In this document: positions 1 to 60,146 of the stretch, one piece after another | Layout: each line of letters starts with the position of its first letter | Position numbering within the stretch: position 1 is the stretch's first letter | Origin: Elusimicrobiota bacterium | Lineage (GTDB): Bacteria > Elusimicrobiota > Elusimicrobia > UBA1565 > UBA9628 | Assembly: GCA_026388095.1 (NCBI GenBank) | Contig: JAPLKL010000052.1 | Location: forward strand, 1-60,146 | Direction: 5' to 3' | Length of the DNA: 60,146 bases | Notes under the pieces: generated by a model | The model's database searches: none | What the model was told of the DNA's origin: nothing | What the model saw: the letters and a program-made list of their open reading frames with translations, nothing else | Position numbers and translations under genes: made by a program

Positions 1-351
1 GAGCTCCCTGATCTTCAGGCGCTCCTGCTCGGCCGGGCCCAGGGCCTCCTCGCTCTTGACGATCTTCACGCCGGCGCGCCCCGCGAGCTTCTCCGCCGCC
101 TCGGTGAAGCTCAGGGACTCCATCTTCATCAGGAAGGCGAATACGTCGCCGCCGGCGCCGCAGCCGAAACAGTGGAAGGTCTGCCGTTCGGGCGTGACGA
201 TGAACGAGGGGGTGCGCTCCTGATGGAACGGGCAGCGGGCCTTGAAGCTGCGCCCCGCACGCGCCAACTGCGGGACGTAGTCCTTGACCAGCTCGACGAT
301 GTCTACGCGGGAGCGGATGCTTTCCAAGGCGTCTTCAGGGATCAAAGCCAT
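1..351 (-). CDS. dnaG: DNA primase DnaG, N-terminal part (cut by window edge)
   Basis: Primase makes the RNA primers for DNA replication. Only the first 117 codons are in the window; the gene continues beyond position 1. The reading frame starts at an ATG at 351 (MALIPEDALESIRSRVDIVE) and shows the CHC2 zinc-binding domain: C40-P-F-H43, then C61-F-G-C64 followed by GAGGD, the usual start of bacterial primases. It lies downstream of rpsU in the same direction, as in the classical rpsU-dnaG-rpoD macromolecular synthesis operon. A 15-bp hairpin separates the two genes. Identity is secure from the zinc motif and the gene order; the catalytic TOPRIM domain is not visible. Confidence 0.95.
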   Translation of the reverse strand, partial: MALIPEDALESIRSRVDIVELVKDYVPQLARAGRSFKARCPFHQERTPSFIVTPERQTFHCFGCGAGGDVFAFLMKMESLSFTEAAEKLAGRAGVKIVKSEEALGPAEQERLKIREL

Positions 352-367
352 AAATCAGACCGGCGGC

Positions 368-400
368 CCATACCCACACGGCCCAGCCGTGTGGGTATGG
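368..400 (-). other. Strong hairpin between rpsU and dnaG
   Basis: Positions 368-382 pair perfectly with 386-400 (15 bp) around a 3-base loop. No T tract follows on the minus strand, so this is not a standard intrinsic terminator. In E. coli a terminator and an RNA processing site lie between rpsU and dnaG to lower primase output; this hairpin may do the same. That role is inference from position. Confidence 0.6.
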
Positions 401-436
401 ACGGTTCCGGGAACTCTCGGTGGAACTCGCGGGCGC

Positions 437-637
437 TCAGACGCTGGGACGCCGGCGCCTGGCCCGACGCATCTTGCGGCGCGCTTCAGCGGCCTTGAGC
501 TTGCGCTTGACGCTGGGGGAGACGTAGTGCTCGCGCCTCTTGATCTCCCGCAGGATGCCGTTGCGCTCGCATTCGCGTTTGAAACGCCTAAGGGCTTCCT
601 CGACGGCCTCACCCTCACGCAGTTTGACGAAAACCAT
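437..637 (-). CDS. rpsU: 30S ribosomal protein bS21
   Basis: Small-subunit ribosomal protein S21, 66 residues, which helps the 30S subunit pair with mRNA during initiation. The protein is extremely basic, with the family signature EALRRFKRECERNGILREI near residues 14-32 and a C-terminal run of Arg and Lys (KMRRARRRR). The length matches the family. It lies between a HIT hydrolase gene and dnaG; rpsU-dnaG linkage is widespread in bacteria, which supports both calls. It is probably transcribed from the promoter at 1032-1060 through the HIT gene. Confidence 0.95.
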   Translation of the reverse strand: MVFVKLREGEAVEEALRRFKRECERNGILREIKRREHYVSPSVKRKLKAAEARRKMRRARRRRPSV

Positions 638-670
638 TTTAGGGACTCACCACCTTGTCTTTCGAGATTC

Positions 671-1012
671 TCATCCGGGGGGCCACTGCATGGAGCGGCC
701 GCCCAGCAGATGATAGTGCAAATGGTCCACGGACTGCCCGGCGCTGCGCCCGTTGTTGGTCACGAGACGGTAGCCCGAGGCGACGCCGGCCTTCTCGGCC
801 ACGGCCGCGGCCACGCGCTGCAGATGCCCCAGCAGGGCCTGGTCGGAGTCTGCGCAGGCGCTCAAGCCCGCGACGTGCTTTCTGGGCACGATGAGGACAT
901 GAGTGGGCGCTTGCGGGGCGAGGTCCTTGAAGGCGACGGCCTGATCGTCTTCGTATACGAGTTGAGAGGGTATCTGCCGCGCGATTATCTTACAGAAGAT
1001 GCAGTCTGCCAT
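671..1012 (-). CDS. HIT family nucleotide hydrolase
   Basis: Histidine-triad protein of 113 residues, the Hint/PKCI group of purine nucleoside phosphoramidate or dinucleotide hydrolases. It begins MADCIFCKIIARQIPS, with the usual paired cysteines of the group, and carries the active-site triad VDHLHYHLLGG near the C-terminus. A longer frame extends upstream to 1108, but the extension is Trp/Arg rich and not conserved in the family, so I chose the ATG at 1012. There is no clear Shine-Dalgarno sequence; the promoter at 1032-1060 would give a leader of only about 12 bases. The natural substrate cannot be told from sequence. Confidence 0.9.
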   Translation of the reverse strand: MADCIFCKIIARQIPSQLVYEDDQAVAFKDLAPQAPTHVLIVPRKHVAGLSACADSDQALLGHLQRVAAAVAEKAGVASGYRLVTNNGRSAGQSVDHLHYHLLGGRSMQWPPG

Positions 1013-1031
1013 GAATACCGGAAAGTCATAG

Positions 1032-1060
1032 ATTATAGCGGTATTCTCAATCCTTCGCAA
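1032..1060 (-). promoter_or_regulatory. Sigma70-type promoter for HIT-rpsU-dnaG
   Basis: On the minus strand, TTGCGA (1055-1060), a 17-base spacer and TATAAT (1032-1037). It overlaps the 3' end of mtaB and points at the HIT gene. The -10 box is perfect. Confidence 0.7.
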
Positions 1061-2252
1061 GGGCCAGGACCAACGCCTGGGCCATCCCGCCTTCTGCCCC
1101 CCCCACATCGACCCGCCAAAGCCCCGGACCAGGGTTCCGGTCGAGCCGGACGGTCAGGAAATCCTCGGTGACGGCTTCCCTTCCGGTCTTTAGGGGCACC
1201 GCGACGCGCTCCTGGCCCACGGCCTCCCGGGCGTGGCGCTGCCGCAGGTCGCGGTCGAGCCCCAGCCACTGGTCCAGGCGCTCCCGGGCCGCGGCGGCGG
1301 GGACTTGGCCCGGCAAAGACGCGGCGGGAGTCCCCTCCCGGGCTGAATAGCGGAACACGTGCAGGCCGCGCAGGCCCAGCCCGCGAACGAAGGCCAGGCT
1401 CGCGCCGGACTCGGCCTCGGTCTCGCCGGGGAAGCCCGTGATGATGTCCGTGAACAGCGCCAGAGTCGGGACCCGGCGGCGCAGGGCCGCGACGCGGCGG
1501 GCGAAGGCGGCCGCGCTGTAGGGCCGGTTCATGCGCCGCAAGGTGGCTTCGCAGCCGGACTGCAGGGGCAGATGGAGGTGGGGGCAGAGGCGGCAGGACG
1601 ACTCGGCCATGAGCACGGCCAGCGCGTCGTCGGCCTCCTGGAACTCCAGCGATGAGAGGCGCAGGCGGAAGGCGCCGGGGATTAGCAGGAGCCTCTTGAG
1701 CAGGCCGGCGAGCCCGACTCCCCCTTGGCTATAGCGCCCCAGCCGGATGCCGCAGAGCACGATCTCCGGGACGCCGGCGGCCACGAGCCCCCGGACCCGG
1801 GCCACGACCTCCTCCAGCGCAAGGCTGCGCAGGGTCGGCCGCACCTTGGGCACCACGCAGTAGGAGCAGGAGCCGTCGCAGCCGTCCTGGACCTTGAGCA
1901 AGGCGCGGGCGCGCTCCGGGAGCAGCCCCGAAGCCCGCGGCAGGGCGAGTTGCTCGAGGTCTGCCGCGATCTCAGCGTGCGGGGCGGCCGCCCGGATCTC
2001 GTCTGGCGAGCGCCGGGCCAGGCAGCCGGTCACCAAGAGCCGCGCCCGGGGGTTCTCTCGGCTAGCCCGCCGCAGGAACTTGAGCGCTTCGCGGTCCGCG
2101 TCGCGCGTGACGGTGCAGGTGTTGACGACGCAGAGCTCGGCTTCGGCCAGGCTGTGCGCCGGGGAGCAGCCGGCCGCGGCCAGGCGCGCGCGCAGCTCTT
2201 CGCTCTCGGCCTGGTTGACCCGGCAGCCGAAGGTGCGCGACCATATTTTCAC
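1047..2252 (-). CDS. mtaB: tRNA methylthiotransferase (MtaB type)
   Basis: Radical-SAM methylthiotransferase of 401 residues, most like MtaB, which converts t6A to ms2t6A at position 37 of ANN-decoding tRNAs. The N-terminal MTTase domain supplies cysteines C10 (in TFGCRVNQAES), C46 (NTCTV) and C77 (VTGC) for one [4Fe-4S] cluster. The radical-SAM motif is C125-D-G-S-C129-S-Y-C132. The TFGCRVNQ start and the NTCTVT element favour MtaB over MiaB or RimO, although the C-terminal TRAM domain looks short. Its start overlaps the upstream nucleotidyltransferase stop by four bases, so the two are translationally coupled. An 8-base C run at 1097-1104 lies near the C-terminal end. Confidence 0.88.
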   Translation of the reverse strand: MKIWSRTFGCRVNQAESEELRARLAAAGCSPAHSLAEAELCVVNTCTVTRDADREALKFLRRASRENPRARLLVTGCLARRSPDEIRAAAPHAEIAADLEQLALPRASGLLPERARALLKVQDGCDGSCSYCVVPKVRPTLRSLALEEVVARVRGLVAAGVPEIVLCGIRLGRYSQGGVGLAGLLKRLLLIPGAFRLRLSSLEFQEADDALAVLMAESSCRLCPHLHLPLQSGCEATLRRMNRPYSAAAFARRVAALRRRVPTLALFTDIITGFPGETEAESGASLAFVRGLGLRGLHVFRYSAREGTPAASLPGQVPAAAARERLDQWLGLDRDLRQRHAREAVGQERVAVPLKTGREAVTEDFLTVRLDRNPGPGLWRVDVGGAEGGMAQALVLALAKD

Positions 2253-2725
2253 GGCCCCCTCCGTTTGCCCTTCGGTTTCGGCGGCTCATCGAAGAGTTCC
2301 AGATCGACAAGGTCCTTCGGGCGACCAGACGCGCGCTTGTTCTTCAAGAAAGTGTCCTTATCAAGATAGAAGACGGCGTGCTCGCCGAAAGGTCCTTCCT
2401 GGCGTTTGACCCAGATTTCTTCCGCCCTGACGCCGTCCAGTTTCGTGAGCAGGTCGATACGGACCGGGGGATAGCCCAGTTGGATGATCTTGCCGGAGAG
2501 GATATCGTCTCTAGCTATGCCGAGAGACTTGAAGCCGAAGCCCTCGAGCGCCCGCAACAAGGCCTCCGCGTTGGAAGCGGTCGGCCTGATCCAAAGATCG
2601 ATGTCGCCGGTCGCTCTTGGATATCCCAGGAAGGCCAGGGAAAAGGCGCCCACAATCACAAATTCGACGTGATTCCGGTTGAGCGCGGCGACGAAATCCG
2701 AGAAGTCAGGGTTGACGTCGCTCAT
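2249..2725 (-). CDS. Nucleotidyltransferase-fold protein
   Basis: A 158-residue protein of the minimal nucleotidyltransferase superfamily. Residues about 20-48 give the fold's core: FVIVGAFSLAFLGYPRATGD followed by IDLWI, containing the G-S/A helix and the DID metal-binding acidic pair. Such proteins include AbiEii-type toxins and kanamycin-type nucleotidyltransferases; substrate and target are unknown. It is the second gene of a two-gene cassette, overlapping the upstream gene by four bases and mtaB by four bases. A toxin-antitoxin or defence role is possible from the architecture but not shown. Confidence 0.72.
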   Translation of the reverse strand: MSDVNPDFSDFVAALNRNHVEFVIVGAFSLAFLGYPRATGDIDLWIRPTASNAEALLRALEGFGFKSLGIARDDILSGKIIQLGYPPVRIDLLTKLDGVRAEEIWVKRQEGPFGEHAVFYLDKDTFLKNKRASGRPKDLVDLELFDEPPKPKGKRRGP

Positions 2726-3333
2726 GCGTAGGCGTCCCTCAATCGAATCGCGTGCGCCAGATGCGGAAGAGTTTTGCGGCCAGTTACCAGGAAGACCTGC
2801 CGCCTGAGGAACTCCATGGCGTTGATCCGGGCCTCGGGAGGTTGGGCGAGCCAGAACCGCAGGGCGTCTCGGTCGTCCTCTTTCTCAACGATGCGTACGG
2901 GAGTCTGCACACGATCCGCCTTAGCCGCCCAAACCTTGGGATTGAGTCGATGAGGCGTGTATTTCGAAACCCACGCCAGTTCATTCCATCGTGGCGGCCG
3001 TGATCTTGTGGCGTTCCGTAAAGTCTTTCCATCGCGGTAGGTCTCGACTCCTTCAAGTTGGAATAGGTCGCCTAGCAAGATGGCGACGTAGAGCCCGATG
3101 TCCTGCTTGACCCCGTCGAGAGTCCTGCCGTTATGACGCGCGATATTCTGCGCCTCCTCCTTCCCGACTGCCGCGAGGCAAGCGAGCGTCACCTGCTCGC
3201 CTCGGGGATCCCGCTCAAAATAGTGTCGAATCGCTCTTTCCAGGTCGCCTCTAAGAGACTCAAGGTACCTGGTCCGCTCCACTGTCCGCGCAGTCCGCGA
3301 CGAGAAACGTCGCTGTGATATCCATGTGTACAT
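2722..3333 (-). CDS. Uncharacterised partner of the nucleotidyltransferase
   Basis: 203 residues, no function recognised. The last 50 residues (RFWLAQPPEARINAMEFLRR and the lines around it) resemble short proteins often found directly upstream of nucleotidyltransferase-fold genes. The first 115 residues are additional, mostly charged and helical in character. It overlaps the nucleotidyltransferase by ATGA and is preceded by AGAGG five bases before the ATG and by a near-consensus promoter. Together these look like a self-contained two-gene cassette inserted between mtaB and rsmE. Antitoxin or cofactor roles are inference from arrangement. Confidence 0.6.
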   Translation of the reverse strand: MYTWISQRRFSSRTARTVERTRYLESLRGDLERAIRHYFERDPRGEQVTLACLAAVGKEEAQNIARHNGRTLDGVKQDIGLYVAILLGDLFQLEGVETYRDGKTLRNATRSRPPRWNELAWVSKYTPHRLNPKVWAAKADRVQTPVRIVEKEDDRDALRFWLAQPPEARINAMEFLRRQVFLVTGRKTLPHLAHAIRLRDAYA

Positions 3334-3361
3334 AATAACCTCTTATCACCCTCTTAACACC

Positions 3362-3390
3362 AGTCTATCAGCTTCCCCAGGAATTGTCAA
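3362..3390 (-). promoter_or_regulatory. Near-consensus promoter for the nucleotidyltransferase cassette
   Basis: Minus strand: TTGACA (3385-3390), 17-base spacer, TAGACT (3362-3367). The expected transcript starts about 22 bases before the ATG at 3333 and includes an AGAGG ribosome-binding site. The remaining gap to rsmE (3391-3575) holds nothing I can recognise. Confidence 0.75.
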
Positions 3391-3575
3391 GAACACGGCC
3401 TCCCCTTCGCCTAAGCAAGGAGTTACCTCAAGAGGACGCTAGGTTTTCCGCGCCTGATCTTTACGCGATCGAGCTTGAGGCGCAACAGAAACTGACGTTC
3501 CCGCCGCAGCAGACTGCATCCCCTTCCCGAAGGTGCGCAGGGAGGACTTCATGTCCTGAGTCCCCGCTGCCGCTC

Positions 3576-4379
3576 TCAGAGGCTGCCGAACTCGTACTGG
3601 ATGAGGGCGACGGCGGCCAGGGCGGCGGTCTCCGCCCGCAAGGTCCGCGGGCCCAGACCGAAGATGGCCGCGCCCATGCTCTCGGCCAGTTCCACCTCTT
3701 CCTCGGTGAAGCCCCCCTCCGGCCCGATGAAAAGGTTGACCGTCATCTTCTCCGCGCCCCGGCTTTGGTCGGCCTCCCGCAGGCTCAAGCGGATGGTCTC
3801 GCAGGCCGTGGCGCCGTTGAGCCCCTCCCAGGCCAGCATCGTCAGCGTCTTGGGCCCGGGCGCGGTCTCTTCATCAGGCTGGCGCAGGCAGGCCTTGACC
3901 GCGTCGCGGAACTGGACCGGCTCCCGCACCGCCGGGAGGTCGGCCCGGCCGCATTGCTTGGCCGCGGCCATCACGACCCGGCCCCAGCGCTCGGCCTTGG
4001 CCTTGACCCGCTCGGCCTCATGCAGCAGGACCACGGTGCGCGGCGTGGTCACCGGGATGAAGACCGCCACCCCCAGCTCGGTGCCCTTCTCCAGCACCCA
4101 GTCCCAATGGCTGGCTTTGAGCAGCCCCTGGTAGAGGCGGATCTCGACCGGCTTGCGGTCCTCCGTGCCGTGCAGGGTCCCGGTCAATGACCCGGAGACG
4201 GACCCGTCCTTCTCAATGGCCTTGATGACGGCCTCGTAGCGCCCCCCTTTCCCATCGAAAAGCACCACGGATTGCCCGGGCTGATACCGCAGGACCTTGG
4301 TGATGTGGTACGCCTCAGGGCCGGTGAGGCGGAAGGTCTTGTCCTTCAGAGCTTCTGGCGGCAGGAAAAACTGAGGCAT
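3576..4379 (-). CDS. rsmE: 16S rRNA (uracil1498-N3)-methyltransferase RsmE
   Basis: SPOUT-class methyltransferase of 267 residues that methylates U1498 of 16S rRNA. The N-terminal part (MPQFFLPPEAL) begins the PUA-like RNA-binding domain. The C-terminal trefoil knot carries NLFIGPEGGFTEEEVELAE and LGPRTLRAETAALAAVALI, the SAM-binding signatures of the family. An upstream methionine at 4409 lies within a repeat element, so the ATG at 4379 is preferred. A -10 box ends exactly six bases before this ATG, which predicts a leaderless mRNA. Placement downstream of dnaJ is common in bacteria (dnaK-dnaJ-rsmE). Confidence 0.93.
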   Translation of the reverse strand: MPQFFLPPEALKDKTFRLTGPEAYHITKVLRYQPGQSVVLFDGKGGRYEAVIKAIEKDGSVSGSLTGTLHGTEDRKPVEIRLYQGLLKASHWDWVLEKGTELGVAVFIPVTTPRTVVLLHEAERVKAKAERWGRVVMAAAKQCGRADLPAVREPVQFRDAVKACLRQPDEETAPGPKTLTMLAWEGLNGATACETIRLSLREADQSRGAEKMTVNLFIGPEGGFTEEEVELAESMGAAIFGLGPRTLRAETAALAAVALIQYEFGSL

Positions 4380-4385
4380 GAGGCT

Positions 4386-4391
4386 GTTATA
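4386..4391 (-). promoter_or_regulatory. -10 box of a predicted leaderless rsmE transcript
   Basis: TATAAC on the minus strand, six bases (AGCCTC) before the rsmE ATG. No good -35 hexamer is visible because the upstream bases are the palindromic repeat at 4400-4441. The same -10/ATG spacing is seen at clpP, gcvT and three plus-strand genes. Confidence 0.45.
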
Positions 4392-4399
4392 TAAAATTC

Positions 4400-4441
4400 G
4401 GGGACACAATACTTATCTCTTGGGAATTGAGTATTGTCCCC
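4400..4441. repeat. REP-like palindromic element downstream of dnaJ
   Basis: The outer 14 bases (GGGGACACAATACT) and the last 12 (AGTATTGTCCCC) are complementary apart from a two-base bulge, with about 16 bases between. It begins three bases past the dnaJ stop. From memory, GGGGACA...AGTATTG...TCCCC palindromes are frequent as intergenic repeats in genomes with REP-associated tyrosine transposases. No transposase is present here. It may also end the dnaJ transcript. Confidence 0.6.
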
Positions 4442-4444
4442 GGA

Positions 4445-5590
4445 CTATTCGCCGAAGATTTTCTTGAAGATCCCTTCGTCGCCCTTGCCGCCGGCCGGGC
4501 CATGCTCGCCGTGCAGGCTGCGCGCGAACTCCTCGAGGAGTTCCTTCTGCCGGGCGCTCAAGCCCTGCGGCACGGTCACGCGCACCGAGACCAGCAGGTC
4601 GCCCCGGCCCCGGCCGTGCAGCTTGGGCATCCCCTTCTCGCGCACGCGCAGGACGGCGCCGTGCTGGGTGCCCGGGGCCACGCGGATGTGCGTGGGCTCG
4701 CCGTCCAAGGTCGGCACCGAAAGGGTCGTACCCAAAGCGGCCTGGGCGATGTCCAGGTTGGCATGGAGCTTGAGATCGTCCTCCTCGCGCTCGAAGCGGG
4801 GGTCCGGCTTTAGGCGCACCAGGACGAAGAGGTCTCCGGGCAGAGCGCCCCGGCCGCCCGCCTCGCCCTCCCCGGCGATGCGCAGGGTGGCCCCGTCGTA
4901 GATGCCCGGCGGGATCTTGACCGTGAGCTCCGCGCGCTTGCGGGTCCGGCCGGTGCCGCGGCACTCCCGGCAGGGGTTCTCCACGCGCTGGCCCTCCCCC
5001 CCGCAGTCCGGGCAGGTCTGGGTCATGGAGAAGAAGCCCTGCGAGAACTGCACCCGCCCCATGCCCCGGCAGGTCGCGCAGCGCTTCAAAGACGAGCCGT
5101 CCTTGGCGCCCGTGCCGCGGCAGACCGGGCACGACTCCACGCGGTCGAAATGCAGCGGGAACCTCATGCCCTTGAAAGCGTCCTCCAGAGAGACGTCGAT
5201 CTCGTATTTGAGGTCCGCGCCGCGCCGAGGTCCGCCTCGGCCGCCGCGGCCGCCGCCCCCGCCGCCGAAGAGCTGCTCGAACACGTCGCCGAAGACCTCG
5301 TTCATGTCCACGCCGCCGCCCGCGAAGGCCTCCCCGCCGGGAAAGCCTCCCGGGAAGCCCCCGGCGCCGGAGAGTCCCGCCTCGCCGTACTGGTCGTAGA
5401 CCTGCCGCTTCTTGGGGTCGGAGAGGGCCTCGTAGGCGGAGTTGATCTTGCGGAACCTGTCCTCCGCCTCCTTGTTGCCCGGGTTGCGGTCCGGATGGTA
5501 CTTCATGGCGAGCTTGCGGTAGGCCGACTTGATCTCGGCCTCCGAGGCGTTGCGCGCCACCCCGAGCAGGTTGTAGAAGTCCTCAGCCAC
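4445..5590 (-). CDS. dnaJ: Chaperone DnaJ (Hsp40)
   Basis: Co-chaperone of 381 residues that delivers unfolded clients to DnaK and stimulates its ATPase. The J domain covers residues 1-70 with H32-P-D34; a Gly/Phe-rich linker follows ([13 protein letters not shown]). Four CxxCxGxG zinc-finger repeats ([32 protein letters not shown]) occupy roughly 135-205, and the C-terminal substrate-binding domains complete a type I DnaJ. It is the last gene of hrcA-grpE-dnaK-dnaJ, nine bases after dnaK, and is therefore under HrcA/CIRCE control. Confidence 0.97.
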
Positions 5591-5599
5591 GCGTATCCC

Positions 5600-7471
5600 C
5601 TAGTCCTTCTTTTCCTTCTCGTCCACGACCTCGGCGTCGACCACGTTGTCGCCGCCCTTCTCTTCCTTGGCCCCGGCCTTGGCCTGGTCGCCGTTGCCGC
5701 CCGCGGCCTTGGCCTTTTCGGCCTCGGCCTTGTAGATCTCCTCGGCCAGCTTGTGGGAGGCCTTCACCAGCGCCTCCTTGGCCTTGTTGATGCGCTCCGT
5801 GTCGTCGCCCTTCAGGGCTTCCTTGAGGTCGGAGACGCCGCGCTCGATGTTGGTGCGGTCCTCCTGGGAGACCTTGTCGCCGTGGTCGCGCAGGGCCTTC
5901 TCGGACGCGGCGAGGAGCCCGTCCGCCTCGTTCTTGGCCGCCACCTTCTCCTTGAACTTCTTGTCCTCCTCGGCGAACTGCTCGGCCTGCTTGACGAACT
6001 TCTCCACCTCTTCCTTGTTGAGCTTGTTGGGCGCGGTGATGGTGATGTGCTGGGTCTTCTTGGTGCCCAGGTCCTCGGCGCGCACGCTCAGGATGCCGTT
6101 GGCGTCGATGGAGAAGCTGACCTTGATCTGGGGCATGCCCCGCGGCGCGGGCGGGATGCCGTCCAGGTCGAACTTGCCCAAAGGCACGTTATCCGAGGCC
6201 TTGGGCCGCTCGCCCTGAAGCACGTTCACGGTGACCGCGGGCTGGTTGTCCGAGGCCGTGGAGAAGATGTTTGATTTCTCGACGGGGATGGTGGTGTTGC
6301 GCTCGATCAAGGGCGTCATGACCCCGCCCAGGGTCTCGATGCCCAAGGTCAGGGGCGTCACGTCCAGCAGCAGCACGTCCTTGATCTCTCCGGTCAGCAC
6401 CGCCGCCTGCACCGCTGCGCCGTTGGCCACGCACTCCATGGGGTCGACGCCGCGCTCGACTTTCTTGCCCACGTAGTCTTCCACGAACTTGACCACGATG
6501 GGCATGCGGGTGGGTCCGCCGACCATGATGATGCGGGTGACGTCGTGGGCCTTGAGCTTGGCGTCGGTCAGGGCCCGGTCGATGGAAGTCTTGCAGCGCT
6601 TGACGATGGGTTCGACGAGCCCCTCGAGCTTGGCCCGGGTGAGCTTCATGGCCAGATGCTTGGGGACGTTGTCGACGGCGGTGAGGTAGGGCATGTTGAG
6701 CTCGGTCTCCATGACCGTGGAGAGCTCGATCTTGGCCTTCTCGGCCCCCTCGCGCATGCGCTGCATGGACATGGGGTCCTTGCGCACGTCCGCGCCGGTC
6801 TCCTTCTTGAACTCGTTGGCGATGAAGTCGATGAGCGTGTTGTCCATGTCCGTGCCGCCCAGCTGGGTGTCGCCCGAGGTCGAGATGACCTCGAAGACGC
6901 CGGCGCCGAAGTCCATGATGGTCACGTCCAGGGTCCCGCCGCCCAGGTCGAAGACCATGATCTTCTCATCCTTGCCTTTCTTGTCCAGTCCGTAGGCCAG
7001 GCAGGCGGCCGTGGGCTCGTTGACGATGCGCACGACCTCCAGGCCGGCGATGGTGCCGGCGTCTTTCGTCGCTTGGCGCTGGTTGTCGTTGAAGTAGGCC
7101 GGCACCGTGATCACCGCCTTCTCCACCTTGTCGCCCAGGAAAGCCTCGACGTCGCGCTTGACCTTCTGGAGCAGGAAGCCCGAGAGCTGCTGCGGGGTGT
7201 AGGTCTTGCCGTCCGGAGCCTGGTACTTGTGGTCGGTGCCCATCTTGCGCTTGAAGGCCATGAAGGTGCCTTCCGGATTGGCCACGGCTTGCCGGCGGGC
7301 GGGCTCGCCCACCAGGAGCTGGCCGTCCTTGGCGAAGGCGACGTAGGACGGGAAGGCCTTGCCGCCCGCCGACGTCCCTTCAGCCGACGGGATGATGGTG
7401 GCTTTGCCGCCCTCCATCACCGCCGCGGCCGTGTTCGAAGTCCCGAGATCGATCCCGATGATTTTGCTCAT
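5600..7471 (-). CDS. dnaK: Chaperone DnaK (Hsp70)
   Basis: Hsp70 ATPase of 623 residues that binds and releases unfolded polypeptides. The nucleotide-binding domain starts [19 protein letters not shown] and holds the phosphate motif [17 protein letters not shown] and the adenosine motif [11 protein letters not shown]. The substrate domain begins after [19 protein letters not shown]. The C-terminal lid ends in a Lys/Glu/Ala-rich tail ([14 protein letters not shown]). The length is normal. It lies between grpE (9 bases upstream) and dnaJ (9 bases downstream). Confidence 0.98.
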
Positions 7472-7480
7472 ATTCTTCTC

Positions 7481-8029
7481 CTATGCCCCGGCCGTCGCCG
7501 GGCCGTCTTCCTTCCTGGGCTTGCGGGCGATGCGCACCTTGGCGGTGCGCAGGACCCGGTCCTGCAACAGAAAACCGTTCTGCAGCACGTCCACCACGGT
7601 CCCCTCGGCCGCGTCCTCGCGGTCCACCGTGCCGAAGACCTCTTGCTGGAGCGCGTCGAAGGGCTTGTTCAAGGGGTCCATCGCCGACACCCCTTCCTCG
7701 CGGAAGAGCTTGTCGAACTCCTTGAATATGCCCTCCATCCCTTTGGCCAAGGGCGTGTCGATGTGCGAAGCCCGCACCTCCAGATGGACCTTCTGCAGAA
7801 GGTCGTAAAGGGGGAGCAGTTGGGACAGGATCGAAGTCTTGCCCAGCTTGATGTATTCGGGCTTCTCACGGTCCACCCGCTTGCGGTAGTTCTCGAACTC
7901 AGCCTTGAGACGCAGGAGCTGGTCGAGGTAGTCCGGCTCGGCCGGCTTCTCGGCCGCGGGTTCCGCCTGCGGCGGGACCTCCGGGACCGGCTGCGCCTCC
8001 GGCTTGGCCTCAGCGTGCTTCTTACTCAC
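7481..8029 (-). CDS. grpE: Nucleotide exchange factor GrpE
   Basis: GrpE, 182 residues, exchanges ADP for ATP on DnaK and acts as a heat sensor. An N-terminal acidic, Pro/Ala-rich segment (to about residue 32) is followed by a long coiled coil containing LRLKAEFENYRKRVDREKPE. The C-terminal beta domain carries VVDVLQNGFLLQDRVLRTAKV, the family signature. It overlaps the end of hrcA by eight bases and precedes dnaK, the standard order in HrcA-regulated operons. Confidence 0.95.
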   Translation of the reverse strand: MSKKHAEAKPEAQPVPEVPPQAEPAAEKPAEPDYLDQLLRLKAEFENYRKRVDREKPEYIKLGKTSILSQLLPLYDLLQKVHLEVRASHIDTPLAKGMEGIFKEFDKLFREEGVSAMDPLNKPFDALQQEVFGTVDREDAAEGTVVDVLQNGFLLQDRVLRTAKVRIARKPRKEDGPATAGA

Positions 8030-9125
8030 CGCGGTCCTCCTTCTCCCAGCTCGCCATCTGGCGCGAGACCATGTCGCCCAGATAATCCACCAGGCTCATC
8101 ATGCGCGAGTACTCCATGCGCTTGGAGCCCAGGATGCCCAGCACGCCGACCACACGGTCATGGTATTTGTAGGTGGTGGTCACCAGGCTGAGATCCCGGA
8201 GCTCGGGCAGGCCGCTCTCCGCGCCGATGCTGACGTGGGGCCTGGGGCGCTCCGCCACCCCCTTCTGAAGACCCGGCTTGAGTCCGAGCTCATGCTCCAA
8301 AAGGCCGGTCAGCCGGCGCTTCTCGTTGAAGACCCGCATGAGCGACTGCACCATGGAGATGTCCCCGATGTCCTCCGCGTAGGAGAGGATGTTGTCCGCC
8401 CCCTCCACGTAGAGCGCCTCGGGCGTGATGATGTGGCCCACCTCGCGCAGGAGCTCGTCGGCCAGGACCGTGAGCTCCTGGAACTCGTGTCCCATCTTCT
8501 GCAGATGGGACAAGACCAAAGACTGGGCGTCCTTGATGCTGCAGCCCCGGATGGTGTCGTTGAGGAAGCGGTTGAGGACGTTGATCTGCCGCGCCGTGGG
8601 CGCGAAGTCGAGCCGGATGGGCCAGTGCCGCACCAGGCCGGCCTCGGTCACCAGGATGGCCAAGACGTTCTTGCCGGTCAGCGGGATGAGCTCCAGGCGG
8701 CGCAGGCGCTGGTCGCGCATCTGCGGCGAGAGCACCAAGCCGGCCCCGCGCGAGACTTTGGAGAGGAGCTTGGAGGTCTCGGAGAGCAAGGTGTCGAGCT
8801 CTTCGACGCGGTCGCGGTACTGGCGCTCGATGCTCTCCTTCTCGCCCGAGGCCAGCCTCTGCACGTCGATGATGTAGTCCACGAAGAAGCGGTAGCCCTT
8901 GTCGGTGGGCTGGCGGCCGGAGGAGGTGTGGGGCTGGTGCAGGAAGCCTTCGTCCTCGAGCTCCTGAAGGATGTTGCGGATGGTGGCCGGGGAGAGGCCC
9001 ATGCCGGCCTCTTCGGCTATAAGGGAAGACGAGACCGGACGGGAGTTCTTGATGTAGTAGTGGATGACCCACTGCAGCAGGTCCTTCTTGCGCTGCTCCA
9101 CGACTTCGGGCTTGAGTTGGCGCAT
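8022..9125 (-). CDS. hrcA: Heat-inducible transcription repressor HrcA
   Basis: Repressor of class I heat-shock genes; it binds the CIRCE operator and its folding depends on GroEL. The protein has 367 residues: an N-terminal winged helix with SSSLIAEEAGMGLSPATIRN followed by ILQELEDEGFLHQPHTSSGR, then the GAF-like dimerisation region. It is first in hrcA-grpE-dnaK-dnaJ. A consensus promoter and a CIRCE element lie just upstream, so it represses its own operon. The start at 9125 (MRQLKPEV) fits the domain boundaries. Confidence 0.96.
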   Translation of the reverse strand: MRQLKPEVVEQRKKDLLQWVIHYYIKNSRPVSSSLIAEEAGMGLSPATIRNILQELEDEGFLHQPHTSSGRQPTDKGYRFFVDYIIDVQRLASGEKESIERQYRDRVEELDTLLSETSKLLSKVSRGAGLVLSPQMRDQRLRRLELIPLTGKNVLAILVTEAGLVRHWPIRLDFAPTARQINVLNRFLNDTIRGCSIKDAQSLVLSHLQKMGHEFQELTVLADELLREVGHIITPEALYVEGADNILSYAEDIGDISMVQSLMRVFNEKRRLTGLLEHELGLKPGLQKGVAERPRPHVSIGAESGLPELRDLSLVTTTYKYHDRVVGVLGILGSKRMEYSRMMSLVDYLGDMVSRQMASWEKEDRGE

Positions 9126-9146
9126 GGCTGGGTTCCGATTTCTAAA

Positions 9147-9173
9147 TTAGCAATCAGATTGTCTGACTGCTAA
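9147..9173 (-). promoter_or_regulatory. CIRCE operator
   Basis: TTAGCAATC, nine bases, GACTGCTAA. The consensus is TTAGCACTC-N9-GAGTGCTAA, so each arm has one change and the two changes are not complementary to the standard pair. It sits just past the -10 box, covering the transcription start, where bound HrcA would block RNA polymerase. Confidence 0.92.
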
Positions 9174-9174
9174 C

Positions 9175-9203
9175 ATTATAGGCCAAAAGGCCAGAACTGT
9201 CAA
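9175..9203 (-). promoter_or_regulatory. Consensus sigma70 promoter of the hrcA operon
   Basis: Minus strand: TTGACA (9198-9203), exactly 17 bases, TATAAT (9175-9180). Both hexamers match the housekeeping consensus fully. The spacer holds the dyad GGCC-TTTT-GGCC, a member of the recurring motif described at 11407 and 41876. Confidence 0.92.
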
Positions 9204-9237
9204 GTTCAGGAGGGGACTGCCAACTTAGACCAGCGGC

Positions 9238-9840
9238 CTAGAGCTTGGCCCCGGGGATGACTTCGTCGATGATCCCGTAGGCCTTGGCCTCTTCGGCCGA
9301 CATGTAGAAGTTGCGCTCCATGTCCTTGGTGACCCGCTCCACGGTCTGGCCGGTGTGCTTGGCCACGATCTGTTCGAGCACCTTGCGGGTGTAGGCCATC
9401 TCCTTGGCCTCCACGATGATGTCCGTGGCCTGCCCGGAGATGCCCCCCACCAGAGGCTGGTGGATCATGATGCGCGACTGAGGCAGGGCGAAGCGCTTGC
9501 CCTTGCTGCCCGCGGCCAGGATGACCGCGCCGAAGGACATGGCCATGCCCATGCAGATGGTCGTGATGGGCGACTTGATGTACTGCATGGTGTCATAGAC
9601 GGCCAGGCCCGCCGTCACCATGCCGCCGGGGGAGTTGATGTAGAGGTTGATGTCCTTGGAGTTGTCGTCGGATTCGAGGTAGAGGAGCTGGGCGATGAGC
9701 ACGTTGGCCGAATCCGTGGTGAACTCGCCCTCGTAGCCGCCCACGAAGATGATGCGGTCCTTGAGCAGGCGCGAGTATATGTCGTAGCCGATGACCGAGC
9801 CCTGGTTGGCCCTTTCGATGACTTGGGGGATGAGGTTCAT
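9238..9840 (-). CDS. clpP: ATP-dependent Clp protease proteolytic subunit
   Basis: Serine peptidase of 200 residues that forms the tetradecameric ClpP chamber with ClpX or ClpA. The catalytic residues are S102 in [15 protein letters not shown]127 in [11 protein letters not shown] and, by alignment from memory, D173 in [15 protein letters not shown]. The protein starts [20 protein letters not shown], typical for the mature family start. It stands alone, without the usual tig or clpX neighbours, just downstream of tRNA-Phe on the opposite strand. A -10 box six bases before the ATG predicts a leaderless mRNA. Confidence 0.96.
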
Positions 9841-9846
9841 GTCGAG

Positions 9847-9875
9847 ATTTAACCTTTTTTCTCTCCCCTACTCAA
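9847..9875 (-). promoter_or_regulatory. Predicted leaderless promoter of clpP
   Basis: Minus strand: TTGAGT (9870-9875), 17-base spacer, TTAAAT (9847-9852), then CTCGAC and the ATG at 9840. Transcription would start at or beside the A of the ATG. Confidence 0.55.
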
Positions 9876-9906
9876 GCGGGTGGAAATTTGGTATTTTCTC
9901 CAGGCT

Positions 9907-9982
9907 GGCCAGGTAGCTCAGTTGGTAGAGCACTGCTCTGAAAAAGCAGGTGTCGACAGTTCGATCCTGTCCCTGGCCACCA
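9907..9982 (+). tRNA. tRNA-Phe (GAA)
   Basis: A 76-base cloverleaf. The acceptor stem GGCCAGG pairs with CCTGGCC, with discriminator A and an encoded CCA at 9980-9982. The anticodon stem CTGCT/AGCAG holds the loop CTGAAAA, anticodon GAA. The D arm contains GCTCAGTTGGTAGAGC and the T arm TTCGATC. Confidence 0.97.
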
Positions 9983-9994
9983 CTTTACGGAGCA

Positions 9995-10029
9995 GAGCCC
10001 CCGGCCGCAGGGCCGGGGGCTCTTTCTCT
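9995..10029 (+). terminator. Intrinsic terminator after tRNA-Phe
   Basis: A perfect 12-bp GC-rich stem (9995-10006 with 10011-10022) around GCAG, followed by TTTCTCTT. It lies 12 bases after the tRNA 3' end and also separates it from the convergent subtilase gene. Confidence 0.85.
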
Positions 10030-10046
10030 TAGGATCCGGTCGGGGC

Positions 10047-11354
10047 TCAGCGCGTGAGCAGGCCCGCGTCGATCATCCCGTTGCCCTGCTCCTCGGGGGT
10101 GAGGCCGGGGAGCTTCTTGGCGGCCTTCTTGAGCTGCTCGAAGACGCCGTCCGGGCCGTCGAGGCCCACCCAGCCCTGCGCCACCGCCAGAGCCGCCAGG
10201 CCGGTCACGTGGGGAGCGGCCATGGAGGTCCCGTTGAAGTTGGCGAAGCCGCCGTCCATGGCCGAGGAGACGATGCTGACGCCCGGGGCGATGAACTTGA
10301 CTTCCGGCCCGCGGCTGGAGAACGAGGCGATCTTGTCGCTGGAGTCGCTGGCCGCCACCGCGATGGTCTCCGGATAGGCCGCGGGATAGCCCACCGCGCC
10401 GCCGGAATTGCCTGCCGCGGCCACCACGACCACGCCCATGGCCTTGGCGTAGCGCAGGGCCCGCTGCAAAGTCGGGCTGGGTTTGTCCGAGCCCAGGCTC
10501 ATGTTGGCCACCTGGATGTGGTTGTTGGCGCACCAGATGATGCCGTCGACGATGCCGGAGATCGAGCCGCTGCCGTCCGCATCGAGCACGCGCACCGCGT
10601 AGAGCCGGGCCTTGGGGGCCACGCCGACCACGCCCTTGCCGTCCTTGGTGGCGGCGATGGTGCCGGCCACATGGGTGCCGTGGCCGTTCTGGTCCTGGTA
10701 GTTGGCCTTGAGCTCGGTCTTGGTGAAGGCGTCATAGCCGCCGTCCACCTTGCCCTTGAGGTCCGAGTGCTCGGTGTAGATGCCGGTGTCGACCACGGCC
10801 ACGCGCACCTTCGCGCCCTGGGTGTAGTCCCAGGCAGCCGGGGCCCGCACTCGCTCCACGCCCCAAGGGATCTCGGGCCGCAGCGCGGCCATGGTCATGC
10901 CGGCCCGGCTGCTGGTCAGATTGAGCTTGGGCAAAGCGCCCATGGTCGCTTCCATGCTCGGGAAGGCCAGACCCTGGAAGGAGGGCATGGCTTCGATCCA
11001 CTTGGTGGTGAAGTCCGCTTCCACATCGAGGACGTCGCCGGCCGCCACGCCGGGGATGAGGTTCATGACGTCGCGCTTGGCCGCGGCGGAGGAGCCCTTG
11101 CCCAGCTTCGCGGCCACGGCGGCCGGGACCTCGGCCACCAAGGCCACGAACTCGTCGGCGGAGTTGCCGTTGGAGGTGATCTTGTAGGAGGCCATGCTGC
11201 CCAGCGCCTGCAGCACCTTCTGATGCGCGTCGGCCGTGGACTTGGCCTTCATGGTGATGATCACCCTCTGATTGCCCTCGGCCCGCGCCGAGGCCGGGCT
11301 GCCGAGCGTGATCAGGGTAAAGAGCGCGACGATCGCGATGCTCATGATCCTCAT
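10047..11354 (-). CDS. Secreted subtilisin-like serine peptidase (S8)
   Basis: Exported subtilase of 435 residues. The ATG at 11354, behind GGGGGA, gives a clean signal peptide (MRIMSIAIVALFTLITLGSP, then ASARA). A propeptide-like region of about 150 residues precedes the catalytic domain. The triad is D189 (VAVVDTGIYTEHSDL), H225 (NGHGTHVAGTIA) and S377 (NGTSMAAPHVTGLAAL), with oxyanion N316 (AAAGNSGG). An upstream methionine at 11396 would add 14 polar residues before the signal peptide and is less likely. The promoter region carries five phased dyad repeats, so this gene is probably tightly regulated. Confidence 0.93.
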   Translation of the reverse strand: MRIMSIAIVALFTLITLGSPASARAEGNQRVIITMKAKSTADAHQKVLQALGSMASYKITSNGNSADEFVALVAEVPAAVAAKLGKGSSAAAKRDVMNLIPGVAAGDVLDVEADFTTKWIEAMPSFQGLAFPSMEATMGALPKLNLTSSRAGMTMAALRPEIPWGVERVRAPAAWDYTQGAKVRVAVVDTGIYTEHSDLKGKVDGGYDAFTKTELKANYQDQNGHGTHVAGTIAATKDGKGVVGVAPKARLYAVRVLDADGSGSISGIVDGIIWCANNHIQVANMSLGSDKPSPTLQRALRYAKAMGVVVVAAAGNSGGAVGYPAAYPETIAVAASDSSDKIASFSSRGPEVKFIAPGVSIVSSAMDGGFANFNGTSMAAPHVTGLAALAVAQGWVGLDGPDGVFEQLKKAAKKLPGLTPEEQGNGMIDAGLLTR

Positions 11355-11406
11355 GGTGCTGTCCCCCTTCCCGGAGAGCGTCTCAAGCTTGTGCATGCCA
11401 TAGTTA

Positions 11407-11517
11407 TAGGCTAAAGGCCCATATTGGACATGGGCCCACAGGCCCAGAGCGAGATAGGACCAAAGGCCTATATGCTAGGTCCTAAGGCCTGGGGCGGTAC
11501 TGGGCCTTTAAGGACGA
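11407..11517. repeat. Five imperfect dyad repeats, 21-25 bp apart, upstream of the subtilase
   Basis: Copies start at 11407 (TAGGCTAAAGGCCCA), 11431 (TGGGCCCACAGGCCCA), 11455 (TAGGACCAAAGGCCTA), 11476 (TAGGTCCTAAGGCCT) and 11501 (TGGGCCTTTAAGGA). The spacing of starts is 24, 24, 21 and 25 bases, about two helical turns, so most copies face the same side of the DNA. The layout looks like an operator array for a cooperatively binding regulator. The same motif occurs at 41876 and, as single copies, elsewhere. Confidence 0.7.
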
Positions 11518-11706
11518 TCTTCTCCGTCGAGGGATGATTAAAGCACGGCAAAGAATCGAACGCGAGGAGAGCGGCGACGATCACGCCCGCGCCATCTTCG
11601 CAGGGCTTGAGCCCGATGGACTTGGCGGAGTTTCGGAGCGCCGGGACCGCCTCCTTTATAAAGGTCCAAGGGACGCTCTCCCCGCCAGGAGCGGCGCGAA
11701 GGGGTA

Positions 11707-11735
11707 TTGACGAAACGGACTGCGAGGTCTATACT
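11707..11735 (+). promoter_or_regulatory. Promoter for the small basic protein
   Basis: TTGACG (11707-11712), 17 bases, TATACT (11730-11735). Transcription would start about nine bases before the ATG at 11751; GCGAGG lies just upstream of the start. Confidence 0.75.
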
Positions 11736-11750
11736 TTTGGCGAGGACGAC

Positions 11751-11957
11751 ATGAAGAAGATCACTGCGAAGAGGAAGACGGTCAAGCGCACGAAGGCCGG
11801 AGGCGGCGGCAAGACCGGCGAGGACACGCCGCTCGAGTTCGACCGCGGCTGGCAGGAGTTGGAGGCCCAGTACGACCGGCAGAAGATGGACTTCTCCAGC
11901 CTCGCGGCGCAGTTGGGCGTGGACACGAAGGACAAAACGGAACCGCTGGAGCCGTAA
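11751..11957 (+). CDS. Small basic protein of unknown function
   Basis: 68 residues, not recognised. The N-terminal third is very Lys/Arg-rich (MKKITAKRKTVKRTKAGGGG) and the rest is acidic and helical (RGWQELEAQYDRQKMDFSSL). An open frame extends upstream to 11607, but the promoter at 11707-11735 and the GAGG site place the start at 11751. The basic tail suggests nucleic-acid contact, which is only inference. It converges on the nuclease gene with a 3-base gap. Confidence 0.6.
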   Translation: MKKITAKRKTVKRTKAGGGGKTGEDTPLEFDRGWQELEAQYDRQKMDFSSLAAQLGVDTKDKTEPLEP

Positions 11958-11960
11958 GAC

Positions 11961-13232
11961 TCAGTCAGGCTCCTCCTCCTTCTTGTGATGGAAGCGCACC
12001 ACCGCCTTCGTGATGCGCTTGATGTGGGCGCAGTCGGAGATGATGTCCTCGATGAGCTTGGCGCCCGCGGCGTCCCACTCCCCGCGCTCATAGCCCTGCA
12101 AAAGCCTGTGCAGGTCGATGTGCGCGGCCTGCTTCCATAGCGGCGTCTCCTTAAGACGGGCCTCTATGGCCGCGTAGAGCTCGGGCGCATGGGTCCGAGT
12201 CGGGACGTGGTAGTCGTCCTTCTGGGTGACGAAGACGTCCCCCTCCGGGCAGGACAGCCTCTCGGCGTCGTGCGCGGCGGCGAACTTGACGATGTCTTCC
12301 TCGAGTTGCCGCGACTGGACCTCGAGGTCATGCAGCTTCTCGCGCAGATCCCGCCGCTTGCCGTCCTGGACCGCGTACTCCCTGGCTAGGGCGGTCCCGT
12401 CGCTCGGGGCCGCCTTCCAGATGGGGCAGATGTCCCGGTACTCGCACCAGTCGCACAGCGCGCTGCGCCTGGGCAGGAAGCGATGGTCGTGCTTGATCCG
12501 TCCGATGAGCTTGGCGATCTCCCCCCGGAGCCCCTCGCGCTGCTCCGCGGTGCGCGCCGATCGCATGGTCTGGCCGAAGCGCACGAAGTGCCACACCAGA
12601 GCGACCTCGCGCGCATCGGGCCAGTTCTCCCGCACCGCGATGTCGTAGATGGCGAGCTGCCAGTCCTCGTCGAGATCGGCCTGCCCGGGGAGGTTGGCGG
12701 TGGTCTTGTAGTCGTGGACCTCGTAGACGCCCGGCGCGACTTTGGCCAGGCGGTCCACCAGACCTTCGATCCGAAAATCCTCCCCATCCGCGCGCAAGGA
12801 GAACCCCAGCCTCTTCTCCACGGCCAAGGTGGCGTCCTGCTGGAACGGAGAATAGGCCTTGAAGTAATTGCGTATGCAGTCGCGGCCCGCGGCCTGATGA
12901 TGCTCCGGGCCGTACTCCTTGCGCCGGTTGAGTACCGCGTCCGACCAGCCGGCGGCCCAGGCCTGGTCGAAGGCGGCCAGCGTCTCATCCAAGGAAGACA
13001 CGCGGCCATGGATGATGCCGGCGTAGAGCCCCTCCAGGGCCTTGTGCACGCAGGAGCCCAGGAGGGTCTCGGCCGTCTCGACCCGGCGCCGCAAGCCGTC
13101 CACGTAGCGGAAGCGGTAGCGGCGCGGGCACTCCTTGTAGGTGTCGAGCTTGGAGGGCGAGAACTTGCGCGAGATGTCGGACTCGATGTGCGCGACGGGC
13201 TCGGCAGCCCCCTTGGCAGCCGGTCCCATCCC
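11961..13232 (-). CDS. RecB/Cas4-like PD-(D/E)XK nuclease with predicted Fe-S cluster
   Basis: About 423 residues, PDDEXK_1 family. An early cysteine (C34 in LDTYKECPRRYRF), the motif-I histidine H62 in GSCVHKALEGLY, and VYEVHDYKTT with the D and K of the PD-(D/E)XK core are visible. The C-terminal cysteines in LCDWCEYRDICPIW join C34 to make the four-Cys Fe-S staple of Cas4 and AddB nucleases. A long charged tail follows (helical, KRRDLREKLHDLEVQSRQLE). No helicase or cas gene is adjacent, so a repair role is more likely than CRISPR adaptation. The frame is open further upstream into rlmI; the ATG at 13232 avoids that overlap. Confidence 0.8.
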   Translation of the reverse strand, partial: GMGPAAKGAAEPVAHIESDISRKFSPSKLDTYKECPRRYRFRYVDGLRRRVETAETLLGSCVHKALEGLYAGIIHGRVSSLDETLAAFDQAWAAGWSDAVLNRRKEYGPEHHQAAGRDCIRNYFKAYSPFQQDATLAVEKRLGFSLRADGEDFRIEGLVDRLAKVAPGVYEVHDYKTTANLPGQADLDEDWQLAIYDIAVRENWPDAREVALVWHFVRFGQTMRSARTAEQREGLRGEIAKLIGRIKHDHRFLPRRSALCDWCEYRDICPIWKAAPSDGTALAREYAVQDGKRRDLREKLHDLEVQSRQLEEDIVKFAAAHDAERLSCPEGDVFVTQKDDYHVPTRTHAPELYAAIEARLKETPLWKQAAHIDLHRLLQGYERGEWDAAGAKLIEDIISDCAHIKRITKAVVRFHHKKEEEPD

Positions 13233-13290
13233 AGGCAGCGAGGGGGTGCCGTCATCGCCCTGAGGCTCGCCGGCGGGCTTGCGCTTCAAC

Positions 13291-14487
13291 CTAGAGGACC
13301 TCGAGCAGAGCGAAGTGCAGGTACTCGGTCTCGGGCATGGCCAGAAGCACCGGATGGTCCGCGGCCTGGCCCCGCAGGGCCGCGAGCCTCGCCGGCTTGC
13401 GCGCCTTGGCCTGGGCATGGCGGAGCATCCCCACGAAGGACTCGCGGTCCACGTGATGCGAGCAGGTCGAGGTGGCCAGCAGGCCCCCGGGAGCCAGGGC
13501 CTTGAGCGCGAGGCTGTTGAGCTTGGCGTAGGTGCGCAGGGCCTTGGCGAGGTGCTTCTTGGAGGGCACCAGGCTGGGCGGGTCAAGCAGGATCAGGTCC
13601 GGCCGGAAAGGCTGGCGGCCCGCCACGAAGCTCTCCAGGACCACCTCGGCGTCGGCTTCGTCGCAGGTGAGGAGCTCCGAGACCCCGTTGACCTCGGCGT
13701 TCTCTTTGGCGAGCGCCACGGCCGGGCCGGAGCTGTCCACGGCCAGGACGGCCTTGGCCCCGGACTTGGCCGCGTTGATCGCGAAGGCGCCGGTGTAGCA
13801 GTAGAGGTCCAGGACCGTGCGGCCGGAGAAGTGGGGCCGCAGGAAGGCCCGGTTCTCGCGCTGGTCGAAATAGTGGCCGGTCTTCTGGCCGGCTCCGATG
13901 GGGACCCAGAAGCGCAGTCCGCCCTCGTTGATGGCCACGCGCTCGGGCACGGTCCCGGAGAGCAGGCGGCACTCGCCGGGCAGGCCCTCGAGCTGGCGCT
14001 GGCGGTGGTCGTTCTTAAGGAAGATGCCGCGGGGGTCGAGGAGCTCCTTCAAGGCCGCTTCGATGAGGGGCAGCCTCGCCTCCATGCCCGCTGAGAAGAC
14101 CTGCAGGACGATGATGTCTCCGTAGCGGTCCGCGACCAGGCCGGGCAGCCCGTCGGACTCGCCGAAGGCCAGGCGGAAGGAGGTCTCGCCCGGGAGGGTC
14201 TTCTGGCGGTAGGCCAAGGCCGCGGCGAAGCGCTTGTGGAAGAAGGCGGCGTCTATGGCCTCGACTTTTGCGCTGAGCATGCGCGCGGCGATGAGGCTGT
14301 TGGGGTTGTAGAAGGCGACGCCGAGGCATTCCCCCCCGGCGGTGAAGACCTGGGCGAGGCTACCGGGCTCGGCCTTGCCTTCGACCTGTGCGATCTCGTT
14401 GGAGAAGACCCAGAGGTGTCCGCCCCGGAGGCGGTCCTCCTGGCCCGGCTTGAGCTTCACGGCGACGAGGGTCTCAGTTTCGGGCAT
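13291..14487 (-). CDS. rlmI: Class I SAM-dependent rRNA methyltransferase (RlmI family)
   Basis: A 398-residue enzyme like RlmI, the 23S rRNA m5C1962 methyltransferase. The N-terminal PUA-type part includes RLRGGHLWVFSNEI. The Rossmann domain begins at VLDLYCYTGAFAINAAKSGA, and the catalytic segments are LILLDPPSLVPSKK and LLATSTCSHHVDRESF. The ATG at 14487 (MPETETLVAVKLKPGQ) is chosen because longer frames run into the upstream gene. It overlaps the SAM hydrolase stop by 14 bases, so the two are coupled. The exact modified base is inferred from family membership. Confidence 0.87.
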   Translation of the reverse strand: MPETETLVAVKLKPGQEDRLRGGHLWVFSNEIAQVEGKAEPGSLAQVFTAGGECLGVAFYNPNSLIAARMLSAKVEAIDAAFFHKRFAAALAYRQKTLPGETSFRLAFGESDGLPGLVADRYGDIIVLQVFSAGMEARLPLIEAALKELLDPRGIFLKNDHRQRQLEGLPGECRLLSGTVPERVAINEGGLRFWVPIGAGQKTGHYFDQRENRAFLRPHFSGRTVLDLYCYTGAFAINAAKSGAKAVLAVDSSGPAVALAKENAEVNGVSELLTCDEADAEVVLESFVAGRQPFRPDLILLDPPSLVPSKKHLAKALRTYAKLNSLALKALAPGGLLATSTCSHHVDRESFVGMLRHAQAKARKPARLAALRGQAADHPVLLAMPETEYLHFALLEVL

Positions 14488-15295
14488 GGACTTGGTCTCC
14501 TGGCCGGGCCTTGCGGGCGCGGCTGAAATCTCCGTTGCGGATGGAAAGCTCCAGGTAGCCGGAGGAGCCGATGAGGGCGAGGGCTTCCTTCGGCTTGGCC
14601 TCGGCGTAGTGGCTGCGCAGGGGCAGGCGCCGGCCTTTGAAAGAAAGGGTTTCAGATGAGGCCACATCCTTCGCTGATAGGTTCGTGACGGCGTTGCCGA
14701 AGCGGTCGATGATGAGGATTTCGCCGTTGACGCCCTGCTTGTCCCGCCGGGGCCGAGGGAAAGGCAAGCGCTGGATGTTCGCGACCTTCGGCCCGAGCCG
14801 GCTCGTCTTCAAGCCTGCGGCCAGCCTCCCAGCCACAGGGGCGAAGATGTCGCGGCCATGAAAGGTTGCGCTGACTGTGGGCAGCCAGAGCTTCTTGTTC
14901 TCAACGGAGCGGATCTCGACAAGGGGGTCCTTAACCCAGCTTAGGAGGCCGTTGTCCGGAGCCAAGAACTGGTGCCTGGCCGTGCGCGCGCACAGGATGC
15001 GGCGCTGTGAGCCCACACCCGGGTCCACCACGCAGACAAAGAGGCTGCCCTTAGGGAAATACGGCACGCTCACGCGCAGCCAGAAGGCTGCCGTCTTGAC
15101 GTCCTGCGGTGGTATCTCATGGCAGAGGTCGACGATGACGGCCTTGGGGCAGAAGGACAGGATGACGCCCTTCATGACCCCCACATAGGGGTCGTGATGG
15201 CCGAAGTCACTCAGCAGTACGATGGGACCCCCGGATTGTAGTAGAGATAAGCGGGCTTCCGGACAACATATGAGGGAATTATCGTAAGCAACCAT
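14474..15295 (-). CDS. SAM hydroxide adenosyltransferase (SAM hydrolase, DUF62)
   Basis: About 273 residues. The family hydrolyses S-adenosylmethionine to adenosine and methionine and is related to fluorinase. Typical segments are IVLLSDFGHHDPYVGVMKGV, AVIVDLCHEIPPQDVKTAAF, LFVCVVDPGVGSQRR and FLAPDNGLLSWV, with the C-terminal domain starting near GEILIIDRFGNAVTNL. The start is either the ATG at 15295 or an upstream GTG at 15304; I favour the ATG. It overlaps rlmI, an SAM user, by 14 bases; a joint role in SAM balance is only a suggestion. Confidence 0.88.
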   Translation of the reverse strand: MVAYDNSLICCPEARLSLLQSGGPIVLLSDFGHHDPYVGVMKGVILSFCPKAVIVDLCHEIPPQDVKTAAFWLRVSVPYFPKGSLFVCVVDPGVGSQRRILCARTARHQFLAPDNGLLSWVKDPLVEIRSVENKKLWLPTVSATFHGRDIFAPVAGRLAAGLKTSRLGPKVANIQRLPFPRPRRDKQGVNGEILIIDRFGNAVTNLSAKDVASSETLSFKGRRLPLRSHYAEAKPKEALALIGSSGYLELSIRNGDFSRARKARPGDQVHARN

Positions 15296-15512
15296 CCCTG
15301 CCACCCCCCATGGGGGGCTGGCGCACCAAACGCTATAATAGCAAACCGCCGCCGGAGTGGGCGTCAGGACCGGGCAGGAAACATCAGGCGGGTCGCGTCG
15401 AGGCAGGGCCGTGGCTACGCTGAGTGGAACTCATCAGCCGGAGGTTCTGGACACAGCGACCGGAAAAGATAGAGAATGGAGCCGTTGTGATTCCCTGCTC
15501 AAGGAGCTGTTC

Positions 15513-16577
15513 ATGAGATTCTTGGCCGCCGTGATGCTGACCATCCTTGGCGCCGCGCCTCTGGGTGCCGAGGACCTCACCGGCCGCTTCGCCGCGGGCG
15601 GCGGCGTGGGCGCAGGCGTCCCCGTGGGCACGGCCTGGGTGAGCCAGCATGCGACCATCGGGCCTCTCGTGGGCGGCTTCCTGCGCTACGGCGTAGACAA
15701 GAACCTGGGCTTGGGCTTCTCCTATGACAACCTGGGCTTTGGCAAGGGCGGCATCAGGGTCCAGCCCGTCCTGGTCAACGTCTACTACAACTTCAACCCC
15801 GGATCTCCCTTGAACCCCAATATCCACCTCGGCCTGGGCGGCGCGGACGTCCGCCGCAACGAGCAGGGCCGGGAGACCACCTTCGCCAACAAGCTCGGCG
15901 TGGGCGTGGACTATTTCGTGCACAACAACGTCGCGGTCGGCGGCTTCATGGACTATCTCTTGGGCTGGTACAAGTCGGGCGCGAGTCATAACACGAATCA
16001 TGAGCTCCACGCCATGCTCTTCGGCGCGAGCTTGTCCTTCTGGTTCGGTGCTGGCCGTTCCTCTGAGCTGGCGCGCGCGGCCGCGCCCGAGTTGGCCCCG
16101 GCTCCCGCGCCGGAGATCTTCGCTCCGGCTCCGGTCGTCGCGGCCGCGCCGGCTCCCGCGCCCGAGATCCCCGCGCCGGCTCCGACCCCGGCGTCGGCTC
16201 CCATCGTCGTGCCTCCGGCCCAGGCTGAGCCGGTCTCCGTAGACCTGCTCATCCACTTCGACCCGAACATGTCCGTGATCAAGCCCCAGTACATCGAGAA
16301 GCTGATCCAGGCCGCCGAGCTCCTCAAGGCCAACCCGGAGGCCCGGGCCGAGATCGAAGGGTACACGGACAATCAAGAAGGCACCCCGGAATCCAACATG
16401 GTCCTTTCGCAGCGGCGCGCCGACGCTGTGCGTTGGACGATGGTCTCCCGCTACGGCGCGCCCAGGGACCGGATCCAGGCCAAGGGTTACGGCCGGACCA
16501 AGCCGATCGCGGACAACAAGACCCGGGCGGGGCGCGCCCAGAACCGGCGCGTCATCGCCACCTTTACCGGGATCTAG
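15513..16577 (+). CDS. OmpA-family outer membrane protein
   Basis: 354 residues. The ATG at 15513, eight bases after AAGGAG, gives a signal peptide (MRFLAAVMLTILGAAPLGA). Residues about 20-180 are Gly/aromatic-rich beta strands of a small porin-like barrel. A hinge of repeated Ala-Pro (APAPEIFAPAPVV) follows, then the C-terminal OmpA peptidoglycan-binding domain (VDLLIHFDPNMSVIKPQYIE, IEGYTDNQEGTPESN, LSQRRADAVRWTMVS, AGRAQNRRVIATF). It should anchor the outer membrane to the wall. TATAAT at 15334-15339 may be part of the promoter, but I see no good -35. No gene is visible between 15296 and 15512. Confidence 0.9.
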   Translation: MRFLAAVMLTILGAAPLGAEDLTGRFAAGGGVGAGVPVGTAWVSQHATIGPLVGGFLRYGVDKNLGLGFSYDNLGFGKGGIRVQPVLVNVYYNFNPGSPLNPNIHLGLGGADVRRNEQGRETTFANKLGVGVDYFVHNNVAVGGFMDYLLGWYKSGASHNTNHELHAMLFGASLSFWFGAGRSSELARAAAPELAPAPAPEIFAPAPVVAAAPAPAPEIPAPAPTPASAPIVVPPAQAEPVSVDLLIHFDPNMSVIKPQYIEKLIQAAELLKANPEARAEIEGYTDNQEGTPESNMVLSQRRADAVRWTMVSRYGAPRDRIQAKGYGRTKPIADNKTRAGRAQNRRVIATFTGI

Positions 16578-16663
16578 CAGGCTCCGATGAGCGCTTCAGG
16601 GAAGGCCCACGACCCCCTACGTGGATGTACCCCAACCGAGCCCTTCGACCGCGGCATCATTCG

Positions 16664-17974
16664 TCACGTCACGCCCCCGCGGGCCAAGAGCTCTTTGACC
16701 GCGCCCTTATAAGCATTGAGGTCGAAGCAGGCGGCCAGCTCCTTCTTGGAGAGCGTCTTGGTGACCGCCGCGTCCCCCTCCAGAGCCTTGAGGAACGGCT
16801 CGCGCGTCTTCCAGGTCTTCAGCGCGTTGCGCTGCACGAGCTCGTAGGCTTCCTCGCGCGAGAGCCCGGCGTCCACCAGCCGCAGCAGGACCGTCTGGGA
16901 GAAGACCAGGCCGAGCGAGCGGTCCATGTTCTCCTTCATCCGCTCGGGGTAGACCTGCAGCCCGTCGAGCACCTTCTTGAACCGCGCCAGCATGAAGTCC
17001 AGCGCGATGTGCGCATCCGGCAGAACCACGCGCTCGACCGAGGAATGGCTGATGTCGCGCTCATGCCATAAGACGATGTTCTCCACCACGGCAGACTCGT
17101 AGGTGCGGATGAGCCTGGAGAGGCCGCAGAGGTTCTCGCACAGGATCGGGTTGCGCTTGTGCGGCATGGCCGAGGAGCCTTTCTGCCCCTTGCCGAAAGG
17201 CTCCTCGACCTCCAGGACCTCGGTGCGCTGCAGATGCCGGATCTCGAGGGCGAAGCGCTCGATGGCCGCGGCGGAGAGCACCAAAGCGTGGAAATGCTCC
17301 GCGTGCCGGTCGCGGGGCACCACCTGGGTCGCCACCGGCTCGGGCTTTAGCCCCAGCTTGCCCAAGGCCTTGAGCTCCAGTTCCGGCCCCACCTGGGTGA
17401 AGCACCCCACCGCGCCGGAGAGCTTGCCGAAGCTTACGGCCTCGCGCGCGCGGCGCAGGCGCTCCATGCTGCGCAGGGCCTCCGCGTGCCAGCCCGCCAG
17501 CTTCACCCCGAAGGAGATGGGTTCCGCGTGCACGCCGTGCGTGCGGCCCACCATCCAGGTCTGGGCATGCGCGCGCGACAGAGTGCGCAGACGGCCGGCG
17601 ACCTCCTCCCAGTCCTTGAGCAGCAGGTCAGCGGCTTCCCGCAACTGCAGGGCCAGGGCCGTGTCCAAGATGTCCGAGGAGGTCAGGCCGTAGTGCAGGT
17701 AGCGGTTCAAGGCCGGGGCCGAATCCTTGATCTGCGCGCTCACGGCCGCGAGCAAGGCGATCACCTCATGCCCGGATTTCGCCTCCAGGGCCACCACCTG
17801 CTCATGGAGCCCGTGATGCGTCGCGGCCTTGAAAGCCTTGAGCTCGGCCGCCGGGATGCCCTTTTGCGGGGCCAGGACCTCCAGGAACGCTTCCTCGACG
17901 CGCAGCATGATCTTGAGCCGGTTGTCCTCGGCCCAGATGCGCGCCATCTCGTCGCGGGAGTACCGTTCGATCAT
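16664..17974 (-). CDS. purB: Adenylosuccinate lyase
   Basis: PurB, 436 residues, catalyses two fumarate-releasing steps of purine synthesis (SAICAR to AICAR and adenylosuccinate to AMP). The fumarase/lyase signature GSSAMPHKRNPILCENL is intact. Other family blocks are MIERYSRDEMARIWAEDNRL at the N-terminus, GLTSSDILDTALALQL, and VGRTHGVHAEPISFGVKLAGW with the catalytic His. The length is normal. Its start overlaps the stop of the MFS gene by four bases. The 86 bases between it and the convergent OmpA gene show nothing. Confidence 0.95.
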   Translation of the reverse strand: MIERYSRDEMARIWAEDNRLKIMLRVEEAFLEVLAPQKGIPAAELKAFKAATHHGLHEQVVALEAKSGHEVIALLAAVSAQIKDSAPALNRYLHYGLTSSDILDTALALQLREAADLLLKDWEEVAGRLRTLSRAHAQTWMVGRTHGVHAEPISFGVKLAGWHAEALRSMERLRRAREAVSFGKLSGAVGCFTQVGPELELKALGKLGLKPEPVATQVVPRDRHAEHFHALVLSAAAIERFALEIRHLQRTEVLEVEEPFGKGQKGSSAMPHKRNPILCENLCGLSRLIRTYESAVVENIVLWHERDISHSSVERVVLPDAHIALDFMLARFKKVLDGLQVYPERMKENMDRSLGLVFSQTVLLRLVDAGLSREEAYELVQRNALKTWKTREPFLKALEGDAAVTKTLSKKELAACFDLNAYKGAVKELLARGGVT

Positions 17975-19215
17975 GTCAAGACCTCCATCAATCCTTCGCT
18001 GTGCAGGCCCGCCTCGTGCAGGCCGTCCTCATCCGGACGCAGCTCCTTGCCGAACCTCTTGAAACCGAAGGCGGCGAGCGCTGCCAAGGCCGCGATGATG
18101 AGCCACGGCGCCGGGCTCCAGCGGGGGCTGAGGACCTGCAGCCCGAGCCCGCCGAGGAGGGGCCCGCAGGCCGCCCCCGATTGCAGCGCCAAGCCCTGGA
18201 ATCCGAGATAGCGCCCTTTGAGCTTCTCGGGCGCCAGGTTGGCCGCCAGGGTCTGCAGCGCGGGCGAGACCGTGACCTCGCCCAAGGTCACGACCGTCAT
18301 GGCCGCGGCCATGAGCGCGAAGCCGGTCGCGAAGCCCGCCCAGCAATAGCCGGCCGCGTAGAGGAGACAGCCCGCGGTCAGCATCGCGCTCAGACGCACG
18401 GCGCGCAGGCTCCGCGAGATGGGAGTCTGGGTCAGGACCACGAGCGCGCCGTTGAGGGTGAAGAGCAGTCCCACCTGGGCCTCGCTCAGCCCCACATAGC
18501 GCACCGAATGCACGGCCAAGCCGACGGTGAGCTGGGCCATGACGGCCGCGATGAGCAGGCCGTAGCCGCAGAGCCTCAGGAAGCGCCGGTCCGCGGCCAC
18601 GCTCCAGAGCTCGCGCCAGGAGAAGCGGCTCTCCGGCCGCAGCCGCGGCATGCTGGTGACGGTCCAATGCACCAGGCCCAGGCAGGCCAGGCAGGCTACG
18701 CCGGAAGCCGCGAAGAGCAGGGGATAGGAGTGCTCCGCCATCACCCCTCCACAGGCCGGGCCCAGAGCCCAGCCCAGATTGATGGCCACGCGCAGCTTCC
18801 CATAGCCGAGCAGCCTTTCGTGGGGCGGAAGGGCGGAGGCGATCCAGCAGCGCACCGCCGAGTCATAGAAGCTCCCGCAGAAGCCGGCCAGCACGTGCAG
18901 GGCGATGAGGGCGCCTACGGGAGCCTCCCGGGCCATGGCCCAGGACATCAGTGCCACCATCGCGGCGCGCGACGCGACCGAGGCCTCCATCACCCGCTTG
19001 GAGCCCATGATGTCCGAGAGCTCCCCGGCCAGGACCTGGCCCACGGCCGTGCCCGCCAGCATCAAGGACAGGGCCGCCCCGACCCAGCCCATGGGCAGGC
19101 CCCGGACTCGGTGCAGGTACAAAGCGAAGAAGGGATAGGAGAGGGCCAGACCCGCGACCAGGACGCATTGGCATACCAGGAGCGCCCAGAGGCGAGCCCG
19201 GACGGGCGCGCTCAT
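17971..19215 (-). CDS. MFS transporter
   Basis: Major facilitator protein of 414 residues with about 12 hydrophobic segments. The first begins LWALLVCQCVLVAGLALSYP, and the loop between helices 2 and 3 (GELSDIMGSKRVMEAS) is a variant of the MFS motif A. The overall pattern (LTQTPISRSLRAVRLS, TLAANLAPEKLKGRYLGFQG) resembles drug-exporter-like MFS proteins. The substrate is unknown. It sits between pyrE and purB, overlapping purB by ATGA, so it is co-transcribed with nucleotide synthesis genes. Confidence 0.85.
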   Translation of the reverse strand: MSAPVRARLWALLVCQCVLVAGLALSYPFFALYLHRVRGLPMGWVGAALSLMLAGTAVGQVLAGELSDIMGSKRVMEASVASRAAMVALMSWAMAREAPVGALIALHVLAGFCGSFYDSAVRCWIASALPPHERLLGYGKLRVAINLGWALGPACGGVMAEHSYPLLFAASGVACLACLGLVHWTVTSMPRLRPESRFSWRELWSVAADRRFLRLCGYGLLIAAVMAQLTVGLAVHSVRYVGLSEAQVGLLFTLNGALVVLTQTPISRSLRAVRLSAMLTAGCLLYAAGYCWAGFATGFALMAAAMTVVTLGEVTVSPALQTLAANLAPEKLKGRYLGFQGLALQSGAACGPLLGGLGLQVLSPRWSPAPWLIIAALAALAAFGFKRFGKELRPDEDGLHEAGLHSEGLMEVLT

Positions 19216-19231
19216 CTCGGGGCGCTACGCA

Positions 19232-19831
19232 TCATTCCCCCTCGACCGGGCCGACCGCCGGATTCCGGCTCGCGTCGGTCAGCGCCACCCCGTCTGCGCA
19301 CTGCGGGCACGAATCCGGGGCGAAGACCTGGAGCGGATAGGAGATCAAGGTTCGCACGGGCACGCAGAGCGCCAAGCCCTTGACGGAGCGGTCGACTACG
19401 CCGCCCACGCCCACGACCTTGCCGCCGTAGGCCTGGACCAGGACCACGATCTCGGCCGTCAGGCGGCCGGTGGTCAGGACGTCCTGGACGATCAGGACGC
19501 GCTCGTCGCGCTCGATGCGGAAGTCGCGGCGCAGGGCCATCATGCCGCCGATGCGCTCCGTGAAGATCGCCCGGCACCTCTTGGCGCGCGCCACCTCCTG
19601 GGCCAGGACCACGGAGACCATGTTGGGGGCGATGACCACGTCGATGTCCTGGAGGAACTTGGCGGCCAGGGCCTTGGCGATGCGCTGGGCCACGTGCGGG
19701 TACTGCAGGACCAAGGCGGTCTGCACGTAGACCGGACTGTGCAGGCCGGAGGCCAGCTGGAAATGACCGCTCACCACCGCGCCGTGCTCCTGCAGCAGCC
19801 CCAGCACGTCCATCTTGTTCAGTGCGCCCAT
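19232..19831 (-). CDS. pyrE: Orotate phosphoribosyltransferase
   Basis: PyrE, 199 residues, joins orotate to PRPP to make OMP in pyrimidine synthesis. The PRPP-binding loop reads VLIVQDVLTTGRLTAEIV and the N-terminal part SGHFQLASGLHSPVYVQTA matches the family. A pair of cysteines near the C-terminus (PDSCPQCADG) is typical of the longer archaeal/thermophile-like PyrE branch. It lies 15 bases after AsmA and 16 bases before the MFS gene, in one operon. GGGAGGGACC precedes the start at 19831. Confidence 0.88.
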   Translation of the reverse strand: MGALNKMDVLGLLQEHGAVVSGHFQLASGLHSPVYVQTALVLQYPHVAQRIAKALAAKFLQDIDVVIAPNMVSVVLAQEVARAKRCRAIFTERIGGMMALRRDFRIERDERVLIVQDVLTTGRLTAEIVVLVQAYGGKVVGVGGVVDRSVKGLALCVPVRTLISYPLQVFAPDSCPQCADGVALTDASRNPAVGPVEGE

Positions 19832-19847
19832 GGTCCCTCCCTGCGAT

Positions 19848-22136
19848 TCACAATTGCCGGAGCTTGTCCAGCGCGGCGTAGCGCTTCTTGGCCTTGGCTC
19901 GCGCCTGTCCCACGGCCTGCTCGATCTCGTCGCTCGCCATCTTGCTCAGGCGCGGCTCCAGATCGGGCAGGCTGAGTTCTCCCTTGACCCGGAAGGCGAT
20001 GGCCGCCCGGCCCTTCTCGTCCTGCCACCACTCCGGCAGGGTCGCGCTGTAGCTGGTCAGCCGGGTCCTGATGTTCATGTCCACAGTCTCTTTGCCGAAA
20101 TCCGCGACGCCGTCCGCAAAGGCGACCATCTGCGGGCTATCCACGTAGAACAGGCGAGTGGTGACCACCCCCTGGCGCAGCCCGTACTCCCCTTCGATGC
20201 GCGAGAAGTCCAGGCTTTTGGGATAAGCCGTGGCCGTGCTGAAGATGGAAAGCTTGTTCATCTTATGCATGTAAATGAACGGGAGGAATACTATTCTAAG
20301 AAAATTATTGGAGGCCTGTACCGCCGGGATGTCGCCGACCCGGCCCGGGCCGAAGCTCACCCGCACGTCGCCGCTGACGCGCTTGAGGGAGGGAGACACG
20401 CCGCGGATGTCCCAGAGCAGGTCCACGTTGTTGAAGGCGAAGTTCTTGTGCGCCACGGAGCCGATGGTGATCTGCCCGACCGTGTCCGGGAAATTCCTGG
20501 GGATGGCGTACTTGAAGGTGCGCAACCAGGTCCGCGGCCGGTTCGCGGACGCGCCGGTGCCGGCGGGGCTTCCGATACCGCCGGCTTGCGCCGTGTGCGT
20601 GGAAACCTTGGCCGCGATCTCGCTGATCAGAGCCTGGGCCTCCTCCCAGCGCACCCGATCCACCGAGCCTTGGATCGCCACCTCCTTGGGGTCCTTGAGG
20701 TCGCGCACCCTGGCCTTGAGGGAGACCCTGGAGTCGAGGAAGCGCAGGGCCAGACGGTCCAGCCGCAGGTCGTCCTTCTTGAGGCTGGCTGCGACGGAGA
20801 GTCCCGAGAAAGGATGGGAGTAGAAGCGCCCCTCGCCGCCCGCCACCGAGAGCGAGACGTCATCGAGGCCCTCCGATGCCACCAGCGAGACATCCCCCCC
20901 GTCGATCGAAAAATCCCGGAAGCGTCCCGCGGCGCGGTTGACCTTGAGGCTGCCCTTGCGGACCTCCAGCCGGCCCCAAGGGCCGGCCACGCCGATGTAC
21001 CCGCTGAGGATCCCCTTGAGGCCTAGGCGCCGCCAGGGCGGATAGGCGTCGCCGGCCTGGCTCAACGGGAACTGCGCCACGCTGACCTCGGCCTTGAGGG
21101 TCGCCGAGCTGAAATCCACCAAGCCCATGGCGCTGGCGGAGAACGGGGGAGCGTCCACGCGCAAACGCCGCACGCGCAGACGCCTCGCGGCCGGGAAGGC
21201 GGCGCGCAGCTGCCAGCGGCTCGCGGGCAGCCTCAAGTCCAGCTCCCGCCCCAGGAGCCGCCGCCACTCCTCGGGCCCGAGGGCCGGCAAAGACACCGCC
21301 AGGTCCAGGTCCGACGGCGGCAGCCCGGTGGCGACGCCCGAGCCGCGGACCTCGAGGCCGTCCACCGTGAGAGCGACGCGCTTGGCGCGCAGGTAAGCCT
21401 GGCCCCAATCGAGACCAGCCAAGGACGCCTCGCCCTCGACGGCCAAACGGTTCTTGACGGTGCGGCCGCGGAAGCTGCTGGAATTATCGCAGGCGGCCGC
21501 GAAGGAAAAAGGCCGGTCCAGGGCGAACCGGGAGACCGCCAAGCCGACGTTCTCGAAGCGGTATCTGCTGTCCTTGAGCCGGTCCTCGACCGTGATCAGC
21601 CCCTGGTCTATCTTGGTATGCTCGGCGGCCAAGGAGAGGGGCAGCGAGAAGCGGCCCAGGGGCATGGCCCGCGCGGCGTGCGTGGAGGTGAAGATGTCGG
21701 CCAGGTTCCAATTCCCGGACGCGTCGCGCACGAGCTGGATCGAGGGCGCGACCAGCCTGACTTGGTCGAGCTCCAGACGGCGCTGCAGCAGGGCCGAGAG
21801 CTTCACCGTCACCAGGACCGTCTCGCTGGTCAGCAGGTACTGGCCCGGCATGTCCAGCCGCTCCACCACGCGCAGCCCTTTGAGCTTGACCCCGTGCGGA
21901 GCCAGGAGCACCTTGTCGATCTGGACTGGACGGTGCAGGAGGTCCTGCAGCTGGTCCACGAAGACCGAGCGCACACGCTCCTCGTTGAAAGCGGCGCGCA
22001 GGCCCAGATAGGCGGTCGCCGCCAACAGCACGGCGAACAGCAGGCAGAGCCCCAGACCCCGGAGCACGGCATGGACGAGATAACCCAAGCCCTTCCAGGA
22101 ATAGTAGAAGAAACCGCCTTTGCCTTTCCGGCCCAT
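19848..22136 (-). CDS. AsmA-like envelope protein
   Basis: A 762-residue protein with one N-terminal membrane segment (about residues 28-50, LCLLFAVLLAATAYLGL) and a long periplasmic part. The region after it (VDQLQDLLHRPVQIDKVLLA, LVAPSIQLVRDASGNWNLAD) is the AsmA/YhdP/TamB-type N-terminus, and the C-terminal part (VDMNIRTRLTSYSATLP) has the AsmA-like repeated beta pattern. Relatives build bridges that move lipids between inner and outer membrane. A 26-base palindromic element at 20560-20585 lies in frame within a Gly/Ala-rich linker. It has its own possible extended -10 box (TGGTAGAAT) just upstream of the start. Confidence 0.82.
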   Translation of the reverse strand: MGRKGKGGFFYYSWKGLGYLVHAVLRGLGLCLLFAVLLAATAYLGLRAAFNEERVRSVFVDQLQDLLHRPVQIDKVLLAPHGVKLKGLRVVERLDMPGQYLLTSETVLVTVKLSALLQRRLELDQVRLVAPSIQLVRDASGNWNLADIFTSTHAARAMPLGRFSLPLSLAAEHTKIDQGLITVEDRLKDSRYRFENVGLAVSRFALDRPFSFAAACDNSSSFRGRTVKNRLAVEGEASLAGLDWGQAYLRAKRVALTVDGLEVRGSGVATGLPPSDLDLAVSLPALGPEEWRRLLGRELDLRLPASRWQLRAAFPAARRLRVRRLRVDAPPFSASAMGLVDFSSATLKAEVSVAQFPLSQAGDAYPPWRRLGLKGILSGYIGVAGPWGRLEVRKGSLKVNRAAGRFRDFSIDGGDVSLVASEGLDDVSLSVAGGEGRFYSHPFSGLSVAASLKKDDLRLDRLALRFLDSRVSLKARVRDLKDPKEVAIQGSVDRVRWEEAQALISEIAAKVSTHTAQAGGIGSPAGTGASANRPRTWLRTFKYAIPRNFPDTVGQITIGSVAHKNFAFNNVDLLWDIRGVSPSLKRVSGDVRVSFGPGRVGDIPAVQASNNFLRIVFLPFIYMHKMNKLSIFSTATAYPKSLDFSRIEGEYGLRQGVVTTRLFYVDSPQMVAFADGVADFGKETVDMNIRTRLTSYSATLPEWWQDEKGRAAIAFRVKGELSLPDLEPRLSKMASDEIEQAVGQARAKAKKRYAALDKLRQL

Positions 22137-22195
22137 AGGACTCGCCGGTCATTCTACCAAATGCGCCGTCGCGCCCGGTCCCCGCCTCTGTAACA

Positions 22196-22233
22196 ATTCC
22201 GCACTTGCGCGGAATGGGTCCGTCTGTTATATT
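22196..22233 (+). promoter_or_regulatory. Promoter and overlapping inverted repeat before the exported protein at 22248
   Basis: TTGCGC (22205-22210), 17 bases, then TATATT (22228-22233) with an extended TG. An inverted repeat, ATTCCGC/GCGGAAT (22196-22202 with 22209-22215), covers the -35 box and could be an operator. The leader would be about eight bases. Confidence 0.6.
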
Positions 22234-22247
22234 ATCGGGATAATTTC

Positions 22248-22895
22248 ATGCAACTCATCTGGGCATCGATCTTGAGCCTGGGGCTCTGCGGCGCGGTCGC
22301 CGTCTCAGCCCAGCCCCGTAGCGCCGCGCCTGCGGCGGTCCAGTTCCCCAACGCAGCAAGATCCGGCAGTTGGGGGTTCCGCCCGTCTTTCGGCCCTATG
22401 GAGTTCCAATCCCTCCTCCAGCGCTTCGTCGACGAGCAGTATCTCAAGAGCTTCCGGCGTCTGGGGATCGAGGATGATTTCGACCATGGGCATCTCCTCT
22501 TCGATGCCCGGTCGCCCCAACGGCCCGTCGCGATCCTCTACCACACCCAGGAACTCAGTTCGGACTCATCCCTGGACCCGCGGGCCCGCAACTGGCTCCA
22601 ATGGGTCGACCGGGGCACGGTGGAAGACGCCTCCCGCTACGAGCGCAAGACCTACCCGCATTCCGCGTCCTGGGACTGGTTCCTCCAGAGGGAGCTGGCG
22701 GCCCTGCGCCAGCGCCACACCATCCTGGACAAGATGCTCGACCCGGCCCTGCTCGGCGTCGAGGTCTCGCAGAGCCGCCAATGGGTGTTCACCCGCGTGG
22801 GCTGCGGCGTCGCGGATGCGGCGCCCGGCTCCGACCTCATCCGGGTCGTCCTGCCCGCCGGACCGGCCGTCTGCCTGTCCCTCAGCCAGTCCTGA
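22248..22895 (+). CDS. Exported protein of unknown function
   Basis: 215 residues, not recognised. The N-terminus is a signal peptide (MQLIWASILSLGLCGAVAVS, cleaved near AQP). The mature part is rich in charged and aromatic residues (QSLLQRFVDEQYLKSFRRLG; WDWFLQRELAALRQRHTILD) with two cysteines near the end (VGCGVAD, AVCLSLSQS) that could form a disulfide in the periplasm. It has its own promoter and no Shine-Dalgarno sequence. A second exported orphan follows 79 bases later. Confidence 0.65.
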   Translation: MQLIWASILSLGLCGAVAVSAQPRSAAPAAVQFPNAARSGSWGFRPSFGPMEFQSLLQRFVDEQYLKSFRRLGIEDDFDHGHLLFDARSPQRPVAILYHTQELSSDSSLDPRARNWLQWVDRGTVEDASRYERKTYPHSASWDWFLQRELAALRQRHTILDKMLDPALLGVEVSQSRQWVFTRVGCGVADAAPGSDLIRVVLPAGPAVCLSLSQS

Positions 22896-22974
22896 CCCGC
22901 CCCTGCGCTTGACGAGGACTTGACCCGCTGCAGCCATACTATCCCTGATGGACACCAAAGGGGAGGTGGCCGCC

Positions 22975-23568
22975 ATGACAAAAAGCTCGCGCCCGGTTCT
23001 GGCCCTGGCCGCCGCGCTGCTGGCCGCAATGAGCGCGGCCTGCGCGACGGTGTCTCTGCGTTCTCCGGAATCGCGCCGCGACTTCGCTGATTCCGTCATC
23101 GAGAACTGGTCCAGCTATTCCCGGCTGCAGGCGGCCAAGCTCATGCAGACTTACGGGCCGCCCGACCAGGTCAAGCACGCCGAGCTGGTCTGGAACGACA
23201 AAGGCGTCTGGCGGAAGATCCGGGTCTGGGACATCACGCCGTACTATGATTCGGATGTCGGAGCCCCGAACCTGGAACAGACCATCTCCTACCCTGTCCT
23301 GCCCGAACTCCGCGGGCAGCTGGCGTCCTTGAACGGCAAGCTCCGGGTCTCCACGGACGGGACCGAGCTCTCGGCGCGCGGCGCCAGCGAGGAGAGCATC
23401 CTCTTGACGCTGAACCTGGCCGATGAGATCGTCCTGGGCCGCAGGACGCCGGATGAGGCGAACCGGTTCTACGCCAGCACGCTCGAGCTCTCACTCTCCG
23501 GGAAATCCTCGCCGTATATGGAGCGGCTGCTGTTCAGCCCGGCTCCCCTTTCGGAGAAAAGGCCCTAG
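22975..23568 (+). CDS. Exported, probably lipid-anchored protein of unknown function
   Basis: 197 residues. The ATG at 22975, eight bases after GGGGAGG, gives a signal segment (MTKSSRPVLALAAALLAAMS) ending at AAC, a loose lipobox with Cys at about residue 23. The mature part starts with a helical segment (AKLMQTYGPPDQVKHAELVW) reminiscent of small outer-membrane assembly lipoproteins, but I cannot assign a family. Its end is four bases from the convergent polyprenol kinase-like gene. Confidence 0.65.
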   Translation: MTKSSRPVLALAAALLAAMSAACATVSLRSPESRRDFADSVIENWSSYSRLQAAKLMQTYGPPDQVKHAELVWNDKGVWRKIRVWDITPYYDSDVGAPNLEQTISYPVLPELRGQLASLNGKLRVSTDGTELSARGASEESILLTLNLADEIVLGRRTPDEANRFYASTLELSLSGKSSPYMERLLFSPAPLSEKRP

Positions 23569-23572
23569 CGCC

Positions 23573-24163
23573 TCAGCCGGCGCCCAGGAGCATAGCCGCG
23601 GCGGCCGCGGCCACGGGCATCCACAAGTTGTCGTTGAAGAACCGTGTGGTGGGCAGCAATTCCACGATGGTCGCCGCGAGCGCCGCGCCCGTCGCGGCCG
23701 CAGCCCCGAGGCCGGCCGCCCAGCCGACTCCCAGACAGACCAGCAGGCAGGCCAGGCTGCCTTCGACCGTCTTGGCCGAACCCGGCAGGCGGTGGCGGCC
23801 CCAAGCTTTGCCGGCCAAGGCCGCGGCCGCGTCGCCCAAAGCCAGACACAGCAATGCCGCAGTCACCACGCGGGGCCGGCCGCCGGCGATGAGGAACGTG
23901 GCCAGACAGCCCGCCGTGGTGTGGAAGATGCCGGAGTAGGAGCGGTGCTCGGTGTCACGGATCATGCCCTGGAAGAACCCGGTCAGGACCCGGTTGAGCC
24001 GCTCGGAAAGGAACCGGCCGGTCTCCACGCAGGTCACCAGGCCCAGCCAGGCGGCCAGGAGGACGAGCACCCGCGGGCAGCCGATGAGATGGTAGGCGGC
24101 CAGATAGACGAGCGAAAGCATGTGGAAGGCCTTGCGCCCCAACTCCCTTCTCAAGTCGGTCAT
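23573..24163 (-). CDS. Diacylglycerol/polyprenol kinase family membrane protein
   Basis: 196 residues with several membrane spans, related to the CTP-dependent dolichol/phytol/diacylglycerol kinases (SEC59, VTE5, DGK1) and to CdsA. The start MTDLRRELGRKAFHMLSLVY and the block LALGDAAAALAGKAWGRHRL followed by GSAKTVEGS are the family's two conserved motifs. It would phosphorylate a lipid alcohol in the membrane, but the substrate is not clear. The frame is open upstream, but the ATG at 24163 overlaps the M50-like stop by four bases, as expected in this tightly coupled run. Confidence 0.82.
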   Translation of the reverse strand: MTDLRRELGRKAFHMLSLVYLAAYHLIGCPRVLVLLAAWLGLVTCVETGRFLSERLNRVLTGFFQGMIRDTEHRSYSGIFHTTAGCLATFLIAGGRPRVVTAALLCLALGDAAAALAGKAWGRHRLPGSAKTVEGSLACLLVCLGVGWAAGLGAAAATGAALAATIVELLPTTRFFNDNLWMPVAAAAAAMLLGAG

Positions 24164-24897
24164 GGGCGGTAGCCTTTCCGTATCGGACCAACGAACCATT
24201 TGAGGGACCGGTAGCTCCCGGCCCAGAAATCGGCCGAAAGGTGCAGGACTTGCCGCAGGGGCCCGGCCACGGCCACGGCCCGCGGGAAAAGCGCCTTGGT
24301 CAGCGCCATGACGACCAGTCCGTTGCAGAGCGCGATGACAGCCAAGGAGAAGACCAAGCCTCCCGCGACGGCCAAGTCCGGCTGCCGCCGCTGCCAGAGG
24401 CACTCGGCGGTCATGAGCAGGTGTCCCGCCAAGGTCGCGCCCATGAGGGCCAGGAATCCTTCCAGCCCCAGGCGGCCCGGGGCCAGCCACTGGAGCAGCC
24501 GGTAGCCGACCACCACCAGGACCGTGTAGATGGGCACGCAATAGGGCGCCAGCGAGATGAAGGCGCCGGACCGAGAGAGGTCCACGTGCCCGCCGTCGCT
24601 GCGGACCTCCATGCCGTGCACCTCAGCGCCTATGGACCAAGCGGCCAGGACATGGGTGAACTCATGCCCGAGCACATAGACCCAGCGCAGGGCCCTCAAG
24701 GCCCGCGCCCCGGCGGCCCGGCCCCGGCTCTGCGCCGCCAGCCCCAGCAGCCACAGCCCGGCGGCGGCTCCGGCGCCCGCCAGGAAGGGCCAAGCCGAGG
24801 GCGCGTGCGCGAAGACCGCGCCCAAAGACTGCGCCGCGGCGAAGACCGTCAAGGCCGCGGTCGGCAGCAGGGCCAAGCCTAGGATGAGGCGGATCAC
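24160..24897 (-). CDS. M50-like membrane zinc metalloprotease
   Basis: About 245 residues with six or so hydrophobic segments. The active-site motif HEFTH lies inside a membrane segment (WVYVLGHEFTHVLAAWSIGA), as in site-2-protease-like M50 enzymes, and GGHVDLSRSGAFISLAPYCV follows. Start: GTG at 24897, which overlaps the upstream stop as GTGA; longer frames read into the shadow of the upstream gene. The second conserved Asp motif of M50 is not obvious, so activity is uncertain. It lies between an unknown anchored protein and a polyprenol kinase-like protein. Confidence 0.72.
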   Translation of the reverse strand: MIRLILGLALLPTAALTVFAAAQSLGAVFAHAPSAWPFLAGAGAAAGLWLLGLAAQSRGRAAGARALRALRWVYVLGHEFTHVLAAWSIGAEVHGMEVRSDGGHVDLSRSGAFISLAPYCVPIYTVLVVVGYRLLQWLAPGRLGLEGFLALMGATLAGHLLMTAECLWQRRQPDLAVAGGLVFSLAVIALCNGLVVMALTKALFPRAVAVAGPLRQVLHLSADFWAGSYRSLKWFVGPIRKGYRP

Positions 24898-25355
24898 TCC
24901 AGCATGTGATCCTGGTGGGAGATTTTCTTGGCGTCGAGCTCTTTTCTCCAGAGCTCCTTGGCCGCCGCCATCTGCCGCCGGCAGCGGATCACCCAGCGGC
25001 TCTCGGGCGGCGAGAAAAGCTCGACGCCGGTCCGGAACCAGACATAGGCGTACTTGAGCGAGCTTTCCTTCATGGCCTCGTCGCGCTCGAAGCGCGCCAG
25101 GGCCAGCCGCGCATCGAGTTCGGCCGGGGTGATGCGGCCGACCTGCCGCTCGCCCTGGAGGCGCGCCTGCCTCTCGGCCAGCATCCGGTCGAGGTGAGCC
25201 GCCTTGAGCTCGGGACGGCGGTCCCATTCCAGATACTTCTCACCCTCCAGATAGGCCGATCGGGCGCGCAGCCAGACGTCGGCATAGGCCATTCCGTAGA
25301 CGGCCAGCACGCAGGTCAGGAGGGTCAGCAGCCTGCGGCGCAGCTCAGAACCCAC
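24894..25355 (-). CDS. Membrane-anchored helical protein of unknown function
   Basis: 153 residues: one N-terminal membrane segment (RRLLTLLTCVLAVYGMAYAD), then a long charged helix rich in Arg, Glu and Ala (residues about 40-100, AERQARLQGERQVGRITPAE) that may form a coiled coil. No family recognised. It overlaps the response regulator upstream by 11 bases and the M50-like gene downstream by four, so it is part of this operon. Confidence 0.65.
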   Translation of the reverse strand: MGSELRRRLLTLLTCVLAVYGMAYADVWLRARSAYLEGEKYLEWDRRPELKAAHLDRMLAERQARLQGERQVGRITPAELDARLALARFERDEAMKESSLKYAYVWFRTGVELFSPPESRWVIRCRRQMAAAKELWRKELDAKKISHQDHMLE

Positions 25356-25815
25356 CGGTCATGGGGCGCCCGCGGGCGGTGCGGTCGATGGCCGGAGGGC
25401 GGGTCTGGAGTATGCTGTGGATGAGGGCGGAGAGGGCCGCCGGGCGCATGGGCTTGATGAGGAATTCCTTGACGTTCGGCTCCCGGCGGACCATGGCGAC
25501 CTGATTCTCGTCCAGATTCCTCCCGGTGATGACGATGATCGGGATGCCGCCGTTGCCGGTCGCCTGCAGTTCCCTGAGCACCTCGTAGCCGCCCTTGCCC
25601 GGCAGCATGAAGTCCAGCAGGATGAGGTCCGGCATGAGGGCCTCGGCCTTGCGCAGGGCCTCCGGTCCGTCCACGGCCCGATCGGTCCGGAACCCTTCCT
25701 GGCGCGCCACGTGCTCGAGGATGTCGAGCACGTCCTCGTCGTCGTCCACCAGGAGTATGAGCTTCTCCTTGGGGTCGCTGAGGACTGGTTCGGGCCGGCC
25801 TTCCTCGTTTTCCAT
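25345..25815 (-). CDS. Stand-alone response regulator (receiver domain)
   Basis: 156 residues, a CheY-like receiver with no output domain. The acidic pocket is LILLVDDDEDVLDILEHV, the phosphoacceptor D68 is in LILLDFMLPGKGG, the conserved Thr is in IIVITGRN and the Lys in EFLIKPMRP. The C-terminal tail (after about residue 135) is Arg/Pro-rich. It follows a similar receiver (25817-26254) by one base, suggesting an ancient duplication. The sensor kinase is not encoded nearby. Confidence 0.88.
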   Translation of the reverse strand: MENEEGRPEPVLSDPKEKLILLVDDDEDVLDILEHVARQEGFRTDRAVDGPEALRKAEALMPDLILLDFMLPGKGGYEVLRELQATGNGGIPIIVITGRNLDENQVAMVRREPNVKEFLIKPMRPAALSALIHSILQTRPPAIDRTARGRPMTGGF

Positions 25816-25816
25816 C

Positions 25817-26254
25817 TCAAGCTCCGCCGGCGGCGCCGCTGAATTCCGGGGGGTGGGTCTTGAGAATCCTGTGCAGGGCCATGGCCAGGACCACGGGCTT
25901 GAGAGGCTTCTCCATGAAGTCGATGACGTTGGATTCCTGGCGTATCATCTCCACCGTGGTCCGGTCGGTGGAACGGCCGGTGATGATGAGGATGGGTATC
26001 CTCGCGGTCTCGCCGCTCTGCAGCTGGCGCAGCACCTCGAAGCCGCCGTAGCGGGGCAGCATGAGGTCCAAGAGGATGACGTCCGGCAGCAAGGCCTGGA
26101 TCTTGTTGAGGCCCTCCTCCCCGTCGCCCGCCGTCTCGACGCGGAAACCTTCCTTCTTGACCACGAACTCGAGCAGGTCCCGGACGCTCTCGTCGTCATC
26201 GACGATCATGACAAGTTTGTCGGAACTCTTGGCTAGGCCTTCCCCATCGGTCAT
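25817..26254 (-). CDS. Stand-alone response regulator (receiver domain)
   Basis: About 145 residues from the ATG at 26254 (a TTG at 26290 is possible). Receiver motifs: LVMIVDDDESVRDLLEFVVK, phosphoacceptor D63 in VILLDLMLPRYGGFEVLRQL, ILIITGRS and DFMEKPLKP. There is no output domain. It closely resembles the next gene in sequence and layout (both contain GF(R)xExxxDGxEx and an LxxLQxxG segment), so they look like tandem paralogues. It begins the operon that continues with the anchored helical protein, M50-like protease and polyprenol kinase-like protein. Confidence 0.87.
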   Translation of the reverse strand: MTDGEGLAKSSDKLVMIVDDDESVRDLLEFVVKKEGFRVETAGDGEEGLNKIQALLPDVILLDLMLPRYGGFEVLRQLQSGETARIPILIITGRSTDRTTVEMIRQESNVIDFMEKPLKPVVLAMALHRILKTHPPEFSGAAGGA

Positions 26255-26324
26255 GGCAGCAATTAAACCATTTGGAATCCGGTCGTTCAAGCGAGTTGGA
26301 CGGGACGCCGCACGACGCGCGAAG

Positions 26325-27836
26325 TCAGAGGACCTCGATGATGACGAACTCCTCCAGGGGTTCCCGGCTGAAGGTGAAAGGCAGGAACCCGGAGATGCTG
26401 GAGTAGAACCCGCCCTCGCCCCCCCAGCCGCTGATCAGGCGCAGGGGCAAGGCGCAGTCCACCCTCAAGGTGAGGACATTGCTCAAGAGCGGCCGGCGCG
26501 GCGGCGCCAGACGGAGGTTGGTGCGGGAGGACACCACGACGTCCCCGCGCGTCAGGTAGCGCGCGGCGACCTCTGCGGCCATGGCTTTCTGCGCCCCCGC
26601 ATACCGCCAATCGACCCAGGCCACAGCCAGGGCCAGGGAAAGCGTCACGGCGAGGGTGGCGCCATAGAGCCGCGCCAGGACTCGCCGGGGCAGGCGCGAC
26701 TCAAGACCGGCCGCCCCGGCGAAGACCATCGGCGGCAGGAGGAACAAGACGGTCCTCGCCATGATGCTCCAATACGAGAAGGCCACGGCGCCCGCCGAAA
26801 CCAGCCAGGCCGCCCAGAGGCCCCCCCCCCGCGCGCGCCCGGAGCCGGGGCCCAAGACCTGCGCGAAGGAGCACACCGCGCCCCACGCGAAGAACGCGCC
26901 CATGAGCCGGTCACCGAACCTCACCCCGGGCGCCAGATCGAGCCACGGCGAGAACAACGCCGCGGCCACAGCCGCAGCCGCGGCCCATAGCGCGGTCCGG
27001 CGCCGCGAGCCCGGCTCGGCCAGGAGCGGCCAGGCCAGCGCGCCAGCGGAGCAGCCCCCGGCGCAGGCCAAAAAAGACCGGGTCCGATGAGACCAGTGGG
27101 ACCAGAAGGAGTGCGCCGCCCCGCCGGAGACGGCGCCGACCCCGCGCAGGACCGCGCCGCCGGTGGCCAGGTCGCGGACCAGGAAGCCGCCCAACCCCAG
27201 CAGCGCCAGACCGCAGTAGCCGGCGATGCGGCGCGCGGACGCGCCCCGGCTCCAAAGGAAGAAGGCGGCGACCGGCAGCAGGAAGACCGCGAGGTATTTG
27301 GACAGGAGGGCCGCGTCCAAGAGCAAGGCCGAGGCCACCAGCCAGCCGGGACTATCCTCGTCGCATCCGCGCACCAAGGCGTAGAGCGCGGCGAACCCGA
27401 AAGCCGCGGCCAGCTTCTCGGTCATGAGATGATTCATGTTGATGAGATAGGCGGGAGAAGACAGCACGATGAGCGTGGGCCATAGGGGCCTGGCCAGGAA
27501 GCGCGCCGCCAGCAGATAGAGCGACAGGGCCGCGACCAGGTCCAGCGGGAAGAAAGCCATGCGCATGGGCAGTTCGCCGCCGCCCGTCGCACGAAGCGCC
27601 CCGGCCAGGAGGTAGAGCAGCAGCGGTGGATTGTTATTGATCCGGGGCCAAGGGGTGGCGCCGATGTCGCTGGCGGCTCCCCCGGGCAGCGGCCCCCAAG
27701 GCCGGCGCAGGATCTGCCCCGCCAAGTCCAGGAAGAACGGTTCATCGATGTGATAGGCCTTGGCCCAGAACGGCGCCATGATGAGCAATGTAAAGACCGC
27801 CACGACGAGGATGTCGCGCCTGCGCTCGCCGGACAT
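26325..27836 (-). CDS. GT-C fold glycosyltransferase (PMT/ArnT-like)
   Basis: A 503-residue polytopic protein with about 11 membrane spans. The first periplasmic loop has the acidic catalytic-site motif YHIDEPFFLDLAGQILRRPW, and INNNPPLLLYLLAGALRA resembles the ArnT/GT39 group, which moves sugars from lipid phosphates to protein or lipid acceptors. The coding strand has a run of ten G (26821-26830) in the codons for Arg-Gly-Gly-Gly, a possible slippage site. It lies five bases after another GT-C gene, in the run that starts with gcvT. Confidence 0.82.
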   Translation of the reverse strand: MSGERRRDILVVAVFTLLIMAPFWAKAYHIDEPFFLDLAGQILRRPWGPLPGGAASDIGATPWPRINNNPPLLLYLLAGALRATGGGELPMRMAFFPLDLVAALSLYLLAARFLARPLWPTLIVLSSPAYLINMNHLMTEKLAAAFGFAALYALVRGCDEDSPGWLVASALLLDAALLSKYLAVFLLPVAAFFLWSRGASARRIAGYCGLALLGLGGFLVRDLATGGAVLRGVGAVSGGAAHSFWSHWSHRTRSFLACAGGCSAGALAWPLLAEPGSRRRTALWAAAAAVAAALFSPWLDLAPGVRFGDRLMGAFFAWGAVCSFAQVLGPGSGRARGGGLWAAWLVSAGAVAFSYWSIMARTVLFLLPPMVFAGAAGLESRLPRRVLARLYGATLAVTLSLALAVAWVDWRYAGAQKAMAAEVAARYLTRGDVVVSSRTNLRLAPPRRPLLSNVLTLRVDCALPLRLISGWGGEGGFYSSISGFLPFTFSREPLEEFVIIEVL

Positions 27837-27840
27837 GGGC

Positions 27841-29085
27841 TCAGAGGTAGGTCGCCAAGGATTCGAAGTAGCCCGCAGGCCAGGCCCGGCGGATCAAGGC
27901 CAAGGACCCGAGCAGGTCCCAAGTCCCGATCAAGAGGGCCGCGGCCCCCGCCGTCGCGCACAAGGCCAGTCCCGGCAGGCGAGTCGCCGGATCCGGGAGC
28001 TCGACCGCCAACAAGAGCGCGGCCGGCGCAGCCAGGGTCATGAACCGCGCAAAACCGTAGCAGGCCCACGGCCCGGCCAAGCAGAGATTGAAGGCCAGGA
28101 CGATCCCGAGCCAGCACACCAGGGCCCATTGACTCGACCGCAGGCGGACCCAGGATGCGGCCAGGACCGCCGCATAGAATCCGACGGAGGCCGCCAAAAG
28201 CCCCTGGCGAAGCCGGACCGGCCCCGGGAAAGGCCACTCCGAGGCGAACAGGCCGCGCGCCAAGGCCAGGCCGGGCAGCTGCAGCAGGGGACCTCCGAAG
28301 ATCTCCCTCTGCACGCGCAGATTGATCCAGGGTTCGTGGAAGCGCAGGCCCAGGTAGCCCTGCATGAGGGCCAAGGGCAGGACGCTGGCCAGAAAAGGCA
28401 GGAACATCCTCAGCCCGCGCAGGCCGTGCCTCCCGACCAGGACGGCGCCCATAACGAACAGGATCAGGAAGCCGGATTTCTGAGTGACCATGACCAAAGA
28501 CGCGAAGACCACGGCCCAGACCATATCCTCGGCCAGGAACCGGTCGAACGCGGCCAGGAAGAGGCATACGAACACGGGTTCCACGAAATTCAAGCTCCCG
28601 GTCAGCACCCATGTCGGCGGGAAGAAGATGAACAGCGCCGCGGCCAGCAGGGGCCGGGAGCTCCGGGCGCAGGCTAAGCGATAGAGCAGCACCACGGAGA
28701 GGGCGGCCGCGACCTGGGAAACGGCCAGGGCGCTGACCCGGCTGTCCCGGATCACGAGGGCGGCCAGACGGATGAGGAGCGGATAGAATGGGAACCAGCC
28801 GGTGAAATACTCGGAATTCCTGAAGGCCGGGAATATCTCATGGATGCCGACGTAGAGCTGCGGATAGGACTTGGAGATGAGCAGGTAGACATGCCCGTCA
28901 TAGTAGAGGGCCAAGTCGCGCCAGGGCAGACCGGAGACCGCGCTGGCCAGAGCCAGGAACGAGACTCGGAACGCCAGGGCGAGCAGGAATAGCCCGGCCC
29001 AGCAGGGCCGCGGATGCCCGCGGGCCCAATGTTCGAGCCTGGCCCAGGCCCCGCTGGCGGGGACCGGCGGGGAGCCGGATGGCAC
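27841..29085 (-). CDS. Mannosyltransferase-like membrane protein (PIG-V-like)
   Basis: 414 residues with about nine membrane spans. The segment LYYDGHVYLLISKSYPQLY and the following WFPFYPLLIRLAALVIRD match the WDGxWY...FFPLYP pattern of PIG-V-type dolichyl-phosphate-mannose-dependent mannosyltransferases, here with YDG. The sugar and acceptor are unknown; surface-glycan or glycoprotein assembly is likely. It overlaps the RAM-domain gene by one base and is followed after five bases by another GT-C enzyme. Confidence 0.75.
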   Translation of the reverse strand: MPSGSPPVPASGAWARLEHWARGHPRPCWAGLFLLALAFRVSFLALASAVSGLPWRDLALYYDGHVYLLISKSYPQLYVGIHEIFPAFRNSEYFTGWFPFYPLLIRLAALVIRDSRVSALAVSQVAAALSVVLLYRLACARSSRPLLAAALFIFFPPTWVLTGSLNFVEPVFVCLFLAAFDRFLAEDMVWAVVFASLVMVTQKSGFLILFVMGAVLVGRHGLRGLRMFLPFLASVLPLALMQGYLGLRFHEPWINLRVQREIFGGPLLQLPGLALARGLFASEWPFPGPVRLRQGLLAASVGFYAAVLAASWVRLRSSQWALVCWLGIVLAFNLCLAGPWACYGFARFMTLAAPAALLLAVELPDPATRLPGLALCATAGAAALLIGTWDLLGSLALIRRAWPAGYFESLATYL

Positions 29086-29315
29086 TAGAGATTGGTCGTG
29101 ACCAAGGTCTCGGTGGCGTCTACGCCCTCGACTCCCCGCACCTTGCTCACCACCAGGCCGCAGAGCTTGTCCATGGTGTCCGCGTCGGCGGAGAGGATGC
29201 AGTCCCAGCCGCCGAAGACCATGAACACGTCCGTCACCCCGGGCACGGCCCGGATGCTCTGGATGGCCTTCTGCTCCTTGCCCGGCGCCAGCTTGCAGAG
29301 AACGAATGCTTTCAT
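29085..29315 (-). CDS. Stand-alone RAM (Lrp/AsnC C-terminal) domain protein
   Basis: 76 residues from the ATG at 29315, behind GGAGATGAC. It is the ligand-binding half of an Lrp/AsnC regulator (MKAFVLCKLAPGKEQKAIQS, VPGVTDVFMVFGGWDCILSA, with VEGVDATETLVTTNL at the end) and has no DNA-binding helix-turn-helix. Such single-domain proteins bind amino acids and can modulate full-length Lrp proteins. Placement directly after the glycine cleavage genes and lipoate ligase makes glycine sensing an attractive, unproven, idea. Confidence 0.82.
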   Translation of the reverse strand: MKAFVLCKLAPGKEQKAIQSIRAVPGVTDVFMVFGGWDCILSADADTMDKLCGLVVSKVRGVEGVDATETLVTTNL

Positions 29316-29316
29316 G

Positions 29317-29960
29317 TCATCTCCTCCTGTTCCAAGAATCAGACGCGTACTTCTCCGCGAGGGCCTCGGCCGCCGCCAGCCATGACCCATCCACGCTGAA
29401 AGTCAGCGGCCCCCACTCGCGGGCGAGTCCCTCTCCCATCGCCGCCTCGAGGCCTTCCCGGCCAGCCGCCCGCAGAGAGCCTTGATAGAGTCCTCGCCCG
29501 AGCCGGCGGCGCAGGGCGCCGCCCAGCAGCTTGCGGCCGCTACCGTCGACGATGTCGAAAGCCTCGGGGCCGGCGAAGCAGCGGCTCTGGCGCTGAGCCG
29601 CGGGCGTTTGCGCCATGACCGCCTCCAGCCCCAGCCCCTGCAATCCCCCCAGCACCCCGCGATGGATGCCCTCGTAGACGCGCAGGGGAGGACTCAGGCG
29701 TGGCCAGGGGAAGACCATGGAGAAAGTCAGGTCCCCGTCGTGGAAGACGATGCCTCCGCCCGTGGCCCGCCGCACCGTCTGGGAGGTCGGGATGCCCGCG
29801 GCCTGCGCGGCGGCCGAGGCCGTGGCCCAGTTCTGGCTATAGCCGAAGGTCAAAGCCGGGCCGGCCCAGCGGAAGAAGCGCAGTACGACGCTGCCCTCCG
29901 GGCATAGGACCAGCGTCGCCTCATCAAGCGCCATCTGATGAGGGGCGTCGAGGACCGGGC

Positions 29961-29985
<25 letters not shown>
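29317..29985 (-). CDS. Lipoate-protein ligase A family protein
   Basis: 222 residues of the BPL/LplA fold, which attaches lipoate or octanoate to acceptor lysines. Signatures: [40 protein letters not shown] and the lysine in [13 protein letters not shown]. It overlaps gcvP by 25 bases and lies in the same operon as GcvH, its likely substrate, whose K63 needs lipoylation for glycine cleavage. Whether it is a full ligase, a LipM-type octanoyltransferase or an amidotransferase cannot be told from sequence alone. Confidence 0.84.
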
Positions 29986-32814
<2,829 letters not shown>

Positions 32815-32828
<14 letters not shown>

Positions 32829-33216
32829 GGGCTTCGGCCGTATTGAGGAAGGCCTGGTACGCGTTCCAATCCATGAGCTTGTTGATCTCGCCGGCCAAAG
32901 TGGGCTTCATCTTGAACAGCCAGCCCTGTTCCATCGGGGAGCGGTTGACCACGGCGGGGTCCTTGGTCACGGCCTCGTTGGCCGCGGTGACCTCGCCGGC
33001 CACGGGCGCGTAGATGTCGAAGGCGGCCTTGACCGATTCGACGACGCAGCAGGCCTCGGCGGCCTTCAGCTGGCGGCCGGGCTTGGGGGGCTCGACGAAG
33101 ACGATATCGGTGATCTCGTGCTGGGCGTGGTCCGTGACGCCGACGACCGCGGCCCCGCCTTCGAGGCAGATCCACTCGTGGGTCTTGGTGAAGCGGCAGT
33201 TCTCAGGCTTTGGCAT
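32815..33216 (-). CDS. gcvH: Glycine cleavage system H protein
   Basis: Lipoyl carrier of the glycine cleavage system, 133 residues from the ATG at 33216. It begins [20 protein letters not shown]; the lipoylated lysine is K63 in [14 protein letters not shown]. The lipoate arm shuttles the aminomethyl group between P, T and L proteins. The frame is open further upstream into gcvT, but MPKPENCRF matches the family start. The overlaps with gcvT and gcvP (14 bases each) show strong coupling. Confidence 0.96.
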
Positions 33217-34327
33217 TTTTGAGCTCCTTTGAGACGTAGAAAGGCATGCGCACGACCTCGGCCGGGACTTGACGGCCATGGATCTCGACTGCGGCCTGGG
33301 CGCCGGGTTTGAGGTCGGGCCGGTCCAAATAGCCCATCCCGATCCCGACGCTGAGGGTGGGCGAGAATGTGGCGCTGGTGAGGGTCCCGGCGGGCTTGCC
33401 GTCCACGAAGACGGCGTTGCCGGGCCGGGGCACGCCGCGCTCGCAGAGCCTGATGCCGAAAAGCTTGCGCTTGAGGCCTTCGGCCTTCTGCTTGGCGAAA
33501 TGCTTCTTCCCGATGAAATCCCCCTTGTCGAGCTTGACGACCCAGCCGTAGGAGGCTTCGTAGCTGGAGTGCTCCATGTCCACGTCCGAGCCGTAGAGCA
33601 GGTAGCCGGCCTCCAGGCGCAGAGTGTCGCGGCAGCCGAGCCCGCAGGGCTTGACGCCCAACGGCGCGCCGAGGCTCATGAGGCGCTCCCAGAGCTGGGC
33701 CGTGAGCGCCGCCGGGACGATGAACTCGCAGCCTTCCTCTCCGGTGTAGCCGGTGCGGGTCACGATGCCGGGCTGACCCAGGACGTCGGACTCGACCGCG
33801 GTGAACCGCCCCGGAAGCTTGGCCACTGCGGGCCATTCCTTGGCCACCAGCTCCAGGGCCTTGGGGCCTTGCACGGCGATCATGCCGTAGTCGTCGCTGA
33901 CGTTGGCGAGCTGGACCTGGAAGCCCTGGGCCTGCTTCTGCAGCCAGGCGAAGTCGTTCTCCAGGGTGGCGGCGTTGACCACGAGGAAGTACTTGTCCTT
34001 GCCCAGGCTCGAGATGATGAGGTCGTCCACGATGCCCCCATCCGGGTTAGGCATGTGGGAGTAGATGGCCTGGCCGGGGCCTAGGCGGGCGATGTCGTTG
34101 GTGTTGGTCTTCTGGAGGAACTCCAGGGCCTGGGGCCCGCGGACCCAGATCTGCCCCATGTGGGAGACGTCGAAGAGGCCGACGCCATTGCGCACGGTCT
34201 GGTGTTCCTTTAATATGCCTTCGTATTGGACAGGCAGCTCCCAGCCGTGGAAGTCGACGATGCGGCCGCCGTATTTCTTGTGGGTCTCGTAGAGCGGGGT
34301 CCTGCGGGCAGTGGTGGTCGAGGTCAT
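33203..34327 (-). CDS. gcvT: Glycine cleavage system T protein (aminomethyltransferase)
   Basis: GcvT, 374 residues, releases ammonia from the aminomethyl-H protein and gives methylenetetrahydrofolate. Blocks: PLYETHKKYGGRIVDFHGWE, GLFDVSHMGQIWVRG, TRTGYTGEEGCEFIVPAAL and the C-terminal barrel (PGNAVFVDGKPAGTLTSATF). It is first in the operon gcvT-gcvH-gcvP-lipoate ligase-RAM protein-two glycosyltransferases. A -10 box ends six bases before its ATG, so there is no 5' leader in which a glycine riboswitch could sit. Confidence 0.95.
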   Translation of the reverse strand: MTSTTTARRTPLYETHKKYGGRIVDFHGWELPVQYEGILKEHQTVRNGVGLFDVSHMGQIWVRGPQALEFLQKTNTNDIARLGPGQAIYSHMPNPDGGIVDDLIISSLGKDKYFLVVNAATLENDFAWLQKQAQGFQVQLANVSDDYGMIAVQGPKALELVAKEWPAVAKLPGRFTAVESDVLGQPGIVTRTGYTGEEGCEFIVPAALTAQLWERLMSLGAPLGVKPCGLGCRDTLRLEAGYLLYGSDVDMEHSSYEASYGWVVKLDKGDFIGKKHFAKQKAEGLKRKLFGIRLCERGVPRPGNAVFVDGKPAGTLTSATFSPTLSVGIGMGYLDRPDLKPGAQAAVEIHGRQVPAEVVRMPFYVSKELKNAKA

Positions 34328-34333
34328 AGGCTA

Positions 34334-34364
34334 AAAATAGCAAATTGCCGCGAGCCCTTGCCAA
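34334..34364 (-). promoter_or_regulatory. Predicted leaderless promoter of the gcv operon
   Basis: Minus strand: TTGGCA (34359-34364), 19-base spacer, TATTTT (34334-34339), then TAGCCT and the gcvT ATG. The spacer is longer than ideal; the -10 position is the stronger evidence. Confidence 0.45.
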
Positions 34365-34375
34365 CCAGCTGACCC

Positions 34376-34404
34376 TTGACTATCCCTGACCCACCTGCAA
34401 TAAT
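34376..34404 (+). promoter_or_regulatory. Leaderless promoter for the gene at 34411
   Basis: TTGACT (34376-34381), 17 bases, AATAAT (34399-34404), then CACAGT and the ATG at 34411. There is no Shine-Dalgarno sequence. It is divergent from the gcvT promoter 35 bases away. Confidence 0.65.
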
Positions 34405-34410
34405 CACAGT

Positions 34411-35253
34411 ATGGAAGAAGAGGCTCCTCGCCGCAGCAGCAAAGGCATAGCCGTCCTGGCGGTGCTGGCTGTCGCCGGGTCGGCCGTGGGCGTCATGATC
34501 TACCAGCTTACGCAGAAGGAGAAGCCCGCGGCGGATATCGCGGGGTTCGACATCTCCAAGACCCAGGAGAGCCGCCCGGCGCCGTCCTCCGCCCAGGCGC
34601 TGCCGGGAAGCGCTGCGCAGACCGACCGGACCATGTTCCAGACCGAAGACCTGGGCAAGATGCGCTTCGGGGTCGGAGGCGGGAACACGGCCAAGGCCAT
34701 CGCCCAAAAGGCCGCGGACAGCTTCACCGCGGCCTGCCGCAAGGCGGAAGGCATGGTCCAGGCCCTGGCCATCTCCTACACCAAGCGCTATCCGAGCATC
34801 TCCAAGCTGGGCCGGGACTGGATGGGCTATCCGGACCTCAAGAAGCTCAACGACGACTACATGCGCGACCATGATCCGGTCGCGTTCCTGCACGGGACGG
34901 CCCAGTCCAAGAACTTCGCGAAGTTGCTGGTGAAGTACGCCGCCGACCCGGCCGTGCAGTCCTTCGTCAAGGAAGGCATCGTGAAGGCGCCTGGCGACGT
35001 GACCTCCTCCGCAATGAGCCTGGTCAAAGAGGACAACTCCGTCAAGACCGTGGTCTCCAACGCGGTGTCCGCTTTGGGCCTGCCTCCGGTCCTGACCGCC
35101 CCCATCTTGGAAGGAGGCAAGGTCGACGAGAAACAGGTCATGGGGCAGATCATGCAGGGCAACCCGGGCCTGCAGGGCGCGATGCAGGACCCGAACGTGC
35201 AGAAGGCCCTGCAGCAGCAGCAGCAGGGCGCTGCCCCCAGCGGCCGCCGCTGA
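34411..35253 (+). CDS. Membrane-anchored protein of unknown function
   Basis: 280 residues, not recognised. After a basic N-terminus (EEEAPRRSSKG) comes one membrane segment (IAVLAVLAVAGSAVGVMIYQ), so the C-terminal part is periplasmic. The middle is helical, with FTAACRKAEGMVQALAISYT and RYPSISKLGRDWMGYPDLKK. The end is Gln-rich (LQGAMQDPNVQKALQQQQQG), with five CAG codons in a row. The promoter lies directly against the ATG, predicting a leaderless message. Confidence 0.62.
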   Translation: MEEEAPRRSSKGIAVLAVLAVAGSAVGVMIYQLTQKEKPAADIAGFDISKTQESRPAPSSAQALPGSAAQTDRTMFQTEDLGKMRFGVGGGNTAKAIAQKAADSFTAACRKAEGMVQALAISYTKRYPSISKLGRDWMGYPDLKKLNDDYMRDHDPVAFLHGTAQSKNFAKLLVKYAADPAVQSFVKEGIVKAPGDVTSSAMSLVKEDNSVKTVVSNAVSALGLPPVLTAPILEGGKVDEKQVMGQIMQGNPGLQGAMQDPNVQKALQQQQQGAAPSGRR

Positions 35254-35292
35254 AATAAAAGGGACCCTCCCCCATAGTAGGGAGAGGGTCTC
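35254..35292 (-). terminator. Intrinsic terminator for the Cys-rich lipoprotein gene
   Basis: A stem of 11 bp with one mismatch (35263-35273 with 35280-35290), loop ATAGTA, followed on the minus strand by TTTTATTT (35253-35260). On the plus strand the T tract is missing, but the same hairpin starts eight bases after the preceding gene's stop and may stabilise its message. Confidence 0.8.
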
Positions 35293-35337
35293 TGGACGGA
35301 GCCGCAGCCCCGATGCTCCTAGCCCGCCGGCGACCGA

Positions 35338-35550
35338 CTACTGGTTCCTGACGCAGTACGCGCTGGAGCCGGTGCCCACTTGGTGGTAGCCGGAGGAGCA
35401 GTTAAGCCCGGTCGATGTGTTGGAATTGCAGTTGGAGCTGCTCGAGGAAGAAGATCCCCCGCACCCGCCGCTCTGCTGGCATGGGTCGCTGGAGCAGCTT
35501 ATGGCCCCCATCAACATGACGAAGAACGCCGCAGCCATCAGTCTCTTCAT
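35338..35550 (-). CDS. Small Cys/Ser-rich lipoprotein
   Basis: 70 residues. Signal peptide MKRLMAAAFFVMLMGAISC with lipobox-like AISC (Cys 19). The mature chain is a Gly/Ser-rich linker with seven serines in a row and several further cysteines (DPCQQSGGCGG, NCNSNTSTGLNC, GTGSSAYCVRNQ), likely disulfide-bonded. No family is recognised. It is a stand-alone gene with its own consensus promoter, a GGGGGACT ribosome site and a terminator, so it is probably well expressed. Confidence 0.75.
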   Translation of the reverse strand: MKRLMAAAFFVMLMGAISCSSDPCQQSGGCGGSSSSSSSNCNSNTSTGLNCSSGYHQVGTGSSAYCVRNQ

Positions 35551-35579
35551 ATGAGTCCCCCAATCACATTCGTAGTAGT

Positions 35580-35608
35580 AGTTTAGGGCCCGAAAGCCCG
35601 GCTGTCAA
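35580..35608 (-). promoter_or_regulatory. Promoter of the Cys-rich lipoprotein
   Basis: Minus strand: TTGACA (35603-35608), 17 bases, TAAACT (35580-35585). The spacer contains GGGCTTTCGGGCCC, a relative of the recurring GGCC dyad motif. Confidence 0.8.
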
Positions 35609-35655
35609 GAGGTTTCTCCTATTTTTATTGATTTTTTATCGAAAGGGGCCAGCCG

Positions 35656-35684
35656 TTGACGCGCTCTCGGCAAAGAAGTAATCT
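35656..35684 (+). promoter_or_regulatory. Leaderless promoter of the ferredoxin-peptidase-amidase operon
   Basis: TTGACG (35656-35661), 17 bases, TAATCT (35679-35684), then CTAAAT and the ATG at 35691. No ribosome-binding site. Confidence 0.6.
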
Positions 35685-35690
35685 CTAAAT

Positions 35691-36005
35691 ATGGCACATG
35701 TTATCACCGGGATATGCCTGGGGGAGACCTATGCGCGCTGCGCCGGGGTCTGTCCGGTCGACGCCATACACCCGGGCATCTTTAAAGACGAGCCTTTCAT
35801 GGCCATCGATCCGGAAGCCTGCATCGATTGCGATGTCTGCACCCCGGAATGCCCCATCGGCGCCATCGTCGGGACGGTGGATGCCGAGCCCGCTTGGACG
35901 AAGATCAACGCCGAGCTGGCGCCCCAGTTCAAGAAGAACCCCCCTCTCACTCCCAGGCCGGCCGACGAGCCGCCGCGCAAGCCCGGCCACAAGCTGGTCC
36001 GGTGA
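35691..36005 (+). CDS. Ferredoxin with one 3Fe- and one 4Fe-type cluster site
   Basis: 104 residues; small electron carrier of the FdxA type. Cluster ligands: C9-x7-C17-x3-C21-P, where the position equivalent to the extra Cys of 8Fe ferredoxins is E12, pointing to a [3Fe-4S] cluster; and C44-x2-C47-x2-C50-x3-C54-P for the [4Fe-4S] cluster. A 45-residue Pro-rich tail follows. Its stop overlaps the GTG of the next gene (GTGA), an odd pairing of an electron carrier with cell-wall peptidases. Confidence 0.87.
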   Translation: MAHVITGICLGETYARCAGVCPVDAIHPGIFKDEPFMAIDPEACIDCDVCTPECPIGAIVGTVDAEPAWTKINAELAPQFKKNPPLTPRPADEPPRKPGHKLVR

Positions 36006-37915
36006 ACCACACCTGGGTCCTGCGCACGCCGGGAGATGCTGCCGCCTACTCCAGCGAGGGGTGCGAGCGGCTGCCTTTCGCGCAGGGCGTGTTCCGGACC
36101 CGGCGCGCCAGGGCCTGGATCGAGTCTTCGGTCCTGGAGGCTCCCGCTCCCTTCGACGACGTGGTCGGGTCCTGGAATGCGGACCTGCCCCCGGGCTCCC
36201 GCCTCGGGTTGGAGGTCCAAGTTCGGCAGGAGGCAGCCTGGTCCTCCTGGTACTCTCTGGGCACGGCCCTGGGCCTGCCCGCCCGGCGTCTGGAGCTGCG
36301 CTCACCCGGACCCCAGGAGGACGCGCAAGGCCTGGTAGCGGCCGACACCCTCAAGCTCAAGTCGCCGGCCTGCGCCCTGCGCTACCGGCTGAGGCTCCTG
36401 GCCGCGCCGGGACGCCCCGTGGTCTTGCGCCAAGCCGCGCTGACGGTCTCCGCGCCCGGAGCCCCGGCCGAGCCGCCGCCCTTCCACGCGGGCCCTTGGA
36501 TCCGCCGGCTCAAGGTCCGGGGCCGTTCCCAGTTCACCGCGCCCGAGGCCTACCGGCATGACATCTGCAGCCCGACCTCTTTGTCCACGGTCCTGGAGTA
36601 TTGGGGGGTGCTGCGCAAGACGGTGGACATGGCCGAGCGGGTGCGCGACCGGAGCACCGGAGACTTCGGGAACTGGACCTTCAACATGGCGGCGGCCGGC
36701 GCCCTGGGCCTCGACGGCCTGGTGGCGCGGCTGGACAGCCTCGACGACCTGGCCGCGGAGATCGCCTCCGGACGGCCGGTCGTGGTGAGTCTGACTTTCG
36801 GGCCCGGGGAGCTGCCCAGAGCCCCGATCCGCCAGACCAAAGGACACCTCATGGTCGTGACGGGCTTCACCCGGAGCGGGGACGTCATCGTCATGGACCC
36901 GGCCGGCCGCACGGCCCGGCGCACCAGCCGGGTCTATGGCCGCCGGGAGTTCCACCGGGCTTGGCGCGTCAACAAGCGGGGTCTCACCTATCTCGTCAGC
37001 CCCCGGGTCCGGAGGCGCTGCCTGACCGTGGGCGTTCCCGCGGCGGACCTCTGGGACGCGCCGCAGCCGCGCCGCACGAGCGGCCTGGATCTGCTGGCCC
37101 TGGACCACCATTCCCAGCTCATCTACGGAGAGCGGATCACCGTGCTCGCGGCGGAAGGCGCCTGGGTCAAGGTCCAGGCCGAGGAGCCGGCCCATCCCGG
37201 CCGCAAGGGCCGCTGGCTCGGCTGCACGGGCTGGATGAGGGCCGCGGAGCTGACCGCCGCCGCGCCGGTCTCGGCGGACGCGGTGGTGCGCACGCGGCAA
37301 GCCATCCTGAAGACCCCGGCCGGGCTGCTCACTCTCTCCGTGGGCACCCGCCTGCGGCGCCTCGGCGAGGCCGGAGGCGCGGCGCGGGTCAGGCTTCTAG
37401 ACGGCAGCACGGCCGACGTGGCGACCGACGCCCTCGCCGCCGCGCCGATTCCGGCGGGCCAGGCGCGCCGCCCGCTGATCCTGCAGACCGCGGAGCTCTT
37501 CCTGGGGACCCGCTACTATTGGGGCGGCCGCTCGGGCGTGCAGGAGGAGCCGTCCATCGGAGTGGACTGTTCGGGACTGGCCTGCTTGGCCTACCGGGTC
37601 TGCGGGCTCGACCTGCCGCACAACGCGCACGAACAGCGCCTGCGCAGCAAAGCCGTGACTCGCCGGGGTCTGCGGCCCGGCGACCTCGTCTTCCTGAGCG
37701 CCGGCGCCGACTCCCGGAAGATCACTCATGTGCTGATCTACACGGGCGGCGACGGACTCATCGAAGCCCGCTGGACGGCCGGCCGAGTGCTGCGCTGCAC
37801 CTTCGCCGAGCGTTTCGGGATGCCGCTCTCGGCCCTCGAATCCGGGCGGCTGGTGAAGGACATCACCTTCCCCCGCCCGCGGCGCCGGCGCGTCTTCTTC
37901 GGTTCCTACTTTTAG
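36002..37915 (+). CDS. Double cysteine peptidase: C39-like plus NlpC/P60
   Basis: 637 residues from the GTG at 36002, which overlaps the ferredoxin stop. The first catalytic unit (about residues 180-340) is a papain-like C39_2 domain: C189 in DICSPTSLSTVLEYWG, H282 in GHLMVVTGF and D299 in VIVMDPAG. An SH3-like stretch follows (about 340-480). The second unit (about 490-630) is NlpC/P60: C523 in GVDCSGLACLAYR, H576 in ITHVLIYTGGDG and E588 as the possible third residue. A beta-rich N-terminal region (1-160) is unassigned. It probably cuts peptidoglycan peptides. No clear signal peptide is visible, which is odd for a wall enzyme. Confidence 0.82.
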   Translation: MNHTWVLRTPGDAAAYSSEGCERLPFAQGVFRTRRARAWIESSVLEAPAPFDDVVGSWNADLPPGSRLGLEVQVRQEAAWSSWYSLGTALGLPARRLELRSPGPQEDAQGLVAADTLKLKSPACALRYRLRLLAAPGRPVVLRQAALTVSAPGAPAEPPPFHAGPWIRRLKVRGRSQFTAPEAYRHDICSPTSLSTVLEYWGVLRKTVDMAERVRDRSTGDFGNWTFNMAAAGALGLDGLVARLDSLDDLAAEIASGRPVVVSLTFGPGELPRAPIRQTKGHLMVVTGFTRSGDVIVMDPAGRTARRTSRVYGRREFHRAWRVNKRGLTYLVSPRVRRRCLTVGVPAADLWDAPQPRRTSGLDLLALDHHSQLIYGERITVLAAEGAWVKVQAEEPAHPGRKGRWLGCTGWMRAAELTAAAPVSADAVVRTRQAILKTPAGLLTLSVGTRLRRLGEAGGAARVRLLDGSTADVATDALAAAPIPAGQARRPLILQTAELFLGTRYYWGGRSGVQEEPSIGVDCSGLACLAYRVCGLDLPHNAHEQRLRSKAVTRRGLRPGDLVFLSAGADSRKITHVLIYTGGDGLIEARWTAGRVLRCTFAERFGMPLSALESGRLVKDITFPRPRRRRVFFGSYF

Positions 37916-37927
37916 TAGAATAGCCGC

Positions 37928-39913
37928 ATGTCTTGGCTCGTCCTGGCCCTCTGCCTGCTCGCGCCGCTGGGCCGTTGCGCCCCGGCGGCCGCCGGGGCCC
38001 TCTACCCGGAGCGCCCCACCGCTCCCATCGTCGTGGTGTCCCCCCCTGAAGGACTGAGCATGCCGCTGGCGGAAGGCGAGTTCATCCTCGGCTCGGTGTC
38101 GGATCCCACGGCGCCCTTCCTCATCAACGGCACGACCGTCGCGGTGCATCCCAATGGCGCGTTCCTGGCTTGGCTGCCGGTCAGCCCGGGGACCTTCACC
38201 TTCCGCTGCACCCTCAACCTGCAGAGCGGCGCCACGACCTTCCTCCGCAGCATCCTCGTGGGCCCCCCCCCGCAGCCGCTGCCGGCCAAGCCCCTCGCCG
38301 TGGACCCGGATTCCCTCTGGCCCAGGTCGGACGTGGGCCTGCGCCCGGGCGACTGGCTGACCTTCCGGATGCGGGCCAGCCCGGGCCATGCGGCACGCTG
38401 CCGCCTGGCCGATCGGCCCTGGCAGGAGCTGCGCGAGACCGGCCCCGGGACCTACGAGGGGCAGCAGGCCGTCGCCCCCGGCTCCGAGTCCGGGCCGGCC
38501 GCGGTCGAATGCCGGCTCAAGGACGGCTGGTCCTCGGCGCGGGCCCTCAGCCGCGGTCAGGCCGCCGTGACCTCGGGACCGCCCGCCATCGCGGTCGTCA
38601 AGGGCAGCGCCGTGCTGCGCACCGGGCCGGGGGCCGGCTATATGGCCTTCCCTCCGGCGGGCACCCGCCTGGTCACGACCGGCCGCCAGGGCTCGGAGCT
38701 GCGGGTGAGCCTGAGCCCCGCCTTGGAGGGCTGGATCGACGCCAAGGACGTGGATCTGCTGCCGGCCGGGACTCCCCCGCTTCGGGCCGTGGCCGACGCC
38801 ATCCACACCTACGCCTCGGACCACGGCGCTTCGGTGCGCCTGGCGCTCAGCGAGCGCGTCGCCTTCACGGTGGACGAAGGCGACGACCCCTCCACCTTGA
38901 CCCTGCGCCTGTACAACTGCGTGGGACACACCAACTGGATCGTCTACGATTCCGACGACCGATTCGTGGAGGAGGTGCGCTGGAAGCAGGAGGCCACGGG
39001 CGTGGTGGCGGTCCTCATCCGCCTCAACCCGGCCATGACCCTCTGGGGCTGGCAGGCCTCCTATGAAGGCTCCTCGCTGAGGCTCGACCTGCGCCGCGCC
39101 CCGGCCTTGGCGCCGGCTCCAGCCTCCCCGCTCAAGGGCCTCACCATCATCCTCGACCCCGGCCACATGCCCTCGGCCACCGGGGCGACCGGGCCTCTGG
39201 GCACCCGGGAGATGGACGCCAACCTCGCTATCGCGCAGGCCGCGGCCGCGGTCCTGGCCAAGCGGGGGGCCCTGCCCGTCCTGACGCGGGCCAGCGACGA
39301 CGAGGTGGGGCTGGCCGAGCGGCCGCGCTTGGCCGTGGAGCGCAAGGGAGATATCTTCATCAGCATCCACAACAACGCGCTGGGCGACGGGGAGAATCCC
39401 TTCGCCCGGCCGCGGGGCTACTCGGTGTTCTATTACCATCCCCACAGCCTGGCCCTGGCCAGCGCCATGTACCGGTCCTACCAGGAGCGTTCTCCCCTGC
39501 CGGGAGAGGAACTGCGCTATGGGAATCTCCTCGTGGCGCGCCTTTCCGCCATGCCGGCCATCCTGATCGAGAACGCCTACATGATCATCCCGTCCCAGGA
39601 GGAACTGCTCAGCGACCCGGCCTTCCGCGGCAGACTGGCCGAGGCCATCGCGGGCGGCCTGGAGTCCTACCTAGGCGCGCAACGGGCCAAGCAGCCCCGA
39701 GCCCCGTCCGTAAGGAAATCCGTCCGGACGGGACCGGCGGAACCTCCGATACCGCCGGCCAAGTCTCTGCCCAAGGCCGGGAAGAACGGCAAGAAGCCGC
39801 GGCGGCCTTCGGCCAAGAAGGCCCCGGCTCCCGCGACGAAGCATCAGCGGCAGCGGGCCGCGCTCGACGAGCTGCTCTCCGAACCCGCCTCCGGCGCCAA
39901 AGCGCCCCGCTGA
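37928..39913 (+). CDS. N-acetylmuramoyl-L-alanine amidase (Amidase_3) with SH3 and AMIN-like regions
   Basis: 661 residues. A signal peptide ([20 protein letters not shown]) precedes an SH3-like stretch (about 210-280) and an AMIN-like beta region (about 285-395). The zinc amidase domain has H413 in [13 protein letters not shown]428 in [13 protein letters not shown]481 in [10 protein letters not shown] and catalytic E548 in ILIENAYMI. The last 80 residues are Lys/Pro/Ala-rich and contain the palindromic element at 39734-39759. A nine-C run at 38263-38271 lies in a Pro-rich turn. It cleaves the glycan-peptide bond in peptidoglycan and sits after the double peptidase, which fits joint wall processing. 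Confidence 0.9.
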
Positions 39914-39915
39914 AC

Positions 39916-40326
39916 ATGCGCTCCAAGACCGAATACCTCTTCTTCGAGACCCCCAAGCGCAGGGAGCTCGTCAACATCACGGGCCGCGTCGCGGAGATCG
40001 TCGCCGCGAGCCAGGTCCAGGAAGGCTTCTGCCTGGTCAGCGCCATGCACATCACCTCGGGCATCTGGGTCAACGACGAGGAGCCCGGGCTCAAGGAAGA
40101 CCTTATGGAGTTCCTGGAGCGCCTGGCCCCGGCGGCTGACTACCGCCATCATGAGACGGGGGAGGACAACGGCGACGCCCACCTCAAGCGGACTTTGACC
40201 GGGCATCAGGTCGTCCTGCCCGTGACCAAGGGCCGGCTGGACCTGGGTCCGTGGGAGCAGGTCTTCTACGCCGAGTTCGACGGCCGGCGGCGCAAGCGGG
40301 TCGTGGTCAAGGTCATCGGCGAATGA
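39916..40326 (+). CDS. yjbQ: YjbQ/UPF0047 family protein
   Basis: 136 residues, the whole length of the YjbQ family (PF01894), whose members have weak thiamine-phosphate synthase activity; the true role is unclear. The conserved blocks are [40 protein letters not shown] and [20 protein letters not shown] followed by QVFYAEFDG. It begins two bases after the amidase stop and overlaps the hydrolase start (ATGA), so it is in the same operon. Confidence 0.9.
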
Positions 40327-41117
40327 CGTTCTGGTGGCTCATCGCCATCCCCCTGCTCTGGCTGGGCCTGCGCTGGTTCGAGCGCATCAACCTATTCTTC
40401 CCGAGCCGGGACATGGAAGCCGACCCGGGCGCCCTCGGGCTGGCCTTCGAGGACCTGCGCCTCATGGCCGCGGATGGGACGTCTGTCCATGGCTGGTTCG
40501 TGCCTTTAGCGTCGGAGAGTCCGGTCGTGGTCTTCTGCCACGGCAACGCGGGCAACATCAGCCATCGCCTGGACAAGCTGGGAGCCCTGCGCCGCGCCGG
40601 AGCCTCGGTGCTCCTTTTCGACTATCGGGGCTACGGCCGCAGTTCCGGCAGGCCCGACGAGCAGGGGACCTACCTGGACGCGGAAGCGGCCTACCGCTGG
40701 CTGGCCGAGGAGAAGCAGGTCCCGGCCGGCCGCATCGTGATCCACGGCGAATCCTTGGGGGGAGCCGTGGCGCTGGAGCTGGCTCTGCGCCGCCGCGCCG
40801 CAGGCCTGGTGCTGGAGAGCACCTTCACCTCGGTGGTGGATATGTGCCGGCGGATCTTCCCTTTCCTGCCCGCGCAGCTGATCGTGCGCTTCCGCTATGA
40901 CACCTTGTCCAAGATCCCCAGGCTGTCCTGTCCGTTGCTGGTCATGCACAGCCCGGACGACGACATCGTGCCTTTCGCCATGGGACGCCGCCTCTACGAG
41001 GCCGCGCCCGGACCCAAGGCCTTCCTCGCGATGAGGGGCGGACATAACGACGGGTTCCTGGACACGGGCCCGGCTTACGAGAAGGCTATCGCCGATTTTC
41101 TCTCGCCTCTGCGCTGA
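40323..41117 (+). CDS. Membrane-anchored alpha/beta hydrolase (Bem46/YfhR-like)
   Basis: 264 residues from the ATG at 40323 (overlapping the yjbQ stop). An N-terminal membrane segment ([20 protein letters not shown]) leads to a serine hydrolase domain: oxyanion HGNAGN in [29 protein letters not shown], nucleophile Ser in [17 protein letters not shown], Asp in [12 protein letters not shown] and His in MRGGHNDGF. The substrate is unknown. It is the last gene of the operon that begins with the ferredoxin. Confidence 0.87.
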
Positions 41118-41126
41118 GAGGGATTT

Positions 41127-41135
41127 TGTTATAAT
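41127..41135 (+). promoter_or_regulatory. Extended -10 element before the ACP-PPTase fusion gene
   Basis: TGTTATAAT (41127-41135), an extended -10 without a good -35. Start to ATG distance is about seven bases, so the leader is very short. Confidence 0.5.
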
Positions 41136-41148
41136 CCCCCTCACCTCC

Positions 41149-41874
41149 ATGGCCGCCAAGGACCTCAGGACGATAGTCGCCGAGATGGCCAAGGTCGACC
41201 CGGGCCAGGTCGGCCCGACCTTCTCGCTGCAAAGTCCGGCTTTCTCGAGCTCGCTCAAGAAAGCGGTGCTCGTAGCCTCCATACGTCGCAATCTGGGCGT
41301 GGACTGCATGCGGGCGGCCCTGGCCAAGGACTTCGCGGAGTTGGAACAGATGGTCCGGGCCGGGCCAGAGGCGCCGGTCGATCTTCCCGCCGCCGCTCCG
41401 CAGCCCTCGCCCGTCCCCCTTCCGGAGGGGGCGGCGGCTCAAGGACTCCGCTGCGGCATCGATTTGGAGCTGGTGGAATCCCTGCCCGAGGCGCCGGACT
41501 ACCGCACGCATGATTTCTACGTGCGGAACTTCACCGAGGCGGAGCGCGCCTACTGCGCGGCCCAGAAAGACCCTCGCATGCACTTGGCCGCCCGCTGGGC
41601 GGCCAAGGAAGCCCTGCGCAAATGCGACCCTCTCCTGAGCGCCGAGCCCTTCGGCGACATCGAGGTGGTCCGGGAAGAGTCGGGACGGACCTTCTTCCAG
41701 CGGCGCTCCGCCCGCGGCCCGGCGCGCCTGCCTCACGCCGTCAGCCTGACGCACACGGCGCAGCTGGCGGCCGCCGTCGTCGTCCTGCCGGGACAGGACC
41801 GGCCGTGGGCCGCCTGGGCCCTCGCCGCGGTCTCGGCCCTGGCGGCCGCGGCCGCGCTCTGCCTCAGGAAATAG
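41149..41874 (+). CDS. Acyl-carrier-like domain fused to a 4'-phosphopantetheinyl transferase, with membrane tail
   Basis: 241 residues. Residues 1-70 look like an acyl carrier protein (LRTIVAEMAKVDPGQVGPTF, then AFSSSLKKAVLVASIRR), with S35-L36 where the DSL serine normally lies. After a Pro/Ala linker, residues 100-215 are an AcpS/Sfp-type transferase: GIDLELVESLP with the acidic metal residues, FTEAERAYCAAQKDP, and RWAAKEALRK. The C-terminus is one hydrophobic span (PWAAWALAAVSALAAAAALC). The enzyme could modify its own carrier domain at the membrane. The carrier call rests on pattern, not on the full DSL signature. Confidence 0.72.
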   Translation: MAAKDLRTIVAEMAKVDPGQVGPTFSLQSPAFSSSLKKAVLVASIRRNLGVDCMRAALAKDFAELEQMVRAGPEAPVDLPAAAPQPSPVPLPEGAAAQGLRCGIDLELVESLPEAPDYRTHDFYVRNFTEAERAYCAAQKDPRMHLAARWAAKEALRKCDPLLSAEPFGDIEVVREESGRTFFQRRSARGPARLPHAVSLTHTAQLAAAVVVLPGQDRPWAAWALAAVSALAAAAALCLRK

Positions 41875-41875
41875 C

Positions 41876-41940
41876 TGGGCCTTTCGACCCAGCCCGGACT
41901 AGGCCCGCAGGACCTAGACAGGGTAGGCCCCAAGGTACTA
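41876..41940 (+). repeat. Three dyad repeats with exact 24-bp period
   Basis: Copies start at 41876 (TGGGCCTTTCGACCCA), 41900 (TAGGCCCGCAGGACCTA) and 41924 (TAGGCCCCAAGGTACTA). The period is 24 bases, twice. They overlap the promoter at 41915-41944. The same motif occurs at 11407-11517. Likely an operator for a regulator that binds cooperatively on one face of the helix. Confidence 0.75.
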
Positions 41941-41944
41941 CAAT
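41915..41944 (+). promoter_or_regulatory. Promoter of the exported protein genes at 41965 and 42594
   Basis: TAGACA (41915-41920), 18 bases, TACAAT (41939-41944). It lies inside the second and third dyad repeats. A good ribosome site, GGAGG (41956-41960), precedes the ATG at 41965. Confidence 0.7.
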
Positions 41945-41964
41945 TCCCCCATAGTGGAGGGACA

Positions 41965-42582
41965 ATGATGAGAACCATGCTTTGCTCGGCTTTGGTCGCG
42001 CTGCTCGGCGCTCCGGCCTTGGCTGGAGGCCTGGAGCAAGCCAAGACCGATCTCCTGACCCCGGCCCTGTCCGAGGGCCTGGCCGCCATCAAGGCCGCCT
42101 CCCCCCGCTGGACCTCCGTGAGCATGAACGTGGACTCCAACGACCCGTTCTACGACGTGCGCGACATGTCCCTGCGCATCAACCTCAACGGGAGCAAGAG
42201 CGGCAACGCCTATTTCTCCTTCAACGGCAATGCGGGCGGCCAGTACCTTTACCTGAGCGCCTCCCCGTACAGCAGCCAGGATCCCCGCCAAGGCTACACT
42301 TTGAGCGGCAGCATGGTGAATCTGTCCATCAACCGCTCGGGCAGCAGCTACTCGATCAACGGCTGGGTGAACCACAAGAACATCTGGCTGCAGGCCACGC
42401 CTTACGCCGGCGGGGGCTTCAGCCTCTGGGGGCAGATGGGCCTGAACCTGAACGTCTCGGGCATGGGCCGGAGCCTGTGGGTGACGGGCAGCGTGGACCT
42501 CAACGAGTTCGACGAGCCGACCCTGGCGTCTCTGGGCGCGGCCCTGTGCGTGCTCAATTCCCTTCCGCCGCAGGCCAAATAG
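41965..42582 (+). CDS. Exported beta-rich protein of unknown function
   Basis: 205 residues. Signal peptide MMRTMLCSALVALLGAPALA. The mature part is full of Ser/Asn/Gly and alternating strands (LRINLNGSKSGNAYFSFNGN, GSSYSINGWVNHKNIWLQAT), typical of secreted beta-sandwich or outer-membrane proteins, but I recognise no family. It has a strong promoter with dyad repeats and a good ribosome site, and it is followed 11 bases later by an exported HEAT-repeat protein. Confidence 0.7.
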   Translation: MMRTMLCSALVALLGAPALAGGLEQAKTDLLTPALSEGLAAIKAASPRWTSVSMNVDSNDPFYDVRDMSLRINLNGSKSGNAYFSFNGNAGGQYLYLSASPYSSQDPRQGYTLSGSMVNLSINRSGSSYSINGWVNHKNIWLQATPYAGGGFSLWGQMGLNLNVSGMGRSLWVTGSVDLNEFDEPTLASLGAALCVLNSLPPQAK

Positions 42583-42593
42583 AGGTGCAACCT

Positions 42594-43505
42594 ATGATGG
42601 CTTTCCTGCTCGCAGCAGCGCTGTGCCCGGCCTGGGCCTCCGGTCCGGCGCCCCTGAGCGACGCTCAGTTCTCTTCCGCGTTCCAGGGCATCCTGCAGGA
42701 GACCAAGGTCTCCGCGCGGAGTCTGGCGGCCGCCATCGACCACGACGATCTCCTGGACATGCTCAAAGACCGCGACCCCGAGGTGCGCAAGGAGGCGCTC
42801 AAGACCGCGCGCTTCGAGCAGGGCATCAACACGGATGTTCGCGACCGGGTCTTCGAGCTGGCCGGCGACACGCGCGAGGACGTGGGCGTGCGGCGCGAGG
42901 CGGTGCGGACTCTGTTCTGGGTCACGAACCTCAACGAGACGCGCGACAAGCTTCTGGACCTGGCGCGCCGCGACCGCGCGACTGCGGTGCGCGAGATGGC
43001 CTATAAGGCCCTTTACCAGTCCGCCTTCTCCTTCTCCGACATCCGCGACGCGGTGCGCGACGCGGCCCGCAGCGAACGGGAGCCCGCGGTGCGCAAGGCC
43101 GCGATCTGGGCTCTGTTCGACTGCACGGGGACCGCGGAGGTGCTCGACACGCTCAAGGACATCGCCAAGTCCGATTCGGAAGACGCGGACATCCGAGTCG
43201 AGGCGGTCAAGAGCCTGTTCCTGGCCATGAACCGCTCCGAGGCCAGGGACCTGGTGTTCGGCCTGGCCAAGGACCGCAGGCTGGACCAGGGTCTGCGCGT
43301 CACGGCCATCTACGCGCTCTACGCGGCGAGGAACCAGTGGGACGTGCAGGACGCGCTCAAAGACATGAGCCGCGAGTCCGACTCCGGCATCCGCGTGGCG
43401 GCGATCAAGGCGCTGGGCAACGACGACCTGTTCATGCGGTCCTATTTCCACATCGGCACGCACGTCAACGGCCACGTCTACGTCAGCCCCATAGAGAACG
43501 AATAG
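42594..43505 (+). CDS. Exported HEAT-repeat protein
   Basis: 303 residues. A short signal segment (MMAFLLAAALCPAWASG) is followed by about six alpha-helical HEAT-like repeats of roughly 32-37 residues, each with VRxEAxxxLF/Y (for example VRREAVRTLFWV, VREMAYKALYQS, VRKAAIWALFDC, VRVEAVKSLFLA-type units). Such solenoids serve as protein-binding scaffolds. The ribosome site is AGAGGTG. The frame is open far upstream as a shadow of the preceding gene; MM at 42594 fits best. It converges on the cNMP gene with a repeat between. Confidence 0.8.
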   Translation: MMAFLLAAALCPAWASGPAPLSDAQFSSAFQGILQETKVSARSLAAAIDHDDLLDMLKDRDPEVRKEALKTARFEQGINTDVRDRVFELAGDTREDVGVRREAVRTLFWVTNLNETRDKLLDLARRDRATAVREMAYKALYQSAFSFSDIRDAVRDAARSEREPAVRKAAIWALFDCTGTAEVLDTLKDIAKSDSEDADIRVEAVKSLFLAMNRSEARDLVFGLAKDRRLDQGLRVTAIYALYAARNQWDVQDALKDMSRESDSGIRVAAIKALGNDDLFMRSYFHIGTHVNGHVYVSPIENE

Positions 43506-43547
43506 CCGGGGTCAGACCCTCACAAACTTCACAAACCGGCGGGGTCT
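43506..43547. repeat. Palindromic repeat between convergent genes
   Basis: Starts CCGGGGTCAGACCCTC and ends GGGGTCT, so AGACCC and GGGTCT can pair around a 24-base loop that has CACAAAC twice. It fills the whole gap between the HEAT gene stop and the cNMP gene stop. GGGTCAGACCC/GGGTCTGACCC motifs are, from memory, common as dispersed repeats linked to REP-associated transposases. It may work as a bidirectional terminator. Confidence 0.5.
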
Positions 43548-43548
43548 A

Positions 43549-43983
43549 CTAGGAACGCTGGGCGGAGAGCTCCTGGAGCCTGGTCCACACCTGGGGATGG
43601 CTCTTGAGCACGGTCTCCATATCCTGGGCGACGATGCAGAAAACCCGGCACTGCCCCTGGGCCACGGCGCTGGCTACGCGGATACCGTCGCGCAGCAGGG
43701 CCATCTCGCCGAAGATGGCCCCCGGCTCCAGGGTAGCCAAGGTGACCCCGGCGCTGCCGAAGGTCTTCGTGACGGCGACCTGCCCCGAGCACAGGATGTA
43801 GAAGTCCTTTCCCGTATCATCCTGCTCGATGATGTGCTCGTCGGGGGAGTAGGCGAGGAGGCCGCTGTTGGGGAAGACGGTTGAGACTTCGTCCGCCTTT
43901 ATCTCCGGGGAGAGTCCCGCCAGGCGGAAAGCCTGCCGCAGGATCGCGACCGCGTTGTTGTCAAGATCGAGCTTAAGAGCCAT
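43549..43983 (-). CDS. Cyclic-nucleotide-binding (CRP-like sensor) domain protein, copy 1
   Basis: 144 residues, a single cNMP-binding beta-roll with no DNA-binding domain. Motifs: SPDEHIIEQDDTGKDFYILC, SGQVAVTKTFG and the phosphate cassette GAIFGEMALLRDGIRVASAV, with the conserved Glu and Arg. About 73 percent identical (hand count 105/144, no gaps) to the next gene upstream. Start at 43983 (MALKLDLDNN); the longer frame is shadow sequence. It is last in the uracil permease operon. Confidence 0.85.
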   Translation of the reverse strand: MALKLDLDNNAVAILRQAFRLAGLSPEIKADEVSTVFPNSGLLAYSPDEHIIEQDDTGKDFYILCSGQVAVTKTFGSAGVTLATLEPGAIFGEMALLRDGIRVASAVAQGQCRVFCIVAQDMETVLKSHPQVWTRLQELSAQRS

Positions 43984-44038
43984 GCTGGTATCCTCCGCAC
44001 CACTTCGGATTATACCATAGCCCCCCGGCCGGCGAGGA

Positions 44039-44476
44039 TTACTGGGAGCGCTTGGCGGCGAGCTCCTGGAGCATGGTCCCCAGGCGGGGATGGCTCTTGA
44101 GCACGGTCTCCACATCCCGGGCGACGATGCGGAAGACCTGGCATTGGGCCCGGGCCACGGCGGTGGCCACGCGTATGCCGTCGCGCAGCAGGGCCATCTC
44201 GCCGAAGACGGCCCCCGGCTCCAAGGTAGCCAAGGTGATCCCGGCGCCGCCGAAGATCTTCGTGATGACCACCTGGCCGGAGCACAGGACGTAGAGGTCC
44301 TTTCCCGCCTCGTCCTGCTCGATGATATGCTCGTCAGGGACGTATGCGAAGAGGCCGCTGTTGGGAAAGAGCCTCAAGACTTCGTCGGCCTTTATCTCCG
44401 GTGAGAGCTCCGCCAGATGGAAAGCCTCTCGCAGCATCGCGAGCGTTTCGCCATTGAGATTGAGCTTGTCAGCCAT
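44039..44476 (-). CDS. Cyclic-nucleotide-binding (CRP-like sensor) domain protein, copy 2
   Basis: 145 residues, tandem duplicate of the downstream gene with the same domain: VPDEHIIEQDEAGKDLYVLC, SGQVVITKIFG and AVFGEMALLRDGIRVATAVA. The ATG at 44476 follows GGAGG. It overlaps the end of the uracil permease by eight bases. With no output domain, it must act through a partner. Its ligand (cAMP, cGMP or other) cannot be told. Confidence 0.86.
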   Translation of the reverse strand: MADKLNLNGETLAMLREAFHLAELSPEIKADEVLRLFPNSGLFAYVPDEHIIEQDEAGKDLYVLCSGQVVITKIFGGAGITLATLEPGAVFGEMALLRDGIRVATAVARAQCQVFRIVARDVETVLKSHPRLGTMLQELAAKRSQ

Positions 44477-45788
44477 GATCGCATCCTCCCCCCGCGGCAT
44501 GCTCGCAAGGCGTGCAGGCCGTCTCCGCAGACGGCTCGCCCAATGACATCAGCCAGTTGAGCGCCAAAGCCAGGACCGTGCCGAAGGCGATGCCCGCGAT
44601 GTTGAGCCCCCCCACTGAGAACCCCTTGATGCCCAGGCCGGTGGCCACGATGATGGAGGAGCCGGCCACGATGAGGTTCTTCTGCCGGCAGAAATCCACC
44701 TTGGCGTCCACCCAGATCTTGGCGCCCATGATCGTGATCAAGCCGTAGAGCACCAAAGTCACCCCGCCCAAGACCGGGGCCGGTATGGACTGGATCACGG
44801 CGCCGAACTTCGGGCTCACGCCCAAGACCATGGCGATGCAGGCCGCCATGATGAAATTGGACACGCTGAACACGCGCGTGATCGCCATCACGCCCATGTT
44901 CTCAGCGTAAGTCGTCTGGGGAGTCCCCCCGCCCAAGGCCGAGACCAGGCTGGCCAGAGCGTCGCCCAGATAAGCCCGACCCAGGTGCGGGCTCAGGTCC
45001 CGGTCGATGCAGGTGGATATCGCCGCGATATGCCCCTTGTTCTCAGCCACCAGCACCACGAAGATAGGGGCGATGACCAAGACCGCGTTCCAGCTCCAGG
45101 CCGGGGTCTGGAAAGGCGGCAGGCCTATCCAAGAGGCGCTGTGGATGGCGGCTAAAGCTGCCGGGTCCAGCCGGCCCAAGGAGGCGGTCAGACCGTAGCC
45201 CACCAAGACCCCGGTCAGGATGGGCAGGAGCCGGATGAAGCCCTTGAGATACACCGAGACTAAAGCCGCGGTCAGGAAGGTGACGCCCGCGATGGAGAGG
45301 CGCACCAGGTCGTCCATACCCCGGATGGCGAAGCTCTCGTTCAAGGAGTTGGCCACCGCGGAGGACGCCAGGTTCAAGCCGATGATGGCGACCACCGTGC
45401 CCGTCACCACCGGAGGCATCAGCCGGTCCACCCAGCCCGAGCCCCACTTCATGGTGACCACCGCCGCCATGCCGTAGAGCAGAGCCGCGGCGGCGATGCC
45501 GCAGAGCGCGAACGGGATGTTCTCCGGCTTGCCGCCGGTCACGGCCAGCACCGGCCCGATGAAAGCGAATGAAGAACCCAGATAGCTCGGGACCTTGAAG
45601 CGCGTCACGAAAACGAAGATCAGGGTTCCGATTCCCGAGAAGAACAGCGCCACCTGAGGGTTGAAGCCCATGATGATGGGCGCCAGCACCGTGGCCCCGA
45701 ACATGGCCACCACGTGCTGCAGGCCCATGGGGATGAGCCTGGCCAAGGGGATGCGGTCCTCCGGCATATAGAGCGGTCTGTTTTCCAT
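44469..45788 (-). CDS. uraA: NCS2 uracil permease
   Basis: 439-residue, about 14-span permease of the nucleobase-ascorbate (NCS2) family, close to UraA proton-uracil symporters. Signature: VSALGGGTPQTTYAENMGVM followed by AITRVF; the VVLVAENKGHIAAISTCI stretch includes the conserved Glu for nucleobase binding. N-terminal block: IPMGLQHVVAMFGATVLAPI. A ribosome site GAGGAACC precedes the ATG at 45788; TATGAT about 44 bases upstream on the minus strand may be the -10. Linkage to two cNMP proteins is unusual. UraA rather than a xanthine permease is inferred from the TTYAEN motif. Confidence 0.88.
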   Translation of the reverse strand: MENRPLYMPEDRIPLARLIPMGLQHVVAMFGATVLAPIIMGFNPQVALFFSGIGTLIFVFVTRFKVPSYLGSSFAFIGPVLAVTGGKPENIPFALCGIAAAALLYGMAAVVTMKWGSGWVDRLMPPVVTGTVVAIIGLNLASSAVANSLNESFAIRGMDDLVRLSIAGVTFLTAALVSVYLKGFIRLLPILTGVLVGYGLTASLGRLDPAALAAIHSASWIGLPPFQTPAWSWNAVLVIAPIFVVLVAENKGHIAAISTCIDRDLSPHLGRAYLGDALASLVSALGGGTPQTTYAENMGVMAITRVFSVSNFIMAACIAMVLGVSPKFGAVIQSIPAPVLGGVTLVLYGLITIMGAKIWVDAKVDFCRQKNLIVAGSSIIVATGLGIKGFSVGGLNIAGIAFGTVLALALNWLMSLGEPSAETACTPCEHAAGGGCDHG

Positions 45789-45860
45789 GGTTCCTCATTG
45801 GGGCCGAGCGGCCCTCGCCGGGATACACGCTATCATACAACAACCGGCGGCGCGGTAGAG

Positions 45861-46646
45861 CTATTCGATCCTGCTGAAAACGATGTTCCCAACATAGCCC
45901 TCGGCCACGGAATGGGTATATTGGGTATTGGACTGGACCCGTACTCCCTGCACGGCCCCGGGCGCTTCGCCGAAAATGGTCCTATAATCATCGTAGACGT
46001 TCCTGCTGAAAGTGATCCATTTGCCTTCGTCGGCAGCCCCGGTCTTGACGGACATCACTTTTATCTTCATGTTGACGGGCCAGCCTATGGATTCGTCCGA
46101 CACCGTCCCCTCGGGGGCATTCGAGTCCCAGACATAGCTGAGCGTCTTGCGGCCCGCGAAGGCGAGCAATAGCTGCAGGCCCTGATCATTGGCTCCTTTG
46201 TTCCTCAGGTCTCCTTGGGGCGGGAGATGCACGGCCTTCCATTTCCAGGCCAGCCTGCGATAATCGGCCACATTGACGTTGATCTGTCTCTCGACCGCGA
46301 ATGACGAGTCCTTGCATACGAGGTGCAGCGCCTTCTCGCCGTTCTCAAGGATGTTTTTCACCTCGGCAATCCCGACCTTCACCTTGAGCTGCCAGGGCGC
46401 CGGCACCCCGTCGCTGCCGACAGAACCATCGAACCCGAGGAGCATGGCCATTTCAGCGGCCACGCCCGCGGCCACCGGCCGCCCCACGACATCAGGGATC
46501 ACTGCCAGGTTCGCCGCAGGGACGCCGGACTGCAGTTGCTGGAAAGCGCTTCCCGAATTGACGGCGCTGGCCAAGCTGCCGCTCCCAGCCCCCAGACAGA
46601 AGGACGGAATCAGGACCATGGCCAAGCCCAGCGCTTTCCCTTTCAC
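45861..46646 (-). CDS. Exported DUF3047 domain protein
   Basis: About 261 residues from a GTG at 46646 (an ATG at 46619 is the alternative). A signal segment (KGKALGLAMVLIPSFCLGAG) is followed by a DUF3047-like C-terminal half: LAWKWKAVHLPPQGDLRNKG, LSYVWDSNAPEGTV, WITFSRNVYDDYRTIFGEAP, with the end at YVGNIVFSRIE. The function of DUF3047 is unknown. It lies five bases after the Het-C-like exported protein and is probably co-transcribed with it. Confidence 0.72.
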   Translation of the reverse strand: MKGKALGLAMVLIPSFCLGAGSGSLASAVNSGSAFQQLQSGVPAANLAVIPDVVGRPVAAGVAAEMAMLLGFDGSVGSDGVPAPWQLKVKVGIAEVKNILENGEKALHLVCKDSSFAVERQINVNVADYRRLAWKWKAVHLPPQGDLRNKGANDQGLQLLLAFAGRKTLSYVWDSNAPEGTVSDESIGWPVNMKIKVMSVKTGAADEGKWITFSRNVYDDYRTIFGEAPGAVQGVRVQSNTQYTHSVAEGYVGNIVFSRIE

Positions 46647-46651
46647 AAAAT

Positions 46652-47350
46652 CTATTGGGCGCTCTTCAAGAACTGGACCATCGCCTGGCCCTGTCCTTCG
46701 TTCGGCCAGGTCTGGAGGCGGATCGATTCCAGCACGGCCTCCACATAGTGCCGACTTTCCCGCGCCGCCATGGCCACGGCGCGGTCGAATCCCTTCCGGT
46801 TCGGAGTATCCTTGTTCAGATCCTGATGGGTGCATTTCAGCGGAGGACAGTGGTCTATGGGGTAGTAGCCGGTGGTCAATCCACCTTTGTGCGTCTTTTG
46901 GTCGCAGGGGAGGTCCTGCGCAGGGTCCTGCAGGGTCAGCAGATCCACGGCGGCGTCGTCGCCGTTGCTCTCCACAAAATTCGAATGCGAGAAGAAATCC
47001 TGGGCTGTGTGGAGCGCGCGGCCGAGGTCGTCCAGAGCGGTCTTGCGGTCGCGGTTGGCGAGGGCGGCGACGATGCCGTCGCGCAGGTCGCGCAGCCTCC
47101 GGGAGCCCTGCGCCAAAGACTCGTTGTCGAAATGCGCTTCATCGACCAAGGATTCCTTGCCCGTGTCCGTCTTGGCGTTGCTCGCATTCACGACCGAGAC
47201 GGAAGCCGCGTCGAACCCCAGCTCCGTGAGGACCCCGGTCGTTATCTGCTGGTGATGCACGACCTTGAATGCCCGGGCCGGCTGGGCGATCGCATTCAGT
47301 CCCCCCAATGCCACGGCCGCGCACAGCACCCGTCTGGTCATCTTGAGCAT
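46652..47350 (-). CDS. Exported Het-C / zinc phospholipase C-like protein
   Basis: 232 residues. Signal peptide MLKMTRRVLCAAVALGGLNA (then IAQPARA). The mature part starts with FKVVHHQQITTGVL and contains DDLGRALHTAQDFFSHSNFV, a His/Asp helix pattern like the Het-C and zinc-dependent phospholipase C families (TFAxALHTLQDFYSHSNxVE). HCPPLKCTHQDLNKDTPNR follows with a possible disulfide. Membrane lipid cleavage or a structural role are both possible. It forms an operon with the DUF3047 protein. TTACAAT on the minus strand 11 bases upstream may be its -10. Confidence 0.7.
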   Translation of the reverse strand: MLKMTRRVLCAAVALGGLNAIAQPARAFKVVHHQQITTGVLTELGFDAASVSVVNASNAKTDTGKESLVDEAHFDNESLAQGSRRLRDLRDGIVAALANRDRKTALDDLGRALHTAQDFFSHSNFVESNGDDAAVDLLTLQDPAQDLPCDQKTHKGGLTTGYYPIDHCPPLKCTHQDLNKDTPNRKGFDRAVAMAARESRHYVEAVLESIRLQTWPNEGQGQAMVQFLKSAQ

Positions 47351-47493
47351 ATATGGGATTGTAACAACCCGAACGTTCCTGGGCCTGGGTCGAGTGGGGC
47401 AACGACTGTCCGGATTAAGGCCTAAGGCATGATTACCGAATGACCCAATACCGGAGCCGGATAGCTAGGAATAAGAGCTGATCAAATCCCTCC

Positions 47494-47522
47494 TTGACAG
47501 ATTCCGCTTCTGGGGATACTAT
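47494..47522 (+). promoter_or_regulatory. Promoter of the exported protein at 47542
   Basis: TTGACA (47494-47499), 17 bases, TACTAT (47517-47522). GGGAGG lies eight bases before the ATG at 47542. Confidence 0.78.
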
Positions 47523-47541
47523 TTCTTCTGTGGGAGGGTTT

Positions 47542-48192
47542 ATGAGAACGAAAGCGATCCTGGGCCTAAGTCTGGTCCTGATACCGGCCCTATATTTGGC
47601 GGTGGCGCATAGAAATCATTTGAACGTCCCCTCCGACTTGAAAGACGCCCCGAATTCAGGCGAGTTCCGCGACCTGAGCGTCAAGGATGCGCAGGAGGCC
47701 GAAGGGATCGTCCCGGAAGTCGTCGCCCAGAGCCAAGAGAGCGCTCCCGCCTACTCCCGAGAGAATGACCGGAGATTGAACAAGCTGCCCGCCGGCACCC
47801 GCCTGCTCGCGCTGCGGGATATCGTCCTGCCCGCTGAGAACGTCTCGGTGGTCTTCCATCACGGCAAGATCCTTTCCACCCAGGAAGCGGCGGTCATCAC
47901 CGGAGACAATGATGAGCCCATCTACGGCGAATCATTCTGCGAGCTCGCGATCAAGAAGGATCAGGGCTCCGGGGGACAGCAGTTCCTCCTGCGAGCGGGT
48001 GAAAGCATATCGGTCAAGAGAGACGATGAGGGCTCCCGGTATGCGATGGGCTACGCTTTGGCCGTGGAATCGCATGCCAGCATCCGGGAGTTCGGGTGCT
48101 ACGCGTTCGTCAAGGAGCCCAAGAGGTTCGTGACCACGGCACTGATGGAAGAGCACATCAAAGGGATCCTGAGGGCCGTCGCTCCGAAGTAG
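47542..48192 (+). CDS. Exported protein of unknown function
   Basis: 216 residues. Signal or anchor segment MRTKAILGLSLVLIPALYLA. The mature part has a beta-rich region (LALRDIVLPAENVSVVFHHG, FLLRAGESISVKRDDEGSRY) and two cysteines (ESFCELAIKK and REFGCYAFVK) that could pair. No family recognised. It has its own strong promoter and converges on nth with a six-base gap. Confidence 0.67.
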   Translation: MRTKAILGLSLVLIPALYLAVAHRNHLNVPSDLKDAPNSGEFRDLSVKDAQEAEGIVPEVVAQSQESAPAYSRENDRRLNKLPAGTRLLALRDIVLPAENVSVVFHHGKILSTQEAAVITGDNDEPIYGESFCELAIKKDQGSGGQQFLLRAGESISVKRDDEGSRYAMGYALAVESHASIREFGCYAFVKEPKRFVTTALMEEHIKGILRAVAPK

Positions 48193-48198
48193 GCCGCT

Positions 48199-48831
48199 TC
48201 AGACCCCGCGTCTGGGGCAGAGGACGTTCAGGGCGCAGCCCGGGCAGTCCGGGTTGCGCGCGAAGCACACCCGGCGGCCGTGCCAGACCATGGCTTGGCT
48301 GAAGAAGATCCAGTCCTTCTTAGGAACGAGCTTCATGAGATCCTGCTCGACCTTCTCCGGGTCGGTCTCATCGGTCAGACCCAGCCGGAACGAGACGCGC
48401 TTCATGTGCGTGTCCACCACGATGCCGCAGGCTCGCCCGTAGGCAGTGCCCAGGATCACGTTGGCCGTCTTGCGCGCCACACCGCGCAGTTGCAGCAGCT
48501 CTTCCATGGTGTCCGGAACCTTGCCGCCGTGCTCGGCCACGAGGATCTTCGCCGTCTCCTGGATGGACTTGGCCTTGGAGCGGAAGAAGCCCGTGGATCG
48601 GACGAGCCCCTCCAATTCAACGGTGTCGGCCCGCGCGTAATCCGCCGCCGTGCGGTACTTCTTGAAAAGGGTCTTGGTCACCACATTGACCCGCTTGTCC
48701 GTGCACTGGGCGGAGAGGATGGTCGCGACCAACAGCTCCAAGGGAGTCTTGTGGTCCAGCTCGCAGTGCGCGTCCGGATAGAGCCGGCGCAGGCCCTTGA
48801 TGACGGCCGACACGCACTCGCTCGGCTTCAT
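48199..48831 (-). CDS. nth: Endonuclease III
   Basis: DNA glycosylase/AP lyase of 210 residues that removes oxidised pyrimidines. The helix-hairpin-helix LQLRGVARKTANVIL carries catalytic K121, and D140 lies in GIVVDTHMKRVSFRLG. The C-terminal [4Fe-4S] cluster has C189-x6-C196-x2-C199-x5-C205. Full length and all key residues are present. It begins three bases after the MFS gene stop in the same direction, so the two are probably co-transcribed. Confidence 0.96.
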   Translation of the reverse strand: MKPSECVSAVIKGLRRLYPDAHCELDHKTPLELLVATILSAQCTDKRVNVVTKTLFKKYRTAADYARADTVELEGLVRSTGFFRSKAKSIQETAKILVAEHGGKVPDTMEELLQLRGVARKTANVILGTAYGRACGIVVDTHMKRVSFRLGLTDETDPEKVEQDLMKLVPKKDWIFFSQAMVWHGRRVCFARNPDCPGCALNVLCPRRGV

Positions 48832-48834
48832 CGC

Positions 48835-50313
48835 CTATTCGTCCCGGCCCGCTTCGTGGACCTGGATGAAGCGGCGCAGGACCACCAGCCCGATGGGGGT
48901 GATCACGGCCATGAGGGCGATGATGAGCCACAGGGTCTCCGAGTGCCGCGGTCCGGTCGCCGGGCAATAGCGCGTCAGCAGGATGCCGGAGAGCGAGCCG
49001 GCCAGCAGCTTGGCCAGAAAGAAAGGCAGGAAGGAGAGCGACATGTACGAGGCTTCCTGCCCCTTGGGCGCGATGGCGGCCGTGTACTCGTAGAGCCGCG
49101 GGGTCCAGAACACCTCGCCCACGGAATAGATGATCACGTAGACGAAGATCATGACGTAGTAAGGGTTCACCGGCCCCGGCACGCCCAGCCAGCTCTGCGC
49201 GATGAGGTGCCCGGGCAGGCCGTCCGCCAAGGGCTGCCACCAGACGGGGGGCATGGCCATCAGGAAGACGGAACTTGCGGTCAGCGCGGTGCCGAAGAGC
49301 ACCATGCGGTAGGCCGAGATCCTCTGGCTCAAGGCGCCCACGATGGGCACCAGGATGATGACCACGATGGAGTTCAGCGCCCACAGACGGCCGATGGGCG
49401 CGCCCGCGCCCAACTCGCGGATGCCGAACTTGGGATAGGTGTAGTACATGTGCAGCAGGACCAGGCGCACGCCCACGACCAGGGATATGAAGGCCAGGAA
49501 CTGGTAGAAGGCGGGCTGCTTCCAGAGCCCGGCGAATATGCGCACCGTGTCGCGGAAAGCGTCGCGGGCCATCAGGCCGAGGGCCTTGAACACGTTCTCG
49601 CCCGGATACCGCGGCTGGTCCGGGGTGATCTTGACCCCCTCGTCCGTGGCTTCCACCCCCTCGCGCAATCCGAAGTACATGATGAGCAGGTTCGGGATGG
49701 TCATCAGGAAGCTGATCAAGAAAAGCGTACGGTAGGTGCTCAGATGCGCGCCCAGCACGGGCACCAGGTAGGTCCCGTATTCTCCCAGGCCCTTGCGCAG
49801 GTAATCGAAGAGCAGGCTGCCGATGAGGAAGCCCACGTTCATCATGGCGTAGAAGACGGAGAATGAGATGGAGCGCTGGGCCGTGGTGGAGTAGCGCCGC
49901 ACCGCGGCCACCATCACCGGGGTCATCAGGGCCTCGCCCAAAGCCAGAGGCAGGAGGCCCAGGATGAGCACGGCGTGCCGGGCCGTCATGAAGGTCATGG
50001 TGCCGCGCGACAGGATGCACACGACAAAGCCCAGCAGGAAGGCCTTGCGCAGGCCGATGGCGTCCACCAGCGAGCCCACCATCACCGTGAACAGGGTCAT
50101 GGCCGTGGACCAGGCGGTGACGATGAAGCCCGCGTTGGTGTCGGAGTAGCCCAGGTCCGAGGAGAGCCACAGCACCAAGGTGGAGTTCATGATGCCGTAG
50201 GCGAGGATGGCCAGGACCTTGGCGCCGAATATGATCCAGAGCTCGCGGACCGCGCCCTTGAGGACCAGGAACTTGCCGAGGAAGGACGTGGGAGCGCCTT
50301 GCGGTTCAGCCAT
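48835..50313 (-). CDS. MFS transporter, POT-like
   Basis: 492-residue polytopic protein. The segment ISFSVFYAMMNVGFLIGSLL resembles the FSxFYxxINxG motif of proton-dependent oligopeptide (POT) transporters, and the helix 2-3 loop GSLVDAIGLRKAFLLGFVVC is a variant MFS motif A. The usual POT ExxER motif is not obvious, so the peptide substrate is uncertain. The GGGGG ribosome site lies within a hairpin (50319-50346). Confidence 0.8.
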   Translation of the reverse strand: MAEPQGAPTSFLGKFLVLKGAVRELWIIFGAKVLAILAYGIMNSTLVLWLSSDLGYSDTNAGFIVTAWSTAMTLFTVMVGSLVDAIGLRKAFLLGFVVCILSRGTMTFMTARHAVLILGLLPLALGEALMTPVMVAAVRRYSTTAQRSISFSVFYAMMNVGFLIGSLLFDYLRKGLGEYGTYLVPVLGAHLSTYRTLFLISFLMTIPNLLIMYFGLREGVEATDEGVKITPDQPRYPGENVFKALGLMARDAFRDTVRIFAGLWKQPAFYQFLAFISLVVGVRLVLLHMYYTYPKFGIRELGAGAPIGRLWALNSIVVIILVPIVGALSQRISAYRMVLFGTALTASSVFLMAMPPVWWQPLADGLPGHLIAQSWLGVPGPVNPYYVMIFVYVIIYSVGEVFWTPRLYEYTAAIAPKGQEASYMSLSFLPFFLAKLLAGSLSGILLTRYCPATGPRHSETLWLIIALMAVITPIGLVVLRRFIQVHEAGRDE

Positions 50314-50318
50314 CAGAC

Positions 50319-50346
50319 CCCCTTCGCGTGGTTCACGACGAAGGGG
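50319..50346 (-). promoter_or_regulatory. Hairpin covering the ribosome site of the MFS gene
   Basis: CCCCTTCG (50339-50346 in minus-strand order) pairs with CGAAGGGG (50319-50326), 8 bp with a 12-base loop. The 3' arm contains the GGGGG ribosome site just before the ATG at 50313, so the stem could hide it. It may equally be the end of the upstream gene's transcript; there is no T tract. Confidence 0.4.
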
Positions 50347-50362
50347 ATGTTAGCAATTTTCG

Positions 50363-51895
50363 CTACTTGCGGTGCTTGCCCTTGGCGCCCTGCGCCGGGC
50401 CGGTCTGCAGGAACAGGAACCGCACCGCGACGCCGTATCTCTTGGACAGCTCGGCCTCACGGCCCTTCAGGTACTCGGCAAGGTAGGGCTGGCGCCCCAC
50501 GTCGAATGAGAAGACCACCTCGTCGAACTTGGAGCCGACGAACTTCTCGAGCAGGGCCCGGTTCTTCGTGTAGCAGTCGAGCTTGGCGAGCACCTTCTCC
50601 CGCAGCACGTCCTCGGGAGAAAGCGCGACCCGGGCGGACTTGGCCTCCACCACCGAGACCTTGCCGTCCGGCCCCTGGACCACCGCGTCGAGCTCGGTCA
50701 CGTACATTCCCCGCTCGTCGAAGAGCTCCCGGCCGCTCTGCAGGATCTTATAGCCTGCGTCGAGGTAATGCTCCAAGGTCTTCAGCTCCAAGAGCAGGCC
50801 CACGTAGCGGCTGTAGATGACGCCTTCGATGATCTTGTCGAGGCCCTTGCCGCGGTACTTCTCGGTGAGGACGTTGAGGTCCGCGCGCATGGCCTCGGGG
50901 CTCGCCGGGGGCTTGACCAGGTCGTCGAGATACACGAAGCGGTAGCGCCCGCCCGAAGCCTTGGCCACTTCGGCCTCGCGGCGCTGCAGATGCTCCTTGA
51001 TCTCCTGGTAGCCCCGCGTGTCGAAGGCCAGGATCACCTCGTCGAAGACCCCCATGGCCTTCTCGGCCCGGCCGTGGCTGGAGAACTGCTTGAGGGCGTC
51101 GTCGAGGTACTTGTCCACCCGGCGGGTGCCCTCGGCGATCTCCGACTGCGGGTTGGCGCTGTGGTGGAAATAGACCCGGTGCGTCTGGATGGCCACGTTG
51201 CGGCCGTGGTCCCTCATGACCCCGTCCACCCAGACCAGGCTCTCATCGAGGTGGGTGTTATGCTCCTCCACGTTGCGGCTCTGGGCGATGGCCTCCACGG
51301 CCTTGAGCTTGGACCAGACGTCTCCGTAGGCGTCGTCCATCACGTCCAGGCTCTCGCCCAGCTCCACCCGGCCCTTGAGCTTCTCAACGGTGCGCTGGAT
51401 CTCTTTATAGTAAGCCGCGGCCTTGCCGAAGACGCCCACGCCTTCGTCGTTGACCAGGACTCCGCTGTCCAGGGACTTCAGCCCCTGGGAATCGTTCCGG
51501 CCTTCGTAGAGCCCCTGGATGACGGAGGCTCCGGCGGCGCCGGACGGGTCCGCCGCCTGCGCCTTGCCGTACTGGTCCAGCCCCTGCTGCAGGGTCTCGG
51601 TCAGAGTGGCGGGCGCGGCGACAGCCGGGGCCGCGGCCGGCGCCAGCGCGACGATCGCGGGCGTCAAGACCGGGATCGGGGTCGGGGCCAAGGCCGCAGC
51701 CGAAGGCGGGAGCAAGGAAGGCGCGGCCAAGCTCAAGGACGGAGCGCTCAGGCTCGGAGACAGGGCGGGAAGAGCGTAGACTCCATAGCCGGCCGCGCGG
51801 GGGGCGATGTGCATCTCGACCTGCACGGCCGAGGCCGGCAAAGCCAGGACCAAGGCGAGAGCCGCCGGCCCGAGGCGCCGAGCAACGAGGTTCAT
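50363..51895 (-). CDS. Exported protein with Ala/Pro-rich stalk and PD-(D/E)XK-like region
   Basis: About 510 residues (ATG at 51895; a GTG at 51901 is also open). The signal peptide (MNLVARRLGPAALALVLALP) is followed by about 70 residues of Ala, Pro, Ser and Leu, then long helices. Near residue 420, MYVTELDAVVQGPDGK and SVVEAKSARV have the ExD...ExK spacing of PD-(D/E)XK nucleases. A second region (VFDEVILAFDTRGYQEIKEH and KFDEVVFSFDVGRQPYLAEY) is an internal repeat of the type FDEVxxxFDxxxxxxxxExL. Function unknown; the nuclease link is inference from a short motif. Confidence 0.62.
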   Translation of the reverse strand: MNLVARRLGPAALALVLALPASAVQVEMHIAPRAAGYGVYALPALSPSLSAPSLSLAAPSLLPPSAAALAPTPIPVLTPAIVALAPAAAPAVAAPATLTETLQQGLDQYGKAQAADPSGAAGASVIQGLYEGRNDSQGLKSLDSGVLVNDEGVGVFGKAAAYYKEIQRTVEKLKGRVELGESLDVMDDAYGDVWSKLKAVEAIAQSRNVEEHNTHLDESLVWVDGVMRDHGRNVAIQTHRVYFHHSANPQSEIAEGTRRVDKYLDDALKQFSSHGRAEKAMGVFDEVILAFDTRGYQEIKEHLQRREAEVAKASGGRYRFVYLDDLVKPPASPEAMRADLNVLTEKYRGKGLDKIIEGVIYSRYVGLLLELKTLEHYLDAGYKILQSGRELFDERGMYVTELDAVVQGPDGKVSVVEAKSARVALSPEDVLREKVLAKLDCYTKNRALLEKFVGSKFDEVVFSFDVGRQPYLAEYLKGREAELSKRYGVAVRFLFLQTGPAQGAKGKHRK

Positions 51896-52005
51896 CGCCA
51901 CTAGTCTAGCTCTCCCCTGGGGAAAAGCCTAGGTCTAAAAGGCATTTCCCGAGAAGGTATTGGGCCTAGCCCGTCTGGGTCTTTTCCCGCCCCGGCCGGG
52001 GGTGA

Positions 52006-52033
52006 TTGTATTAGAGTTTCTAATAATTATAGA
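52006..52033 (+). promoter_or_regulatory. Possible promoter of sdhCAB
   Basis: TTGTAT (52006-52011), 16 bases, TATAGA (52028-52033). A second TATAGA lies at 52101-52106; the 10-mer TTATAGAATC occurs at both. The intergenic region 51896-52147 otherwise holds a copy of the dyad motif (51930-51944) near the exported nuclease-like gene and a hairpin at 52113-52131. Confidence 0.5.
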
Positions 52034-52112
52034 ATCCGAAGACAAGACGCAGGTCGGACGCGGATGATGACGTCGGTCACGGCGGACGGACACGGCACTT
52101 TATAGAATCATG

Positions 52113-52136
52113 TGCCGCCCGGTGGGCGGCAAGGAG
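52113..52136 (+). promoter_or_regulatory. Hairpin next to the sdhC ribosome site
   Basis: TGCCGCCC (52113-52120) pairs with GGGCGGCA (52124-52131) around GGT. AAGGAG (52131-52136) begins at the last base of the stem, 11 bases before the sdhC ATG. It may tune sdhC translation or protect the 5' end. Confidence 0.45.
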
Positions 52137-52147
52137 AACAAAACGCG

Positions 52148-52800
52148 ATGCGCTGGCTCTTCGACTTCCTCAACTCGTCCATGGGCAAGAAGGTCACGGT
52201 CGGCTTGGCCGGACTCTGCCTGGTCGGCTTCCTGGTCCCGCACCTCTGCGGCAACCTCATCCTGTTCTGGGGCATGCCGCAGTTCAACGCCTATGCCCAT
52301 TTCCTGCAGACCAACCCGCTCACACCCCTGGCCGAGCTGGGACTGCTGGCCATCGGCCTGGTCCACGCCATCGTGACCCTCTACGCGCGCTGGCAGAACT
52401 GGCAGGCCCGCCCCGTGGCCTATGAGATGAGCGTGTCCAAGGGCGGCCGCACCATCGGCTCCATCACCATGCTCTACACGGCCATCATGGTCGCGCTCTT
52501 CCTGATCGTCCATGTGGCCACCTTCAAGTACGGCTGGCGCAGCGCCTTCCGGGACGAGGAGCTCTTCCAGCGCGTCATGGAGTTCTTCGCCAATCCCTGG
52601 ATGGCGGCCTTCTACGTGCTGGCCCTGGCCGGGCTGGGCCTGCACCTCAGCCACGGCTTCTGGAGCGCCTTCCAGACCTTGGGCCTCGACCATCCCAAGT
52701 ACACGCCCTTGATCAAGATCGTCGGGGTCCTCTTCGCCATCGTGGTCGCGGGAGCCTTCGCCGCCATACCGATATGGGCCTGTTTCCTCGGAGGTGCACG

Positions 52801-52804
<4 letters not shown>
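52148..52804 (+). CDS. sdhC: Succinate dehydrogenase/fumarate reductase cytochrome b subunit
   Basis: 218 residues, five membrane spans, of the b558-type di-heme anchor. Histidines in [48 protein letters not shown] and [17 protein letters not shown] are the probable heme ligands. It passes electrons between quinone and the SdhAB pair. The ATG at 52148 is preceded by AAGGAG; its stop overlaps the sdhA start (ATGA). Confidence 0.9.
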
Positions 52805-54716
<1,912 letters not shown>

Positions 54717-54720
<4 letters not shown>

Positions 54721-55520
54721 CCACTCAAGAGACCACCATGGATGTGACCTTAAAGGTCTGGCGCCAGAAAGGGCCGGAGGAGCCCGGCAGCTTCGTCACC
54801 TACGAGGCCAAGGGCTGCACGCCGGACATGTCGTTCTTCGAGGCCCTCGACGTGGTCAACGAGGGGCTCGTGGCCAAGGGCGAGGAAGCCATCGCCTTCG
54901 ACCATGACTGCCGCGAGGGCATCTGCGGCACCTGCTGCATGACCGTCAACGGCCAGCCCCACGGCCCGGACCAGGCCGCCACGGGCTGCCAGCTGCATAT
55001 GCGCACCTACAAGAACGGCGACACCATCACCCTGGAGCCCTTCCGCGCCCGGGCCTTCCCGGTCGTCAAGGACCTGGTGGTGGACCGCTCGGCCCTGGAC
55101 CGCGTCATGGCTGCCGGCGGCTTCGTCTCCGTCAACACCGGCGGCGCGGGCGAAGCCAACGCCATCCTCATCCCCAAGGACAAGGCGGAGGCGGCCATGG
55201 ACGCGGCGGCCTGCATCGGCTGCGGCGCCTGCGTGGCCGCCTGCCCCAACGCCTCGGCCATGCTCTTCGTCTCGGCCAAGGTCTCCCAGTTCGCGCTCCT
55301 GCCGCAGGGCCAGCCCGAGCGCGACCGCCGGGTCCTGGCCATGCAGAAGCAGATGGACGCCGAGGGCTTCGGCAACTGCTCCAACGAGGCGGAGTGCGAG
55401 GCGGTCTGTCCCAAGGAGATCAAGCTCACCAACATCGCGCGCCTCAACCGCGAGTTCATCCGGGCCATCTTCTGGTCCCATGAGCTCCACCCCAGATCGG
55501 AAGCGGAGGGGCAGGAATAA
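54717..55520 (+). CDS. sdhB: Succinate dehydrogenase/fumarate reductase iron-sulfur subunit
   Basis: 267 residues carrying three clusters: [2Fe-2S] ligands C65, C70, C73 and C91 ([16 protein letters not shown]); [4Fe-4S] ligands C166, C169, C172 ([15 protein letters not shown]); and [3Fe-4S] with C176, C221/C227 and C231 ([18 protein letters not shown]). It links FAD to the quinone site. The ATG at 54717 overlaps the sdhA stop; an upstream frame is shadow. Its TAA (55518-55520) lies two bases before the 75-bp inverted repeat. Confidence 0.95.
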
Positions 55521-55522
55521 CG

Positions 55523-55597
55523 ACGAGCGCCCGGCCTTCGGCCGGGCGCCACCAGCGCTCCCCTATGAGGGGAGCGCTGGTTCCGTTGGGGTGGCCA
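55523..55597. repeat. Left arm of 75-bp inverted repeat (double hairpin)
   Basis: The arm folds into two hairpins: GCGCCCGGCC/GGCCGGGCGC around TTC, and a 13-bp stem CCAGCGCTCCCCT/AGGGGAGCGCTGG around ATG. A 17-base tail follows (TTCCGTTGGGGTGGCCA). It is inverted relative to 55967-56041. It starts two bases past the sdhB stop. Confidence 0.9.
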
Positions 55598-55602
55598 GCG
55601 CT

Positions 55603-56001
55603 GTGAATCTAAACGAGTCCTTTGACGTTTCTCCAGCCAAACTCGCCGACCTCAAATCCCGCATCACCCGCCTCGCCATCGACATCCGCCTCATCCAGGA
55701 ATCCTTCGTGCGCGGCGGAGGCAAGGGCGGCCAGAAGATCAACAAAACCGCCAACTGCGTCCAGCTCTATTATCCCCCCCTGGGAATCCGGGTGCGCTGC
55801 CAGAGGGAACGGCGCCGCTCGGTCAATCGCTTCCTGGCTCTGCGGGAGTTGGTGGACCGGATCGAGATGAAGGTCTCTCCGGAGACCTCTGAGAGGCTCC
55901 AGGAGATGGAGCGCATCCGGCGGAGGAAGTCACGACGGAAGGAGAGGACCACAGGCAAATACGGCTTGGCCACCCCAACGGAACCGGCGTCCCCCTCGTA
56001 G
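55603..56001 (+). CDS. RF-1-domain peptidyl-tRNA hydrolase (release-factor-like) inside an inverted-repeat unit
   Basis: About 132 residues from a GTG at 55603; a GTG at 55591 inside the left repeat arm is the alternative. The RF-1 domain has the catalytic GGQ (residues 42-44) in FVRGGGKGGQKINKTANC, followed by LGIRVRCQRERRRSVNRFLA and a basic tail (RIRRRKSRRKERTTGKYG) suited to binding rRNA or mRNA entry, as in ArfB-type rescue factors. No codon-recognition domain is present, so it should release peptides from stalled ribosomes. The last ten residues (ATPTEPASPS) and the stop are encoded by the right repeat arm, so the repeat has replaced or extended the C-terminus. Confidence 0.82.
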   Translation: MNLNESFDVSPAKLADLKSRITRLAIDIRLIQESFVRGGGKGGQKINKTANCVQLYYPPLGIRVRCQRERRRSVNRFLALRELVDRIEMKVSPETSERLQEMERIRRRKSRRKERTTGKYGLATPTEPASPS

Positions 56002-56041
56002 GGGGACGCCGGTGGCGCCCGGCCTTCGGCCGGGCGCTCGT
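55967..56041. repeat. Right arm of 75-bp inverted repeat (double hairpin)
   Basis: Reverse complement of 55523-55597 except for 10 positions. Three are in the first loop, which therefore reads the same on the plus strand in both arms. One is in the second loop. The other six form three compensatory pairs in the second stem (A-T/G-C, C-G/T-A, T-A/C-G). The arm encodes the end of the release-factor-like protein and ends beside the stop of the M15 peptidase gene. Confidence 0.9.
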
Positions 56042-56674
56042 TCAATATCCAGTCGGAGAGAAGTGCATGAAATCCTTCTGCCTCCCCTCGATCTTCCCGC
56101 CCCAATCGTAGCCGATCTTCTTCATCTCCTGGACCGCGGGGCTCTGCTCGGTCAAGGACAGCTCGGAGCCGGGCCGGTATTTGCCGCCTTTGCCCAGGAC
56201 GCACTTGGGCGACCATGAGAAACAGCTGTTGTAAAGGCCGTTGTAGTCCTCGTTGAGGTCGACCGCGACGCCGAAGGCGTGGTTGGAAAGCTCCGTGCGG
56301 TTTCCGCTCTTGTCGGCGGGCCCTTTGCTCATCTGCGCGCGGTAGCCCACGACGCTGACGATCTTCTGGCCTCTGGAGAGAGCGGCCTCCAGGGCGTCAT
56401 GGATCTTGTCCGCGACCAGCCGGCAGGCGCGCAGCTCCAGCCCATTGGGGAGCTTGACGGCGACCTGGTCCTCCTCGCAGGGAGTGCAGCCCAGCGGCCC
56501 TTTCTCCTTGGCCGTGAGCTGCGCGTAGGGCTTGGCCACGGTGCGATGGGCCTTCGAGGCCTTGGCCTTCACGTTCCAGACGCTGTAGGCGTAATGGCAT
56601 TGCGCCGGCTCTTCGGCGCGCGCGCAGACAGCCAGGAGCAGGGCGGCCGCCGCCAGATACGGCCCGAGCCTCAC
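56042..56674 (-). CDS. Exported M15-type peptidase (VanY/extensin-like)
   Basis: 210 residues. Signal peptide MRLGPYLAAAALLLAVCARA. The zinc site of the M15 DD/LD-carboxypeptidase group is H132 and D139 in ELSNHAFGVAVDLNEDYN and H204 in DFMHFSPTGY, with the conserved W191 nearby. Four cysteines (QCHYAY, GCTPCEED, NSCFSW, PKCVLG) suggest disulfides. It likely trims peptidoglycan stem peptides. Its start overlaps the OB-fold gene by ATGA; its stop touches the right repeat arm. Confidence 0.8.
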   Translation of the reverse strand: MRLGPYLAAAALLLAVCARAEEPAQCHYAYSVWNVKAKASKAHRTVAKPYAQLTAKEKGPLGCTPCEEDQVAVKLPNGLELRACRLVADKIHDALEAALSRGQKIVSVVGYRAQMSKGPADKSGNRTELSNHAFGVAVDLNEDYNGLYNSCFSWSPKCVLGKGGKYRPGSELSLTEQSPAVQEMKKIGYDWGGKIEGRQKDFMHFSPTGY

Positions 56675-57081
56675 GGCGCCTTCTTGGGGGCCGCCGAGGG
56701 CGTCGCCGCAGGCGCCTCCTTCTTCTCCTGGGCCACGGTGATCTGGGCCGGCTCGCTGACCACGATCTGCGGTTTCTCCTTGAAGGTCTCGACCGTGCCG
56801 GTCGCGCAGACTTTCTTCTTGAGATAGTCGGCCTCGGGCTTGCCGAACTTCTTGCGGTCCGCGCCCCAGATCACGACCGTGAAGATCTGTTTGGGATAGG
56901 CGACGTCGAGGTTGAGGAAGGTCGGCGCCTTTTTTCCTTTCTCCTGGAACGAGGCGCTGGCCACGGTCCCGCAGACCGTGACCTTCTTGCCGACATAGTC
57001 CTTGGCCTGGGCGGGAGAGATGTTGACCTGGGCCGACGCGCTCGTCAGGCCCCAGCTGAACAGCAGTGCGATGATCGTCAT
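56671..57081 (-). CDS. Exported OB-fold-like protein
   Basis: 136 residues: signal peptide MTIIALLFSWGLTSASAQ, then one beta-barrel domain (AKDYVGKKVTVCGTVASASF, IFTVVIWGADRKKFG, KKVCATGTVETFKEKPQIVV) like the short periplasmic OB-fold proteins, and an Ala/Pro/Lys tail. Two cysteines may form a disulfide. The leader has AGGAGG, TATAAT at 57115-57120 and a GCCCTG/CAGGGC dyad (57094-57114) between them. It is co-transcribed with the M15 peptidase. Confidence 0.72.
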   Translation of the reverse strand: MTIIALLFSWGLTSASAQVNISPAQAKDYVGKKVTVCGTVASASFQEKGKKAPTFLNLDVAYPKQIFTVVIWGADRKKFGKPEADYLKKKVCATGTVETFKEKPQIVVSEPAQITVAQEKKEAPAATPSAAPKKAP

Positions 57082-57141
57082 GGCGACCTCCTGGCCCTGT
57101 CCGACGGGCAGGGCATTATATCTTATGGGAACGCCCGCGCA

Positions 57142-57810
57142 TCAGTCCTTGACGGGCTGGTAGGAGGTGAATCTCTGGAGGAACCAAGAGACGAATTCCT
57201 GCTCCGCCGCGGGCAGGCCGCCATCGACATGGAACTTCCAGGTCAAGGTGCCGCCTTGGCCCTTGGTGGCGATGATGTAGGACTCCAATTGTCCTCGGCC
57301 CGTGAAGCTCAGCCGGCTCCACAGAGCGGCCGCTTTCTCCTGGTCGGCCGCATAGGACTCTCTCATCCGGTCGTAGAGGACTTGGACGCCTGCGGCCGGC
57401 GGGTTGCCGGAGGCATCTGCGGTCCTTGCGGCCTTGCACTTCTCATCCGGCTCCGCGTTCTTGTACGCGCGGCCGCCGCGCCGGACCTGCGCCGCGCCGG
57501 AGACGAAGCGGCCGGCCCCATCGAACTCCACCCGCATCTCATCCGAGAAGGCGGGCTCGGCGCCCGACTCGCTGAGCCACGCGCAGGACTGCCCGGAGGC
57601 CAGCGCCTGGCAGGCCGTGGGGGTGCCGAATTGGCGGATGAAGGTCTCCTTGTCGCCGTGCCCGCTCGCGACGAGGCCGCAGATGCCGAGCTGAAGGGTC
57701 TCCGCCCGGCTCAGCCAGGGGCTGCATCCGGAGAGTCCCGCCGCGCCGATGACCAGGGCTGCGGCCGCCCGCGCAACGGCAAGTCCGAATCCTCCGTGCC
57801 TCATGCGCAT
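57142..57810 (-). CDS. Lipoprotein of unknown function
   Basis: 222 residues. Lipobox LSGC after a hydrophobic stretch (ARAAAALVIGAAGLSGCSPW), so probably lipid-anchored. The mature part includes LQLGICGLVASGHGDKETFI, SCAWLSESGAEPAFSDEMRV and a C-terminal LTWKFHVDGGLPAAEQEFVS. No family is recognised. Two ATG codons (57810, 57804) are possible starts. Confidence 0.65.
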   Translation of the reverse strand: MRMRHGGFGLAVARAAAALVIGAAGLSGCSPWLSRAETLQLGICGLVASGHGDKETFIRQFGTPTACQALASGQSCAWLSESGAEPAFSDEMRVEFDGAGRFVSGAAQVRRGGRAYKNAEPDEKCKAARTADASGNPPAAGVQVLYDRMRESYAADQEKAAALWSRLSFTGRGQLESYIIATKGQGGTLTWKFHVDGGLPAAEQEFVSWFLQRFTSYQPVKD

Positions 57811-57815
57811 GGGGC

Positions 57816-58202
57816 TTACGGGTCGGCCAGGAGCGCCCGGAGTCTGTCCCGGAGTTCGGTCAGGTCGGCCATGGCGGCCGGCTTCATCAGCACGTCGCAG
57901 GCGCCGCTGGCCAGCGCGGCCTCCCTCTCGCGCGCCATATCGCGTGAGGTCAATATGAGGATCTTGGGGGCCTGGGCTCCGAACTTGCCGGTCAACTGTC
58001 GGGCTATGCTGTAACCATCGTTGAAGGGCAGCATCAAGTCCAGCAGGATCAGGTCCAGGCGCTCGGCCAGGACGCGTTGCAGGGCCTCCTTGCCGTTGTC
58101 CGCGGTCATGACCTCATAGCCTTGCTGGGTCAAATACGCCGCCAGACTCTCAAGGACAGACGGGTCGTCGTCCACGATCAGGATGCGCTTGCGCTCTGCC
58201 AT
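57816..58202 (-). CDS. Stand-alone response regulator (receiver domain)
   Basis: 128 residues, CheY-like. Acidic pocket RILIVDDDPSVLESLAAYLT, phosphoacceptor D55 in LILLDLMLPFNDGYSIARQL, Thr in ILILTSRD and Lys in CDVLMKPAAM. No output domain. It is divergent from the receiver-kinase gene with 93 bases between, so the two may be parts of one pathway. Confidence 0.9.
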   Translation of the reverse strand: MAERKRILIVDDDPSVLESLAAYLTQQGYEVMTADNGKEALQRVLAERLDLILLDLMLPFNDGYSIARQLTGKFGAQAPKILILTSRDMAREREAALASGACDVLMKPAAMADLTELRDRLRALLADP

Positions 58203-58223
58203 CAGGTCCCCGGGATACCGTAG

Positions 58224-58280
58224 ATTCTAACAGATTAGCCTTGCTGCCGGACTTTCGTCTCGGCACCGCTATGTTATAAT
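58224..58280. promoter_or_regulatory. Divergent extended -10 promoters of response regulator and kinase
   Basis: Plus strand: TGTTATAAT (58272-58280), 15 bases before the kinase ATG. Minus strand: TGTTAGAAT with the hexamer at 58224-58229, about 22 bases before the response-regulator ATG. Neither has a good -35. The leader of the kinase is about nine bases. Confidence 0.5.
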
Positions 58281-58295
58281 AGCGATTCCGGGAGC

Positions 58296-60146
58296 ATGGT
58301 GGATTCCAAAGGCCTCGTACTCGTAGTGACCTCCGACCGGTATTTCATCCAGGACGTCTCGCGCTCGCTGGGACAGAGCGGCTTCGAGGCTCTAGCCGTG
58401 GCCACGCCGATACAGGCCGCTCACAAGTTCGGGACCACCAAGGCCCTGGCCATGGTGGTCAACCTCGAAACCCTGCCCCAGACGGAGATCGACGCGCTGG
58501 TGCAGGTCCAGAAGGATGAAGGCGGCTTCCCCCTGTTCCTGGTCAAGCCCGCCGCGCTGAACTCCCCGACGGCGCCGCATCTCGTCAGGATGCTGCAGTG
58601 GCCGATCCCCGAGCAATTCCTGAGGGCGGTTTGCGAAGTCAAGACCCCCATCGTCTTCCTCGTCAACCATACCCTCTTCATGGCGCATGTCCTGCAGATG
58701 GCATTCAAGGACATGGGCATCCAGCCGATCGCCCTCGAGTCGCCCGTGGGACTCTCCGAGTTCCTCATGGGACTTTCCGTTTTCCGGCCCTCGGCCGATC
58801 CCCGCGGCGTTTTGGGCAAGTTTTTCACGCGCGCGCCCAAGGATGACGCCCGGATCATGGGGCACGTCGTGTCCGTCTTGTTCCAGGGCACCTTCCAGGA
58901 CGCGGCGATCCTGGCCGCCTCGGTGCGCAAGGCCGTGCCTCAGGCGGTCACCTACTACCTCTCCAGCGACGATCCGGTCCACCAAGCGCTGGAATCCCTG
59001 CGCAAGGGAGGGGTGGTCCAACTGATGCGCGAACAGGCGGACCTCATCGGCGGCCTGCTGGCCGCGGGGACCCTGTCGGGACGCTGCGACTCTCAGCGGC
59101 GGGAAAGCCTTCTGCTGGTGGACAACGATAGGGCCGTCATGCCGGACCTGGCCCGGGGGCTCCTGAACGCCGGTTTCGCCGTGGACATCACCGGAGACGG
59201 CAAGCAGGCCTGCGAGCTCGTCAAGACCCCGGGGACCTATCATGCCGTCATCATCGGCACGAATTCCACCCATGCCAAGGACACCGGCATGGAGCTCGGA
59301 CAGAGACTCAGAAGCAACGACCCGGACCTGCGCTTCATATTCATGATGGACAGGTTCCCCCTGGAGAAGGCCTTGCAGGGGGTCAGCCGCCTGCTCGAAT
59401 GGGGGGCCGATGAGGCCCTGCTCAAACCCGTGGACCCCGCGGCCCTGGTCGCCGCGGCCCAGCGCGCCGTGAAACGGCGCGTTTCCAAGAAGGTGCGCGA
59501 GCAGAGCGCGCTGTCCGCGTCCGCCCCGGCGGACGCGCCCGGGAGGCTCCTCCGCGACAAATATGAGCTGGTCGCGCAGATCGGCGAAGGCGGCATGGGG
59601 GTCGTCTTCAAGGCCTATGACCGGAACCTCGACCGGTTCGTAGCGGTGAAGAAGATGCGCCCGGAGCTGCGACTGGACTCCCACAAGCGCGAGCAATTCA
59701 TCGCCGAGGCCAGGATGATCTCCAAGATCAGCAATCCCCTGATCGTGGGCATCCATGAGATCATCGAGGATAACGACGAGCTCTTCCTCGTCTTGGATTA
59801 CGTCGAAGGCAGGACCCTGTCCGCGATCCTGAAGGAGCGGCAGCGCTTCACCTTGAAGGAGTGCCAAGAGATCTTCGGCCACATCTGCTTCGCGCTCTCC
59901 AGCGCCCACCAGGCCAAGATCCTGCACCGCGACCTCAAACCCTCCAACATCATGTTCGACACCCGAGGCTATATCAAGATCCTTGATTTCGGCCTGGCCC
60001 GGGTGGCGCAGGACACCTCGCCGCAACTGACCGTGGGCGAAACGTCGGGCACGCTCGCCTACATGGCGCCCGAGCAGCACCTGGGCCACACCAGGCGCGC
60101 TTCGGACATCTATGCCTTGGGCGTGTGCCTCTACGAGCTGCTGACC
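58296..60146 (+). CDS. Hanks-type Ser/Thr kinase with degenerate receiver domains (cut by window end)
   Basis: 617 residues are visible. Residues 1-110 (GLVLVVTSDRYFIQDVSRSL), about 115-235 (TPIVFLVNHTLFMAHVLQMA) and about 265-385 (ESLLLVDNDRAVMPDLARGL) resemble CheY receivers, but the phosphoacceptor Asp is missing in the third (HAVIIGTNSTH) and not obvious in the others. The kinase domain has the P-loop G430-E-G-G-M-G435, K452 in VAVKK, H544-R-D546 in LHRDLKPSN and D564-F-G566, followed by AYMAPEQ. All catalytic residues are intact up to the window edge. It is probably a cytosolic signalling hub; receivers likely act as protein contact sites. Confidence 0.87.
   Translation, partial: MVDSKGLVLVVTSDRYFIQDVSRSLGQSGFEALAVATPIQAAHKFGTTKALAMVVNLETLPQTEIDALVQVQKDEGGFPLFLVKPAALNSPTAPHLVRMLQWPIPEQFLRAVCEVKTPIVFLVNHTLFMAHVLQMAFKDMGIQPIALESPVGLSEFLMGLSVFRPSADPRGVLGKFFTRAPKDDARIMGHVVSVLFQGTFQDAAILAASVRKAVPQAVTYYLSSDDPVHQALESLRKGGVVQLMREQADLIGGLLAAGTLSGRCDSQRRESLLLVDNDRAVMPDLARGLLNAGFAVDITGDGKQACELVKTPGTYHAVIIGTNSTHAKDTGMELGQRLRSNDPDLRFIFMMDRFPLEKALQGVSRLLEWGADEALLKPVDPAALVAAAQRAVKRRVSKKVREQSALSASAPADAPGRLLRDKYELVAQIGEGGMGVVFKAYDRNLDRFVAVKKMRPELRLDSHKREQFIAEARMISKISNPLIVGIHEIIEDNDELFLVLDYVEGRTLSAILKERQRFTLKECQEIFGHICFALSSAHQAKILHRDLKPSNIMFDTRGYIKILDFGLARVAQDTSPQLTVGETSGTLAYMAPEQHLGHTRRASDIYALGVCLYELLT

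Follow-up and report, generated by a model that had tools for sequence, protein, structure and literature searches.

Two groups of response regulators, LiaR/VraR (envelope stress, Firmicutes) and DosR/DevR (mycobacteria), are the described systems closest to the one considered here. LiaR sites follow the pattern T(X)4C(X)4G(X)4A, and its promoters carry primary and secondary sites (PMC7191749). The DosR consensus was given as the core GGNCTWWAGNCC inside TTSGGGACTWWAGTCCCSAA (PMC2275270), and Lys179, Lys182 and Asn183 of DosR were reported to contact bases (PMC4082495). A work cited in PMC12919924 states in its title that binding is impaired by K182G in DevR or by C8G in the Dev box. DevR sites were described as closely packed and cooperatively bound, with the proximal site overlapping the -35 region (PMC3029386), and DosS as a haem-containing sensor.

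We analyzed a window, meaning here the whole stretch of 60,146 nucleotides, together with samples from its own genome and two further elusimicrobial genomes, and found a recurring unit, a 16-bp palindrome with the joint consensus TRGGNC-TWWA-GNCCYA in the three genomes. It is an inverted repeat whose half-sites lie about one helical turn apart. Judged by its letters, the elusimicrobial motif combines the LiaR and DosR patterns as published: the LiaR pattern is matched at all four letters (T1, C6, G11 and A16 of the matrix), and the motif also fits the DosR palindrome core GGNCTWWAGNCC. In comparison with the Dev box TTSGGGACTWWAGTCCCSAA, the inner 12 positions agree except for the free fourth letter, and the outer S is T/A here; Dev-box C8 corresponds to C6 of the elusimicrobial motif. 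Unlike the DosR/DevR sites, the elusimicrobial units keep strictly to 24-bp steps in register with the -10 box, and the predicted targets are exported proteins rather than a dormancy set.

The earlier note on this DNA had described a five-copy array of one dyad before a secreted subtilase gene, at 11407-11517 of the window, with spacings of 24, 24, 21 and 25 bp. Both the copies and the spacings were recovered, with minus-strand units starting at 11407, 11431, 11455, 11476 and 11501. Unit 1 (11407..11421) is a promoter-proximal 15-bp variant that scores poorly on the 16-bp matrix, and the -10-like TATAAC of the subtilase promoter (11408 down to 11403, minus strand) begins with its outer TA. Unit 2 (11431..11446, matrix score 18.4), unit 3 (11455..11470, 21.5, the best match of the array) and unit 4 (11476..11491, 18.5) are the three of the five that score above 9 on the genome-wide matrix, and unit 5 (11501..11517) is a distal 17-bp variant with a poor score. 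The 21-bp step between units 3 and 4 is an exception to the genome-wide 24-bp rule. The window contains 4 copies of the core AAAGGCCYA where 0.48 would be expected, and 0 of 100 dinucleotide shuffles reached 4. Alignment of the upstream DNA with that of three relatives (elusimicrobial MAGs with subtilase proteins 85-87% identical) showed that the units were kept, unit 5 in part, while the spacers had diverged. The predicted target is the exported subtilase gene at 10047..11354 on the minus strand (Peptidase_S8, E 7.6e-56; signal-peptide-like N-terminus); its most likely start, ATG 11354-11352, was picked by the ribosome-binding site, and the gene caller had placed it at 11396.

A further copy reported at 41876 was also present, followed by units at 41900 and 41924, so that the spacings are 24 and 24. 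This second array lies on the plus strand and consists of a distal unit 1 (41876..41891, matrix score 22.3), unit 2 (41900..41916, a pattern match with one mismatch, matrix score 8.9) and unit 3 (41924..41940, a pattern match with one mismatch), whose outer TA begins the -10-like hexamer TACAAT (41939..41944, plus strand) in register with the grid; this promoter is among the in-phase promoters described below. Its predicted target is the gene of an exported 205-aa protein without a Pfam match (41965..42582, plus strand). Two distant exported-protein genes share motif and phasing, as had been proposed, with 24-bp steps before both. A single minus-strand unit before hrcA (9179..9194, matrix score 16.7; HrcA match by Pfam) abuts a TATAAT at 9175-9180. 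Within 9126-9237, this unit and the TATAAT are followed by an inverted repeat, TTAGCAGTC...GATTGCTAA, which we take to resemble CIRCE. Given the unit and the CIRCE-like repeat, heat-shock and secretome control may meet at the hrcA promoter.

The distribution of the motif was examined in an own-genome sample of 81 stretches from every contig plus the window (1,436,396 bases; 1188 called genes), in G008 (another genus of the same family) and in G047 (another family of the same class). In each, a 16-bp matrix was built by the same procedure, a stringent threshold against Markov controls. The own genome had 60 intergenic sites versus 5.3 in controls, and 302 sites/Mb between genes versus 24/Mb in coding DNA, a 12-fold difference in this 1.44-Mb sample; hits were therefore not spread evenly over coding and non-coding DNA. 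G008 had 24 intergenic sites versus 2.0 in controls (564/Mb versus 74/Mb coding), and G047 had 61 versus 7.0 (1927/Mb versus 166/Mb coding), a density biased by the enrichment of its sample for motif matches. An earlier, looser matrix had given 72 sites versus 8.75 in controls in the own genome, with a coding density of 63/Mb. The stringent procedure replaced an unconstrained EM motif search, which drifted to a generic GC-rich signal. Exact k-mer enrichment in the own genome did not reveal the motif, because it is mainly the contact bases that are common to the units. A restriction or methylation reading of GGNCC was set aside, since GGNCC alone occurred at 7.4/kb between genes versus 7.5 in the Markov control and 12.8 in coding DNA. 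As a separate observation, the own-genome sample (L027-L106) has a frequent intergenic word, GTCCGGACA / ACTGTGTCC / CCGGACACA, in about 25-36 copies versus about 1 expected, which we presume may be a REP/MITE-like end.

Matches were concentrated before genes: they were found in 47 of 548 own-genome intergenic regions that face a gene start versus 1 of 96 that face none, and no region of the latter kind had one in G008 (0/22) or G047 (0/19). The many copies per genome would suit a dispersed, REP/MITE-like repeat, and an RNA element would agree with the array transcript folding somewhat better than its shuffles (z -2.8, a weak signal). However, only the contact bases are shared and the spacers differ, the units lie upstream of the -10 box and are thus mostly not transcribed, and the array had no Rfam match. 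Together with the -10 register, the near absence of matches from regions facing no gene start argues strongly against such an element, which we regard as scarcely credible.

The earlier note had also proposed a regulon of secreted proteins, to be checked by signal peptides. Among intergenic regions facing one gene, a match preceded 19 of 97 signal-peptide genes versus 12 of 296 others in the own genome (Fisher p 6.5e-6), 4 of 15 versus 4 of 85 in G008 (p 0.017) and 11 of 27 versus 10 of 82 in G047 (p 0.003); signal peptides were called by a home-made hydropathy rule and genes by a home-made caller, so the absolute fractions are rough. The proposal is supported by this preference in three genomes, with the addition that array genes are mainly, not only, exported, and about 60-80% of signal-peptide genes have no match. 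The motif, the 24-bp grid and the exported-gene bias recur in two other genera, one of them in another family. The grid locked to the -10 box, the class-wide presence of the motif and the one two-component regulator that tracks it, described below, go beyond what the earlier note had claimed.

Neighbouring units were counted around each site at the matrix threshold minus 5. Of 60 sites in the own genome, 10 had a neighbour at -24 and 11 had one at +24 (mean per offset 0.27), and in G047 at -24 and +24 in 16 and 14 of 61 sites (mean per offset 0.6). G008 had neighbours at -24 in 4 and at -47 in 5 of 24 sites, with +24 below 4. As a 24-bp step corresponds by arithmetic to about 2.3 turns, successive dimers cannot face the same side, which points to contacts made via the receivers or to a spiral arrangement.

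The grid is also in register with the core promoter. A -10-like hexamer was present downstream of the strongest unit in 63 of 87 promoters with a match (three genomes). The best hexamer was in phase, that is, at -2 plus a multiple of 24 from the unit end with a tolerance of 1, in 36 of these 63 versus 7.9 expected (binomial p 5e-17), and out of phase in the other 27; the offset -2 is partly built in because the unit ends in TA, and the classes 22-23, 46-47 and 69-70 are not. The in-phase promoters numbered 18 of 29 in the own genome, 7 of 10 in G008 and 11 of 24 in G047, and 200 shuffles of the downstream part gave a mean of 5.7 and a maximum of 16. A fixed distance to the -10 box would also be expected of a promoter element for an alternative sigma factor. 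The units are palindromic, however, and are found in either orientation relative to the gene (same/opposite 35/25 of 60 in the own genome, 9/13 in G008 and 22/33 in G047), as expected of a dimer binding site; they also recur farther upstream, to about -90, and the -10 hexamer that follows them is sigma70-like. We consider a sigma-factor element very unlikely.

Counted from the hexamer, units in the 36 in-phase promoters start at -38 (18 promoters), -62 (8), -85 (6) and -14 (6). With the hexamer assumed at -12 to -7, the corresponding unit centres are -42.5, -66.5, -89.5 and -18.5, of which -42.5 is the commonest proximal centre (18/36). No TTGACA-like columns were found at -35 among these 36 promoters. 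The same regulator could act as a repressor, its units over -42.5 and -18.5 blocking RNA polymerase until it leaves. The unit at -18.5 in both window arrays, which overlaps the -10 box and core promoter, and the units at -14 from the hexamer in 6 of the 36 in-phase promoters are consistent with repression. In contrast, the predominance of -42.5 without a TTGACA-like -35 element is the layout of activated DevR promoters. Unit position favours activation, and we judge repression unlikely.

The motif is probably read by a conserved NarL-type two-component regulator related to LiaR/VraR and DosR, as indicated by site pattern, protein comparison and co-occurrence. The regulator has the NarL/FixJ features, with Response_reg at the N-terminus (E 7.7e-30) and a GerE HTH at the C-terminus (E 8.1e-18) of the L200 copy, and its receiver Asp region is conserved with respect to VraR and DevR. 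The closest PDB chains over a full-length alignment were VraR/LiaR (8e-37), the closest solved relatives, and DevR (4e-31; 3c3w). In the recognition helix S-V-K-T-[VI]-K-N-H, the K, K and N fall on DosR K179, K182 and N183 as counted in the alignment. The likeness to DosR/DevR includes a NarL-type regulator, several boxes per promoter and the base-contacting K, K and N, whereas the LiaR/VraR chains have the helix KTVKTH in place of KT[VI]KNH. Among the seven own PF00196 proteins read, the K-K-N helix was found only in the two members of this orthogroup.

The regulator was then compared with motif excess across 196 genomes of the class, excess being scored as the pattern with up to one mismatch versus a reversed control. 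The pattern exceeded the control in most families; six families (f6, f7, f8, f9, f13 and f14; 21 genomes together) had 34 pattern hits versus 181 in the control, and the other 175 genomes had 3127 versus 916. A search with PF00196 (LuxR-type HTH) in 40 genomes gave a match in all 24 motif-positive and in 11 of 16 motif-negative genomes. Reading of 50 of these proteins placed one group, 61-97% identical to one or other own copy, in 20 of the 24 motif-positive genomes, and the remaining four (G062, G067, G088 and G091) have a member by the search over 196 genomes. In motif-positive G063, G052 and G053, the group member is the sole PF00196 protein. A regulator match at E<=1e-75 was found in 165 of 196 genomes, and 158 of the 165 have motif excess; the exceptions, mostly fragmentary MAGs, are 7 genomes that have the regulator but no excess and, among the 31 that lack a strong match, 9 that do have excess. 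The best regulator match in the 21 genomes of the motif-less families was 2.9e-69. Homologues from motif-negative G050 and G074 fall in the same loose cluster (42-54% identity), and a helix of the KTVKN or RTVKN type is also present in the weaker homologues of G050 and G049, both motif-less. The G050 protein at L217:7475-8185 is 52-54% identical to the regulator and has the same KTVKNH helix.

The arrays could instead be operators of another transcription factor of the same distribution, with which the NarL-type regulator merely co-occurs. The genome profiling covered the LuxR-type HTH family only, the motif-less families may be one clade, in which case the co-occurrence would rest on one split, and neither of the two own regulator genes has a unit upstream. 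Three independent fits point the other way, namely the LiaR/DosR site pattern, the DosR contact residues and the lack of any other such protein beside the regulator in three motif-positive genomes, and we hold another factor to be unlikely.

The kinase-linked copy of the NarL-type regulator has the gene order CheY-like receiver (in some genomes), sensor kinase, receiver-kinase hybrid and regulator in G000, G005, G008, G047, G063, G052, G053, G078, G054, G062, G092, G143 and G035. In G000, where domains were tested, the sensor kinase is dCache (below cut-off)-HAMP-HisKA-HATPase and the hybrid is receiver-HisKA-HATPase. The predicted extracellular dCache domain of this dCache-HAMP kinase differs from LiaR/VraR systems and from the haem-containing sensor that DosS is described to be. 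An array stands before the regulator gene itself in G008, and arrays lie within about 6 kb of it in G063 and G052. An inverted repeat that is nearly perfect (AATAGGGACAGACACTAC... with its complement; L207:2230-2300), possibly a mobile-element remnant, was seen just upstream of an array in G063. The second regulator copy in G000 adjoins the gene of an exported pro-kumamolisin/fn3 protein. After that protein lies a beta-barrel-like protein (L201:11721-12752; weak Toluene_X match), which we take to resemble PorV. A Tad-pilus label for the regulator neighbours was dropped, as Pfam analysis of six proteins gave only an AAA/M41 (FtsH-like) protein and, below cut-off, a class III signal peptide.

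We propose, with a probability of roughly 0.78, a phosphorelay whose NarL-type regulator occupies tandem units cooperatively and, from -42.5, activates genes for exported proteins. Each unit would be the site of a dimer of the L180/L181 orthologue (receiver plus LuxR-type HTH), which is conserved in most families sampled from the class. The dCache-HAMP sensor kinase and the receiver-kinase hybrid encoded just upstream would respond to a signal and phosphorylate the regulator, and the phosphorylated dimers would bind cooperatively to units 24 bp apart. By analogy to DevR, the dimer near -42.5 may replace the -35 element and recruit RNA polymerase, with dimers at -66.5 and about -90 stabilizing it; the unit at -18.5, which lies over part of the core promoter, may have a tuning or repressing role. 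The result would be coordinated control of many exported proteins, including proteases, nucleases and wall-lytic enzymes. A more speculative extension, which we put forward tentatively and think doubtful, is that one ancestral phosphorelay governs much of the exported proteome in most of the class, that dimers on the rigid 24-bp step (about 100 degrees per step) form a nucleoprotein filament, and that unit number sets promoter strength.

The literature searched, which left most subscription journals out of reach, says little about how genes are regulated in Elusimicrobiota, a phylum known mainly from MAGs, and no report of such a regulon was found in it. Together with the candidate regulator named here, its putative kinases and the targets, the class-wide motif makes up a testable regulon, and promoter sequence could serve to predict exported enzymes. 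The strictness of the 24-bp grid and its lock to the -10 box would also make these arrays a clean natural model of how NarL-type dimers cooperate on DNA.

The predicted targets in the own-genome sample were scanned with Pfam for 43 of 46 array genes, with three short ones omitted and long ones cut at 700 aa. Among the products were papain-type peptidases (2), endonuclease I (2), subtilase, M48, NlpC/P60, amidase_2, PLD-like and TPR proteins. HrcA, alanyl-tRNA synthetase, a transporter of the MFS type and a methyltransferase were also present; hrcA and the alanyl-tRNA synthetase gene are examples of array genes whose products are not exported. The array-linked exported proteins at L034:1863, L078:6438, L078:4454 (minus strand) and L068:16355, in which the signal peptide is soon followed by an FDQGV/FDRGI stretch, are perhaps an undescribed secreted family. 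Long exported array proteins at L033:5604 (minus strand), L068:14939, L072:11756 (minus strand), L096:2928 and L057:8003 have similar mature N-termini (AAxxQVxSxQVxxxVxxxG-like).

Follow-up and report, generated by a model that had tools for sequence, protein, structure and literature searches.

Inverted double hairpins flanking a release-factor-like gene in an Elusimicrobiota genome are probably two copies of a dispersed REP/BIME-like repeat

The window, by which we mean the whole 60,146-nucleotide stretch of DNA analysed, is contig C52 of an Elusimicrobiota genome of 4.6 Mb in 79 contigs (hereafter the home genome). Between sdhB and an M15 peptidase gene it carries a release-factor-like gene (RF gene) enclosed by two inverted arms. 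A repeat search of the window placed these arms at 55,523–55,597 and 55,967–56,041, 75 nt each, 87% (65/75) complementary and 369 nt apart, and fold prediction with DNA parameters gave two hairpins (hp1 and hp2) and a tail for each, in agreement with the original prediction, which had been read from the letters of the sequence. The features of the locus are as follows.

55,523–55,597, plus strand: left copy of the double-hairpin repeat, in canonical orientation with its tail towards the RF gene; genome G001 has an orthologous copy at the same place.
55,527–55,549, plus strand: hp1 of the left copy, 10 bp stem, loop TTC.
55,551–55,581, plus strand: hp2 of the left copy, 14 bp stem, loop ATG.
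55,582–55,597, plus strand: unpaired conserved tail of the left copy, TCCGTTGGGGTGGCCA, with CGT[TC][AG]GGG in 28 of 30 home-genome copies.
55,603–56,001, plus strand: stand-alone RF-1-domain gene with a GTG start and a TAG stop inside the right copy; an ancestral neighbour, outside the repeat proper.
55,967–56,041, minus strand: right copy of the repeat, its tail likewise pointing to the RF gene; G001 has a decayed copy at the same place.
55,967–55,982, minus strand: tail of the right copy, read from the sequence.
55,983–56,013, minus strand: hp2 of the right copy, from the repeat search and folding.
56,015–56,037, minus strand: hp1 of the right copy, whose plus-strand sequence is the same as that of the left hp1 (a direct repeat).

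The unit is bounded by the stop codons of sdhB (55,518–55,520) and of the M15 gene (56,042–56,044), bearing out the close fit that had been predicted. Ten positions differ between the arms: six lie in the hp2 stem and form three compensatory pairs (A-T/G-C, C-G/T-A and T-A/C-G), and the other four are loop bases (hp1 TTC/GAA, hp2 ATG/ACG), again as originally described. DNA folding gave z values of −8.0 and −6.3 for the two arms, with no shuffled sequence folding equally well, and RNA folding was likewise far better than that of shuffled sequence. The arms scored 92.1 and 93.6 bits against the covariance model described below. A chance origin of the arms is excluded.

The RF protein contains an RF-1 domain (PF00472) and scores under the NCBIfam cut-offs for RF1, RF2, PrfH and ArfB; it is a stand-alone protein, widely conserved in Elusimicrobia. 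Orthologues were found in 30 of 38 genomes, the home genome included (E ≤ 1.1e-21), mostly without the repeat. Their alignment placed the start at GTG 55,603, 6 nt beyond the left arm and not inside it as had been suggested; the start codon is ATG in G001 and, in G005, a GTG that overlaps the stop of sdhB. The right arm does encode the last ten residues of the protein, as claimed, together with the TAG stop at 55,999–56,001. The sdhB–M15 junction was compared with relatives, a check that had been proposed. In G005, sdhB and the RF gene overlap directly with no repeat between them, and both arms are absent at the gene, whereas in G001 both arm sites are filled, in the order sdhB, repeat, RF gene, decayed repeat, M15, the left copy lying at the same position as in the home genome and the right copy having lost hp2. 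Because the RF gene is conserved and is free of the repeat in G005, it predates the arms at this locus or is at least independent of them.

Three options had been offered for this arrangement, and the second of them, two independent repeat insertions, is the one supported. The first was a mobile cassette, a transposable unit with the arms as its ends and the RF gene inside. The inverted arms do flank the gene exactly, and an IS1182-family element in G214 has a double hairpin near each of its ends (see below), but the position of the RF gene next to sdhB is ancestral, the gene is present mostly without the repeat, and the other home-genome copies are mostly solitary; a captured cassette is refuted at this locus by the orthologues, and we consider it very improbable. 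The third option, an RNA structure controlling the release-factor gene locally, could draw on the presence of both arms at the locus in G000 and G001. Against it stand the 36 further full-length copies that the home genome has at unrelated sites, the decay of the right arm in G001 and the absence of both in G005; the dispersed family refutes this option, which is scarcely credible. Repeats probably inserted instead on each side of the RF gene, next to sdhB, so that the gene now sits between two copies; the right copy extends its reading frame by the last ten codons and the stop.

A nucleotide search of the home genome with one arm retrieved many further copies, and a covariance model built from 16 aligned home-genome copies found 38 full-length copies there (E ≤ 2e-6). 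All six congeners were positive with the same model, with 21, at least 102, 18, 6, 1 and 18 copies, the figure of 102 being counted among 112 candidates scored and probably too low. The search of genome and relatives that the original prediction had called for therefore returned a family and not a single locus. The repeat occurred in 13 of 38 genomes in all, with a few copies in other genera of the order, and strong matches were obtained in 7 of 295 sampled genomes of the phylum, including the home genome. G024, a genome of the same order and similar size with the second-highest number of first-look candidates, gave no match at E 0.001. The plasmid collection held no match to the repeat, and the element retrieved nothing from Rfam at gathering score. 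Matches from a pattern scan of the contig collection were real in two Elusimicrobia MAGs; single matches in Vibrio, Nocardia, Actinomycetota, Deltaproteobacteria and Peptococcaceae were probably due to chance. The repeat family is thus found mainly in this Elusimicrobia genus, and its general form is hp1 – ACC – hp2 – TTCCGTYGGGG(TGGCC), about 65–75 nt. Among the papers searched, none dealt with repeats of this kind in Elusimicrobia, and the scattered double-hairpin repeat has apparently not been described so far.

Positions were read against a codon-usage gene model for the best 30 of the 38 home-genome copies, of which 27 could be cleanly classed: 14 lay between two genes running in the direction of the repeat, 7 between two genes running against it and 6 between convergent genes, and no copy lay between divergent ones. 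Divergent pairs make up 7 of 60 neighbouring gene pairs in the window, and the chance of 0/27 is about 0.035, which is weak by itself. Three of the 30 copies overlapped a predicted frame. Most copies lay within 20 nt of a stop codon. Such positions, together with the very stable RNA fold and the retention of copies at orthologous places, would suit an RNA element of gene 3′ ends, whose hairpins would be transcribed, would serve to terminate transcription or stabilise the 3′ end, and would be held in their paired state by selection on the RNA. Yet the T-run that would follow the hairpin of an intrinsic terminator was found in 0 of 98 copies in sense and 10 of 98 in antisense, the copies lie in both orientations relative to the upstream gene, and G.U pairs are scarce (see below). 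We regard this reading as possible but doubtful.

The pairing itself was kept while its sequence changed. Among the 16 seed copies, 51 cells had changed on both sides of a pair and none on one side. Among 123 matches, whose alignment was fitted to the structure of the covariance model and therefore favours paired cells, 95.2% of cells were paired, two-sided changes outnumbered one-sided ones by 543 to 15, and the covariation score was 0.557 compared with 0.126 after shuffling; when partners were slid by 1–3 columns, only 41–50% of cells were paired. Given this fitting, the comparison of 12 orthologous pairs, aligned by their flanks, is more telling: it gave 57 two-sided changes preserving Watson–Crick pairing, two broken pairs and one G.U.

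An RNA transcribed from just one of the two strands would be expected to tolerate G.U pairs. These accounted for 16 of 2292 cells (0.7%) in the best 100 of the 123 matches, as against 5 of 168 (3.0%) in a small control, the acceptor stems of tRNAs from the same loci. Such a pattern is easier to reconcile with DNA hairpins, with a need for pairing on both strands or with templated copying from arm to arm than with a transcript of one strand. On the plus strand, the hp1 loop reads TTC in both arms of the home genome and GTA in both arms of G001 despite the inversion of the arms, which hints at copying or flipping. The original claim that selection acts on the folded form can therefore be kept in part: the folded form is conserved and the sequence is not, but 'selection' is too strong a word, since templated correction of the palindrome from arm to arm would likewise leave hardly any one-sided changes. 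Compensatory changes at a single locus are no proof of RNA function, and such readings call for caution; in orthologous hairpins, the ratio of two-arm to one-arm changes (57:3) makes selection and templated correction directly testable against each other.

The family has also turned over within the genus. All nine home-genome loci compared with congeners varied in occupancy. The site at C7:8230, for instance, is filled in G000 and empty in G001 and G004. Clean unoccupied sites were seen between secG and yajC in G005 and at C7:8230 in G001, while other unoccupied sites retain half a hairpin or the tail; as several 'empty' sites are deletion remnants, part of the occupancy polymorphism is loss. 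Some orthologous copies have stayed in place throughout the divergence of the genus. No target-site duplication was seen at filled/empty pairs such as C7:8230. In G002 (L103, L105, L111), copies form +-+-+ arrays of alternating orientation with a period of about 185 bp, composites of about 300 bp recur on different contigs at about 90% identity, and copies on different contigs are 97–98% identical. Two copies in G033 are identical in the element and differ in their flanks. Also in G033, L217 (C119, 700–1400) is a MITE-like unit that has inverted ends near GTAAGTTCGCC and encloses a pair of double hairpins in inverted arrangement.

No mobilising enzyme was found for the repeat. One candidate is a Y1 transposase acting in trans on non-autonomous elements with IS200/IS605-like ends. 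Like the subterminal ends of IS200/IS605 (PMC6006769), the repeat has hairpins with flanking unpaired motifs, two of them here, and it lacks a target duplication, a formal likeness; Y1 genes were detected in 31 of 38 genomes. Unlike those ends (PMC6006769), its stems are hypervariable, no Y1 gene is linked and no cleavage motifs were identified. Y1 gene numbers do not track repeat numbers: G004 has six copies and no detected Y1 gene, and G024 has twelve Y1 genes and no copy. A scan of 11 Y1 loci gave one weak match to the repeat (E 0.035) and none that was convincing. A GT[AG]G tag was absent from the last six alignment columns 5′ of hp1 in all 98 copies, although it occurred within 16 columns 5′ of hp1 in 6 of 30 home-genome copies. 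We consider such IS200/IS605-like ends unlikely. The loci L044 (home genome, C46), L045 (C74) and L019 include two Y1 transposase genes; the one on C46 is flanked by the inverted repeat GGGGTCAGGTCTTGACATT, and a solitary GGGGTCAGGTCTTGACATT lies beside a double hairpin at C8:57855.

The IS1182-family element of G214 (L212, C16, 870–2719) carries two identical double hairpins, one about 40 nt in from either end. The tails of these hairpins point outward, and several further contigs of G214 terminate in copies of the element. Although this element bears the hairpins, IS1182 was rejected as the mobiliser, its transposase being absent from the six congeners at E 1e-20; the home genome has one partial-length match.

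Repetitive extragenic palindromes (REPs) lie beside the 3′ ends of genes, where the neighbouring genes are co-directional or convergent. They form dimers, have alternative complementary stems and may supply stop codons; those of the CGTC group have no linked transposase, and G.T pairs are frequent in GTAG repeats (PMC3733652, Di Nocera et al.). The Elusimicrobia family resembles REPs, BIMEs and REPINs (PMC3733652, PMC3116915, PMC2817692) as a set of short palindromes in high copy number with dimers and alternating arrays, and it shares with REPs the alternative complementary stem residues, the gene 3′ ends, the supply of a stop codon and, as in CGTC REPs, the lack of a linked transposase. In the broad sense, it is a dispersed, multi-copy, mostly extragenic palindrome near 3′ ends, with inverted dimers and alternating arrays. 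It departs from the REP unit, a single hairpin of 20–40 bp, in having two hairpins and a conserved tail of about 10–15 nt, and from the GTAG and CGTC groups in lacking either tag at its foot and in having almost no G.T pairs. Neither the tag 0–2 nt 5′ of the hairpin foot nor a nearby tnpA-REP gene (RAYT) of GTAG-REPs was found; nor does the family show the layout of CGTC-REPs, with CGTC at one end and a short CCA-type tail at the other. CGTC stood just 5′ of hp1 in 4 of 98 copies, and a conserved CCGTY is present instead 3′ of hp2. Terminal inverted repeats such as those of MITEs were not recognised in single copies, and pairs of the C7:8230 type show no target-site duplication. The family is best filed as REP/BIME-like in the broad sense, and neither as a GTAG-REP nor as a CGTC-REP.

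Taking these lines together, the two arms at the RF gene are probably copies of a dispersed non-coding REP/BIME-like repeat. Its spread would proceed via hairpins of single-stranded DNA, driven either by a trans-acting enzyme or by a process coupled to replication, and copies would be tolerated at gene ends. What keeps the palindromes perfect may be arm-templated repair, selection (for the hairpin in DNA, or for hairpins when either strand is transcribed), or the two together. More tentatively, the repeat could be amplifying DNA in which the double-hairpin shape and short tail are what is inherited, the stems being rewritten simultaneously on both arms by replication-templated copying and the copies spreading with no dedicated transposase. 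The REP-type repeats whose spread and palindrome upkeep have been studied are mostly proteobacterial; the present family adds a double-hairpin form from a phylum that has received little study, and it seems to have neither the usual tag nor a linked transposase.

Two other kinds of double hairpin were compared with the family. 6C RNA (RF01066) is C-rich. It likewise has two hairpins, but is not a dispersed repeat, and its match of 26 bits, below the gathering score of 47, was treated as chance. Double-hairpin elements of fungal mitochondria are dispersed and consist of two adjacent stem-loops with variable stems. They resemble the repeat in these features and belong to unrelated genomes.

Some variant forms were seen alongside the main repeat. 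At L017, L021 and L023 (C15, C74 and C7 of the home genome) there is a second double-hairpin repeat, GAGCGCCCGGC...GTCCCGACGC...GGAAGAACC, which has its left end in common with the main repeat and a different tail. L103–L122 of G002 comprise tandem and alternating arrays, and many copies in this genome have a common form of hp1, which contains an internal GTCC-type loop. The tail TTCCGTTGGGG at L064 and L062 (C2 and C40 of the home genome) and at L173 and L191 (G003) may be translated as the beginning of signal peptides downstream (FRWG). At the C2 site in G003, the hairpins are mostly gone and the tail remains.
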